Part shown: piece by piece, positions 1 through 64,000 of the stretch | How the letters are laid out: each line of letters starts with the position of its first letter | Position numbering within the stretch: the first letter of the stretch is position 1 | NCBI GenBank assembly: GCA_023974075.1 | Contig: CM043787.1 | Location: forward strand, 41,181,668 to 41,245,667 | Source: Chaenocephalus aceratus | Taxonomy: Eukaryota; Chordata; Actinopteri; Perciformes; Channichthyidae | Direction of reading: 5' to 3' | DNA: 64,000 nucleotides | Notes under the pieces: model-generated | Told to the model about the DNA's origin: nothing | Databases searched by the model: none | Seen by the model: only the letters and a program-made list of their open reading frames with translations | Made by a program: the position numbers and the translations under genes

Positions 1-478
1 TGGCGGGGCCTCCAACGGCACAGGACACAGGGTTGGCAGGACCCCTGGCAGGAGAGTAGTCGGCGGGACCCCCAACGGGACAGGACATAGGGTTGGCAGG
101 ACTCCCGGCAGGAGAGTAGTCGGCGGGACCCCAACGAGACAGGACAAGGACTGGCAGGACCCCCGGCAGGAGAGTAGACGGTGGGACCTCCAACGAGACA
201 GGACAAAGTGTTGGCAGGACCCCGGCAGGAGAGTAGACGGCGGGACCTCCAACGGGACAGGACATAGGGTTGGCAGGACCACCGGCAGGAGAGTAGTCGG
301 CGGGCCTCCAACGAGACAGGACAAGGAGCTGGCAGGACCCCCGGCAGGAGAGTAGTCGGCGGGGCCTCCAACGAGACAGGACAAGGAGCTGGCAGGACCC
401 CCGGCAGAAGAGTAGACGGCGGGACCTCCAACGGGACAGGACAAAGGGTTGGCAGGACCCCCAGCGGAACCTCCAACG
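1..478. repeat. Minisatellite, about 60-bp unit, about 8 copies
   Basis: Direct tandem repeat. Each unit runs from a cggcgggacc start through a ccaacg(g/a)gacagg core to ggcaggagagtag, with small indels between units. The array is cut by the left edge of the window, so its true length is unknown. It runs straight into a second array of different unit at about 480. No gene is recognised here. Confidence 0.93.
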
Positions 479-479
479 G

Positions 480-965
480 TACTTGAGTAGGGACTTGAGT
501 GGGAACTCGAGAGGAGACTAGAGAGGGAACTTGAGAGGGAACTTGAGGAGAGGACTCGAGAGGGGACTGGAGAGGGGACTGGAGAGGGGACTCGAGAGGG
601 GACTGGAGAGGGAACTCGAGAGGAGACTGGAGAGGGAACTCGAGAGGAGACTCGAGAGGGGACTCGAGAGGGGACTCGAGAGGGAACTCGAGAGGGGACT
701 CGAGAGGAGGACTAGAGAAGGGACTTGGGAAGGGACCAGAGGAGGGACTCGGGGAGGGACTAGAGAGGTGACTTGAGAAGTGTCTTGAAAGGGGACTCGA
801 GAGGTAGCTCGAGAGGAGACTTGAGAGGGAACTGGAGAGGAGGACTAGAGAGATGACTCGAGAGGAGGCTTGAGAGGTGACTTGAGAGGGGACTTGAGAT
901 GGGACTCGAGAGGTAGCTCGAGAGGAGGACTTGAGAGGGAACTGGAGAGGAGACTTGAGAGAGTT
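480..965. repeat. Minisatellite of 12-13 bp purine-rich units
   Basis: Dozens of degenerate copies of a unit close to gactcgagagggg, drifting to gaacttgagagg, with strand-asymmetric purine content. Long open frames across it are repeat artefacts that encode endless LERGLER-type strings and are not treated as genes. It lies between the 60-bp array and the 33-bp array, so the first 1.4 kb is three consecutive minisatellites. Confidence 0.92.
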
Positions 966-1031
966 GGTTCGCCAACAGATCACGGGGGGCTGGAGTCGGC
1001 CGGTATGCTGACAGGACTCGGGGAGCTGGCG

Positions 1032-1805
1032 TCAGCTGGAGAGCCAGCAGGAGACGAGGGTGCTGGAGTCGGCCCGGTACGCCAACAGGACACGGGGAGC
1101 TGGCGTCGGCCGGAGACGAGGGGCTGGAGTCGAAACCATGGCTGCTGGGGGCCAGGACTGAGGCCGGAACCATGGCTGCTGGGGCCAGAACTGGGGGCCG
1201 GAACCATGGGCTGCTGGGGCCAGAACTGGGGCTGGAACCATGGCTGCTGGGCCAGAACTGGGGCTGGAACCATGGCTACTGGGGCCAGAACTGGGGCTGA
1301 CCTGCTCTGGGGCCAGAACTGGGGCCGGAACCATGGCTGTGTGGGCCGGTTCTGTAGCCGGAACCATGGCTGCTGGGGCTCGGGCTGCTAGCCTGGCCTT
1401 GCGACGACTCCTCTTAGCAGCCGCCTGAAATACTCCGTGGACCTCCATAAGCCAGACGAGTTCCGGAATACGACTCCTGGACAGGAGCAGGACTGGGGCA
1501 GAAGCGCGGGTTGACTTCAGGCGGAACCCACCAAGGCGTATGGTGCCAGGTTGGGAATTGGGAGACATGGAGCTAGCATGCCTGGGGCTAGCAGGCCGGG
1601 AATCACATGTTTCAAGGAAGTCCAAAATCCAGTCAGGTAAGAATTCAACAAAACATAGTTTCTCTGCTGCCAACCGGTGCGCCTCTACCAGAGCGGCCCT
1701 CTTCTGCCAAACACTGGACGCTCCCTTCCACCAATCGAAGCAGCAAGCCAGATAGAAGGTAAAATGCTGTAATTCTACCGCCCATGGATCATCTGCTGGG
1801 TCCAT
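1032..1805 (-). CDS. Unrecognised ORF with a minisatellite-encoded tail
   Basis: Open frame of 257 codons on minus. The first 150 or so residues are non-repetitive: an acidic start (MDPADDPW), an aromatic/cysteine segment (FYLACCFDWW) and an amphipathic stretch ending FLPDWILDFLETC. The C-terminal part is coded by a 33-bp minisatellite at about 1130-1390 and reads as repeated PAPVLAPAAMV-like units. The non-repetitive start suggests a real ORF from a dispersed element, possibly a gag-like ORF1, but I cannot name the family. The start is the first ATG after the upstream non-coding sequence. Translation of this copy is uncertain. Confidence 0.4.
   Translation of the reverse strand: MDPADDPWAVELQHFTFYLACCFDWWKGASSVWQKRAALVEAHRLAAEKLCFVEFLPDWILDFLETCDSRPASPRHASSMSPNSQPGTIRLGGFRLKSTRASAPVLLLSRSRIPELVWLMEVHGVFQAAAKRSRRKARLAARAPAAMVPATEPAHTAMVPAPVLAPEQVSPSSGPSSHGSSPSSGPAAMVPAPVLAPAAHGSGPQFWPQQPWFRPQSWPPAAMVSTPAPRLRPTPAPRVLLAYRADSSTLVSCWLSS
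1130..1395. repeat. Minisatellite, about 33-bp unit (ggaaccatggctgctgg)
   Basis: About seven degenerate copies of a unit built on ggaaccatggctgctgg followed by ggccagaactggggc. Several copies keep a multiple-of-three length, so an open frame survives across the array on the minus strand. Confidence 0.85.
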
Positions 1806-1856
1806 TTGTTGGTTGGTTCGTAATGTTACGATGTGTGAAAAACACGTGGGTTTGCT

Positions 1857-2193
1857 ATCCTGGCTCCAAAATGGTGGAATGAGCTCCCCATTGAAATCAG
1901 GACGGCAGAAAGCTTACACACCTTCCGGCGCAGACTGAAAACTCATCTCTTTCGACTCCACTTCGAGCGATAGAATGACTAACAAAGAACTGCTAACAGA
2001 GCACTTATATACTAATAAAGGACTGGCTTATCTAAAGCCAGTTGAGCAGCACTTGAAATGATTGGCTCTATGAAACCTGATGTACTTATATGATTCTGTT
2101 TTCCTCAAGGTTGTGTCTTTCTGGTCGAATGTACTTATTGTAAGTCGCTTTGGATAAAAGCGTCAGCTAAATGCAATGTAATGTAATGTAATG
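1857..2193 (+). mobile_element. L2-type LINE, 3' end with ORF2 C-terminus and tail
   Basis: The segment 1863-1973 reads as the C-terminus of an L2/CR1-group reverse transcriptase ORF: W-W-N-E-L-P, then SLHTFRRRLKTHLF, closing with TAG at 1971-1973. A 3' untranslated region follows. It ends in a short hairpin at about 2144-2164 whose arms GCTTT/AAAGC enclose the loop GGATA, then a tail of three or four TGTAATG repeats. The GGATA-loop hairpin is the known 3' recognition structure of the eel UnaL2-type LINEs and the SINEs they mobilise. The copy is 5'-truncated. Confidence 0.83.
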
Positions 2194-2539
2194 AAGCAGG
2201 CAGGACCCAAATGCAGATTAAAGTGAAAATTCTTTATTTCAAGGCTATAACAAAAACAGAACACTCACCGGCGACTTACTCACTAAACAAGATGAACCGA
2301 CAAAGACAGACAGAAAAACCAGAACTTAAATACACACAAGACTAATCATACAAACAAGACACAGGTGAGGAGGGAGGAGAAAACACGGGGACACCAGGTG
2401 AACACAATCGGGTAAATTAGACACACCAGGGAAACTAACGACAGGGAACCACAGACAGATTTAAACAAGACAAAACGCAAGACAGAAAACCAAAAACAGA
2501 TCTAGACAATACAAAACACCATAAAGACAGATCGTGAAA
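2194..2539 (-). mobile_element. LTR-like repeat, minus copy of the 9183-9568 family
   Basis: Reverse complement of this stretch shares long blocks with the solo LTR at 9183-9568. Examples are a block centred on acccgattgtgttcacctg and a polyadenylation-type gaaataaag followed by ctgcatttgggtcctgc near the 3' end. Its 3' terminus (left in the window) lacks about 14 bp and joins the L2 tail directly. Its 5' terminus abuts hAT coding sequence. It interrupts the hAT element to its right. Confidence 0.65.
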
Positions 2540-3486
2540 AGAACGGTGCACCTCGGTCTGCGAACAGCCAGCACGGCTCACAATAGGCACAGTCCAGGGT
2601 GGGGGAGTAACACAGTCATGTCCGTGGCAGTTTGATACCTACTCTGGTAGTGGTGGTGTAATAGATCTCGGAGAAACACCTGTTTCCTTGATGTGTGTCT
2701 CTGGGGTATGGGCCGGTAGGCCTACATGGGCCAGTTGCTATAATATAGCCTTTGATCTTGGCGGTGGGGGTCTCAATAGCGCCATAGAGTCCCCGATCGG
2801 TTGGGGAATGGGCCCTTGCGGGAACTGTAGGACCACCACCGGGCACAGCCGAATCCATCCTCTCCTCCTGGCTCATGGCTGGAGAAGAAGGTCGCACAGC
2901 CACGGATATACAGCTTCACTTATGGAGCTAGACGATGGTGAGGCAGGTGAGCTATCGTTAGCCTCCGGCTGCCGCTGCACGTCAACATTACCAACGTTAG
3001 CGTTCAAATTCGAGGACGATGTATGACAAAAAAAACTGTCTAATTTTGTCAGTTTAGCCTTTACATCTCCTTGTTCTCTCTTGTCCTTTCTCTTTTGAGC
3101 GCCGCTCTTGTGTTTTGGTTTGCTGTACATTATAAATGCTAGCTATCAATTTGTTTATAATTCTCCCGATCTTGCTGCTGCTATAGCTATGTAGTACATA
3201 TAACTTTTGATGTTGATTTAACGGTTCGCTCGTCACGCAAGGTATCACATGACATGAAAGGGAGCAAGGTCATTGGACAGACAATTACAAATTAATTTAG
3301 GTTGCTAGGTTACTTTGAAGACTGCGGGAACCAGTCAATGCCATTGGGGCCCCAAAAAATATCATTGGGGCCCCAAAAGAAATATATATTAATATTATAT
3401 ATTCATTTTTTTTTTTTGCATGGCCCCTGGACGGCTGCGGGCCCCGGTGCAATGCACCGGCTGCACCGTCGATAGTTACGCCACTG
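2540..3486 (-). mobile_element. hAT transposon, 5' part, truncated
   Basis: The right boundary (element 5' end, minus strand) is CAGTGGCGTAACTATCG at 3486. It is followed inward by a palindrome CCGGTGCAATGCACCGG at 3443-3459 and a GC-rich subterminal block. The coding start lies at 3130. The left side is cut at about 2540 where the LTR-like repeat begins, so the catalytic domain and 3' terminal repeat are absent. The terminal sequence type and zinc-finger protein place it in hAT; the subfamily is not resolved. Confidence 0.75.
2543..3130 (-). pseudogene. hAT transposase N-terminus with TTF-type zinc finger, broken
   Basis: Starts at ATG 3130 with a basic MYSKPKHKSGAQKRKDKRE segment typical of hAT proteins that carry a TTF/ZMYM-type finger. 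A single-frame change near 2890-2900 moves the reading into the next frame, which continues to 2616 with a G-P-x-P-T-G-P-Y-P pattern and a conserved YYTTTTR element. An in-frame TGA at about 2613-2615 stands where the family normally has tryptophan. Downstream codons in the same frame still read as the Cys-rich end of the finger (CAYCEPCWLF), up to the LTR-like insertion. So it has one frameshift, one nonsense change and one truncation. In life this region binds DNA at transposon ends. Confidence 0.72.
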
Positions 3487-3752
3487 ACCTACACTGATCA
3501 TCAAAAGGCCATTTAACTCCACAAAATTGCCAAATTGAAAGAATTACAGCAATCCAGCTGAAGCAATTACAGTCCAATAGCTTTGTTCCCTAACAGCTTA
3601 ATGCACAGACAAGAGTGTGTTTTCTCTCTTTCTCCTCTCTCTTGCTTCTTATCCTCAGCAGGTTCTGTCATAGTTTGTCTCTTCCCTTATTTATTTGTTC
3701 AAGCCTGCTGACAGACACACACTCACACACACACACAGACACACACACACAA

Positions 3753-3795
<43 letters not shown>

Positions 3796-4052
3796 AAGGA
3801 GCTGTGAAACCTGTAATTTAGCAGGGAACCTCCTGCATGCGTAACAAGGCAGCTGTCAGCCCTCTCCTATAGGCCTGCCTGATTGAGTTGTCAGCTCAAG
3901 TGGGCCTCTGTGAATGTTCGCATGTGTGTGGAGTGTGGACATGTTAATCCACGGAGAGTCTAACCTGTGGTCAATACTGATCACCAACAGAGGCTTCACT
4001 AGACATACAGAACAAAAGACTCAGGAAAAAAACTCTTAGTTTGGAAAAAACT
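3487..4052. repeat. Non-coding stretch with (AC)n microsatellite at 3716-3793
   Basis: The only structured feature is an imperfect AC repeat at about 3716-3793 with AG and AT interruptions, preceded by a pyrimidine-rich stretch. A 68-codon open frame across it is a repeat artefact. No gene seen. Confidence 0.85.
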
Positions 4053-4056
4053 TTAA

Positions 4057-4245
4057 AGGTGTCCTATCATGCAAAATGCACTGTTTTATGTCTTTTATAC
4101 ATAAATATGTTCCCCCGGTGTGCCAGGGAACTCACAAAGTGTCAGAAAATAAACCCTCTCTATTTTCCTCCATACCCACATCTCTTAAAAACGGGGGTAC
4201 AATGGAGCTGATCCAGATATGCACAAGGAAATGCAGTTGTATCAG
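4057..4245 (+). mobile_element. Fragment of the Kolobok-like TTAA element (THAP-side end)
   Basis: Begins after a TTAA (4053-4056) with AGGTGTCCTATCATGC. It continues with a sequence closely matching the reverse complement of the right end of the 31037-33811 element, including the shared ccagggaactcac and tctattttcctcc blocks. The rest of the element is missing. A second TTAA element starts about 100 bp further on. Confidence 0.72.
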
Positions 4246-4342
4246 CCTCAATGCTAGACATAAACTGTAAAACAGGTAAGTAAATATTTAACTTTGTATA
4301 GGATAAAACTAGATAAAGTATAACAAAACACATTATATTTAA

Positions 4343-5150
4343 AGGTCCCATGTCATGGCCATTTCTATTGATCATAATTCCATTATTGAGGTCGACTAGA
4401 ATATATTTATACTGTGCAATTTTCCAAACTCACATTGGTTTCTCATACAGCATCTCTGTATAGTAGGCCTATGTGTATTCACTCTCTGTCCTAAACGGCT
4501 TGTTGGAGCTCCTGCCCCCCCTCCCCCCTCCCTATGAGCCCAGTGTGCTCTGATTGGTCAGCTCGCCCACTCTGTTCTGATGAGTCCACCACCGTTACAG
4601 CGGAACATCAGTGATTATGTGTTACAATGGCGTTAGCAACCAGAAAATTACAGCAGTAATAATGACAAACAGATGAGAATGCTGCATGGGGTCTGGGTGC
4701 TGTGCGCGGCTCGCTGCTGCGAGGAGCGGACAGTGTGAGCTGGGTTCATTTCCTGCTTGCTGCAAGGGATCTGCGAGGACAGCGAGACATCGCGAATGGA
4801 CGCGGCAAGGGGGGGGGGTGCTGAGGGGGAATGCAGCACCCCCATCTGCGAGGCTCCACTAGCACCCGCACCGACCCCGCACCCCCAAACGTGGCGCACC
4901 TACAGCGTCACGTGTGAGGAGCTCCACGTCCAAGGTCCATTCAATGGGTATGGTGACGTCACTGTCAAGAGAATTCTCCAACGAGGCGTTTCTGGGGCAG
5001 CATAAACAGGTCCTTTTCCTGGGTTCGATTTTTTACTCGCTACAGGGTGTACTTTGAGGGTTTGTGACTTTGCAGACCGTTTACATGCATAAAAAGCTAC
5101 ATAACACACAAGGGGACGGGTAATAAACCGAAAAGCATGACATGGGCCCT
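4343..5150 (-). mobile_element. TTAA-flanked MITE, family A, 808 bp
   Basis: Flanked on both sides by TTAA (4339-4342 and 5151-5154). Terminal inverted repeats pair AGGTCCCATGTCATG on the left with CATGACATGGGCCCT on the right. Same family as 37274-38067, in reverse orientation, and the partial copy at 63918. It has no transposase. A perfect TGACGTCA lies at 4954-4961, about 189 bp from the right end. TTAA target and AG...CT termini fit Kolobok-type elements better than piggyBac. Confidence 0.86.
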
Positions 5151-5154
5151 TTAA

Positions 5155-6607
5155 CAAAAAATATATACATTAACATGTGTGCTCATGGAAACTATGTAGA
5201 ATAAGTGGATTATTAATGTAGTATGAACATTTTAGTTTCAGAATAAAAGACTGAGAATGAAGGTCGTGCAAAGGCAATTGTATGGTAATGAACAAAAGCT
5301 GGACCGGTGTTATAGTAGAGTTTAATGTAAAAATTCACAGATCCATTGCATTATATTAGGAACCAGTGAGCAATGTAGATCATGTTTAACATGCGAGAGC
5401 TGGGGGATGAGGGAGTCAATTATTTAAGGTGGTGTGCAGAGGATTGGGAGGAGTCCCGCAGACTGAGGAAGCTGCTTTGTAGTTGTGTGGTATAAAGTGT
5501 TTGCTGGATTGTGTGCTAACATCCATCAATCAAGCAAACATGCCCAAACACATTTGACGATATACTTTAATATTTTCAAGATGAAAAAAAAATATTCAAA
5601 AGAATATATTTGAAAAAGTTTAATTACGCTGTGTGCAAACACGAAAAAAAATGCTCCCTACTTTCAGGAACGAAGAGGCTGAGAGTTTGATCCATTACAG
5701 TCGAAGCGTTTTGGTGCCAATGGGCAAGAGCCACATTTCTCATCTCTTAGCTTCAGCTCTCATACATGATGGTCGCAACTTGAACACTGCACACATTGAT
5801 CCAAAAGGTGTTTATACAGTCCACAACATTTTGGCATTTTGAGACAAATTAGTTTCAGTGTCATTTACACTGTCTCAAATATATATTGGATTTACAAGGA
5901 TGGTTAGATTTATGTGATGAGATGTGCAATTGGCATGAATGTCTCAGTTTGGGTAATAAAATTGTCTGTTTGAATGGCGTGTTGTATCCGGTTTATCCTG
6001 ACAGATGACTACTTGGCTAACTGCCCATTTTTTAACTCATCTGCCCATCTATTCTGTTTTTAATCTCTTTTTCTTTCCACCTATCTCCTGAATGTCTGTC
6101 TTATTGTCTTCTGCCTTATTTATTCTAGTGGCTTGTCTATGTATCTGTATGAATCTCTCTGTATTTGCTCAGGTAATAAAGTCCCAATTACGCATTAAAT
6201 AAATGTAAATCATGTGAAATTGTTTATACAAAAGTAAAATGTTTTTTAATGTCTCCTTTTTTCTTTTGTGACAATTTTTTTATTGTTTTTTTTGCCCTCA
6301 CAAAGGGACTTATAGAACCAGATACAAATTATATAGACACTAATACAAAAAGAAAAGAAAAGACAAAGAAAGAAATAAACAAATATAGGGAATCCCCTTT
6401 CCCTGCCACCCCTTCCCACCCATCTTGCCATTTCACAGAAAATCCTACCTGATGTTTGTTAGCAATCGTCTGAGTTCATCTATTATATTATATATATTAT
6501 TTATAGTATAGCATAACAATGTATCCACATAAAATACATTCATACCTTTTTTTTCCCACATAACATTTCATCTGTTTAAGCTTTTAATAGACAAACAAAG
6601 TACACTT
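5155..6607. other. AT-rich sequence, no gene recognised
   Basis: Short A/T runs and scattered short open frames only. Nothing here matches a gene, RNA or element that I recognise. Confidence 0.6.
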
Positions 6608-7210
6608 CACTGTAAAACCTGACAAGTTAATAGAACTTAAACGTTTTGTTGAAACTGATTACATCGACATTTTTGACTACCTTAACTTAAATGTTTTAAG
6701 TTAAAGTATAATCTTATCAATTGAGTTCTATTTACTAGTAATTGTTAAGTGACAAACATATTGTATTAAGTTAAAGAAACATGGATATTAAGTTATTTAA
6801 ACTAATTTTTGTTAACACTGTACATATAAAGATCAAATATCTTTAACTTAAACATTTTCATATCTCTTCAACTAGCTATTTTGTTAGCACAGTAGATATG
6901 AAAATCAGGTAGATTTAACTTCAATATTTTATTATCTCTAAACCCCAATATGAATACAACATTTCAATTGAGTAGTACTCAAAACGGAATGTCGAATACT
7001 TAAAACGTTTGTTGAAACCGATTGCATCGAAATGTTTAGTTAACTGTAACTCAAAATCCCCAAGTTAACATTTTGACTAAACATTAAAAAGCACTTTAAA
7101 ACTGACAATTTAAATGCAAATTACTGTTTTATTAAGTGACACACACACCAAAACAATATATAAATTATAGCAAATAACTAACTTTTAAATACAAAATAAA
7201 TTAAACAGTG
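6608..7210. mobile_element. CACTA-like non-autonomous element starting CACTGTAAAAC
   Basis: Begins with CACTGTAAAACC, a common terminus of fish CACTA/EnSpm-like repeats, and is AT-rich with repeated acttaa motifs. A direct repeat of about 45 bp (gttttgttgaaact-like, near 6645) recurs at about 7005. The proposed right end is a CAGTG at about 7206-7210. Flanking duplications do not agree, so the right boundary is uncertain. Confidence 0.45.
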
Positions 7211-7352
7211 CTAAGGCCTTGACAAATATCCAGATTATATATTTTTAAAGTATAAAATAATGTATGGGAAACAGTCCTTCAACTTGAAGCTGAACAGTAA
7301 CACATTTTTCAATGAACAGATTTAAAGTGCAGGATGTAAACAGAGAACATTG

Positions 7353-7388
7353 TGTGTGTGTGTGGTGTGTGTGTGTGTGTGTGGTGTG

Positions 7389-7419
<31 letters not shown>

Positions 7420-7548
7420 TGTGTGTGTGTAGAATATGTATTGTCAGGTATCAAAATGTATGTGAAAATGTTTTCCATCCTTTTTTAACATTTACAAACA
7501 AACAAACTTGAACAGTAACACATATTACAATGCATAGAGCAGATTTAA

Positions 7549-7595
<47 letters not shown>

Positions 7596-7648
7596 TGTGT
7601 TGTGTGTGTGTGTGTGTGTGTGGTGTGTGTGTGTGTGTGTGTGTGTGT
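7353..7648. repeat. Two (GT)n tracts with GGT interruptions
   Basis: Long GT repeats at about 7353-7430 and 7551-7648, interrupted by regular tggtg steps. The intervening 120 bp includes a local duplication: a gaacagtaacacat block occurs before and after the first tract (about 7293 and 7510). Confidence 0.88.
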
Positions 7649-7945
7649 GGCACAACGCCAGCGTCCAGCCACAAGGGAGTGTGGTGTGTGTGGGGCACAA
7701 TGCCAGCGTCCAGCCACAAGGGAGTGTGGTGTGTGTGTGGGGCACAATGCCAGCGTCCAGCCACAAGGGAGTGTGGTGTGTATGTGTGTGTGGGGCACAA
7801 CGCCAGCGTCCAGCCACAAGGGAGTGTGTGTGTGTGTGTGGGGCACAATGCCAGCGTCCAGCCACAAGGGAGTGTGGTGTGTATGTGTGTGTGGGGCACA
7901 ACGCCAGCGTCCAGCCACAAGGGAGTGTGGTGTGTATGTGTGTTA
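7649..7945. repeat. VNTR of six copies, 43-53 bp unit
   Basis: Six near-identical copies of ggcacaa(c/t)gccagcgtcc followed by agccacaagggagtgtg, separated by GT-repeat linkers of varying length. Unit starts are near 7650, 7693, 7739, 7792, 7841 and 7893. Length differences come almost entirely from the GT linkers. Open frames across it on both strands are artefacts. Confidence 0.92.
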
Positions 7946-7958
7946 TATTGTGTGATGA

Positions 7959-8273
7959 CTACAATGTGAGAAGCTCATTTGTTAGGCTCAATACCCTGGG
8001 CCTCATGTTCCCCTCATCCAGGCCCATCAATACTTTCTGGATGAAGTCGAAAGTGTTTGCCAACTCTTTCGGGTAACTCAGATGGAGGGCATAGATCAGT
8101 GCGAAAAGTTGGATGAATGCCTCAGCCAGTGTGGGGAGTTCCATAACTTTGTCCCCCTCTATGACAACAGCGATCTTCTCTGGGCAGAAGAGCGTGGCAT
8201 TTGTCGACCTGGCACTGATCAGGAGAAGTCCGACCGCGACGTCATGTATTTCTGGATCCTCAGACTGCTCTAC
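7959..8273 (-). pseudogene. Terminal exon of a multicopy fish protein (SAMD3-like group)
   Basis: An acceptor-like ...catcag precedes base 8273. From there 104 codons stay open to TAG at 7959-7961. The translation has EIHDVAVGLLLIS, then ALIYALHLSYPKELANTFDF and IQKVLMGLD, a pattern I associate with the C-terminal region of a large family of fish proteins often annotated as SAM-domain-containing 3-like. The exon itself has no stop or frameshift. I see no upstream exons on the minus strand within the next kilobases, so it is more likely a displaced or element-borne exon than a working gene. Family name is a recollection, not a search result. Confidence 0.55.
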
Positions 8274-9182
8274 CTGATGACAAGAACAGATACACGTTAC
8301 CTATTACCCCAAATTGCCTTAGCTGTCTCAGAAATATGTTTGCTGAAAAATACATCAGTGACATATCACATCAAATAACCTAATGTTTTGTGCATAACGT
8401 GGGTTTAAGGAAACGCCTATTCGCATTGCACCAGAAACTTCAGCCTCTAAAATAACCAATCAGTTGACATAAATTCTTTCTACATAAAAAACATGTATAA
8501 CCTTCATAAGGGTAGGATTTATTTTATCACTGTATTAGACTGTTACTATTAGCTAGTTGTACCTAATAACTAGAAACTAGAAACTGAATATATATTGTGT
8601 GTGTGCGCTTTGATCCAATGCCTGTTTTGTAGGTGATACATTATTCTAGTCAAATATCGTGGAGACTTGCAGTGTTCCTGCAATCTATATCTTGCACAAT
8701 TTGCCATATAATATATACAGCATTGATTCAATACAGGATAGCAACACATTCAATAATAGAGTAAGGGCTCTATCAGGGCCAACAGCGGTGCAAACAATTT
8801 GACTGCAGCGATAACAAAGCCCTGTTTTATAGTTACTTTAATCCATTTTGCCAGGCTTGGAATCATTTATGTAATATGTCTGACTTCCTGCTGTCAAATG
8901 GTAATGCAGTTAGGCTAATGGTTGCCTTCGTATAGGCTTCACACTGCCGTGGATGATACTGTAAGTATAATAGGTGTACATAAATAAACAAGCAGGGATT
9001 GGTTAAAGCCCTCTCATATATGAGTGGAATAAATGTTGTTGGGCTATGGGGTGGTCTGGTAGAAAATGCTGCTGTACCATATCCCAGATGTGTCTATAGT
9101 CACTGTGGCATTTTAAAGAGATGTAAAACTTAACAAAACTCACTAAGAAATAAATCGAGACATAGTGTGTACAAGGAATGAG
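8274..9182. other. Non-coding, nothing recognised
   Basis: No gene, RNA or named repeat found. A short direct repeat aactagaaactagaaact is near 8568. Confidence 0.55.
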
Positions 9183-9568
9183 TGTCACAATTCACATGTT
9201 ATGTCACGTTTGTAGTTTTGTCTGTGTTGGTGTTTTTCTTGTCTTTGGGTTTCCTGTCTTATTGTGTTAAGTGTTCACCCCCGTTTCCTGCCTGTCTGCT
9301 TTCTGTCTGTTTCCCTCCCTGATTACCCGATTGTGTTCACCTGTTGTCCTTGTGTTTCTCCTCCCCTGCCCGGCTGTTTCTCGTTGTCATGATTACCCCT
9401 TCTTGTATTTAGTCTTGTCTCTGTCCGTGTTCAGTGTTGGGTCATTGTTTGTTGGTGACGGAGTTCACCGGAGAGTGTTCTGTTCTGTATTTGTCTTTAT
9501 CCTTGAAATAAAGGGTTTCTCAAGAGTTATCTGCATTTGGGTCCTGCTTCCTTCACTCGACCGTGACA
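9183..9568 (+). mobile_element. Solo LTR, 386 bp, with ATGAG target duplication
   Basis: Starts TGTCAC and ends GTGACA. It is flanked by identical 5-bp duplications ATGAG at 9178-9182 and 9569-9573. A polyadenylation-type gaaataaag lies close to the 3' end, followed by the ctgcatttgggtcctgc block. Size, TG/CA ends and 5-bp duplication fit an LTR retrotransposon (probably Ty3/gypsy) reduced to one LTR by recombination. Same family as 2194-2539 on the other strand. Confidence 0.82.
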
Positions 9569-9659
9569 ATGAGTGTGAATACAGAAATGGGATTGCTGTA
9601 TGTTCTTACAAACATGTTCTTACAAACAATCTTTGGGGAAAAATGTACAATAATACCAA

Positions 9660-10105
9660 CACTGTAAACAATTACCAGCATTTCACAACAGTTAACAGTA
9701 TTATTTTACAGTGACATATTGTAATCAAGGCCCCCTGCAATATCCCAACAAATACATGTAAAAAGGACTGTATCCTTGGATTTCACAGCATTTAACTATT
9801 ATTTCACAATAAAATACTGCAATCAAAATCCTCTGTAATATCACATCAAATGTTGTAATATCACAACAACATTGTAAAAATTGCAAGGATTTCACAGCAT
9901 AAGAGTATCATATTACGGAGACATATTGTAATCAAAAGCCCCTGTAATATCACAACAAAATATCTATAAAACAGTAGAATTGGATTTCACATTATTTAAC
10001 TATTATTTCACAGTAAAGCACTGTACTCAAAATCATCTTAGCACAACCATGATAGACTGTATATAAAGAGCACAACTCATTACTGTAAAATTTGAATTGT
10101 GCACC
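9660..10105. repeat. CACTA-like tract with internal tandem units
   Basis: Starts CACTGTAAACAATTACC. Three to four degenerate units each contain ggatttcaca followed by tatttcaca and taatcaaa (about 9779, 9890 and 9985). Related acagtaa-rich tracts occur at 30590, 58498 and 60660. No coding capacity. Confidence 0.6.
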
Positions 10106-10109
10106 ATTG

Positions 10110-12050
10110 CACATGTGCAGAATAGACTATTCTAATTGGCGTGTGTCCTGGCAACCCTGTCTCCTAAAAATTACGTTCCCACAGAACTAAACTGCATTCT
10201 CAATTACGTTTAGCTAGAAATGTATTTTTACAACGATTCCAGGGATGCCTGACTTGAGTTTCTAGCACCAGGGAAAGTGGAAAAAGTGCCCCAAATCAGC
10301 GTCTTAATTTACCTAGGGCCTGGTGCTTGGCTTTCGGCATGAAAATTCAGGAAACTCCCCTGAGTTTATTACATATCTCAACTTTGGAGAGGAGTTGGGG
10401 GACAAACGACACATCAAATCACATCTCCACATCAAACCGAAGCTAACTAGAATACTCTTGTCTGCCTAGCATGCGGAGAAATTGGCGTACTCTGTCACCA
10501 CAAGAGCGAGAGTGAAAGCGGCTTAATGGAAGGCTTTGTTCCGTTTTAAGCCGTAACGTTTGACATTCGGAGCAGCAGAGGGATGAATCTGATTGTACTC
10601 TTCGAGGCGATTCCAACGACACCAAGCTCAAAGCTGTCGGACCTTCCTTTGTGCCGTCTAGAGTACTGAGAGACATGAAAACATGACCTTTAACCTTAGT
10701 TTGCGACTTGGTTGAAGGTCACAGCGGCCCCAAATTTTCCAAGCGGGTTCCACACAAGTTAAGTAACACACTCTCAAAGTCTCGGAGCGCCAAGCACCTT
10801 TTTTCAATTTTTTTCAATTTTCTCTCCCTCCCTCGCCAAAGGGTGTCCAATCCTTAGCTCTAGAAAGGATTTTGTGAGAGTTTGACATTAGATTGAAAAA
10901 AAATGTCTGGGTGGGTTACGGTTCCCATATTTTAGATACCTTATCTGGGCCCTATTTAGAGGCCCCTGGTGAAAAAAGTATCTTTCCAGCCCTTTCCAAA
11001 GTCAGGTTATTAAAGATTAAAGATTATTCAACAAAATATTTCAATAACGTGCTTTAACCACTAGGTGTCCCTTACCAATTGGATCAAATATATAAGTCAG
11101 CCGAATTAGTGTTGATACTGAAAGGAGACGTATTGTGTGAAAAGAAATGGAATATGTTGTTTAATTGCTGATATATTTATATTTATTTTATTCTGCTGAG
11201 AAAGTTGAAGATCACGTGACATACACGACAGAAAAAACGTCATTTCTGGGTATTTGTCCACTGGTTTGCCTGTTAACCGTAGGTATCACGTTTGAAGGGA
11301 CGAAACGAAACGTCACGTCATCGCTCGAACGGCCAATCATATCGCGTTTTGAGGAACCAAAAGCCTCCTAACAGAGATGCCTCGATCCTTTCGCACGGAG
11401 GCAACAGTCAAGGTGAACATCTGTGAGTTTCTCCAAAGCGGTTACCATCGGTAAACAGCAAGTAAGTACTGCCCATAATGTGGATTAGTGGTGGATATTA
11501 TGTGCTTTCGATTGCGAACGCCAGTGGAGTAGTGTCGTGTTGGTTTGTACATGGTAGCGAATAGATAGCTAGCGTTAGCTTGATAGCAGCCATGTCCACC
11601 TTCAAGCAGGTGGCCTTAACGTTAGCTTAGCTAGTGCTAGCCAGCGCCGTATATGGCTATGGTAGATGGCTCTGGTGCTAGCCAGCCAACTGTTGCTGAC
11701 TGTTCCATTTGTTGGCGGAAGGCTTATGCTGTATTCGAATGAAAGAGCGAACAATGAATACTTTAACAGGTAAGACTGGCATAATTGCCATTGGTATAAG
11801 CTAGTTAGCTTAGCATTGCTGCCATTGCTTTGTATTCTGACGCCATGGTCTAACTAACTTACTAGTAGGTTAGCTGATGTTAGCTAGCTAATGAATGTTT
11901 CTTGTGCTAGGTGCTTGGTGGTTTCATGACATTGTCTAATCAAATTAGACCTAATCTAAATCGGTGTAAAGTTGGTAGTTAGTTGCTCTTACAATGTTCT
12001 TAATGAATTCCTCACAGACCCTATTGCACATTGGTGTCACCACGTGTCAT
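10110..12050. other. Mostly unassigned; possible CpG-rich first exon near 11290-11470
   Basis: Between 11290 and 11470 CpG density rises (cgaaacgtcacgtcatcgc). There is an inverted CCAAT-type box (gccaatcat) at about 11330, and a good donor sequence (caagtaagtac) at about 11457-11467. This resembles a promoter with a non-coding first exon, of either a host gene or an element. Repeated gctagcgttagct-like short motifs follow at 11560-11900. No protein-coding exon can be joined to it. Confidence 0.35.
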
Positions 12051-12053
12051 CAC

Positions 12054-12110
12054 TAGGGCTGCAACAAACGACTCATTTGATAATCGATCGATTAATCGAT
12101 TATTCGGATC
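12054..12110. mobile_element. Terminal fragment of a hAT-like element (tagggctgcaacaaacg)
   Basis: The sequence tagggctgcaacaaacg followed by a repeated attaatcgatta-type block matches a very common fish hAT-like terminus. Only the end is present; the other end is not in reach. Confidence 0.5.
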
Positions 12111-12133
12111 GTTAAGGTTTTAACTGTACTACT

Positions 12134-12610
12134 CAGGGTTCGTAGGGTGCTTGAAATCCTTGAAAATGCTTGAAATTTGACGTGGTGTTTTCAAGGTTGG
12201 GAAAGTGCTTGAAATTTGGAAATGGTGCTTGAAATTGAGATAAAGTGCTTGAAAATGTAAATGCTTTACTTTTACAATAAATTGCTGTCTGACTGTATAG
12301 TTCGCTTTTTAGATTAAAAGAAAAGAATTGCTTCGCTTCTACATAAAACAGCTCCGCTGCGGCCTTCCCGCGCTATGCGCGCGACCTGCAAGTGTTTGTT
12401 TTAGTGTGACCTGGGCATTCTGATGAGAGATTGATGACTGTGTGCCAGGAGGTTGCAGTTTCAACGAGCGTTGGCTAGCAGAAGACACATATAAGCCATG
12501 GCTAAGACGAGGGTCAAGCCCACGAGTAGCCTCCTGCAAAGTTTGCAAAAATAATGATGCGAGAGTCTGCGCTGACGAGCCACATGAAAGGTATGCCGAA
12601 GTAGAGCATT
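12134..12610 (+). mobile_element. hAT transposon 5' end (CAGGGTTCGTAGGG)
   Basis: Starts with CAGGGTTCGTAGGGTGC and a subterminal block with five repeats of tgcttgaaa. The first coding exon of a hAT protein follows at 12442. No matching 3' terminus was found downstream, so the element is truncated. Confidence 0.66.
12442..12592 (+). pseudogene. hAT first exon, BED-like zinc finger, no ATG
   Basis: Reads PGGCSFNERWLAEDTYKPWL then CKVC, the N-terminal pattern of hAT proteins with a BED-type C2H2-like finger. The expected first codon is GTG at 12442 rather than ATG. After CKVCK a one-base shift is needed to enter the frame that gives ALTSHMK, which supplies the histidine half of the finger. A donor (aaag|gtatgc) follows at about 12592. 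Lost start plus frameshift make it non-coding now. Confidence 0.65.
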
Positions 12611-13360
12611 TTAGATTAGGCTAACGTTGCATGTTACGTTTGTTTAAGCTAACGTTAGCTAGCTGAATAGCGAACTCGATTGAGGGATAATAACAATTGC
12701 AGGGGACAATCATTTCAGAGGAGCGTACCCATGTTAATATGTGCGTTACAGACGCCATCCTGTGGTGTTCAGAGGATGAAGCACTCGCTGCATTTCGTGT
12801 TATCGTCACGAAATATAATCAATTGATTCGACAGAGAGCGATTTTGAAAGCAATGTATTTCTACTGGTAGTATGTTTCGTGCCTAAACCAAATGTGACTT
12901 GCTCTATCGAAATCAGTCACATTGACCCGAAGACACATTTTCGTTCACAAGAAACACCGGCTGTTGTTATGCTTGCTGTGACGTTACATTAGTCCGTTCT
13001 CTGCTTGTAATTATGCCGAAGCTTCAAAGTTGTATTTATCATCTGAATTTGCCGAAACAAGTTTAATATTCTGAAAGCCAATACTTTGTTTATTTGAAAA
13101 CAGATGAAAACAAACAGTCTTTTATATCAAATTGAAGTATTATACAAGTAAAACTACATTTTGCTTTAATCCCATGTAATTGTAGAATGAACACAGTCTT
13201 CCTTTGAAGATGTATAAGTCAGGTGTCTTGAGTAGTACAAATTACCTACAAATCATTGTACACATTTGTAAATATTATTTTCCACTTGTTACCATTGTGA
13301 GTCTATTTTTATGCAGCTCTGCGTGATTTTGTGGCTACAATTCAGACTAATACACTACTA
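12611..13360. other. Non-coding, nothing recognised
   Basis: No stop-free exon with splice sites, no tandem repeat and no terminal inverted repeat was seen. Short gctaacgttagct palindromic motifs occur at about 12645. Confidence 0.5.
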
Positions 13361-13363
13361 CTA

Positions 13364-13640
13364 GAGGTGGAATAAGTACTCAGATCTTGTACTTGAGTAA
13401 AAGTACAAGTACTCAGATCTTGTAGTAAAATTATAAGAACTCAGATCTTGTACTTAGTAAAAGTAGAAGTACCAGAGTGTAGGAATACTCTGTCACAGTA
13501 AAAGTCCTGCATTCAAAATGTTCCTCAAGTAAAAGTAGAAAAGTATTATCATCTAAATATAGTGGAAATAGCGAGAGTAAAAGTAGTCATTGTGCAGATT
13601 GGTCCATTTCGTAGCTGATTGAACCAGGTTGCAGTCTGAT
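13364..13640 (+). mobile_element. Common fish hAT-like MITE (gtacttgagtaaaagta)
   Basis: Contains three copies of actcagatcttgta and the motif taaaagtcctgcattcaaaatg, which I recognise as a widespread non-autonomous fish repeat. The end is not resolved. Confidence 0.6.
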
Positions 13641-13984
13641 TTAACACTGCTCTCAAAACATGCTCAGACATAAAAAGTTGAACTATTTTTTAGCCTCATT
13701 GTAGCCTGTGGCTTACTTGGAGTTTAAGCCTCGCCTAGCGAGCAAAGTTTCAATCACTCAATACTTTCATCAACACTACTCTGGATGATAAAGGATTACC
13801 AAACTCTCTCTCCCTTGCCTCTTCACAATGTTTACAGGTTCGCAATGTTTATAGGTTTGAAATGTTTATAGGTTTGTTTGAAATGTTTATAGGTTATTGC
13901 AATGCGTAATGTTATTTCTCTGAAAACACAATTTTTTTAAATCTTATTTTACTAATATACTATTCTAGCCTAAATTAGCTTCTA

Positions 13985-14142
13985 CTTTTACCTGCATTTT
14001 GTACACTGTCCTGTTTTGCACTTGTCCTGTCTTGTCCCTGCACCCTGTCCAATGTTGTCTTTACATCAGTACCTACCAGCAACACATTTCTAGTATGTTG
14101 TGAAACTACATGGCGAATAAACAGATATTGTATCTTGTATCT
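13985..14142 (+). mobile_element. LINE 3' tail with (TTGTATC)n end
   Basis: A pyrimidine-rich 3' UTR-like segment contains aataaac and ends in attgtatcttgtatctt, the short tandem tail typical of 5'-truncated fish LINEs. No ORF remains, so the clade is unknown. Confidence 0.4.
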
Positions 14143-15010
14143 TCCTCTAGGCCTACTGATTGCCTGCCTGGTGTTGACCGACGCGACGAGGTGTATTTCC
14201 TAAATCCTAAATCCAATCCGCGGATTGCTTCCTAGTTGGAGGTAGGCCTAGTATGCAACACAGACCGTAGTTTATAGACTGTGCATAACTGCAGTCCCCA
14301 GCTCCAGTGCTTCCCTCCATGAAGTATTGAAGCTCAGACATTTGTTACCTGTGCAGCACACCTGAGATTAATCACTTCATCCAATACTGTTTGACAGTAC
14401 ATTTATGTGAGCTTACCTCTCTTGCTTCCCCGTGGTGGTTTTTTACTGCCTCTATTCCAGATTTGACATCCTCGTGATCCTGGTGTGCGTCCTCGAGGAA
14501 ATTGCTAGTGACTGTTCGAGTGTTGTTGCAGCTAAGGTAGTTAACATTTCGATATGATTGTGTGACTGCGGTCTCGTCTAAATGGGATGCTCGACTACCT
14601 GACCTTGAACACCTTTACAACATGCTCATGTTCATAATCTGCATGCAAACTGAAACATTCCTTTTGTTGGTTGCCTTTGTAATTTCTCCTTTCTCTGGTC
14701 TAACTTTTTTCTAGGTCATCAGAGAGGCCAACCATCCTCTTCAGTGTCAGGCAGCCAGGCTAACCGTCCTGTTCAGTGTCAGGCAGATTGAATTATGTTT
14801 GGGTAGGTAACTAGTTACCACGCACAACAATGTTCCACTGTAAATATATTGGATGTCAAACTATGATTCCTATCCCTAGGTGTGTGAGGTGGTGCCCAGC
14901 AGAGTTACCAGAGGGGGAGACCGAGGCAACGTTGGAGGATTCGAAAAGGGATCTGCGGAACATCTACTCAGGCATGCAATCTACTTTATTTTTGGTGAAT
15001 TGACACCTAA
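14143..15010. other. Unassigned sequence with one exon-like frame
   Basis: At 14717-14790 a 30-bp unit (taaccgtcctgttcagtgtcaggcag-like) is duplicated head to tail. At 14880-14978 an acceptor-like tatccctag precedes a plus-strand frame reading CVRWCPAELPEGETEATLE, which looks protein-like but which I cannot name. Confidence 0.35.
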
Positions 15011-15429
15011 ATAAACATCCCACATTAAGCAAAAAGGCCACCTTAATATTCAGAATGAGTAACTAGAAAATGCATTTCCTGCAGAAAATGCGTGCGAATG
15101 CTGTAAACGGTGAACATTTATGGCCGAATTTAGCTGAAAATGCAGAAAAAGCTGAATGTGTTATTAGCTGAATGGTAGCTGCTTTTAGCAAAAGAAAATG
15201 CAGAAAAAGCTTAATATTTCAAAGAAAAGGTTTAAAAAAAGGTATAAACAACAACATGTATAGCCTTGATGTCCTGAAATAGCTGAATAATGTAATAGTT
15301 GAATGGTTTCTGCAGCTGAAAATAGGCTGAAGGAGTTAAATATCAGATATAAGTAGTAGTGAATGAATTTGTATTAAGATGAGAAAATAATGTAAAAAGG
15401 CTTGGGAAAGCAGAAGAATATTTGAACTG

Positions 15430-15936
15430 CAAACTTTTGAACTAACTTGATGGTGAATGGTCTGTCGCCATGGCAAAGGCATTTGATGACATCCCATAAT
15501 ACTCTTAGATGTGTTGATGGCTGCATTGTTACCAAACATGTGAAGTTTTGGGCCATTTCGAGTATTTTCACTGAAGTTATGAGAGAACCGTGTTTCATGG
15601 TGAGCATTGTTTTGCCATGGCAACGGCATTTGAAGAAATCTCAAAACTGTCCTGGAGATGTCTTCACGGCTGGACTGTTGGCACACATGTGAAGTTTGAG
15701 CACTCTTTGAACATTTGCATAGGAGTTATAGTGACATCATATTTTATTGCGAGGGATGCGTTTCCATGGAAACGGCATATGGTGAGATCTCAGATTTGGC
15801 GTAGAGCTGTTGAGGCATGGACCGGTGATATACAAGTGAAGATTGGGGACGATTGGACTGTGTCCATTGGACTTATAGCGACATCATGTTTTATGGCGAG
15901 GGATGCGTTTCCATGGAAACGGCATATGGTGAGATC
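15430..15936. repeat. Tandem array of about 148-bp units
   Basis: A ccatgg(c/a)aa core recurs at 15468, 15615, 15764 and 15911, spacings of 147, 149 and 147 bp. The surrounding unit includes acatgtgaag(t) and a gcgagggatgcgtttccatg block. The last two units are the most alike. The array stops exactly where the next repeat (CAGGGTGGGAATTTC) begins. The 165-codon frame across it is treated as an artefact of the repeat. Confidence 0.8.
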
Positions 15937-16382
15937 CAGGGTGGGAATTTCACGACGGCCATGGCCGTCGTTGCCCTGCCCTGTGAAAAAAAATGCAATT
16001 CACGGCCAAAGTGGCCTTTGTGCCCCTGTCAAAAATTCCAGTGTAAATAACGCCAGTGAAGTTAGACTAGTACGCGCAGTAGTATAGTCCCGTGCCTGTG
16101 GATCAGAGCGATTGCTCTGCTGTGATTGTTCTGCCAGACATGCCATGTAAACAACGCGAGTGAAGTCATATTAGTGCGCGCAGTCCCGCTGTTATTGTTC
16201 CGTCAGACATGCCGGTAGGTGCCCGACAGCCTCCTCCTCAGCCGCGGGAGCAAGAGAAGCACAGGTAAGCAAGCGGACCAAGCTGTTTTGATATGATGTG
16301 GTAGTATTTGAAAGGACTTAACATTTACGTGTTTATAGAAAGTACTATTGATAGGTAATTATCATTGTATTAGCCTATTTAA

Positions 16383-18373
16383 AGAGCCTGTGACAGCATC
16401 CCAACAACTGTTGTGCAATGAAATATTGGGCTACTAGTAATCTCGAACCGTCAGTTTAAAAAAGAAAAAGCGATACCGTTCCGTTAAAGATCAATAATTT
16501 CGAACATCGCGGGGAAATTCCTTCAACTCATTTTGAAGTTTTGGGGGAAGCCGGAAGTGACGTCAATGCGGGAACGCTTCGAGAGCCAAACACGGACAAA
16601 GTGTGTTGTCATGCGTAGAAATGGTGAATTACTGAGATTAGGCACGTTAATAACGTTTTAATGAAGTTGACTACAGTATATTCATATTTGTCAGTGCTTT
16701 CATGTCATAAAACATAAATGATCGTGGTGAAGATGATGATTACATTTGGATTAAAAATCGGGAGTGAGAGCTGCTGAATTTCCTCCCGTCGGATGTGATA
16801 AAAACAAATCGATTATTTTTGTGGTTGTAAACTCAAGTGGATGAAACTACATTTATTAGTGCTTTCATGTCAATTCGGCGAACATATGATACATTAAATG
16901 ATCGTGAGGATGATGATTTAAAAATCGTTTGTTTGAGCCGGTCTGCATTTCCTGATGAGAAACAAACCGATGCTTTTTGTAGTTGTAGTACACCAACAAC
17001 ATGGATTAAACGTGTGTTTTTTTTACCACAATGTTGGGGAAATAAATGGATAAAATGCACGGATTATTATTATTCCCACTCCGATCGGGTCACTAGGTCC
17101 ACCGGTTCCCCGCAGCGAGGCTCCCCCGTTGACAGTTTACGTGGGCTGGGTGCAGTGGCGGACTGGCCATCGGGACGAATCCCGATGGGCCGGTACGGAA
17201 GTGGGCCGGTCGGATAAGTAACTAGCACATCCCCCATAGGCGGCGCGTGAGGCTCAGGTTTGAGAAGGCTAAATAACTTCTTTTACCTGCCGCTGCCCGC
17301 CTCCGGCGTCTATAGAAAAGAGATCAACTCAGTGTGCGGAGTTTAAATCTCTCAAGTCATATTACAGGATAAAGGAAATACAGTTTAAACTGCCGTATGC
17401 AGAGAAGACGCCGACGTGTCGCACTTATCATTCATATTACATCATCGATCATATAATATCATAATATATCATACATTTCCTTATCTGAGTCAGCTTCTCC
17501 AGCCTCATCTGGCCGTGCAACACTCACAGTGTCACGGACTGTATGCAGAAGTATTATTTAACACATTATGTTGACGAAACACTCGAGACAAATGTAATTA
17601 AAGTCAGATCCACTCGTGTCTTAGACGTGAACGCGCTCTCAGCTGGAGAGAGAAACCCTGGCTTGATTTACCGAGTTGATAACCAGCGTCGTAGGACCGC
17701 TTAGCGAGATCTCGTTTGTTAGTTGTTGTTGTTAGTTTGTTTGTTACTCAAACATATCCAGGGTCTGTTGAACTGGCTTCGTAGTACAGGGCACAGGTGG
17801 CTAGCAGCGCTAATGTCAAAGACACAGACATTATACATTATATTTGTATTTTACCAGGATGCAGTGACACAAATATTTACATATTTACATTTACTATGGC
17901 CGGTCGAGAGTCCCGGGATGATTTTTAGTCCCATTCCACCACTGGCTACATGACCGTATGATCGCCCATATTGACGCACCTCATTCCTAAACTTCTAACA
18001 GATACAACATAACATCCTTCAGCCTCATATGAGCTCTCAGACACGTTCAACATTAACCTGTCATCGCTGTCTGAGCTTGCTGTTGTGTGCGCCGCGTGCG
18101 TTTACATCTGACTGTATATATAAAGGTTTACATGCAGATGCTGGCATCCTGGACGGTGCAGCTGGAGCGCTGTGCCCGCAATGACGTCACCCATCATTTG
18201 GCGGGACTTGAAGAATCCGCGAGAAGATCCAGAAAATTGGCAACATTTAAGGGCAGATTAATGGTTATCAAAGTACAAATATCCAAAATCAGTTCAGTAA
18301 CGGCTTTCAAGGGGACAATATGTACTCAAATTGATGGGTTTGGATGATGGGGGAAAACCGTGTCACAGGCTCT
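16383..18373. mobile_element. TTAA-flanked Kolobok-like non-autonomous element, 1,991 bp
   Basis: Terminal repeats AGAGCCTGTGACA and TGTCACAGGCTCT are perfect over 13 bp and flanked by TTAA at 16379-16382 and 18374-18377. TGACGTCA occurs at 16558-16565 and 18182-18189, 175 and 184 bp from the two ends. An imperfect internal duplication of about 165 bp covers 16676-16830 and 16846-16990 (shared gtgctttcatgtca and taaatgatcgtg). About 790 bp of its length is a nested hAT MITE. Confidence 0.85.
17153..17944. mobile_element. hAT-like MITE nested in the TTAA element, 792 bp
   Basis: Begins CAGTGGCGGACTGGCCATCG and ends CATTCCACCACTG, imperfect inverted ends of a common fish hAT MITE. Flanking octamers gctgggtg and gctacatg agree at five of eight positions, in keeping with an old 8-bp duplication. 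Confidence 0.62.
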
Positions 18374-19189
18374 TTAAAGTCGACTCGTTAGTACATTTTG
18401 TCATGAAAACTAGCGATAGCTAGCTAGTTTGGATAGCGCTAACGTCTTCCCTTCAAGGGGTCTACATCTAGTGTTGCTTCTACAAGCTAGCAGATAGCTG
18501 TCACCTTTGAATCTAGTATTGTTCTTGCTAAGCGGTTTTGATATAATACATGACTGACTTATGTGGTTTATGGCTGAACTTAACGTATACGTTTAAGAAA
18601 CACTATTGCTATTCATTCAGGCATTTGTAAAACGACTGGCGTTGACGTTAGTGCTACACTTTTCCGTCATGTTGATTGACTAGCGATAGCTGGTGAGCTA
18701 TCATCACTAGTTAGGAGGATACGTCTCTCTTTGAAGGAATTGTAGGGGTTACTTTTGGAATCCTTCTCATATGATTTTCTGGGCTTTTGGAACTAAAATT
18801 CTGACATTTCTGTGAGATGATGCATAATGTTTCAGTTTATCCTATAGTTAAGTTGTGGGTTTTTGCTGGCATCATGTGGGTGATTCAAACTCTGAAATAG
18901 CAGCTTGATTCACACTTGATCAAATGTAAAACAGCGCTGATGTAATCCAAGTATTTAGAATACGGTAATTAGATGGAGTAATGTAACGGAATATGTTACA
19001 AATGACATTTTAGAGCATGTATTCTGTAACTCCTGCTTAATACATCATTAATGTTTCTTGGTGAATGAGAATGTCACGGTATTAATCTGAAAGGTAAAAC
19101 CAGCGTCATGTGGCCTTTGTGCCCTTGAAAAAAATGTGAACGGGAAGGCCAAATGGCCTTGCCCCTAAAATGACGAAATTCCAAGCCTG

Positions 19190-19577
19190 TGAAGCCTTCT
19201 GGGTGGATGCTATCCACTGAGGGACAAGTGGTAATGGGCCCACACCCATTTTTTTGCATGGGGTAGCTGCTTTATTCAGCAGCTACTATGTCTTCATCCT
19301 CAAATATCCCGTTGGATCATGCACACTGGAGTTCATCCAAAGGTATTGTAACACTCAAACACATGATCAATGTCATCAGTAAGACTTATCATGCAAAGTT
19401 GTGTTTCACTATCTGGCTATTAAGTCCATGCCTTTCTACAGAGGCCATAAAGTAGATTAAATGCTTTGAGTATGAAGCCTGGAACCAACTATGCGAATTG
19501 GGACCACACCATCACTTGATGTTGCTGGGCTATCTTGTTAAAAAATTGACATAATGGTTTAATTCACATTATAGTAT
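19190..19577. other. Short unassigned interval
   Basis: A plus-strand frame beginning ATG at 19290 (MSSSSNIPLDHAHWSSSK) ends at a donor-like aaag|gtattg. It may be a first exon of an unrecognised element. Nothing else seen. Confidence 0.3.
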
Positions 19578-20960
19578 CAGTGTTTCCCACAGATCTGAAA
19601 TATACTGGGGGTGGTGGCAGCGGGGGGGATGGGGTGCCCGAAAAAAAAAAAAAGTTTTAACAACATGTTTATTTATTGACTTTTCATTCCTGTATAATCA
19701 TTTTGCGCAAAGATGCACTGTTTGTCAGAGCACTTCATCCTTCTGGGATTTCATGAAGAAGGTCCAACGCCTGTGTGTATGGGAACACCTCTGGTGCTGG
19801 TCCATTAACTGCCAGTGTTTCCCACAGATCTGTTTCCCACATATCTGAAGTAGTGGTGGTAGGGGTGGGGGGGTGTGGTGGGGGGGTGTGTGTGTGAGGT
19901 GACGTGCAACAACATCATTAACCTTTCTGTTGGTCGCTTGTTAGCAGACCCTTCACGCGATGGCAGAGCGAACAGGTACAGGCAGGGCCCATAATGATAG
20001 CCCTTTAGTTTAAATCTACTACCCACACATGAACATATGGAAATGGGTTACTATTTAAAAAAATAAATGTATTTAGGAACCTATCCATGTGATTTTTAGT
20101 GGGGGTCGACCTCAAATCCTCTATGGGGGTCCAGGGGCATGCCCCCACGGTAAGATATTATTTTTTTTTGGAGTTAAATGCATCAATCTGCTGCATTTTG
20201 AGGGGAAAATATAGAGACTAGATCTATGGAAACACCTATATTAAACAGAACTGTATACATTTCAATAATCATAAAATCATGGCCATAACCAATAACATAC
20301 CATTTCCAATATGAAAAAAACACTGAAACTTGTTTATTAATTTTTTTTTGGTTCATTTATAGTTGTGAGTGTGTCTGTGCTCCTGAATCAGCCTCTCCTG
20401 TCTCCCTCCTTTCCCCCCTGCTCCTCTTTGAGGCAGCAGCAAAGACTAGTTTTCTCTCAACAAGTTTTAAAAGTGTATCTTACCTTTTTTCACCTTAATA
20501 TGTGTTTACATAACTGGTGACCACACCGTTTGAGACCCACTGAGAACTTAGACTAAGTTAACTATCTAAACACTCAGAGTCCTTTACCTCACCTGAGCTG
20601 AGCTTATCCCGAGCTTGAATGACACACAGAGACCAATCAAGGGCTTTGATTTATGATCTGTATGACAGTGGCCATGTCGGCAGGCCACATCATGTGGACA
20701 GCCAGTCACCCTGTGTGAGGCAGGCCACTTAACAGGCCAGAAGGAGGCGAGATCAGTGCAAGGGAGCGAGGGATCATTGACCACAATTAATAAATCGCAG
20801 ATGGCGTCGTGGTCACGGACGAATAAAAAAAAAAATTATAACGTTTTTTTTTTTTTATTATTATTTAAAAAAAAAACCTAAATGGGTCGCGAAATATACT
20901 TGGGCGGCCGTTAATATACCTGGGCGGCCCGCCCAAGTATAGTCTGTGTGGGAAACCCTG
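19578..20960. mobile_element. hAT-like element with 5-bp AGTAT duplication
   Basis: The left end CAGTGTTTCCCACAGA and the reverse complement of the right end CAGGGTTTCCCACACAGA are inverted repeats. The five bases AGTAT flank both sides (19573-19577, 20961-20965). A second copy of the left terminus lies at 19813, suggesting an internal duplication or a nested relative. It is non-coding. The interior holds a G-rich stretch at 19860-19890 and A/T homopolymers near 20825-20875. Confidence 0.7.
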
Positions 20961-21179
20961 AGTATGGCTTCAAAATTCAGATAAGTAAGTAAACCTTATG
21001 TTAGAGGTACCTGAGGCACTCTGATAGGCTACAAATAATGTTATTGTGAGAGGATGATCCAAAAGGTTTGGACTAGCAACAGTCGGTGTGGGAAAAGACA
21101 CAGGTGAACACCTTGATAAATGCTGCCTGCAATACATGAGTCTATTTAAAACTGAAACTTATCTTTGCTTATTAACAGA

Positions 21180-21289
21180 TGCTTTTTGGGCATCAACCCG
21201 GAGAAAGGCTCCAAGGCAAAGAAGCGAAGCTCCATTAACCCTCACGTGAGCACCCTTCACCGGAAGCTGATAGACTTAGAATGGTCTGC
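21180..21289 (+). pseudogene. Unidentified exon-like frame after a good acceptor
   Basis: A pyrimidine-rich stretch and tattaacag precede a frame reading CFLGINPEKGSKAKKRSSIN and on to LHRKLIDLEW, stopped by TAG at 21291. The basic lysine-rich stretch could be a nuclear targeting signal. I cannot assign it to a family. It lies immediately upstream of the nuclear-receptor-like fragment and just outside the Kolobok element, in what is left of the pre-insertion sequence. Confidence 0.35.
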
Positions 21290-21292
21290 ATA

Positions 21293-21354
21293 GACTGCAT
21301 GGTGTGCGGGTAAAAGTCCAGTGGGAAGCATTACGGTCAGTTCACCTGCGAGGG
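21293..21354 (+). pseudogene. COUP-TF (NR2F)-like DNA-binding-domain fragment
   Basis: Twenty-one codons read DCMVCG, a stop (TAA at 21311), then KSSGKHYGQFTCEG. This is the first zinc finger of NR2F nuclear receptors apart from the stop that replaces the aspartate codon; the GQF variant points to the COUP-TF branch. Homology ends abruptly at 21354, before the P-box residues, and a transposon starts 25 bp later. It is too short to function and has no other receptor sequence around it. Confidence 0.6.
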
Positions 21355-21563
21355 ATTATTTGTTTAAAGGATCCGTTAAAGATCAAATGCAAAGCTTCCA
21401 AATATGCTAAATTTTTATAGAAATGTTGTTTTTAAGACTGCCTGTATTTTTAATTTAATTTAAATCGAGATAATACACCAAAAAAAAAGCTTTTTATTGA
21501 TACAAAACTCGCCCAAAGCCGTCTGAATTTCTGACATGTCATTCCCTGCAGCCTCCGCGCGCG

Positions 21564-21571
21564 TGACGTCA
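21564..21571. promoter_or_regulatory. CRE-type octamer TGACGTCA, transposase side
   Basis: Perfect palindromic CRE/ATF site 184 bp inside the left end and about 100 bp upstream of the THAP start codon. Its mirror partner is at 26943-26950. The same site at similar distances occurs in two other TTAA elements here, so it looks like a family feature rather than chance. Confidence 0.5.
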
Positions 21572-22364
21572 TTGTGGCCAAACGGTCTCTGGGCCAAATC
21601 CCGAATCGGCAGTCTCGTTCACATGTCAGCGGTGTTTTTCGAAAAAAAACTGAATTATATCCGCAAAAACATGGGTTATTGTTGTGCTTTTGGATGTACG
21701 AACGGTGCGGGATCTGGGAGAATCCGAAACTGGATTTTTTTTTTTTTGTGAATCGTGTTGGCTGGCAGCTGACAAAATGGAGCAAGTTGTGCTCTGACCT
21801 CTTCGCCGTGTGATGCATACGATGTTGATCCTGCCATCGTCAAGTCTGTTGTTGGAGAAGCATTAAAAGTACATCGGAGGCTGAAACCCGGAGCCGTCCC
21901 CTCCATATTTGAGCACAAAAACAACTGAAAGAACGAAAGAGCCGGGCAATGCAGAAACGCCAAAGAATTGAGGTAAACCACTTTTGATTGATTTCAAAGC
22001 GCACGAAGCACAGCAGATAACGGAATTGCAGTTTTATTGCTTAGATTCTGTGTCTTTACGATCATAAACAATGTGTTGGATGTGGAGCTAGGATAAGTAA
22101 TAAGGGAGCTAGGAATGATTTTCGGTGCAGTAATAGGTTAGCATTTTTCGCTCGGGGCTAATTCAGAGGCTCACTGTTAGCATTGTGTTTTTCTTCTTCA
22201 AATAAATGAAAAAGATCAGTTGAGTTTTTTCCCCGTTATATGGATATAAAATATTCAGTTTATTAAATATTAAGGTTCCTTAGACGTCGTTTCCTGCAAA
22301 TGACGCGATTTCGGGTCCGTGGGGCTAAGAGGATAACAGAGTATGTTTATTTATTTTTCACAAC

Positions 22365-22802
22365 AGTTTTATTTGGATGGAATGAATACCTATAGTGATA
22401 ATTCAAAGTAATAAAATGATTTTTACAGTGAAAAAGTTCAAATGGAACTTTATTTTTCTAAACCTCTCTAAAAAGGTCAAATTTCACTTGTTTTGCATCA
22501 ATCTTGATACAGGGTACTTATTAATGTTATAGTTTTGATTCCTAAAGCTTTTAGTCTAATAACCCATCATTCAAGGGTGGTTTTCACTATAAGTAATGGG
22601 TTTTTTTTTAGGCGGACATTAGAATTTACATGTTTTTACTATGTTCCATCTGAATTTACTTTAAAATAAAAATCTATATTGATTCTGACACTTCTACATC
22701 CAACAATTAATTTACCCCTTTTACAAGTGAAGATATAGTCTTTGTTGTGTTCGTGGCATTTTCGAGCCTGAAACCTGAAAAACAGGCTCAGGGCTTAATA
22801 GG
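22365..22802 (+). mobile_element. piggyBac-like right-end fragment inside transposase intron 1
   Basis: Matches 29800-30305 over more than 400 bp, starting at ggatggaatgaatacctatag. It ends in the same terminal block (gagcctgaaacctgaaaa, then a TAATAGG terminus), and TTAA follows at 22803-22806. Its left terminus is not recognisable. It is a solo end or deleted MITE of the same family as the neighbouring piggyBac element. Confidence 0.72.
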
Positions 22803-23568
22803 TTAAAAATATTCCTTCAAACAGGTGGTGAAAAGTTTGATGCAGGACACAGACACTGAGGATCCTGACATTGAGGGAGATACTGAAGTCGAGGAGATTG
22901 GGACAGAGGAGCCACACTCTTCTGGAGCCATGCCAACGGCTGAAATTGCAATGCAAACCGAAGTAGAGGTAAACAAAAGAATAAAGAACAAATCTATCAT
23001 GATGTAGTTGTTGTTCACATATATATACTAGTACCAATATCAGCCTTTTTGAATGGACACATGCCCTCTAATTTTTCTGCTGTTGTAATACACAATCAAG
23101 ATAGTTCATCTTGTAAATGCTCAATTTGTTGTTTTCCAATTTTATTACAGCTGCAAAACCGGAAAAAAGCATCAAGATCAAGGGAAACTGTACTTTGGGC
23201 CTCAAATCTGGTTCGGACTTCGGACAACAGACTGCACTCCTCACCACAACGATCGGGACATCGTACCAGCCTCCTCCCATAGATCTCGATGAAGACAGTG
23301 ATCATTCCGAAGATCAGTCTGATGATGAGTCAGATGATATCCTGACTGGCATTTTTCATGTGAAGATGCAACAACAGACCAGGATGATGGGAGACACAGA
23401 TGATGACAATACTGTGTAAGTACCTGTAGATGTTCAGCAAATATCGTGTTATGTCTTATATATTGAGATCTTATTGGGATATAAACCCCATGGGGTGATA
23501 TCAGATATTTAACGGCGCTGATATTGCTACATTCACAAGATTTATGACAGATAATACACTGACGTTCT

Positions 23569-23618
23569 GTGTGATATCACTATTGGATCGAGGCGTAGAT
23601 CTAATAGTGATATCACAC
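23569..23618. repeat. Near-perfect hairpin, 21-bp arms, 8-nt loop
   Basis: gtgtgatatcactattggatc pairs with gatctaatagtgatatcacac except for one position. It lies in the third transposase intron (23416-23795). It may be a small MITE remnant or a cruciform-prone spot. Confidence 0.7.
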
Positions 23619-25199
23619 CTCAGTGAAGACCCCTCTTGTATTATCTCAAACATATTAAAGTGTATTATGTAGCTATTATAAAGATCGATGAGTCAGACGG
23701 CATATATGAATACTGGTATGTGTAACTGTCAGTGTCCAGTCTCATTTCCGACGATGCCCTATTTCCACGTTTACAAATTTCAAATCTTATTTCAGGAAGA
23801 AAGAACTTTATGCAGATGCCTCGCCTCTGGAAGGCCAAAAGTTCCTGGTCTATGGCAGTTGCCTGCTGAAGTTGCTGGCCATCTGCTGTGTGTGTTTCGC
23901 CACTTGTCGGGTCCAGCTCAAGCGCGTCATTGGGAGCATGGTGGTGTTTGAACAGTTTGTGCTAGTGGAGTACTCTACCACAGAGTGTGAACGTTGTGAT
24001 CAGCTGTTTAGCGCAGTTCTCCAGTGAAGGGAGAGGGGGAGAGAGAGAGTCTCCCTCCGCAGCTGGTTGCGTAGTTTTGGCACAAGTCCGTTGTCCGTTG
24101 TAGCTAAAGTAAGGTGCTATTTTACATACAAAAACATACTGAAATAAACATGTGCTTTAAGTAAGCAAGATAACGGTGTACTATTTTATATAATACTGTA
24201 GGGATCCGAAAAAAGCTTGATGCCAAAGGGAAGAGGAAGATCCTGAACATACTGCTGATGTGGTCCAAGTCCACCAGTCACCACGTCTATTGGGTGGCAT
24301 CAACCAGCCAAGGTGACGGACCATTGGTTGTTGAGAAGTGGCTGTCGCTGCTCAACCATGTCATCAATGTCCATACTGGCCATGGACAGCTCTTTCAAAG
24401 CTGTGTACATGGTCCACTGGAACAAAAATGATGACGAGACTGGCTTATCAAAGGTACTTGAGACACAAATACTTGAGACATTTTTGCATCCTTCCAAAAT
24501 ATTTGGGGGAATCCAGTAAATACTATGTCAGACCGACAATGTCCAGTAAATTGACGATGAAAATATTTTTTCCCAAAGGTTCTAAACCCTACAAAGAGCT
24601 GGAGCTGATCGTCAAAAGCAAGCTGCTGTTGAAGGACATCGCTCGCCTGTCGCCTGCAGAACAAACGTCGTCTTTGGAGTCGTTTCATAAAGTCATTTTA
24701 TTCTTTGCACCCAAGAGCGTGCATTTCCCATTCACTACTATGGCTGCCAGGTATTTCTAAAACTTCCATTGCTCAAGGGATTTATTTTGGTGAATTGTCC
24801 TACACAATTTATATTAATAATTTTTGATGCAGAGTACAATTAGCCGGACTACACTTTAATGAAAATTCTGCACGGGCTCAAGCTATGACGCAGACCGGGA
24901 AACACATGTGGGGCGTGTCGTTTCCGAAGGCCAGGAGGGGAGAGCCAGTCATCAAAGCAGTCAAAGTTACACCAACTTTCGGTGAGTGTCTGCTCAATGT
25001 GCCTATCGCTAAGCTTTCAACAGGGCCCGAATGTGGTGTTTTTGGAATAATAGTTTCCCCCTTGTTTGTCTTTTCAGCTTATGTGCAAGAACTGATGGGA
25101 GAGGTTGTTGAGCTGCGGAATACATACCCTAGCTACAAGAAGGCCGAAGCTCTGAGGTCAAACAGACATGTCCCACCCCCATTGCTTGAGCATTTGTAA

Positions 25200-26083
25200 A
25201 ACCCAAACAACCTTGTGCTTGTGGAGTACAGAGGAGCAGGAGTCGCTTTAATAAAAGCGTAATTGATAAGGAAAACGATGCATAATCTATATTTAGATGT
25301 CTGAAAATGTAAATGTCTTTTTTTTTTTTAGCTAAACAGCCATTAGACCGTTAGAGAGGATAGTATGCTTTAGCAATGGTGATCCTTTTATGGGCTTGTA
25401 AAAAAAATGGCGGAGGTGTGACAGCTTTCTTTTTTGTACTGGTGCTCAAAATCAATTCATTTCATGTTGATCTTGGTTATACTTATGAGGGTTACCAAGG
25501 GGATACAATTGTGCATATCTAGTTTATTTTGAGAAGACTGCTGTGGTCATGTTAGGTTTGAGGTCTGATATGAGTTATGCATTAAAACCCAGATGATTCA
25601 AAAATACTCTTCCGTTGAGCAGCGGGTCACTGGACAATATCTCTGGGGTGTGTTAAGAATTTCCGCTGTGTTTCTTTCAGAGTTCATATGGTGGTAAGCT
25701 ACAGAGCCCTTGGCACTATTTTGTTCTTATAATAATAAATAAATTAAACACTATGTACATTATTTTGTTTGTTTTTATACTTTTGACCATACTGCACATA
25801 ATGTTTTTCTTCATTTTATGCACAACTCTTATACAATAAGACAACCATACACAAGTACCTTAAAGTAATTCATGTAATTTATTTTTACTGAATTTCGTGT
25901 TATATTCACTTTAAACATCTAGATGATTGAAACCGTATACAGATTTTTTTTAAATCTAATGAAATACAATATAGTTGTCTGAAAAACAGAAGAAATAAGA
26001 ATTTGGACATAACCATAAGGTACACCTAGTAAATACTGTAAGCGACAACATGTATACAACCAGAGTATTGTGACAATAGAATA
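25200..26083. other. Spacer between the convergent transposon genes
   Basis: AT-rich, no coding signal. It holds the 3' ends and presumably the polyadenylation sites of both genes; aataaaagcg near 25251 is a candidate signal for the transposase. In the second element the same interval is only about 16 bp. Confidence 0.55.
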
Positions 26084-26866
26084 TCATTCACTGACGGCTG
26101 GTTTAAATTCTGTGTAGGCAACGCTTTCAGGATTAGGAAATGCTTTCCTGATGGCCAGTACAGCGCAACTCGGAATAACACGTCTATTTCCACGGCCAAG
26201 TTTTTGCCAAATCGGGAAGCAAAATTGCCGGTATGCCAGATGTCTGTAGACTTCATGTTCCGGTTCTTCGTCCCCATACGGCCCATTGTGGTGGGCGTAC
26301 TCATACCGGGACACACGCAGCACATCACGATCCAGACAGTTTATGTCGAACGTCCTACAGTCGGTGATGCAGACTTCTTCTCCCATCTCTTCCTTCACTT
26401 TCCCATAGTTGTAGCAGCACTTGTTTTCTCGGCCTGTAGGCATGGTCTGGCAGTTTCCACATCTACACCTGTCGGTGATGGTTGGACTAATTAAAACGGC
26501 TCGCACATTTTGAAAACAATTGTGATTTTATTGTCCAGTCAAATTAAATGTATGTTCTACCACGTAACTGTTAGTAAAATTCAAATATGCAGTAAAGTTC
26601 AAATATGCACAATATCTTAACTAATTTGATGTGCATGCCTCATTATAGCAAACAATGTGCACTAGGACATGCTTGGTGACTGACCAATTCTCAGCAGCCT
26701 CTGCCTCAGATGGCGAACTTGAATCATCGCCATCAGCACTTTCATCGGTGATGTCAGGTGACGTTTCTTTGTATTTCCTCTTCGACATCAGAGACTCGTA
26801 TAGATATGGTTGGATGTCGACAACATACTCCAGATCTTGGGTGGCCTCCGACTCAGAATCAGACAT
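26084..26866 (-). CDS. Two-exon gene for a P2X7-type cytosolic ballast domain protein
   Basis: Exon 1 runs 26866-26685 and exon 2 26468-26084 on minus, joined by a GT...AG intron that splits a tryptophan codon (phase 2). The 188-residue product has an acidic low-complexity N-terminus (MSDSESEATQDLEYV onward). It then has a Cys-rich core starting CRCGNC, with MPT, a CC pair and CITD, and ends with a YRQFC...IPSCAVLAIRKAFP segment. That order matches the C-terminal ballast domain of vertebrate P2X7 receptors, which binds zinc and guanine nucleotide in the cytosol. There is no channel part. Start, splice sites and stop are intact, unlike the neighbouring transposase. The gene starts 281 bp inside the transposon end and is transcribed toward the transposase gene. 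Role unknown: cargo, accessory protein, or regulator of transposition. Confidence 0.82.
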
Positions 26867-26942
26867 GATAACGAAACTAAGTTGTACTATCGGCGGAAGC
26901 AGCTGTGAGCGATAAGCCAGGTGGAAATATGTTTGGCCACGC

Positions 26943-26950
26943 TGACGTCA
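26943..26950. promoter_or_regulatory. CRE-type octamer TGACGTCA, ballast side
   Basis: Perfect CRE/ATF palindrome 197 bp from the right end and about 77 bp upstream of the ballast start codon on minus. It mirrors the site at 21564. Confidence 0.5.
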
Positions 26951-27913
26951 CGCGACGCCATCTTGTGGAGACGAGCGGCTGAGAAATAAATCGTCGGACT
27001 TGGTGTTGGGGGTTGAACAAAATAAATATTGTGCATTGCCAGACTCATATTATCTCCGATTTTAATACTGCAATATCTTGGATAGTGTTGTAGCTATATG
27101 ATTTCGTTTTTACTGGCAATTCTAAAAAAAATCTTTGCATTTGATCTTTAACCTGTTAAGCCCGAAGGCAGGGACCCTGTTTTTTTTTTCACAACACTGT
27201 GTCTCAGGGCATCTTAATATTTAAAAACCTATTAATGTGTTATACCAGATTAACGAGAAGAATCTCAGCTAACTGACAATATGAACAATTTTTACAGAAA
27301 CAAAACACAAGTCTCACAAGAAGCGTTAGCATTAGCCCTTAGCTAAAACGGGCAGATGCTACTTCCGGTTCTAACTAACAAAAACGATCTTTAAAACTTA
27401 ATATTTTCTGCATAAACTACATATCATCTGAAAGCTGATACTCCACAGATTATTTGGTTATAAGTATCATCACTGTAGGACACACATTTACTGAGCTAGC
27501 AGCCAGAACAGAGAAGAAGAAAAACAGCAGTTTTCAAAACCATAACAATAATTATGTCTTGCTGTTTTGTGATCAAAGCTTGTGTTCAAGGGAATAAAAA
27601 CGCTTCTTAAAGTTAATCCAATGTCTCTTAGTCACTTTAGAATTGTTCCTGATAATCTATCATTACATTCATGGCAGCAGAGTAGGTTTAAAGTTTCGCA
27701 GTCCCGAGCTAACTCTGTCTCACGTGCTGTTTACGCAAACCTCTCTCTACTTGACGTAAGTGTTTAGCGGGACTTAATAACTGTCACTCGATTCTATTGG
27801 CTCTAACGGTTCAGAAAAGGTGTCAATCACCCAAATCGACCAATGGGTTCCAAAGATATGATCCTGCGTAGTATAAACTAAGCCCTCTCCGGCTCCATTA
27901 CGCATTACGCAGC

Positions 27914-28073
27914 CAGAAGGGAGAGCTTCACCACAGAGCAGGAGCTAGAGATGCTAGCTGACGATAGCTATGATCATACCAGATGACTCTTCGTCGGATT
28001 ATGAAGATCTCCTCCAGCCAGACCTGGATCCGGACAGTAGTGACTCGGATGTTGAACTTCCACCACGGGAAAG
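27914..28073 (+). pseudogene. piggyBac-type transposase N-terminal exon
   Basis: Reads RRESFTTEQELEMLADDSYD, then after a one-base shift PDDSSSDYEDLLQPDLDPDS, to a donor (gaaag|gtatgt). An F-T-x-E-Q-x-x-E-M-L start followed by an acidic serine-rich region is typical of piggyBac N-termini. The frameshift and a TGA near 27983 break it. Confidence 0.62.
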
Positions 28074-28109
28074 GTATGTAATCTCTCTGTTTTTATATAT
28101 TATGTGGTT

Positions 28110-28440
28110 GGTGAAACTGCGTCACAGTGCTAGCTTAGCCAAGAAGCTACAGGAATGATTAGGCAAAATGCTAAATAGTGTTACTTGTCTTTTTGGAGTT
28201 ACATTTTCTAAATGAATGGCCAGTGAATGAATATATATATGTGTTTATTTATTTGGTGTAATATTATTCATTTATTGTCCAATATCATCCTTTTTATATA
28301 TTACTTTTGTGTTTGGAACTGCATCACAGTGTTAGCTTAGCCAACAGGAATGATTAGCCAAAATGCTAAATAGTGTTACTTGTCTTTTTGGAGTTACATT
28401 TTCTAAATGAATGGCCAGTGAATAAATATACATGTATACA
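28110..28440. repeat. Two-copy tandem duplication in piggyBac intron
   Basis: A block containing tgctaaatagtgttacttgt and aatgaatggccagtgaat occurs at about 28110-28250 and again at 28316-28440, about 207 bp apart and highly similar. Confidence 0.75.
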
Positions 28441-28531
28441 TGTGTAATATTATTCATTTATAGTCCAATATTATCCTATAAGTATAAGCCAGTGAATTAA
28501 TCTAATCTCTTTGTTTTTCCACATTTGTTAG

Positions 28532-28857
28532 ATGAGGTGTGACCCCAGCAGGACACAGCCACACACCCAGAAGACTTTCAGGGAGCAGCTTGCTGCAGAA
28601 TTGTTGGAGTTTGCTGAAGGCCCTGCTGAAGGCCCTGCACCTCCACCACCCCCTCCTCCACCACCCACATGCATGCCCGAGTATTATGGGAAGATGCCAC
28701 CAAGGTCAGGAAGAACTGCGGGAGGTGCCTAGATGCTGGACTCAAAAGGGTGAAGACACCTGTGTACTGCAGGAAGTGCCAGGTCCCTCTGTGCTTCACT
28801 GTCAAAAGGAACTGTTTCAGGGAGTGGCACGACCTAAATACTGGAACATTCAGGTAG
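28532..28857 (+). pseudogene. piggyBac-type transposase C-terminal exon, Cys-rich domain
   Basis: Starts after a tttgttag acceptor. The first frame reads KTFREQLAAELLEFAEG and a proline run. A one-base shift near 28690 leads to CGRCLDAGLKR and CRKCQVPLCF, ending CFREWHD and TAG at 28855. The C-x2-C ... C-x2-C ... C ... H pattern is the cross-brace zinc domain that binds the transposon ends in piggyBac transposases. The catalytic exon that should precede it is absent. Confidence 0.72.
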
Positions 28858-28914
28858 GTATAAAGTTCAGGTAGGTATAACATTTTGCGAGTGTTTATTT
28901 AAAAAAAATAAATG

Positions 28915-29175
28915 TTTTTATATACCTAGTGTGATTTTATTGTATAGTGTGTTGGTAAAATATTTGTTGTTTTTACAAACCTACAGTGTGGTTTTATTGT
29001 ATAGTATGTTGGTAAAATGTTTGTTTTTACATGCCTATAGTGTGTTGGTAAATGTTTGAAATAAATCTGCCCCAGTTGGAGTCAAATGTTACCTATGTTT
29101 CCGGTTTTTTTTATTGTGCAAGTACACCTACACACAATCACCTACAGTGTAGTTTTATTGTATAGTGCGTTGGTA
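28915..29175. repeat. Tandem repeat, about 68-bp unit, 3-4 copies
   Basis: Units contain tttattgtatagtgtgttgg and taaaatgtttg, at about 28925, 28990, 29035 and 29150, degenerating along the array. Confidence 0.7.
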
Positions 29176-29177
29176 CA

Positions 29178-29522
29178 GGTTACATACACATACACACCCA
29201 CAGCTACACTTACACATACACACCTACACATACCCACACAGCAACACTTACATACCCACACAGCAACACTTACATAACCACACAGCAACACTTACATACC
29301 CACACAGCAACACTTACACATACAGCTACACTTACACACACAGCTACACTTACATACCCACACAGCTACACCTACAACGCGCGCGCGCACACACACACAC
29401 ACACACGCACACGCACGTACACACACATGTACACATACATACATACACACATACACACTTACATACCCACACAGCTACACTTACACATACACACCTACAC
29501 ACACACACACACACACCTACAC

Positions 29523-29562
<40 letters not shown>

Positions 29563-29564
29563 CT

Positions 29565-29596
<32 letters not shown>

Positions 29597-29673
29597 ACAC
29601 ATACACACATACACACACACACACACACATACACACACACACACATACACACACACACACATACACACACACA

Positions 29674-29704
<31 letters not shown>

Positions 29705-29752
29705 CTACACTTACACACACCTACACTTACACACACCTACACACACTCACAA
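29178..29752. repeat. CA/TACACA compound microsatellite, about 570 bp
   Basis: Starts as higher-order units (acacagctacacttacat and related) and becomes pure AC/ACAT repeats from about 29490. Long open frames on both strands are low-complexity artefacts. Confidence 0.93.
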
Positions 29753-30478
29753 AAATATTACTAACATTTTTTTATTTGTTTTTAAGATTTTTTTTTTTTG
29801 TGGGTGGAATGAATACCTATAGTGATGATTCAATATAATACAATAATTGTTATAGTCTGGTACCTGAAAAAGGTCAAATGGCACTGATGGAACCAAATGT
29901 GCCCAAAGCTTATTCCGCCTGGACTTATTTACATAAACCTCTCTAAAAGGTCAAATGTCACTTGTTTTGCCTCAATCTTGATACAGGGTACTTATTATAT
30001 GTTATACTTTGGATTCCTAAAGCTTTTAGGCTACTAACCCATCATTCAAGGTTGGTCTTCAGTAATGGGTTTTCTTTAGGCGGAGACAGGAATTTACATT
30101 TGTTGCTATGTTCCATCTAAATTTACTCTGACACAGAAAAATCTATATTGATTCTGACACTTCTACATCCAACTCACAGATGTAACCTTGCTTTGACAAC
30201 AACAATTATTCATATAAACCTTTTAGAAGTGAAGTTATAGTCATTTGTTCTGGGAATGTCATTTTCGAGCCTGAAACCTGAAAAACAGGCTCGGGGTTTA
30301 ACAGGTTAAGGGTTCATCTGTTTTTTATGGATAGTTGAGGTGAACTAGTTCATGTTCCTGTTTGTTTACTCTGTTTATTTTGTCAAATATGCCAGTGGGC
30401 TTCCATTGATTTGACCTCATTTGTGCGTTTGGTGTGTTTTTAATTGTACAATAAGATTACGTGCATTTTTGTAGTGCA

Positions 30479-30572
30479 GCTCCAGTACTTCCAGGAGGAA
30501 GCTCACACTTTGGTTTCCTGTTAAACTTGGACAGGAACCATTGTATGAGCTTCCTCCAGGAAGTACTGGAGC
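30479..30572. repeat. Hairpin with 27-bp arms, one mismatch
   Basis: gctccagtacttccaggagg at 30479 pairs with cctccaggaagtactggagc ending 30572. Pairing continues imperfectly inward (ggtttcctg / caggaacc). It resembles a foldback MITE and lies between the piggyBac right flank and an acagtaa-rich tract. Confidence 0.8.
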
Positions 30573-30589
30573 TAGGGATTACAGTTATG

Positions 30590-31005
30590 CACGTGTATCA
30601 TTGTAAATTACTGGCTACTCCTGCATTACTTTCACAGTACACATTGTAAATTCACAGTAAATTACTGGCTACCTGCAGTACTTTCACAGTACACATTGTA
30701 AATTACTGGCTACTCCTGCAGTACTTTCACAATAGAAATGTAAAAGTACAGGCCCTTGTTGTAATGCATGTACATACAACAAAATGATGTAATTCCCCAG
30801 TAACATACTGTAATATCACAGTAATTGAAGCTGTGAAGTTACAGTATACAGTTGTACCTTCACAACAATGTAATATCATGGATGTGAAATTACAATACAT
30901 TGCTGTGAAGACATTCACAGTAAATTGCTGTGAACCTTACTGTGAAAGTCATGCAACAAGTTGCCAGGTAATTATTGTGAATTCACGGTGGATATTTTTA
31001 CAGTG
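30590..31005. repeat. CACTA-like acagtaa-rich tract
   Basis: Three units of about 60 bp (taaattactggctac, then gcagtactttcacagtac) followed by degenerate acagtaa/ttactgt motifs up to tttacagtgaacc. Same family as the tracts at 9660, 58498 and 60660. Confidence 0.62.
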
Positions 31006-31293
31006 AACCGTTTTCCTTATGAGAACATGTCTTTAAAGGAGACCTATCATGCTATATTTAAATGATATAGTGTATGACCATACCCATATAAGGTATATTT
31101 ATACATTTTATTTTTCAAAATACCAAACAGATCATTTTTTAGACATGCCTCGTTTCGCTCATTTTCGCTTTATTCCAAGCCCGTCTTTGAAAATTCTGAG
31201 CAGCAGCTGACCACGCCCCCCTGCAGAAGAGCAGGCATGAGCCGGCGAGAGTCACGTTACCATGCTTGCTGTGATTACGAGTGTCGAATAAAC

Positions 31294-32138
31294 ATGTCAT
31301 CTCAGAGCAATGCATGTGTTCAAGCATACTATCAATTTGATCCAGAAACTGACCCTGAAGCAGCGGAGGTTTTGGTGGAGGTGCAAAAATCTCGGTTGCA
31401 GCAGGACGTTTCTGAATGGTTAGCTTACAAGCTGTTGTCCCTATTTATTTTACTCTGTTACGATGCTTGCTCCTTATTCCGTTCATATTTTGGCTAATTA
31501 GCAAGAATGCAATGTGTACAGTTTGTAACGCAAAAACAGCGATATATATATATATATTTATAAAGGGAGACATTAATATTTGCAGCATATATACAATGGC
31601 CTCATTGCGTGTAATAGTTTACAGTCCTTTTCTTCCAACATCCTGCAACAACCGTTGGAAAGTTGAATAACTTAGGATGATAAAAAGTATAACTCCAACA
31701 ACACCTCAGTTGTCAGCAATGTGTGTAGTTTCATGTGTTTTTAAAAGCTCAGTTATTGACTTCTTTGTGCAAATTGCGCCACGACGTCATTGTACTATTA
31801 TATACTACACAGCAATGGCATAACACACCCATGTGTACGACAAAAAGGTCCACACACACAACCTTATGATTTTGAAATCAGAATATTCTTTACCCATCCA
31901 AACATGAATAATCACGACACATTTTGATATCAACTTGGAACTTTATTATCAAAATCAACGGTTAAAAAAACCCATACAAAAAACTAAATGTAGCCTACTT
32001 GTATTTTGTATAAATGACACTAAATATTTGTACAGAAGCTTTGTGAGCTGGTGCTGGGGCTTCCTTGGACGCAGGATCAGAGTGGTGATTCCGGCCTGCG
32101 TTGTCCTCAGGATACGCAGGGAGTTTCCTGATCCGTGA
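31294..32138 (+). pseudogene. P2X7-ballast-type gene remnant
   Basis: Exon 1 (31294-31418) starts MSSQSNACVQAYYQFDPET and ends inside a tryptophan codon at a GT donor, phase 2, exactly as in the gene at 26866. The second exon survives only from about 32031 to the stop at 32136. It reads YRSFVSWCWGFLGRRIR and IPACVVLRIRREFP, the C-terminal part of the ballast domain. The zinc-binding CxCxxC part between them is missing, so the gene is internally deleted. Confidence 0.75.
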
Positions 32139-32154
32139 AATGTCGATGTTGGGT

Positions 32155-32284
32155 TCAGACAGCAGCCAAATTGAACCGTGTAGCATACCCGGCGATGACC
32201 TCCTCCCTGTCAGGTCGCTCATAATGGTGCAGGGTCCACAAAGACTTGCTCGAAGATGAGGTCCATCAAGTTGGCCACGTAGGG
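32155..32284 (-). pseudogene. Kolobok-type transposase C-terminal exon
   Basis: After a gcacag acceptor the minus strand reads PYVANLMDLIFEQVF, then stops at 32219-32221. The next frame carries YERPDREEVIAGY to a TGA at 32155-32157. This is the extreme C-terminus of the transposase family, with a small deletion. Its stop lies 16 bp from the stop of the ballast remnant, so the two genes met tail to tail. Confidence 0.7.
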
Positions 32285-33175
32285 CTGTGCAATGGTAAAA
32301 AAAGCACAACAAAAAATGTGGTTTAGATTAGTATATGCATGTAAAAAACTGAAACTTCTTAGCAAAGCTCTCTATTTAGCAAAGCTCTTTGCTTAGCCTT
32401 TTCCAATCTGAGTTAGTTTTGAACCGTAACGTGCATGCTGTGTTTCTGACTCAATACAGATGATGTGTTGGAGAGGGGCTGAGCTCAGTAGACTGACTGT
32501 AATATGAGTGCTAGCCACTAATTAGCCTGTTGCTAGAGGTAAGGCCTTGTCAACAACAACAGACCGACGGGGCTTTAGCTCAGTTTTACTCGTGGTGTGT
32601 GTCCCCCCTCGCATACATACAGTGTTGTATCCTAACACACCCCCATTTATATTCATGTGCGCAAACAAGTAAACACACAAAAGCTTTTACATATAACGCT
32701 GCAAAACACGGCATGTCTCATTAGCGTAGCGTAGCGTAGCTTACAGATCGATGATATCTGATCGTTCTTACAGACTACAATCACAAAAGCGTTTACATAT
32801 AACGCTGGAAAAAACGGCACTTGCCTACAGAAGATTACGTTTGTTATTATAACTTACTCAATATGATTGTAGAGGATACAAAATACTAATAAATAGTAAA
32901 ATAAATACTTGTGTTATCGCCTAGGGCGTGGCTGTACAGCCTTCACACAGATCGCCATTACGGCAGTATGTCTGAACATGTTGGCAAATGCCTGATAATT
33001 CAAATGACAAAGCAAAGACTGCGGAGCGTACAAAATAAAATGCTACAAAAATATATAAACACCTAACCGATTACTATTTGGGTTTGAGGCGACATTGATG
33101 CGGCGAAGCTACATGCTACATGCTACAAGCTAGAGATAGCTTTATCAGGAAAAACACCGCTAAATAAAAACTTAC

Positions 33176-33472
33176 AGCTTCAAAATTGGATGTGTCCTCA
33201 CTGGCCTGGTCCCGGATGGTTGGTATTGATCCCGGGTTTAGCATTAGTTTGGAGGCATATCCGTGTTGGACTTGAGAGAAGTTAATAAACATGTCCGTGG
33301 TAAAATGTTTGGAACACACAAACAGAAATCTTCCGTGGTCTTCTGGCACATGTCCCTTGTAAATGAAGTCTAGCCACAGATTCATTTCTTTTTCCACTGA
33401 TGGCATTGCATGCAGTCCCCTGTCCCGAGTCTTGCAGCCAACAACAGCACAACGTTTAACTGGCTTAGACAT
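33176..33472 (-). CDS. THAP zinc-finger exon of a Kolobok-type transposase
   Basis: Reads MSKPVKRCAVVGCKTRD to a donor (gaagct|gtaagt) at 33175. The 99-codon exon is open and has the full THAP signature: C-x4-C near the start, an aromatic W-x2-F centre, CSKHF, and a closing SIPTI box. It binds transposon ends in the family. Unlike the finger at 21671 all four zinc ligands are present. No continuing transposase body follows except the terminal exon at 32284, so a spliced product would be at most a THAP-only protein. Confidence 0.78.
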
Positions 33473-33815
33473 CCTGGCAAGAGCAGGCAAAAACACAGAT
33501 GTGACTGGGGTGTTGATTATTTAGCCTGCCGATGCGAATGAGAGGTTTGGCAATGCACGTGGCCGTGGCTCATTCCCCTGATAGGTGGAGAGTTGACCAA
33601 TAAGCGGAGCACTTCTTTGTGACGTAGAAAAGTATTGGAATGTGGATCCGTTTTTTTCAGATCCGTTGCAGCCCCTTTTTTAGAGATTTGGCGAAGGAGG
33701 AAAATAGAGAGGGTTGTGTTTTCTGACACTTGGTGAGTTCCCTGGAACACCGGGGACACATATTCATGTATAAAAGACGTACAAAGGTGCATTTTGCATG
33801 ATAGGTCCCTTTTAA

Positions 33816-35553
33816 CTTTGTTCATTTAAACAAGACTCCATAAACAAACTCCTCTTGCTTACAAGTAAATGTACATTTTCTGTTTCACACAGGCCACTGA
33901 GTCTTAGGTGAAAGTCCCTGGTTTGACACATACGTATGCACCCAAGCCGTCTCCCTAGTACTTTCACACAGACGCTAAATGATAACTCGTCCGTCCTGAA
34001 ACGTGACAAAAGTTTGGTGTATAATGGGAAATATACCGTCGCTTTTTAGGATAATCGTCTCAGTTTTTATCAGCCAACCAGAGAGTTTAGCCACAGCACT
34101 CTCTTTGCTTGTCTTCTATTTTCTATCCCTCCATGAATCTCCTAACCAAAGGCCCCTAACAATCACAAAAGCAATTTGAGGAAAAGCAAGTGCTAATACA
34201 TAAAATGTGTGACTCTTAAATCAATGGGAAAATGTGTGCTTCCAGATAAATAAGGAAGGCTGGGCTCCATTTTGGCTCAATACAAGTCTAAATAAGTGGG
34301 CAATTTAGTGTTTGGAAAGTGGTTCTATCTGTAATCCAGCAAATAGATTGGGTTGATAAGAACAATTTAACAGTGTGTTCTTCTAGTTTGTGGCTAACTG
34401 TCCCAAACTCAGAAGACTACACAAGACATTAAGAGCAAGACTTTAGTGCAAAATATAATGTGTTTATAATCGGTCGAGAGGAAAATGATCCTGGGGGGAC
34501 CCAGCAATGCATAAAATAATTTAAATTTGACCCACCATTACGGGCTGGATTGTTTATGTAGCACAGAGTACATGGATAAGCTGCTGTTATCACTACTTTT
34601 ACATTAACAATAGATGAATGGAAAAAGACAGGTTACGTTTTTTTTCTTCTGTAAGCATATTTTAACTCAACATATTTGGCAAAAACCATTGTATATGGTA
34701 ATGGTAAATAATTGTAAGTCTTACAGGATGTGGTTGATAAAATGATAATCAATGCACAATGAGAACCAGTACAAGCTAAATGAAAGACATTAAATACACA
34801 ATATACAGTCACTTATAATTGCAAATCCAGTTGAGCAAGTTTTACTTTAAAAGTCAGAATTCAGGATTGCTGACACTACATGTGGAAGTATTTCTGGCTG
34901 CTCTCTCCTTCTTTTGAAGATCCTGTGATACAGACATATCAGTCTAAAACGTGAACGTCAGAGGAATCACAGATGATGACCTGTGCAAAAATTATGAAAC
35001 ATGTAGGGTCATGTGTTAGTGTGTTAATGTGATTCTCCTGCAGCAGAGCTATTGAGCCACTGTCGCTGCTCACACAGAGATCAGTGACTAACATGGCTTT
35101 TTGTCAGTGAGTTGTAACTGATATTGAATGTGTGCGTGCCTGTGTGTGCTGAGGTGTGTGTGCCAAAGAGAGCGAGATGCTAGTGAATGATATTAATTTT
35201 TTAGCTACATCCAAGACTGCATTGATTTTTAAATATGTCCTTGCGGGCACAGTTCACTTTGATGTGGGGCTGGTTGTGCATACAATGCAAAGCAATATAA
35301 TACATAGGCTACGGCAGCCATGCAGGACGGTGAGAAAATAATTGAAACGGACACACAGATACACACACACACAGAGGCACGCAGACACATGCTTTGAATA
35401 AGGACAGAAACACACACGCAACTTCATTTGTACTCTCACTGTTGCCTTAAGAAAGCCTGGTTCCATGTCAATAGTCTGTTCTCAGTTCCTAGCGAGGCGT
35501 CGGTACAGCTAGTAAAACAAACATTGAGATATGATCAGAAATGGCATGTTTTC
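33816..35553. other. Long stretch with nothing recognised
   Basis: No terminal repeats, tandem arrays, or exon-like frames stand out. A short CA run is at about 35360. Confidence 0.5.
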
Positions 35554-35557
35554 TTAA

Positions 35558-35944
35558 AGGTGGGGTAGGTAAATTTGAGAAACCGGCTCCAGATACACTT
35601 GTTATATTCCATGGAATGCTCTTAACATCCCGATAGCAATGAATATCTTAAGTGCTTTGACAAAAAAATCCATAAAATAATGTCATCTGTGGAAGCCGTA
35701 GTACTGTAAAAAGCACGACCAATCATCTGAGCCGGCCCGGCTAAAGTAACTGGATGGCCTACCTGCCTGTCAGCCTTCCATCTGTGCACAAACTTATCTC
35801 GTGCCCTCATTGGTCATGTGCACGTTCGTGTGTTGGAGGAGGGGCTCTGTAAGGAAGTGGCAGATTTTCTCCGGTTGTGTATTTTCAAATTATAGCGCAC
35901 TCGAGCTGGTTTCTCCAAAATTAAACAACAGATACACGCCAGCT
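35558..35944. mobile_element. TTAA-flanked MITE, 387 bp (AGGTGGGGTAGGTAA)
   Basis: Left end AGGTGGGGTAGGTAAATTTG is a well-known fish MITE terminus. The right end carries the matching gagctggtttctc block with a small insertion. TTAA is present at 35554-35557 and 35945-35948. Confidence 0.72.
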
Positions 35945-36600
35945 TTAAAGTCTCCCTATCAAGACCATGAGTTACTACCGCTTTGTTCTGCCCACATATC
36001 CACAAACACATACACACAGTCTAAATAATGGGTGCTCATGTGCATATTTCAGCTCGCACACTTGCTGTGTTAATACAATACTGTAGCCCTTGTAACCCAC
36101 TATGGCTCATGCCATGCATTTTTAAAAAGGTAACTTTGAGACGTTTGCCAGTGAACCCACAGAGAGGTTGATGTCTTGCCAGGTGCCTTCATGTGATGTC
36201 CTTGCTCCCTTATTGGTTTCACAAATCACACAGATTCGTAATAGGTGGTAGGTGCAGATAAAATGACAGGCAAAGGGGGAAATAATCTAGTCAGGATGAA
36301 ACAAATGAGGGATTTTGCATAAACCATGGACAGAAAATACAAAACTATAGCTAAAGTGACACCGTAGAAAGGACATTGTCACCGTAGAAAGCAGTGTGTG
36401 AGAAAGTTTTTAGAGAGTACTTGTCCATGGACAAGTGAGTATGGCAATTTACTTGTCCGAATACATTTTTCACTTGTCCAGAATGGACAAAAAATTGGGG
36501 CCACTGGAATCTTCTTCTTCGCCATCGTATTTTACATTTTCCCATGGTTTTTACGACACCGCTAACATAAGTGAGCGGTAACATTTTACTGCATCACACA

Positions 36601-38337
36601 TAGGGTTGGGTATCGTTTAGATTTGAACGATTCCGGTTATGTTTTTCGATTCCGGTTATTTTCGGTTCTCGATTCCGGTTCTTTGAGAGGGTAAAAATAA
36701 GTCCCATGACAAACTGGGAGAAAAATATATTTATGAAAACATTAAGTCAAATCTGTATTCCTATTTACAAATCACTTCATATTGTTGAATTTCGTTACGG
36801 TTATTGAATACAATTATATAAAAATAATCTCTGCATTGTTTAGTTAGTTCTAAGTGGTGCAGTTTGAGAATGTACAATTGGCCCAGTCTCCTCTGATGTT
36901 ACACTGCAACCTGCCTGTGAGACACAGTCCAACCACACATGTCCAACACATAGGACATAACCTAATAATAATGACACATTATATATATAGCCTATAGGCC
37001 TAGCGCGTTTCTACAACTCAAAGACGCTTGCACGCTTACACATGCTGCAGCTGCCCAGCTGCTCACTGTTTGTAAAAGTAAATACATAGTATTTTCATTT
37101 CAATAATGTACTTTCTATACCCTGCTTCATAAACAATACTGACATCCCTGTGCTCCTCCGAGTCTGGGGGTCCGGGGATGTGAGGACAGCGCGAGGACAC
37201 AGACAGGGAGGCTGCTTTACTTCATAAAGGAAATGGCGGTCAATATTAACAACACAGGAGCTAAAACGCTTAAAGGTGACATGTCATGCTTTTCCGGTTA
37301 TTGCCCGTCCCCTTGTGTGTTATGAAGGTTTTTATGCATGTAAACGGTCTGCACAGTCAAAACCCTCAAAGTACACCATGTAGGGAGTAAAACTCTAAAA
37401 CAGAAAATACCTCCCCAAAACGCCTCGTTGGAGATACGTCACTGTCCATTTGATTCTTCCGGGTACATCATGATGTCATGTCGTCCCCGGAACGAAATGG
37501 ACCAATCCGTGGAGCCGTTACGTTACGTCCGCGGAGCCGTTACGTTAAGCCCCCGCGGATTGGTCCAAATTGACCAATCCACGGACTTCCTCACACACTC
37601 AGTGCATGCAGCTCTGCTGATTTCTCCTCCCTGGCTGCAGGCTGATAACAGACAGTTGGGAAATTCTCTCTGCAGACCCATTCTCACAGCGTTTATCAAC
37701 CTTTTTCTTACTCGATATCAAGCCACACTTATTGTTTTTACTTCGGCTGTGACTTTGTGTGTGCTCAGGGTGAGTTTGGCTGTGTATCGCTGTGTATCGC
37801 TAAACAACGAAATCACACCTCCACGGAGCTTAGCGCGATTCACAACGTCCCGACTGGTCCCGACCAATCGGAGCACACTGGGCTCACAGGGAGGGGGGGG
37901 GAAAGAGCTGCAAAGAGCCGTTTAGTGGAGAGAGTGAATACACATACTTTACAGAGATGCTGTATGCGAAACCAATGTGAGTTTGGAAAATTGCACAGTA
38001 TAAATCTATTCTAGTAGACCACAACAATGGAATTATGATCAGTGGAAATGGCCATGACATGTGACCTTTAATAACCTTCATTACGTGTTAGAGAAAGAAC
38101 ATAAGAAAGTTTGACAAAGATGAGGCTGTTAAACGGGCAGCGGATCTGCTGTGTGTAGAAAGAGAGAGAGACGCTGATCTGCACCGTGCAGCGATCAGCT
38201 GATACGGAGCATAGAGAGAGAGAGCTGCAGTCCGCGGGGCTCGGCCTCGCCTCCTGTCCTCACAACTCTTATCAATCCCGGTACCGGACAATTGTTATTT
38301 GTTCCTACTCGGAACTGAGTTTTGCTTCCCAACCCTG
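36601..38337. mobile_element. hAT-like element, AGGGTTGGG ends
   Basis: Left TAGGGTTGGGTATCG and right (reverse complement) CAGGGTTGGGAAGC are inverted, with gattccggtt-type subterminal motifs on both sides. No clear target duplication. It hosts the 794-bp TTAA MITE. Confidence 0.52.
37274..38067 (+). mobile_element. TTAA-flanked MITE, family A, 794 bp
   Basis: Ends AGGTGACATGTCATG and CATGACATGTGACCT, flanked by TTAA at 37270-37273 and 38068-38071. Opposite orientation to the copy at 4343-5150. Open frames inside (up to 165 codons) have no protein-like pattern and are not called. Confidence 0.87.
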
Positions 38338-38640
38338 CCACTGTGCTACACCCATGTGCTACACTTCCCGCCCCGCCCCTGTCTAACTGTACAGAAAGCG
38401 ACGAGATGCATTTCCTTAGGAATCGACAAGCAGAACCGAAACTAACATTTCTAAACGAACAATGGCGGACACGGACAATTTGCGAATGACTTCTACCTTT
38501 TGTAAACTGAATTTATCAATAATTTGTCAATACATGAGGGCAAAAAACGTCACTTGTCCGCCGGACAAGTCAATTGAAAGATTTACTTGTCCGATATCGT
38601 AAATAACACGTCCCGGACGGTGGGGCGTGTACTTTTTCGC

Positions 38641-40177
38641 ACACTGAGAAAGGCAATTTTTTTCATAATTAGGGTGTGATCACTCACATTTACAGGCACA
38701 TATATCTAAGTTTCATCACCATAGCAGTTTTAATGAGTTCTATGAATTTGTATAATCGGGCCGAGACTCACATTATAAAGACAGGAAATCCGAGGCTCAA
38801 GATTATTGCCTTGAGGTACCCCATAGTTTGTTTAACTTGTGAAGTTGTTCGGAAGTTCAATTAACATCTACTGTAAGCTGACAGTAGATAGGCAGAGATG
38901 AGCTGTTTGGCAGATAAGAAACAGTTAACTTAAACCATTATAAAACAGGTAGGGCTAATTGTGCTGTGGCTAGGCTATAATTGAAACAAAGGTAAGCCAG
39001 CGTTGCCATTGTACATTCTTGCATCTTATTTGTCTGGCCATGATTGTTGCACTATTTTATGTGTTAGATTTCTACTTTTACTTTTTTATTTTTTATATAA
39101 TTGAAATGAGCATTGTTAGACTTACCTGATATTTAGATTGGCATTGCCAACAACTGCCTCTCTTTGTTGTGCATTCAAAATAAAAAACTTGATATTTGAA
39201 ATGCATTGTTAAATTATTGCTGCATATAGTCTATCTGCCTTCCCACTTTTCCAGGGTGTGTCCTTTTTCACTATTAGGCAGCCCACTGGATTAATTAATT
39301 AGTCGTGTCTGTTCAGGTGTAATAATACCAGGACACTGGCAGGTGTGAACAGATACAATCTGTTCTTTAGCATTTAAAGAACCTCCTGTCGTGTTCAATG
39401 ACTTAATTAAATAAAGTAATTGTCACTGTCAGCGTAAAGCACACACAATACCGCACACTCTCATTCTCACACAAACACACATGAACCACCATCAGCACAT
39501 GTTAATCTGTACTTGTGTGTGTTTCTCTCCTTTACAATTCTGCCCCCTCTAGAGCTGAGTGCAAATTGCCTGACAACCGTGGTTAGATATCGGCTGGGAC
39601 TTCACTTTGAATGTTAGTTGCATTCAAGACTCAACACCATCTTTATGCTGAAATGAAAAAAACCGTTCATTGAATCAATGAAATCAAAAGAAAAACGATG
39701 TTCCAATCAGCTCTCCGGCATGCTCATCTTTGATTCAATTCAAGATTCTTGTCATAACATATACAAAACTACGGTGTAATTATGTAATATATGAAAAACT
39801 TAGATTCCTCAACAGTGCACATTTTAAGACTAAACAACAATACATACAAAAATATTGCAAGCTCAGGTGTTGAATAGTCTATATATATATATATATATAT
39901 ATTGTACATATACAGTATTCAAATTATAAACACACAAATCCATTTTGATCATGCTGCTGTTTACATGAAATAGTCCTCCAGGTTTGTGTTAGAAGACCAG
40001 AAGTGCAAAAGAGAGAAAGAACAGAATAAGCGAGAGAGGAAGTTAGCGAGGAGCAGGATGTGCAGGAATCAATGCTGAGCGGCTATATTTACCATAGTCC
40101 AATTAGACAGGAGGAGACTGGAGCACACTAATGACCTGACATTTACACACCCTGAACCCCTGATTTGTTGTGATTAC

Positions 40178-40234
<57 letters not shown>

Positions 40235-41395
40235 AACAGAAGCAGGCATACAATCATTTAAGAGAAACGGTTTTGCATCTGGATATCACATACAGTATGT
40301 CCCCTTTGTTTCTATATTCATCTAGGAAAGATTACATTTGAAATCTTAAACTGGAGTTAAAGACAGTTAAATCAACATAAAGATAACAGTCTCACTAGGC
40401 ATAACTAAAGTAAAAGTTATTAAAAAATATATATGCACTTGTTGATCCAGGACCTCAGTAATTCAGGGTTGTTATCCAACATAATTAAATTAGATAACCT
40501 AGTTTGTAAATGTAGTCAGAATTGTTCTGGTAAAAAGGAAGGGTAAAATATTCAGCATTATAAGAGGAAAAATTAAGGCTTAACTTATGTTTCCATAACA
40601 TACTGTGAGGCTTTGTGAAGAAAGTATTAACAAATTCAGAGCCATGAAATGAGAGTGCTTCTTAATTAAGAAAATAAAATCTAGAAAATACAATAGCGTA
40701 ATCTACAAGAGGCGGGTTTTCAAGATAATCACCAAATAATAAATAAATAACTAAATAAATTGGACTTTTATCAACAGCATATGATCTGATAGTCTTCCAT
40801 ATCTCAGAAAGCCTCGGCCGACCGCATCCCAATCCATATCCTCAGTCCTACACCTAAGTAATCTCTCTCCCCTTCTTTTACCTCACCGCTTTCTTTACAG
40901 CCTCTGCCCATTTCCCCAACTCTGTCCTCATTTCTCTACCGAGCTCTAGTGAACCATTGTCCTTGCCCAGCTCATTGACGGTGCCACTAAATCACGTTGG
41001 ATTCCTCCTCACTCAGAGCATTAGCTTTCCTATCTCTCCTAAAGCGAGCTTCAGCCCACCGGCGTCTGGGTCCTGCATGTTTCAGTTTATGACTGTCCTT
41101 TCGCCACCACACTCACACACTCACACACACATCCATGCACAAGCACATCGCAGATTATTCTCAGCATGCTGCAGAGGAGATAAATGGCTCCTATGTTGTC
41201 CGGCCACAGGTTGGCAGAGCCTGGAGGGAAAAAGATCAATTGAGAGCCCTGACGCTGGGGCAGGGTTTGGGGGGGATAACTGACAAAAGTAGAGGCGACC
41301 TAAAAAATGGAATCATGATTTCCGGTATACATGCTTCAGGATGTTTGGGAGGATGAGGAATAATGGGTGCACGTATAATACGATGCTATTACAGA
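38641..41395. other. Non-coding interval with microsatellites
   Basis: (AT)n at about 39883-39902 and a clean (GT)n of about 26 units at 40180-40232. A 108-codon frame at 40957 overlaps a CA run and has no recognisable domain. Nothing else found. Confidence 0.55.
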
Positions 41396-41722
41396 TGTAG
41401 GAGCCATGATCGCTGTTGATTGGTTGGCTTGGGTCACATGGGTATGGGTGGCACTCATTATAATCCTGTTCACCTGTGTGAGGTGTGAGTGTGTGGAAGA
41501 GAGGGTGACACGGGGCCGTTGTACTTTTTTGTTGACCGCAAGATTACAATTGCTTCGATTATAACAATGTATATGTCTGAGAACAGAGTTTTTTCATTAA
41601 ACTATCATACTACGAAACAGAGCTTTGGATATCAGCAAGTACTTTTTTAGCGTGTCATACAACAGCAAACAGGCCCGGCCTCAGCCTCTCAGCGACTTAG
41701 TTTGTTTCCTGCTGTCGCTACA
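41396..41722 (+). repeat. 5' LTR of the BEL/Pao element
   Basis: 327 bp, TG...CA. Contains a polyadenylation-type ATTAAA at 41596-41601. Identical by eye to 45452-45778. A conventional tRNA primer site is not obvious just downstream. Confidence 0.93.
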
Positions 41723-42100
41723 TTTTGTCAACAAAAAAACAACAAGCACAAAAGGCGTAAGGCGATCATCGTCAAACAGCGCATGGATTAAGGATCTATT
41801 GGATGAGAATGGAGATATGGAAATAATTCACTGAGGTAAGCACTGGCTGTTAATAGAGACTGCAGTTTGGAAGCCGCATTCAACGCGGATCACAGCCAGG
41901 TAAGCCTTACCGCTGAATGTGCACATATTCACAGCTGTGTGTCTCCACTGTATAACTCCGCTCTGCCGCATGGAAGTCGCGCTGCTCTGTTGATGTGGCC
42001 ATATGGAAATGTGATGCTTTGAAGGAATTGTCTTCCGATTTTTGAGTGTGTTGCAATCAGACGAATGCACTGAGGAAGCTTAAATAAACTGACGGAGAAA
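41723..42100 (+). other. BEL/Pao 5' leader
   Basis: Untranslated leader between LTR and gag. Two donor-like gaggtaagc/caggtaagc sequences occur at 41832 and 41899. Confidence 0.5.
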
Positions 42101-43414
42101 ATGAGTCAAATAATTGTTGACGTTGAAGGTGTTGAAATGGACTATGGGAAAAGAGAACGCACACTCACTGCGAAGGCATTGGTAAATAACATCAAAAAAC
42201 TTCAACGGGAACGTAAAACCAGTGTGAACAAAATAAAAGCACTCATATCAGAAATAAAAGGACACATGAGAGAAAGGGGAAATGCCTCACGTGTGCAAAC
42301 TCATTTAGAGAAATTAATTCAATTGGGTGAAAAAGCCATTATTTCACATGAAATGTTGATTCCTTTACTCCCAGAGGATGAACTGAAGAAACAAAAGGAA
42401 TGGTTTGTCAGTATCTTGGAATACAATGAAAGCTATCAGAGGGACATTAAACAGTGGTTAAAGGAGCCACAAGAGGATTTTACCACAATAACTGCTGCTG
42501 TGCTGAATATTCCAACTACAGATGACATGCAAGAGGATGTACAACCAAGTGACAGTGTGTCAAACGTGGAAATCGGAAGAAGAGCAACCCGATCACAAAA
42601 TTCTGCTTTGGGGAAAAAGTCTGCAGCTTCGTCTGCATGCCGTAAAACAGAGGCTGACTTGGCAGCTTTAATGGCAAGAAATAAACTATTAAAGGACAAA
42701 CATGAACTGGAGGAGGAGAAAATTAGGAGCAAATTTCAGATGGAGGAGGAACGAATAAGGAGGAGAAAGGAGCAACTTCAGATGGAGGAGGATATTGCAG
42801 CACATGTGGCTAAATTAGATGTGTTGCAAACAGGGAGCATCCTAAGTGGGAAAAGTTCAAAAACAAGGCATTCGGATAAAATGAACTCTTACATTGAACA
42901 AAGAAACATTAAACCACAAGTCCTCTACACTGCTAAGGACAATATAAATGCTCCACAAATGTTGCTAAACCAAAGGGAGGCTAGCATTGACTTTTTGGAT
43001 CCAACAACACGGCCTAATAAGAACATTTCACCTTGGTTCCTTTCCTCAGAGCCAGTATCCCAGAAAAAATCCACTTTGAAAACACAAATGAATTATGGAG
43101 ATAGCTTGAACGCAAGTGAAGATCAAAACAACATACTGGGCATTATGAGAAAACAAAATGAAATAACCACCCTGTTAATACAACAGCAATGCCTTTCATC
43201 CTTGCCAAAGAGAGAGATTCCAGTTTTTGATGGCGACCCGTTAAAATATCACACATTTATGAAGGCTTTTGAGAATGGTGTTGAGAAAAACACAAACAGC
43301 TACAGTGACCGACTCTACTTTCTGGAGCAGTACACTCAGGGTCTTCCCACGGAATTGTTCGAAGTTGCCAGCACATGGATCCAGAGAGGGGATACATCAA
43401 GGCTAAAGCTCTAA
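42101..43414 (+). pseudogene. gag: BEL/Pao gag, N-terminal part
   Basis: 437 codons from an ATG in a purine-rich context. Residues 1-120 are lysine-rich and helical. Residues 185-245 form a strong charged coiled coil (LEEEKIRSKFQMEEERIRRR). The C-terminal 75 residues contain the DUF1759-type segment of Pao-family elements (IPVFDGDPLKYHTFMKAF). The frame then runs into unrelated codons after a one-base loss near 43340-43370; the family continues in the next frame. Confidence 0.85.
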
Positions 43415-44030
43415 TCCAGGAGCAGTTTGGAAATGAGCAGAAAGTGGCATCTGCTTATCTGCAAAAGGCTCTTTCATGGCCTCCTATAAGAACAGACGAT
43501 GTTAAGGCTCTGCAAGACTACAACTTCTTCCTTCGAGCGTGTGCAAACGCAATGGAAGAGGTGCAGTATTTGCATGAGCTTGACATGGCTGCGAATATGA
43601 TGATCATAATAAGAAAGTTACCTTACCATTTCAGAGACAAGTGGAGAACTTTAGCCTGTGAGCTGCAGGAGAGGAACAGCCGCAGAGCAACATTCTTTGA
43701 CATCACACACTTCATTGAGAGACAAGTTAAAATCTTAACCGACCCAGTATTTGGAAACATTCAAGATGCTCCATTCATAACAACAAATACTGCTTTAAAC
43801 AGATCACAGCCTCACTCACATTTCGTAGGAACTAGCTTTGCCACCACTGTAGCTCTTGTAGAAAAAGAAACTCAGACAGATACTGAAGGGAAGGAACACA
43901 TTCTGACAAGATGGAGGACATGTCTGTGCTGCGGAGGAGGTCACACCTTAGACTCGTGCCATCAGCTTGAAAAAGGAACACACAAAGAGAAGATAGGCTT
44001 CTTGATGGAAAAGGTGTCTGTTTCGGCTGT
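43375..44030 (+). pseudogene. gag: BEL/Pao gag, C-terminal part with zinc knuckle
   Basis: Continues the gag homology in the second frame: FGNEQKVASAYLQKALSW, a helical capsid-like region, then a Cys-rich CLCCGGGHTLDSCHQLE knuckle at about 43920-43970. A second shift near 44000-44030 moves homology into the protease frame. The open frame itself runs to 44241 but the tail after the shift is not protein-like. Confidence 0.8.
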
Positions 44031-44930
44031 TTGTGCGTGGGGCACATTAGCAGAAATTGCAATAAGCAAATTTCCTGTTCAAAATGTGACTTCAAACATC
44101 CAACCATACTTCACATCCCTTCCAATGAAGCAAGACACAATGCTGCTCAAGCCAAGAATACATCAGAGCTATCAGTGGACAGCGCACTGGTTTCAAGTGG
44201 CCTTACAGGGGCTGGTGATGACAATTGCAAACTTCCCATAGTTCCAGTGCAAGTCAAGTCAACGAAGGGCAGCAAGATTGTCACCACCTATGCTTTCTTG
44301 GACCCAGGAAGTACAGCAGTGTTTTGTACAGAGGATTTGATGCACGAGCTCGGCCTAACTGGAAAGAAGGCGCAGATTAGTTTACGAACCATGGGCCAAG
44401 AAAGGGTCGTAAATAGCCATATTGTGTTCAGACTAGAAGTGGCTGGCTTAAAAAATTACAATTTCTTTGAACTGCCACAAAGCTACACCCAAGAGTGCAT
44501 GCCTGCCAGCAGTGGGAACATTCCTAGACAAGCGGATCTACAGAGATGGCCTCATCTGAAAAATGTTAATTTGCCTGAAATAAATGCAGGGATTGGACTG
44601 TTGATAGGTACCAATGTTGCTAAGGCCTTGGAACCATTGGAAGTCATATGCAGTGTGGATGATGGACCCTATGCAAGCAGGACAATCCTGGGCTGGACAG
44701 TGAATGGACCACTAGAAGGAGTGAGTGGGAATGCAATGGACTTTGACAAACCAGAAGTATCTGTGAACAGAATCTCAGTTGTGAATTTGGATGGACCTTG
44801 GCAACAGCAGTTCAGCGCAGACTTCCCTGAATGCAGATTGGAGGAACAAGCTGGAATGTCAAGAGAGAATCTCAAGTTCAAGAAGTTTGCAAAGAGTATT
44901 TTTTTAGCAAGAGTCGAAGAGGAAGTGTAA
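44031..44930 (+). pseudogene. BEL/Pao protease region, ends at the SURF6 junction
   Basis: Opens with a second knuckle (CVGHISRNCNKQISC) and carries the aspartic protease motif FLDPGSTA with its catalytic Asp codon at 44301. The family motif ILGWTVNGPLEG follows. The family sequence stops near SRENLKF at about 44880, where reverse transcriptase should begin. The stop at 44928 lies in the following non-BEL sequence. Confidence 0.85.
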
Positions 44931-45230
44931 AAAGAAAAGTTTTAAAGATGAGAAGAAGCCTCATCTCAAATCCCAACAAAAGCCCTCTCCTTCAACGGCT
45001 GCTCAGAAAGGCCCCCGCTGCAAACAAAGAAATGGAGAACAGGATGAAGTGGACCAACGTGCTCTACAAGGCCGAAGGACTCAAAATCAAAGACAACGAG
45101 GACATGCTGAGCTCCTCGTTAAAGGAGTGGGGCGATCAAAGCGATAATATCGTGGAGAAGATGCAGAAATGGCAGGAAGAGACGGAAGAACATCAGTGAC
45201 ATCTTTTCCACAGTATTGACTCTTTTCGAC
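44885..45230 (+). pseudogene. SURF6-like gene fragment captured in the retrotransposon
   Basis: The clearest part, 45021-45170, reads KEMENRMKWTNVLYKAEG, KIKDNEDML and NIVEKMQKWQ, in the order of the SURF6 domain of the nucleolar ribosome-assembly protein surfeit 6. Just upstream LLQRLLRK and, in another frame, KKSFKDEKKPHLKSQQK fit the same protein. At least two small indels break the frame, and about ten codons are missing between the DML and WGDQ segments. Stop at 45197. It sits between BEL protease and the BEL 3' untranslated region, inside identical LTRs. A fragment only; it cannot give full SURF6. Confidence 0.8.
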
Positions 45231-45451
45231 TGACAGACTTAAATGACACTAAGGATTATCTTTAACTGAGCCAAGGTGGTGGTACCTTTTGGCCTAACTG
45301 ACTTGTGACTCGTACACAGAAAAGAAGGAAAACTACACATACATGAACTGCAACTGCATGGACTTGATTACTAAGTTATAATTGTCACATGTCTCCCATT
45401 TGAATTGTTAGTAATTATTATGTATACTATCCTAATAATTAGAGGCTGGTG
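45231..45451 (+). other. BEL/Pao 3' untranslated region
   Basis: Non-coding sequence between the SURF6-like fragment and the 3' LTR, ending aattagaggctggtg. A strong polypurine tract is not visible. Confidence 0.5.
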
Positions 45452-45778
45452 TGTAGGAGCCATGATCGCTGTTGATTGGTTGGCTTGGGTCACATGGGTA
45501 TGGGTGGCACTCATTATAATCCTGTTCACCTGTGTGAGGTGTGAGTGTGTGGAAGAGAGGGTGACACGGGGCCGTTGTACTTTTTTGTTGACCGCAAGAT
45601 TACAATTGCTTCGATTATAACAATGTATATGTCTGAGAACAGAGTTTTTTCATTAAACTATCATACTACGAAACAGAGCTTTGGATATCAGCAAGTACTT
45701 TTTTAGCGTGTCATACAACAGCAAACAGGCCCGGCCTCAGCCTCTCAGCGACTTAGTTTGTTTCCTGCTGTCGCTACA
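45452..45778 (+). repeat. 3' LTR of the BEL/Pao element
   Basis: 327 bp, no visible difference from the 5' LTR, followed by the ACAGA target duplication. Confidence 0.93.
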
Positions 45779-45783
45779 ACAGA

Positions 45784-46907
45784 TCACATTCAAGTGTGTA
45801 GTATTCTTTTCTTGAAAGAAATAGAACTTGTGTAACTTTACAGTTTCTTTTTATTCGAAAATTAGGTAACAAAGCTTGATTTCTATGCCTAACAAAAGTC
45901 CGGTTAACAGCACAGCATTTTTTTATTATTACTGTTACTTTTGTTTTCGTCCAACATTAGCGATATGTTAATGTGAAAGTTTATTATTGTTCATAAATAT
46001 CTGATTAGGGAGCTGACAAGAGAAGTGAGACAGCAAGAGTGTGTCCTGGTTAGAGCCATCTGCTTCACAACAGGAGGAGGATGTATCTGTCTGGGAAATA
46101 CCTACTGATGGGCAACACCTGGAGGGAGATGCGTGATTTAGTTTGAGAAGACTTGTCATCATCTCTTCAGTTATAAAAGGAAGCACTCCTGTATAACATG
46201 GAGAAAATGAAATCACAGTTGGAGGAAAATTGTTAATGTAAGCCTTGTTTCTTTGTTCCACCAATGCTAGTAGTTTGATAAGTTATTCATTTATATGAAG
46301 TGTTTAGTATTGCTGATTGATATAGCCTAAGGGATAATTTGTCAGCTGATAATTGAGCAGCCCATCTGTTTCCAGAGAACAACTGACAATCGATCCTGAC
46401 CCAGAGTCGATTTAAAACAGATTATAAGAGACGGTGTAGCTTTTGTTTTGGGTGCCTCATTAAAATATTTGACCCATACAGCTTTTTTACCTGCCACTTA
46501 TATCCATTACAAATAAGTATTTTGTGACATAGTTCCATTCTTATTTTCATACTTACATTTCTATGCCAGAATGACTTGACTTGCTAGTCATGTCTGAAAG
46601 ATTTGAAAATTGCCCTCTCAAAACTTGAGGCTTTACTTGGACTTTTTAAAAACACCACTGACCTCATGCTGACAAACCCTCGCTCTCATACTCTGTTACA
46701 AATCCAACTGAACCAAATCTCCTAGACCTGAGGAGTTATCCGAATTACCTGAATGACTGCATGTTTTACATGTTTTCCGAAAGGCAAGTTTTCCCTGGAT
46801 GATCCTTTGTTTATGCCTAAAGGATGCATATTTAAATGCACGTCCCCGAAAAAGCACATTTAAATATATACCCCACTACCTGTAAGATGACTGAGTTCAT
46901 TATAAAG
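45784..46907. other. Unassigned interval
   Basis: One minus-strand frame of 98 codons (46264-45968) has a Ser/Cys-rich segment but no recognised domain. No repeats stand out. Confidence 0.45.
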
Positions 46908-48129
46908 CAGGGCTCGACATTATAAATGGCCCGCTGGCCCGGAAGCACTATTTAGACACCCCGGGCCAGCAGTACTTTCCACTTTCCACTCGGGCCACTA
47001 AAAATATTGCTTTAAAAATTTTTTCCTGTGGTATTGGTATTTTAACTAGCAATTTAGTTAAATTGTTTCGTTTATCAACGCTACAACATAGCGTTCCGTG
47101 AGTCGGTTGTCGTTGTTGGGTGAAAAGCAAACAGCTGTTTGCTGCGGAGCACAGCGCTCCTTCACTACAGACTATCGCGCCACCTAACCATTCGCCAAAA
47201 TGTTTTTAATACCAGTGGTAACCGGCCAAGCGCCGGGCAAAAAACAATCTTCAAATAAAAGAAAGTCACCGGAGGAGTTAAAGGAGAGTAGCCTACAGGG
47301 AGCATGAGAAGAAGAGGGAGAGAAAGTTTCAGCCAGCTTGATCGATGGAGTTGGCTTCTAGTGGTGCAGTGACGCATCCTAAAACCCTTTTATAATCTAT
47401 CGATTAGATTTATGATTAGAAAATTATAAAAGTAGGGTAGACATGTGGAGATTATCCGGCTGAACAAAACGTGCATTTATCAAACAGGTTTGTTTTCCAC
47501 AGACCTTATTTCCAGCTATTTACCAAAACCCTGTCGAGAAATCCCATTGCTTTTTGTCGAGGGAACCAGCAGCTTACTTCCTGGTTTTAGGACGCGTCAC
47601 TGGCTGCACCTCTCAATATGATGGCAATATAAACAAGGTCTTCTGTCGCCTCTGTACATCAATGCCGACCTATGCTGACAAGTAAGTGAAGAGTAGACAA
47701 TATAAAGGTATTGGCGAAATGTCCCAGCAGTTTAGGATAATGAAGGTTCTAATCAAATCAATTACATAGCCATTACATGTCTAACTCTTAATGACAGGAA
47801 GGCAGAAAGTGCATTATACAAATAATAATACTCATAATAGCAGACATTTTTTAACAATGACCACAATATCATTATTTTAATAAACCAAATATGAACAATT
47901 GAGGAAAATGAGGAATAACTGATGATTCAAATGTTGTAGTACAAGTAGTAATGTAGTTGGTGCATAAATTAGGCTACTATTGCAACAAACGTGTTAATTT
48001 TCTTCATTATTAGTCGATTTTTTTTTGGTGGACGAATGCTCCGGGCCAGTGGTTACAATGGTGGGGCCAGTGGAATTGTAGACATTTACCCTTAATGGTG
48101 TAGACATTTACCCTTAATGTCTACCCCTG
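46908..48129 (+). mobile_element. hAT-like element, internally deleted, TAAAG duplication
   Basis: Ends CAGGGCTCGACATTA and (reverse complement) CAGGGGTAGACATTA; TAAAG flanks both sides (46903-46907, 48130-48134). A first-exon remnant at about 47201-47365 reads KKQSSNKRKSPEELKE and, after a shift, EHEKKRERKFQPA with a stop where Trp is expected. This is the start of KIAA1586/ZNF862-like hAT proteins. The catalytic part is gone. The gggccag(c/t) motif recurs near both ends. Confidence 0.74.
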
Positions 48130-48134
48130 TAAAG

Positions 48135-48614
48135 TAACATTAATCTGCAATGAATTAGTTTTCTAAATAAATTCTTCAACTTCTTATAATGACTACTTCA
48201 TATTCAACAATCAGTAGTCAGTGTACTTTTCCAAAATAAAGGGCTATTACTGTAAATGGTGACTTAAAAAACAAAGTATAGCTAATGTGTTCTTGTTTTC
48301 CAAATCTCAAGACACCAAATCAAAAGCAGATGTTATTTCTTTTTATAGTACTGGTACACTTATGATAATGTTCAACAAGACAATCTTTATTATAATTAAG
48401 AGTGGAATTAAATTCCCTAGCCATGATCTATGAATAATACTTTTGTATAACAACAAAATAATGCAGGATCCTCATAATTTATTAGCATGTATTGTGCTTT
48501 AAAGCTGTACTTAAAAGCTCAAAACATAACTTTATCCTCATATCAATAATTTGACTTATTTGTACTCGGGTTAAGCCTCAGAGTGGCAAAAACTAAAATG
48601 TTTCTCTGCTCTGA
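48135..48614. other. AT-rich, nothing recognised
   Basis: No coding or repeat structure seen. Confidence 0.5.
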
Positions 48615-49047
48615 AGGGGCCCTGTTATGGTCAATTGCAGGTGTCATAATTGCATTGTGTGCCTCTACTGGGACACGTCTCCATGATTTAATGTTAAAAA
48701 AACTCTTTATTTTGCTCATACTGCCTGTGCAGCAGCACCTCTTTTCACCCTCTGTCTGAAACCAGAGACCAGTCTGCTCTGATTGGTTAGCTGGCCAGCT
48801 CTGTTGTGATTGGTCAACCGCTTTGAGACGTCCCGCCCCTTAGCCAAACATGTACAATGTGTTGGAGCGCTAGTGTGAGTGTTACATATTGATGTCCCTA
48901 TGTCGCAAAAGTAAACATAGGAGTCTAATTGTGTGGGAGAGAATCTCCCTCTGGAGGGAACTTTGGGATTTTGGCATTTGACCGTTGACATGCACAAAAA
49001 CCATATAACAGGAAAGGGAAACCCCCAAAAGGTATAATAGGGCCTCT
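48615..49047. mobile_element. TTAA-type MITE, 433 bp
   Basis: The right end (reverse complement AGAGGCCCTATTATACC) is followed by TTAA at 49048-49051. The left end AGGGGCCCTGTTATGG matches with changes, and its flank is degenerate. The 142-codon minus frame across it is a repeat shadow. Confidence 0.65.
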
Positions 49048-49051
49048 TTAA

Positions 49052-50016
49052 GACTTTTCGTGTCATTGACATTTCAGAATTTATTTTCAACTTGTGTTTC
49101 CTGCTCATAGGCAAACATGATACGTTTTTGTACATGCAATACAAAGACAGCAGTGAGTTACCATTAACAAAGCTGCAATCTGAGAGAGCAGGATATGGCT
49201 GAAATGTTAGCCGTTATTAATATTCTGCAGGAGTGTTTCTGCGTCTCGAGGAGGCCACACTCTCTCTCCCTCTCACCAACTGTCTGTTCTCTTAATTGGA
49301 GCTGGGAGTCTAGGACCACTCCTCTGACCGCCACACACACCCATGGGAGGCATGTAGGTACAGCAGCCAATACAACTGTGTGCGCGTGTGTGATGTAGCT
49401 GTCGAGTGGTAAAAGAGCTATAAAGGAAGAAAACGAGAATAATAAAAGGCATACTCTGCAAGAAAGCTTTGCTGAGATTGCTTAGGACCTACTTTCAAAG
49501 ATTACTATGTTGTAACTTTTAATACACAAACAATGATAAATGTTTCCCCAATGTCAGCAATTTCATTTACACATACTAGACATTACATTACCATTTTTAA
49601 GCAATACATATGAATCTCTGCGTGTTTATTGTTTTAACATGTTAAAATAAAGAGGATATTCTTTGAATTGCAATAATCATCCAGACTGGATGATTTAAAT
49701 CACAACATGATTACATTGACGCACTCAAATGATTATGTTCGACAACAACAACTTGTTACTTGGATTATTAAGTTAGAAGATGCTTCTCATTAAACTAAAC
49801 ACAGCTCGGCATCACTGCTATAAGAATATTACAATGAGAGCAAATGCTAAATAAAACAACCCATGGTATAACAAGAGAATATTTGATTATCCACTGTATA
49901 AAATGTCATTTTAACCAGCACATTTCAAAATCCTATTATGCCAAGCAGCTAAAAACATGACTTTGTAAATTTGGTTGTGAGCACGGAGACTTCAAAAGGG
50001 TGAGGGATGTGAAGGT
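49052..50016. other. Non-coding, nothing recognised
   Basis: Short open frames only (at most 68 codons), with no domain. Confidence 0.5.
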
Positions 50017-51017
50017 CAGCGACGTACAGTCAGGGGAGGCAGAGCAGAAAAAACTAAATAGTAATAATAAGAAAATGTCTCCACTGATCTGTGTTGTAAA
50101 TGTGATTTATGTATGATTCCAATCGCTTTTTATAGTCAAAATCAGCAAATTTGCCGAGCTCCGCTACAACTACGTGTAGCGATGAGAAGTGAGGCAGGGA
50201 TGAGCTCTGCCACTCGTAAGCCCACACTGGCTGGAGCGCGGGCACTAATTTAACGCAGGCGCTTATTTTGTGAGCGCACTCAAGCCAGTTACTGTGGGGT
50301 AAGGTGAGGCACAGATGAGATCTGCCTCACCTCAGAATGCGTCACCCCACAGAAACTGGCTGGAAAGCAGGCCCTAAGCGCATGCCTGTACCATCTCACT
50401 GTATGTCACCAATGTAATGTTTGTAGATCCCTTTATTACATTTATCCTCGCCATCCATAGTCTCTAAATAACTTATTTCACGTATGATATTTAGGCTCGC
50501 TGGTCTCATCCGTCTCATCATACAACGGCAATGAAAAAAGCACCAGGGGAGGCAGCCTTAACCTCTGCCGCACTGAAGGGGGCGCAAGTGAGCCCACAGG
50601 TTCTTGTTGCTAATGTTATTCTACGCAGAGACGGTAGACGACGTTCTTATTATACATCCATGCGGTAGACGCAAACAACACACTAGACTTTTGAAACTAG
50701 AGGAAGATAAGGAGGACTTTTATAAAAAAGTAATAGAGATTGATTGACGACCAGAAGGATAGCATGGACTTCATCTTCAAGTCAAGGTAAGACCCCAATT
50801 GTAATGAAAATGGGATCTTACTAAGAAAGAACAATCCAATATTTAGATTTTGGGTATCCTTTTGTTGAACGTCTGTTTCAAATTAATCGAAGCATCAGAC
50901 TAAAAAAGCTTTTGAAAATAACCGTATATTTCGATTAAGGTAAAAATATAATATTTGTAAATCTGACTCTGAAAGAGTCAGTGCCTCACCAGCCATGAAC
51001 CTCACCGCACGTCACTG
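50017..51017. mobile_element. hAT MITE, 1,001 bp, 8-bp duplication
   Basis: Ends CAGCGACGTACAGTCAGGGG and (reverse complement) CAGTGACGTGCGGTGAGG. Flanking octamers gtgaaggt (50009-50016) and gtgaaggg (51018-51025) agree at seven of eight positions. An internal long imperfect hairpin is at 50259-50390. Confidence 0.8.
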
Positions 51018-51379
51018 GTGAAGGGTGTTAATCTGCTGAAGTCACTTGTGATTATGACACATTCTATGCTATTCGCATGGCTGTTCGTTCGTGTTTTTCA
51101 CTTCCTATCGTGTTGCATGATGTCAGAAAAGTTGTGTGAAGGTGGTCTGGGCGACTGACGTAGTGGTTCATGTGTTTTTTTGTTTGCCCTGATGGACAAT
51201 TTAGTGGAGTTTTTTTAAGTTTTGCATTAGATTTGTTTTAATATTTTAGTTATTTAGTGTGTCCCTGGAATATAAATATTATTTTGCATTTGCTCTTCAA
51301 TGAACAAGGGATGCACATGAAACTGGTCACATTTTCAGAATAAGAGCGTTCTGACTGAGTAGAGCGTACCTTAAAGAAG

Positions 51380-51830
51380 GTGGTAAATGTGTGTATTATA
51401 GTCAATGGCTGGGGTAATTGCAAACCACGCCCCATAAACTCCGAAAAGTTTTGTGAAGCCGCCATTTTATTTGCTCTTATTAGCATTAGCCCAGCGCACC
51501 AACGGAGAGAGACTAACTTATGGCAACACAAAATAAAACGTGGGAACGGTGGAGTGATGAGGAGGTGTCGGTGCTTCTGGCGATTTACCCGGGTCTTCGG
51601 GTGGCGATTTACTACCACCCGAGTATATGCCGTGAAGTTGTTTGCGCCCTGCCAGTAAACCCAAAGCAGAAGAAGAAGTGACGTCAGCGGCTTCATTTGC
51701 GTAATCCTCCCTTTTGGACTTATTCCGGTGAGAATGCGATCTACTAGGACAGTTCTGGGACTAAAGAGTTCGGCGGGACTAAGTACTGGGGACTAAGTAC
51801 GGCAAAGTACTTGGTGTGAAAGCGGCTAAT
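51380..51830 (+). mobile_element. Harbinger-like fragment with Myb/SANT-type start
   Basis: From 51519 the plus strand reads MATQNKTWERWSDEEVSVLL, which resembles the Myb/SANT-like DNA-binding protein of Harbinger elements, then loses homology. The right end has ggtgtgaaagcggcta at 51815, a common fish Harbinger-type terminus. The left end is not found. Confidence 0.45.
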
Positions 51831-51839
51831 GTGACTGTC

Positions 51840-52587
51840 CATGGTGCACCGTGCTTTTCTCCCAATGCATGCTGGGATAAGTATGAACCTGAGCTGGATA
51901 AACAGGTTAAATATATGGTCGGATGGATGATATGCAGTGAGTACAAATCCTTTACAAGTTGGAATCCAAGGTAAAGATGCATGCAGATTATCGATTCAGT
52001 TGGGGACAGTTATTGAATAGTATCACCAGGCCCTTTCTTTTTAAAAGTATTTTCCCATTTTTCATGTTAAATGTATTGATTATTTGGAGTGCATTTTTGT
52101 GTGTACAATTTTCCCTGATGACTTAATATTAATATTTCAATTGAACAAGCAAGCCCCATTAGAGAAATATTAATTTACTGATGTATATGCTGTTCAGAAC
52201 TAATCATTTCTACATTGATTAAATGCAAGTAATGGGTGCATTAGGCTGTGCTGAACACACACTGGATTAAATCAGGCTAAACGTATGGTTGATGGTCTGT
52301 CAATGATCTGAGTGTTCGATGGCAGTACGTATATTAACTCTGTTTATACTTCTTTGTACTGTGATCGCATTTGAATCATCCACATTGAGGATTTCCCCTG
52401 ACTCTCTGTCTCTGTCAGTCAGCTTTTCCCTCGAGGAATGAGTTGTGTTTTGTCTCTGTCGCCCATCTAGCATCCCCTGTCTGTCATCTCTCGCTTTCTC
52501 TCTCTCTTTGTCTACTTATACAACACCACTTCAGCTCCAATTAAAATTGAGCTACATCTCAAGCATGAAGTAAACAAACTGTTTATG

Positions 52588-52622
<35 letters not shown>

Positions 52623-53553
52623 AGTGTGCACAAAATGTTGAATATAGATTAAAATTTGGAATAATTTAATTGTCAGTGTTGCTTATTCAAAGAAATGTCT
52701 TCAATAGACAGAAGTGTTGTAAGACATTTGAGATATAATCTCTAAGTTTGCTTTTACAAATACCTAGAACCAAAAGACTGCAGAAGTGAAATCACACTCA
52801 ACGTTTGTTGTCCAAACCTTACACAGGAATATGTCTTTTGGTTTTTTAGATGCAAACTCTTTGCTGCAATGCAATGTGAAGTAAGGGTACGGTTAGTGCT
52901 TTTCATTTTAGCAGAGCTGGCCTCTGGCAACTGAAAGTGTGACTGCCTGCAAATCTATTTCACACATCAGTTTTTCATAGCGTAAAACAAACACTTACAT
53001 TTCACACATTCAAGAGTTTGACAGATTTATCAGTTTGATAATATACTCAGGTCCTAAAGCCTAATGTACAGGAGTAGCCCTGAGTTCTGCTTGATTTTAG
53101 GGTTGCTTAAGACTGACCGAGCAAAAACTGAACAAACATGTCGGTGTACGGTGGAGCATTCTGCATGTGCATTTGTTCCAAAGTTTATCCGCCTTGCCTG
53201 CAAATTCATTTGATAGTGAGCTGGAAGCATGCAGGACTGCCAGGATGAAGGTGATGTGGGCTCTTTTCCTGGGTCAAGTGAGGAGCCTAGCGACAAGGTT
53301 CGGAAAGAGTTGTAGGAAGGAAATGATGATCAGATTTTACCAGAGTAGAAGGAATTGTGGAGGTCAAAATGTATAGATGTACTGTAAAGGGATGGATGAC
53401 TATTTCCAGGGAAGTCCAGCAAAGCCAAGGACACATTTGAACTTCATTAAGTCAAGACAGGCTCCATTCATTTGGCTGCGCTCATCTGAGTATTGTTTTT
53501 GATTGGTTTTCTTGTTTTAATTTACACAGAGATTTGTTGCATATAGTGTAAAG
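51840..53553. other. Unassigned, with (GT)n at 52590-52619
   Basis: A CT-rich tract at about 52390-52520 and a GT microsatellite. No genes seen. Confidence 0.5.
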
Positions 53554-53805
53554 CAGAGGTGCCCAGTACGTCGATCGTACGCGGTCGCCCGCGGGGGCAA
53601 TGCTGGTAGACCGTGAGTCATTCATTAAAATAAAAAAAATCAAGCTCCGTTAAAATAGACAAAACAGGTTTTGATCCTTCCTCCCTTGGCCTCCCTGCCA
53701 CTTAATTCAGGAGTTTACTTGATTGACAGAAAAAGCGACCTATCGCTTTCCAGTCTGTTAACCCAGAATGCAAAGCGATATAACATCAGTCAAGTGATGG
53801 GAATT

Positions 53806-53859
53806 CCGGCTCTTCTTGGTGAGCCGGATCATTTGGCTCGGCTCACCAAGAAGAGCCGG
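53806..53859. repeat. Perfect hairpin, 20-bp arms, 14-nt spacer
   Basis: ccggctcttcttggtgagcc at 53806-53825 pairs exactly with the arm at 53840-53859. Confidence 0.9.
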
Positions 53860-54176
53860 CTCTTTCGGCTCCCAAACGGCTCTTCAGTTTACCACATATT
53901 ATACACCTTTTTATAATTAAATCAAATGTAGCCCTGTTTTGACTAATGATTGATATGTGTACACATATATCACTTACATTATTCAATACATCCTTTGTAC
54001 TGAAGTATTCAAAAGTAAAAATGACATGTTTAATATAAATGATTTGCTGTGGCCAATTGTTTTTATTGCATTTACAGACCCGTGTAACTCTCTGATACCA
54101 CCCAATGAATGCATTGACTTGCTTGTAGAACCACGCTACACAAAACAGATAGCAACACCTATAAAAACTATTTTAA

Positions 54177-54560
54177 AAAAGGGGCTACTGTATCGACCTA
54201 TATAAAGTATATAAATATATATATTTTCAAAATACCAAAAAGATCCTGCATTTTAGCCATGCCTCATTTCGCTCCATTTGCTCTTTCCAGCGCTGTTTTT
54301 GCAGGGGGCTGATTCTGTGAGCTGCAGCTGACCACGCCCCCCTGCAGGAGAGGGGAGCGTGCTCTGAGATCAGCTCCTAGGCTGCAGCGGGGAGAAGAGG
54401 GGGACAAAAAGAGATCTCCGTCCTCCGTGTTTTATTCTTATAGAAGTAAGAAGAGAAGTAATGGGGCAGAAACCCTCCTTTTTACGCAGCGGTCCAGACA
54501 TAGATAGACATCAAACGGCGACACATATTCAGTTGGCAGTTACTTTGGCATTAGGGCAGG
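54177..54560 (+). mobile_element. Fragment of Kolobok-like element, ballast side
   Basis: Follows TTAA at 54173-54176. Resembles the left end of 31037-33811 (ttttcaaaataccaaa, ccatgcctcatttcgct, ctgaccacgcccccctgcag). It is the promoter side of the ballast gene without the gene. Confidence 0.62.
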
Positions 54561-55439
54561 GATATCTAGATACTTTCCAAGGTTTGACATAATGAATTGT
54601 GCTACTTTGTGCACATTGTGCAAGCAACGATGTTTTCAAATCTGTAATCAAAAAGCTCCTCAAAAACACTATCGAAGCAGTTCCTGCCATTGTTACGTTA
54701 GTTCAAACAGTAACAACGGACTACTTTTCTTAGCGGATGTGTCAATTTAAATCAATACATAAAACTATTTTTTAAATCAGTAAAATCATTTTCTAAATCC
54801 ATAAAAGCATTTCAATTAATATTGGGAGTCATGTCGTTACTTTGTTGAGAATGTGGCCATGTGTAATAAGCGGGATAATGTGCACATTGCAGATGGCAAA
54901 ATGTGCCTTCATGCCGATCTAGATCCCTCCGCAAAAAAAACAAAAAAACGGCTCGTTCGCGGGCGAGAGCCGGCTCCCGTCGTTCACTTAAAAAGATCCG
55001 GCTCTTAGAGAGAGAGAGAGAGAAAACATGCCTATATATCATTATAACTTTGAGAGACTGTTCATAGGACCCATTTGAGTCTGGTGTCTAAGTTGAGTGT
55101 TTTACTCGTTTATTGTATTCCTTGTACTTATATTTGTGTTTTATGTTTAAGATTTCAGGACATGGAGAGTGGTTTCTTAGCCTGCTTGTTATGTGTTTCT
55201 TAACAGAGAGAGAGAGAAATAGAGAGAGGTTAACATGCCATTTTAGTTTTATGTATTCATGTATTTGTTTCTGTTCAAGAACCCAAATAGAGTTGTTGTA
55301 GTTATCCCATGTATACATAAAACGTGTTATTCAGCCCCTTGCAATTTGGGATTTTATTTTTGGTTGGTAGACCTCGGTGAGCTGGTCATTTCAAAAGTAG
55401 CCCACCGGCCCAAAAAGTGTGGGCACCCCTGGTGTAAAG

Positions 55440-56734
55440 CATGCGTTAGAAAAGTAATCAAATGTAACAGGCTCAGATGCATATACAGTCTATGCTCAGA
55501 TGACATTACTTTTATAGTCATTAAAATAGGGTATTTAGTCAACTGTAACCTATTACATTTAAACAAACCTTACCAACACTGTTGATAAGGCATCTTTAGC
55601 ATTGACAAAGTTGGTGGTACATCTAGTGATGCTGCAGTCTCCATCCAGTTAGGACTAATAAACTGCTGACTTGGTGTTTTAGGTCCCAGGATTAAGCACT
55701 CAGAGGGGCAGCTCAGAGGTTATACAGGGTATCACACAGTTACATTGGATCATACTAATAGCTGAGGCAGGGCTTTTTGTGATCAGCAGAAATCTCCTTG
55801 GTGCTGGTCACAGCTCCAGAGTGTCAGCCTGTCCGGCACCTCCGGACAGCTCCTCTGACATCCTCCGTGTTGTCTTGTATTTTTTTCTATAACAGGCAAC
55901 ATGAGTTTAGTTTGAGTCATTTGATGAAAATGTATATGAGTTTAAGCAAAAATGTAGTCTTCGAGTTATAGTCCCTTTCTCTGTCTCTTGCGTTGTCATT
56001 TAGTTTGTATTTATAGACGAAGAAGAATTGAATATATATGGAACATATGTTGTCATAGATCAAGTTTTAGTCTCATTTTTGTAATGAAAAATTGTTGTTT
56101 ACAGTAACACTGTCTTCAGGGTCCAGTCTATTTGGTTGCTACATTATATCAAACTCTTCTCAGCCTCTCAGCCCAAGGCTGCTTCATTGTTTGGAAAGAC
56201 CACCCACACCACAAACCCCCCCACACACTATTTTTTCAGCACAGGAGAATGTGCCTCCATCATCCCTAACTATCCATCCTTACTGCTCACAACACACATC
56301 AGGGTGGGTGCCTGAAGCTTGTTAATGGCAGAGAGGAAAAAATAAGTCAAAATAAGGGCAGATCAAGTAATGAGATATAGAAAGTTTGCTTTTGGTGATT
56401 AATTTTGTTCTTTTAGGTAAAACAGAGGAGACAGTTTTTTGATAAAACACTCACACATACACGATTCCCCATGACAAAGGGAAATATTGGACTTCCAGAG
56501 AAAACTGCTTTGTGTTATATAATATTCACCTGCTTATATTCCTGCATCAGCTTTCTCAACTGTGCATAATTACCTTTTTGACTACAAAACACATTTGCAT
56601 ATAAGCAAGTAAAAAATCTGTATGATTTTGCAGTATAGGATCTTGTTGGGCTGTTTGCTGTATAGTCAAGCATAATGAAACACGATGCCCCTTGTATCCT
56701 CAGACATTTGGCAAGCAGGGTTGTTGGCACAGAT
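55440..56734. other. Non-coding, nothing recognised
   Basis: Short open frames only; no structure found. Confidence 0.5.
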
Positions 56735-57247
56735 TTAAACACTCACACATACACACACACAACGAGAGCAGCGCCTCTAAGTAGGCTCAAGTCCCGCCTC
56801 CCCTTCAACAAGGCAGCACAAGAGATTCTCAATTCCACCTCTGAGGACTTCTCCAGAGATGCATGGTTGGCGGGTGCTTGGAGGCAGGAGTGGGAGCTAG
56901 CCGGGCCCTCCCGCATCCATCGCTACATCTGGGACCCAGGAGATGGCGCCATAGGAGGAGACGACCTACCACGCCGGCAATGGACCACACTAAACCGTCT
57001 ACGAACTCGGGTTGGTCGCTTCAAAACATCAATGAAGAAGTGGGGCCTGGCAGACAGTGCTGCATGCGAGTGCGGTGACCCTGAACAGACTGCCGAACAT
57101 ATAATGACCAACTGCTCTTTATATAGACCACCCTCGGAAGCCAGCCTCTTCGACATAGGACCAGAGATGCGGGCACGGTTACACAACACCGAGTTGGAAG
57201 ACACACACACACACACACACACACCATTTTCTCATTCTCTCATCTGA
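56735..57247 (+). pseudogene. LINE ORF2 C-terminus between CA repeats
   Basis: The open frame covers about 145 codons of LINE-type sequence: LPRRQWTTLNRLRTRVGRF, then a terminal CCHC motif CECGDPEQTAEHIMTNC. This W-x2-LNRLR...CxC...H...C pattern is the end of reverse-transcriptase ORFs in several non-LTR clades; which one is not clear. CA repeats bound it at 56737-56761 and 57200-57224, and its frame runs into them. There is no upstream reverse transcriptase. Confidence 0.7.
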
Positions 57248-58497
57248 ACGTAAACACGTCTTCATTTAGTGCAGGAGGCTGGATGCAGGGCAGGCTCTGC
57301 TGTAATCTGCCTCTTCTTGACAACATTCAATTCAGATGTATCTGAGAGGCAACACCAATCCCTTCTGTCATACATCAATTTCACAATCTGTATCAACCGG
57401 CCCTCTCTCTCTTTCTATCTGTCTCTCTTTTTCTCTCCCCTTCAGCATTGGCTCTTATTCTAGCAGCGTCTCGCTGTTTTTCTCCCTGTCTATATCACTT
57501 TTCTTCTCTTCCTCCGTGTCTCTGTCAATCTTGAGGTTTTCTGTATTTTCTGAGGTCTGAAAGTCATGTACAAATATTTTGCTGCCTCTAGAGACTTTAG
57601 TTTGTATTTCTTTTTTAAAAGCCAAGTAACTACATTAAGTGATGGACAGAGTGCTTAAGAGAGGCCCAAGGAAAAAACTGTGAATCCTAGTCTGTCCTCT
57701 CGAGGGGAATGACAGCATCCGTCCTTATAGCTAAAAAAACACTAAATAATCATGTTGGAGTTACCAAGTCGTAGCAGCGAAATAAGATAAGCTTTAACAG
57801 TGGGGTAAAGAGGTCAGGTTGGATGAATGGATCAACAAAACACTTGAACACCCTAACCCTCCAACCATGGAAAAACACACATTTAAATCAGAGCCACAAT
57901 CATCCATACCATTTAAGCTGCAATTGGTTGCTTTATTTAAAAATATATATATTAAGCTGTCATATTTTTTTCTAAAACTTTCACCATATCCTGTCACTGC
58001 TTTAAAAGGGAAACAAACAAGTCCCTGACGTAGTGTCAATCACTGCCCCTGAACGCCGATGTAACTGTCAAACAAGGCAGTGATCATCGCATTTAAATCT
58101 AAATGTTATTCCTGCATTGTTTATGTCTCAACTAAAAGGTTTTTAGAAACACATTTTAGTGAACCGGCAAGCGCTGATGATTTGGAAAGTTTTAATTGAG
58201 TACACAAGCATGGATTGACACTTCACTGCATATGCTTTATGTAATCTAAATACATTATATTGATCAAATCTGATGTTTTTTTCAACAGCGATTGGATGGA
58301 TTGAATGTTTATTTGACAGCACAGATAAATAAGTCATCCTGCAGATAGGGGCATATGATTAGAACACACCTTTTGTGAACAAACAACAGATTTTACGCTA
58401 AATTATTAAGACTTTTTGGTTAACATACGTCTCCTTGCTCACTACTGGTCAAAAACAGTAAGATCGATTCACATCATGGATTCCTCTGCTTGATCTA
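57248..58497. other. Non-coding; CT-rich tract at 57400-57540
   Basis: A pyrimidine-rich tctctctttctatctgtctc-type stretch. Nothing else recognised. Confidence 0.5.
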
Positions 58498-58576
58498 CAC
58501 TGTAAAATTACAGTAAATTACTGGCTCCTAGTTGCATGGATTTCACAGTAATTGACTGTAAATATTTCACAGTAAT

Positions 58577-58993
58577 TGTTGGGGAATATTTTCCAAGGCC
58601 CATAACTTTGACCCAGTTTATCAGTTCAAACTGTCCTGACTGAGCACACGCACCTCGTAACCTTGGCTGCTGTGCTCTAGTGTTTTGTCTCCTTGTTCCT
58701 GCCTGTTGGCGTCAGCTGATAGAGGTGTTATGATTCTATCTTGTTATGCAGCATGTTGATGATGCTCTTGGAACTAGCTAAATACATAGGTCTGGGGTAG
58801 AGTTCTTGAGAATTGACGTGGCAACTCTACTGTGCAGTCAGATCGTGGCTGCTGTGACTTGTGATGTGAATTCTCCGGCCGAAGCTCCAAATAAACCATC
58901 AGTGTTTGACATCAAAGCTCCTGCTCTTCCCGTGTCTCTTTCCTGAGTCGGTGACTCCCACTGCATTGCTGCTACACAGAAGTTTCCCTTACA
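58577..58993 (+). mobile_element. Solo LTR, 417 bp, GTAAT duplication
   Basis: Starts TGTTGGGGAA and ends TTCCCTTACA. Flanking GTAAT repeats lie at 58572-58576 and 58994-58998. aataaa lies at 58889-58894. Type (ERV or gypsy) not resolved. Confidence 0.82.
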
Positions 58994-59194
58994 GTAATTA
59001 CTGTAGATATTTTACAGTACATTTGAATAAAAGTACAACTAAATACCGTGACTTTACAGTTGCCATGCCCATGGAATTACTGTGATATAGCAGTACAGAG
59101 CTGTGGTATTATGGTACCTTGCTCTACATCAATTACAGTAATTACCTGTATTTTCACGCTATTACTGTAAAATAATAATAATATATTTTATTTA

Positions 59195-59800
59195 TAAGCA
59201 CACTAAGTGCTACAAAATTAAAAAGGGTGAAACAAAAACAATAAAAAACAATTAAAACAACATAATAAAAGCTGTGACATTCATGCCGGCATGGCATAAT
59301 GTGGGGGATTTAAAAATCTAGTTAAAGGCTATTCTAAAAAGATGCGTTTTTAGGCCTTTTTTGAAAGCCTCCACAGTCTGTGGTGTCCTCAGCTGGTTTG
59401 GGAGGGCATTCCACAGTCTCGGAGCAGCAGAGCAGAAGGCTCGGTCTCCCATGGTCTTCGGTTTTGTCCTTGGTGGGATGAGGAGGTTTGCCTTTACTGA
59501 ACTTGAGTTCCTCATGGCGGTTTGTGGGGTGAGCAATTCCTTGATGTAGGAGGGAGCATTTCCATATATGCACTGATGAGTGAAGAGGGTGATTTTGTAG
59601 TCAATCCTGAGTGAGACCGGGAGCCAGTGCAGTGATTTGAGGATGGGTGTGATGTGTTCGTACTTCCGCACTCTCATCAGGATCCTAGCAGCGGTGTTTT
59701 GGATGTATTGCAGCTTCTGGATGTTCTTGCTGGAATCCCAATGAGAAGTGCGTTACAGTAGTCCAGCCTGGAGGAGACAAAGGCGTGGACAAGTACAAAT
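59195..59800 (-). mobile_element. L2/Rex1-type LINE 3' fragment
   Basis: The minus frame 59677-59318 reads LKSLHWLPVSLRIDYKITLF, then a RAFCSAAPRLWNALP block, with a TAA stop. This is the conserved C-terminal end of L2/Rex1 reverse-transcriptase ORFs. Homology (SRLDYCNALL) continues to about 59800 in another frame. The 3' tail ends in an ATT-rich stretch near 59195. 5'-truncated. Confidence 0.8.
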
Positions 59801-59849
59801 AATGCAACACAGTAGCCAGTAATTTACTGTAAATATAAAAAATATATAA

Positions 59850-60410
59850 AACCGGTACTTGGTAACGAGCATTTATTGATAATCAGCCGTTTGCTCACAC
59901 AAGCGAAACGGGAAACAAAAAGAGGTCTAGAGGACTGGCCAAAAGGAACAAACAGAAGGAGGGAACCGGAGCCAGCCACACCACGGACCGTAGGACCCAG
60001 AGCTCCCCCCCCCCAACCAGAAATCAAATATAAACCCTATGGGAAACAAAATAAAGCAGCGAAAACTGGGCTGCCAGTTCCTCCAGGCTAAACATAAACA
60101 CATCTGCAAAAATATGGCCTCCAGCTCAAAATGGCAAAGAGGTATTCTAAGGAGAGTGTCTCCCGGCGTTAGGATAGGCGAGACATCCTTCTCCTCCAGC
60201 TTCTCTTTATATACACGGCTGAGTGGAATTTGGAACACCACAGAGGCGGAGCCAGGGGCAGACCAGGTGCACCTGGGCAGAGGCGGAGCCAGGGGCAGAC
60301 CAGGTGCACCAGGGAGACAGAAAAGAAAACAAGGAGGAGAGCACTTAACACATGTCTACAGACATCCACTCGAAGTCAACCATTTTTCTGAAGAATGTGC
60401 TGACATGGGT
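59850..60410 (-). mobile_element. Minus-strand LTR-like block with TATA and poly(A) signals
   Basis: On minus, a tatataaag lies at 60213-60205 and aataaa at 59877-59872 close to the 3' side, the spacing expected in an LTR. Two direct copies of a 36-bp gaggcggagccaggggcag unit are at 60244-60315. No terminal duplication was found. Confidence 0.42.
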
Positions 60411-60659
60411 GTTTAAATTGCCATGCTTTTTTTTGGCTTTTGAGACCGTCTCAGGATTAATGCCCAGGAAGCACCTGAAAACAATAAGCCAAGACAACAA
60501 TTTCACATAGATTTATATGGTGCATCGTTTATTTTAAGGCACATGCCGCGGTGCCCCTTTCAATTTAAGTAAAACCTGCACCAAAGAAAGAAATTAGTAT
60601 TTAAAGCCAAGCAAGAACGATAAAAGCGAGAACATCACTTAATGTGTTGTGTTATCACA

Positions 60660-60910
60660 GAGGATGGTCTGAATACAGTATTTTACTATGAAATAATACA
60701 GTAGCCTAACATGTTGTGAAATCCTGGTAATAACTGATCCTGTACATTTACAGTAATTAACTGTGAATGTATTGATTTCACTGTGAAATTCAAAATTACA
60801 GTATTATATTGTGAACATCACAGGTAAAGACTGTAAAGTGGTAAAACAGTAATTTATCGTAAAATATTACAGCTACATATTGTGAAATCATGGTAATATT
60901 TTACTGTGTA
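60660..60910. repeat. acagtaa-rich tract, right part of CACTA-like element
   Basis: Degenerate repeats of tttacagtaatt and attacagtatt, ending ttttactgtg. Confidence 0.55.
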
Positions 60911-63900
60911 GTTAATCAGTAAGTCTTAGCAAATTAATTAACAAAGTGTACTTAAATAAAAGGAACCCAATGAAGGGGAGAAAACACTTACTTTGGAGAG
61001 TGTTTGGCAGGAAAATAGACACAATGGGGCTAAACATGGAAACACACTCTTCGGTCTGTATAGAAAAGCAAGGCAAAAGGGTCCTTTATCTGTGTTTTCA
61101 TGTTTAAATATAAATACTACTGAGATAATTAGGAGGTAACAAATGTGTGAATGTGTGTGGAGTGAACAGGCCTTATTCCTTGTGGCAGATGTTGGTTTAT
61201 TTATAGCAAAAGTGCTTTTGCTCCAGCTTTTAATGGAGATCCTGTACCTGAGGACTAAAATCTATGACAAATTATGAAGCGAGAGAGACGGAGACAAAAA
61301 GTGCAAAAGAGAGCATTGCCCGTTGAGGGGAGGATTGGAGGAGGTTAGACATTCATTAGTGTTTTCCACTCGTTCCATTAGTATCAGGCTGCTGATGCTT
61401 TTACTTTTCCTTTTTTTGTTTTCCGCTTGCATAAACCAAAGCTTCTGGACAGTTTTTCTCTCTCCAGTTAACCACGTGTGAGAGCTTAATGAAGAGGAAA
61501 GGTGAGCAAGGTATAAGAGTAACAAAAGGACGCAAAAGAAAAGAACAAGCAAGCAAGGCAGCACCTATGCTAATGGCGCTAATGGGTTTATTGACTGTGA
61601 CTGATAATGTCCCTCCTTCAGCCGCTCACAGTTCACACAGAAACACACGGTACAGCATGATGAGAATAAAGTGAGTGGCTTTTAGGAGTTGTAATGCTTT
61701 CCTCTGGGTATAATTAATCAGTCTTAAACATAGTGAATTGGTTTCTCCAGCATTATTTATGCTGCATTGATTTCTAAAGCATTATAAGTGTTTAGAAAAG
61801 TATTTTTCTGAAAGTGTTATCTTTATCTGTATTTTACAAAATGTCAAAATAAAGCTCCTGCAGAAGAAGTCAATAATAACTGAGATGGCAGCCTCAATCA
61901 TAACATCTGAAATAGGTTAAAATCCATATACAGTACTAGAATCCTATAAAGCTTTTTATGGCCGTTTTATATGGTTTGGGGTCTGTGTTTGGTCTGGCTA
62001 TTTCTGCAACCTTACCTCAAACAGCTCCAGTTTTAGATTAAAAGAGAGCTCTTTCCGGGTTGACAGGTAATGTTGATTACCATAATAGAGATATTGGAGG
62101 TCAAAATCTCCACATATCAGACTGCAGTGAAACCTTTTCCTATTTCTCCACTTTCTTCAGGTCCTCTCTGTTTCCTTCAGGTCCTAATTATCTCATGTCC
62201 TGCCTCTCCTCTCTCAGACCCTCACTACACAGTTAGTCTGCTCTGTGTGGCTCTGGCTCTGAGTGTTTGTAGTGGACTGCGCTGCCGACAAGACGGGCCA
62301 TCTCATCCAAAAATAATTTAGTCCCCTCTATGGTTCATTTATTTTGTTTAATGGCAAGTGAAAGCCTGGCCGGTCCTCTTTCCTTGGTCATCTCGTCACG
62401 CTGTGGCATTTTTCCCCCAGAGGTATGTGACCTTTATCAGGGAGCAGAGCCCATCGTTGTTTCGGCTAACTACTGACCCTCTCACAGGGAGCTCATTAGC
62501 CAGCCGCACTCTCAAAGGACACTTTATTTGGCACTTGGGCAATTAGGATCTTCACAAATACCACCAATACCTGAGAACAGCCTTGGCCTGTGTGTGACAG
62601 AAGGCAGGAAGTCCCTAGGGACTGTGAGATGAGCGGTTTTTTAGACTCGATACAGTATAAAAAAATAGGATATTGTGATACTCAAATGTCATATTTTTTC
62701 TTAAACCCATATTTATTTTAGATTAGATTGACTTTTTAGCCATGGTTACAGCGCGTGCACACATGCAATAACCAACATATCCATATTCAATGTTTTGCAA
62801 GAATATCTTACAAAAAAGTAACATGTGTTGTATTTTGAAAATAGTCTCCTTTTCTAACAACTTGGTTAGGTCTAGGAAAAGATGACGGAAATGCCGTTAC
62901 CTACATCATGAAAAAAAGGTCAGATGACATTTCATTTTCTATCTCATGACTTCAATACCACACTGTGTTCACTGTGTTATTGCTACTGGATATTTTATCT
63001 ACACTAAGCGCTACTACAATGTACATCAATGGTATTTTCCATTGAACTAACATGCCATATAATGTGTAATGTTATGTTTCCTAAATGGTTCACAAGAAAC
63101 ATCACATACATCTTGTGAAATTACATGTGAAACGATTAGATCCAGGTCTTGATATAAATTATAAATATTAGCAACTAGTAAACAACTCATGTAGCAGCTA
63201 GAAGCCAAACATTACAGTGGATGTGAGCAGAGGTTTGGAGGAGCGACCACAGCACAATGTCCTGGCAGCTGTTGGGATAACTGAGCAGCCTTTGGGACTT
63301 GATATTTACTTTGAACCAAGTCATTGGGGTATATCATCCCCCTGTTGTCTGACTCCCATCTTATCTGTCACTCACACTGTAGACTGTCCTTAATCAAAAT
63401 ATATGAAATAAATCAACAAAATAGGCTCATATTCTGACAGGGTGTTCGTTTGATCATAAACTGTGTTGTCTAATTCGTTGAACATACTTTGTTAGTCCAG
63501 GACTCTTAATGAGAGCAAACAAATAAATAATGCAAACGTATTCAGAGAGTCAAAATCTATTTGAAACTAAGCAACACCTCTTGTGTCCTGCCTGTGGACC
63601 AGTCACACCCACACTCTGTTTGTGCAGATCGAAGAGGTGGTGGCTAAAATAGAGATAGAGGTTGGCTCCATAAAGCAACATTACGCTCCAAGGTGAATCG
63701 AAGATCCAGGACTGTGAAATCCTTCATTAGCCAAACAGCCCAGCCTGTAAATGCTTACGGACCCTCCTGGTGGTGGCTTTAACAGCAGAGTTTGATGGAG
63801 CTGATAAGCCAAACGACCCTTGCAGGTGTGGAAATATAAAAGTGTTGCAGTCACTCTCTCCATTCCTGTTAATATAAAGATAACATGATAGGGGAAAGGA

Positions 63901-63913
63901 GGACATGGACTTG
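60911..63913. other. Three kilobases with no recognised gene or repeat
   Basis: This is the cleanest interval of the window: no tandem arrays or terminal repeats, and only short frames. It could be host intergenic or intronic sequence. Confidence 0.5.
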
Positions 63914-63917
63914 TTAA

Positions 63918-64000
63918 AGGGCCCATGTCATGCTTTTCCGGTTATTACCCGTCCCCTTGTGTGTTATGAAGGTTTTTATGCATGTAAACGGTCTGCAGAG
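63918..64000 (+). mobile_element. TTAA MITE family A, left end, cut by window edge
   Basis: Follows TTAA at 63914-63917. Its 83 bp match the start of 37274-38067 closely (gcttttccggttattacccg). Confidence 0.85.

Follow-up and report, generated by a model that had tools for sequence, protein, structure and literature searches.

The 64,000-nucleotide stretch of Chaenocephalus aceratus DNA analysed here, called the window throughout (C3:41181668-41245667), contains a transposon between whose ends lies an intact gene for a free-standing copy of the ballast domain, the zinc-binding tail of P2X7. The locus raises the question of whether this gene is cargo that the transposon picked up, as a sequence-only reading had proposed, or a gene of the element itself, and of what its presence there would mean for the origin of the P2X7 tail. 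The comparisons described below identify it as KolX, the regular second gene of the Kol0 lineage of Kolobok elements, and not as captured cargo.

The element and its two genes

The element is 5.8 kb long and is bounded on both sides by TTAA plus 15 identical inverted bases (21376-21394 and 27133-27151), the sole pair in the window with 15 matching end bases among TTAA sites 300 to 12000 bases apart. The perfect ends and TTAA flanks noticed from the sequence alone hold up against 100 dinucleotide shuffles of the window, which gave no such pair at 15 bp and none at 12 bp. The features of the element are as follows.

21376..21379: left TTAA target-site duplication
21380..21394, plus strand: left terminal inverted repeat, 15 bp, beginning with AG (5'-RR)
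21671..21978, plus strand: transposase exon 1 (THAP domain) with frame changes, located by tblastn of residues 1-112 of the transposase relative P0042
22145..22809: piggyBac-type remnants inside the first transposase intron (blastn with the neighbouring piggyBac, 84-87% at ~22367-22806; inverted arms from 22145)
22822..25199, plus strand: remaining transposase exons (22822-22968, 23162-23419, 23797-23955, 24201-24458, 24575-24751, and 24831-25199 with an intron)
26084..26468, minus strand: KolX exon 2, ballast domain with seven zinc cysteines
26469..26684, minus strand: KolX intron, GT..AG, 216 bp
26685..26866, minus strand: KolX exon 1, acidic N-terminal part with the motif IQPYLYE, ending in the first two bases of a tryptophan codon
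27133..27147, minus strand: right terminal inverted repeat, 15 bp
27148..27151: right TTAA target-site duplication, common to the left end of an adjoining piggyBac-type element

The transposase is of the THAP type (its relative P0042 matches PF05485 at 1e-14) and is encoded on the plus strand, opposite to KolX. Among 7995 candidates scored, 34 proteins match it with E up to 0.001; the best of them, 618 aa long, is from the fish Gymnodraco acuticeps, and others are from a nemertean, bivalves, ticks and a sea urchin. The relative P0011 contains GGDGR (291), TDRH (359) and DVWH (381), which are read from their motifs as the two catalytic aspartates and DxxH; the window copy is without the part matching residues ~200-387 of P0011, in which all three lie, and has frame changes in exons 1, 3 and 5. 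With these frame changes and the loss of two catalytic aspartates and DxxH, the transposase of the window copy is, to judge from its sequence, dead. The complete signature of a DDD/E transposase with C/DxxH is present in P0011 and in another copy of the element, C1012, where all four catalytic landmarks (GGDGR, TDRH, DVWH and the E in SSLES) are found in uninterrupted exon blocks. The original assignment as Kolobok-like is thus supported by TTAA, by the DxxH of transposase relatives and by the termini AG..CT, which have the 5'-RR and YY-3' form given for Kolobok (PMC9587614). Assignment to piggyBac was considered and is ruled out by the AG..CT ends together with the THAP domain of the relatives P0042 and P0026; P0011 also has a weak Mutator match (PF20700).

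The KolX gene (26866-26084, minus strand) has the coordinates, strand and two-exon structure first read from the window, and its spliced protein of 188 aa matches PF20478 P2RX7_C with E=1.3e-16 in a profile search and four P2X7 sequences in PDB with E of 1.6e-6 to 1.7e-4; its Foldseek matches are modest, none having an E-value below 0.001. All seven zinc cysteines (rat 477, 479, 482, 498, 499, 506 and 572) are kept in three clusters, a putative metal-binding site, and three of the five guanine-nucleotide contact residues (R546, H547, R574, R578, K583) are kept, a pattern also reported for fish P2X7 and for nanor (PMC7016195). Thus the description of the gene as a free-standing ballast domain antisense to the transposase proved accurate. 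The gene was considered as a P2X7 receptor gene and rejected: the 188-aa protein has no P2X channel domain, and only PF20478 lies above its cut-off. KolX shares with the P2X7 ballast (Rump et al. 2020, PMC7016195) the seven cysteines, R546-H547, Y550, R578 and the predicted fold, but it has no channel part, lacks R574 and K583, is longer by eight residues in the interval from rat C499 to C506, and has an intron that splits the tryptophan codon before the first cysteine. When viral contigs were scanned for relatives of KolX exon 2, 12 stretches fitted a pattern and none was confirmed.

Several other mobile sequences were observed in the window. A piggyBac-type element of 3.2 kb (27148-30309), with a PF13842 zinc finger and long CA repeats inside, begins at the TTAA that ends the Kolobok. 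Another TTAA element (31033..33815), shorter than the first and resembling it in its inverted ends, contains a ballast fragment (32031-32144, plus strand) and a THAP exon (33520-33116, minus strand) in convergent order. It probably belongs to a different Kolobok family and has undergone internal deletion; a KolX piece like its own adjoins a transposase at the locus L039, and a lone end-like sequence two mismatches from its end follows TTTAAA at 4059. The one other pair of TTAA sites in the window whose ends match over at least 12 bp, starting AGAGCCTGTGAC, spans 2 kb (16379-18377) and is perhaps a non-autonomous Kolobok-like element. The long open frames at 42074-44930, which resemble an aspartyl protease only weakly (PF13650 at 2.4e-4, short of the cut-off), are perhaps a retroelement.

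Copies of the element in the icefish genome

A search of the 1.06-Gb C. aceratus genome with the ballast domain gave at least 132 matches with E up to 0.001, 150 of 724 candidates having been scored. Five insertions, each in flanks of its own, have the ends of the window element with a TTAA at either side: those of the window, C9, C16, C5 and the C1012 group. All five thus have the 4-bp TTAA target-site duplication of Kolobok; one mismatch is present in the left end of the C9 insertion. Within the C1012 group flanks are shared: C1012, C85, C324a and C262 are 98.6-100% alike in their best pieces (up to 800 bases compared), the right end of C262 is altered, and C324b, C1500 and C1580 have the same 8 bases after the right end. 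The group, which consists of small contigs and includes the loci L011, L012, L013, L015, L016, L017 and L018, may reflect duplication, unmerged haplotypes or assembly, and is counted as one insertion. A sixth site, C37, has internally deleted copies. In the C5 copy the exon with the catalytic E (SSLES) has a frame change, and a 4-kb stretch in its transposase intron contains, among frames of at least 110 codons, mainly CA repeats and a single further frame of 120.

All 21 fetched stretches in which both genes were matched, many of them not independent, show a convergent arrangement: both genes lie on opposite strands and converge in all 18 of the first set, and in all three of the six weaker ballast loci that have both, the other three having KolX without a matched transposase within the 5.5 to 7.5 kb fetched. 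The fish's own P2X7 was sought among these six weaker matches, and all six are closer to KolX than to rat P2X7. The convergent layout extends to families (C6, C24) whose KolX is ~45% identical to that of the window, and three C. aceratus gene models that match the transposase (P0013, P0014, P0015) hold KolX antisense (84-91% over 57-96 residues).

These copies decide the question of cargo. Capture of a host gene (nanor or a fragment of P2X7) by a single transposon copy that carried it as a passenger might be imagined from the window alone, where the transposase is dead and the ballast frame is open, and nanor is a known case in fish of a ballast gene that stands alone (PMC7016195). Such an event is scarcely credible, however, given that five insertions, each in its own flanks, share these ends around the same two genes in the same layout, and that divergent families elsewhere in the genome show this layout too. 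The earlier idea of cargo is therefore abandoned, although its corollary, that other copies of the element should carry the gene, was confirmed. Kol0 Kolobok families (Kolobok-1_XT type) were described by Kojima and Bao (2022) as encoding a DDE transposase and KolX, a protein resembling residues 476-595 of human P2X7 (PMC9587614). Compared with that description, to which the lineage assignment refers, the icefish element agrees in its TTAA duplication, in its 5'-RR..YY-3' termini, in having the ballast domain as its second protein and, as judged from transposase relatives, in a DDE transposase with DxxH. It differs in the dead transposase of the window copy and in that some icefish copies have an intron-free KolX, of which the passages on Kol0 give no case. 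Neither icefish nor Chaenocephalus is mentioned in the main text of that paper.

The alternative that the host has domesticated the KolX gene of the window, preserving it as an open frame amid a decaying element, draws on the contrast between 188 open codons and an adjoining transposase that has 7 or 8 lesions in ~1.56 kb; the chance of zero lesions in KolX is 0.05 to 0.11, depending on the computation. An open frame is not special to the window copy, however, for KolX is open in four of the five independent insertions (the window, C16, C5 and the C1012 group) and has a stop in C9. Among ten translated copies, which do not include C1500 with its frame change, six are open, the broken ones being C9 and three copies of the C1012 group. 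Nor are residue changes fewer in KolX: differences from C. aceratus proteins number 7 in 119 residues for KolX and 8 in 257 for the dead transposase pieces (p=0.26), so that no stronger constraint on KolX than on the latter could be measured. Values of pN/pS for KolX are 0.38-0.47 between intron-plus and intron-minus copies (p ~0.10 for the window versus C5 and for C9 versus C5), 0.80 for the window versus C9 and 1.62 for C16 versus C5 (1 synonymous and 6 non-synonymous differences), or 0.53 when pooled; the transposase value for C9 versus C5 is 0.39 (6 synonymous, 8 non-synonymous). For neither gene do these values amount to more than a hint of constraint, and domestication of the window copy is considered very improbable.

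The KolX intron

KolX thus belongs to the element, and its copies differ in structure. Exactly the 216-bp intron of the window gene is absent from 9 of 11 aligned close copies (L009-L013, L015-L018), which supports both of its splice sites; it is present only in the window and in C9 (L014), and per independent insertion three of five (C16, C5 and the C1012 group) are without it. The intron interrupts the tryptophan codon just ahead of the first zinc cysteine. In the divergent C6, C24 and C2640 the ballast exon begins at the same base after ..CACAG, the upstream frame of C6 and C24 ends in ..LDW, and a frame in the second element of the window reads ..SEW immediately ahead of a GT. Retention by divergent families suggests that the intron is of old standing and that the intron-free copies probably lost it by precise removal, as would happen if the gene had been rewritten from spliced RNA. 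The transposase blocks of the same copies are still separated by introns. The 3' untranslated part of KolX differs by ~170 bp between intron-plus and intron-minus copies; this difference was considered as a second intron and rejected, no GT..AG borders being visible by eye. In the literature searches on KolX and Kolobok, in which the 2022 paper was the only one to name both, no published account of KolX intron loss was found; one paper that names Kolobok and intron loss together concerns fungal genomes.

The position of the intron bears on P2X7, of which exon 13 comprises 170 residues and holds the zinc cysteines (PMC7016195). The residue numbers of exon 13 include the tryptophan, so that tryptophan and cysteines are unseparated in P2X7. 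An intron-free KolX is therefore a plausible donor, with the proviso that later loss of the intron in P2X7 would look identical. Inserted behind a P2X4-like gene, an intron-free KolX would supply the variable N-terminal part, the tryptophan and the domain as one exon, like exon 13. Descent of the P2X7 tail from an intron-free copy of the icefish type specifically is nevertheless regarded as a rather unlikely, if tenable, refinement.

Function of KolX and the tail of P2X7

The reading held here with high confidence is that a Kol0-lineage Kolobok inserted at TTAA carries two convergent genes, with KolX as the probable accessory transposition protein of the element and such a gene as the probable source of the P2X7 tail. 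The structure and homology of the two-gene unit, its repeated insertion and its layout in divergent families are observed directly, whereas the two probable roles are inferred. According to this model, the two genes start near opposite ends of the element, and KolX yields a product of 188-190 aa, in which an acidic N-terminal part is followed by a zinc-type ballast domain, that the element would make for itself. That several deeply diverged families all pair KolX with a transposase is the reason for supposing that it serves the element. Most likely it would act in the nucleus as a zinc-folded partner of the transposase, binding either the transposase or a host nuclear factor. Nucleotide binding by KolX is possible, with only three of the five P2X7 contact residues retained, and a nucleotide role is of interest because GTP is required by another THAP transposase, that of the P element (PMC7776569). 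Both transposases have a THAP domain and a DDE catalytic domain, but in the P element the GTP-binding part is inserted into the transposase itself, whereas KolX is a separate protein. That KolX served the transposition complex as a zinc-folded subunit able to bind guanine nucleotides, and so corresponds as a protein of its own to the part that binds GTP in the P element transposase, is considered improbable.

With respect to P2X7, the ballast domain was reported to be older than P2X7 by Rump et al. (2020), in the main text of which no word beginning with "transpos" occurs (PMC7016195). Fusion of a P2X4-like gene with KolX was subsequently proposed as the origin of P2X7, and nanor was suggested to be a domesticated KolX (PMC9587614); nanor, a free-standing ballast protein of zebrafish, resembles KolX in being short and having only the ballast domain and an N-terminal part, but is described as a host gene. 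The suggestion that a mobile element offers a route to the P2X7 fusion is thus supported but not new, and the tree described below does not single out the family of the window as the donor; the icefish case is a well-preserved further example of the published link between KolX and P2X7 rather than a discovery. The tree of element and P2X7 ballast domains that had been proposed was built from 35 sequences (that of the window, rat and mouse P2X7 fragments, and 32 hand-picked from 365 found proteins). In it, P2X7 joins a lungfish protein (support 77) and does not stand beside the family of the window; no origin is drawn from it because its branches are long and the choice of sequences was subjective. 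The preferred model would have P2X7 take its tail from a KolX-like gene.

From raw sequence, and within several families of one genome, the ballast domain of P2X7 is confirmed as a regular gene of a transposon lineage. The origin of the tail of an immune ion channel is thus open to study in mobile elements, for which KolX copies with and without the intron give a concrete handle on the capture of the domain. The function of KolX could be studied with those copies in which both KolX and the catalytic exons are open.
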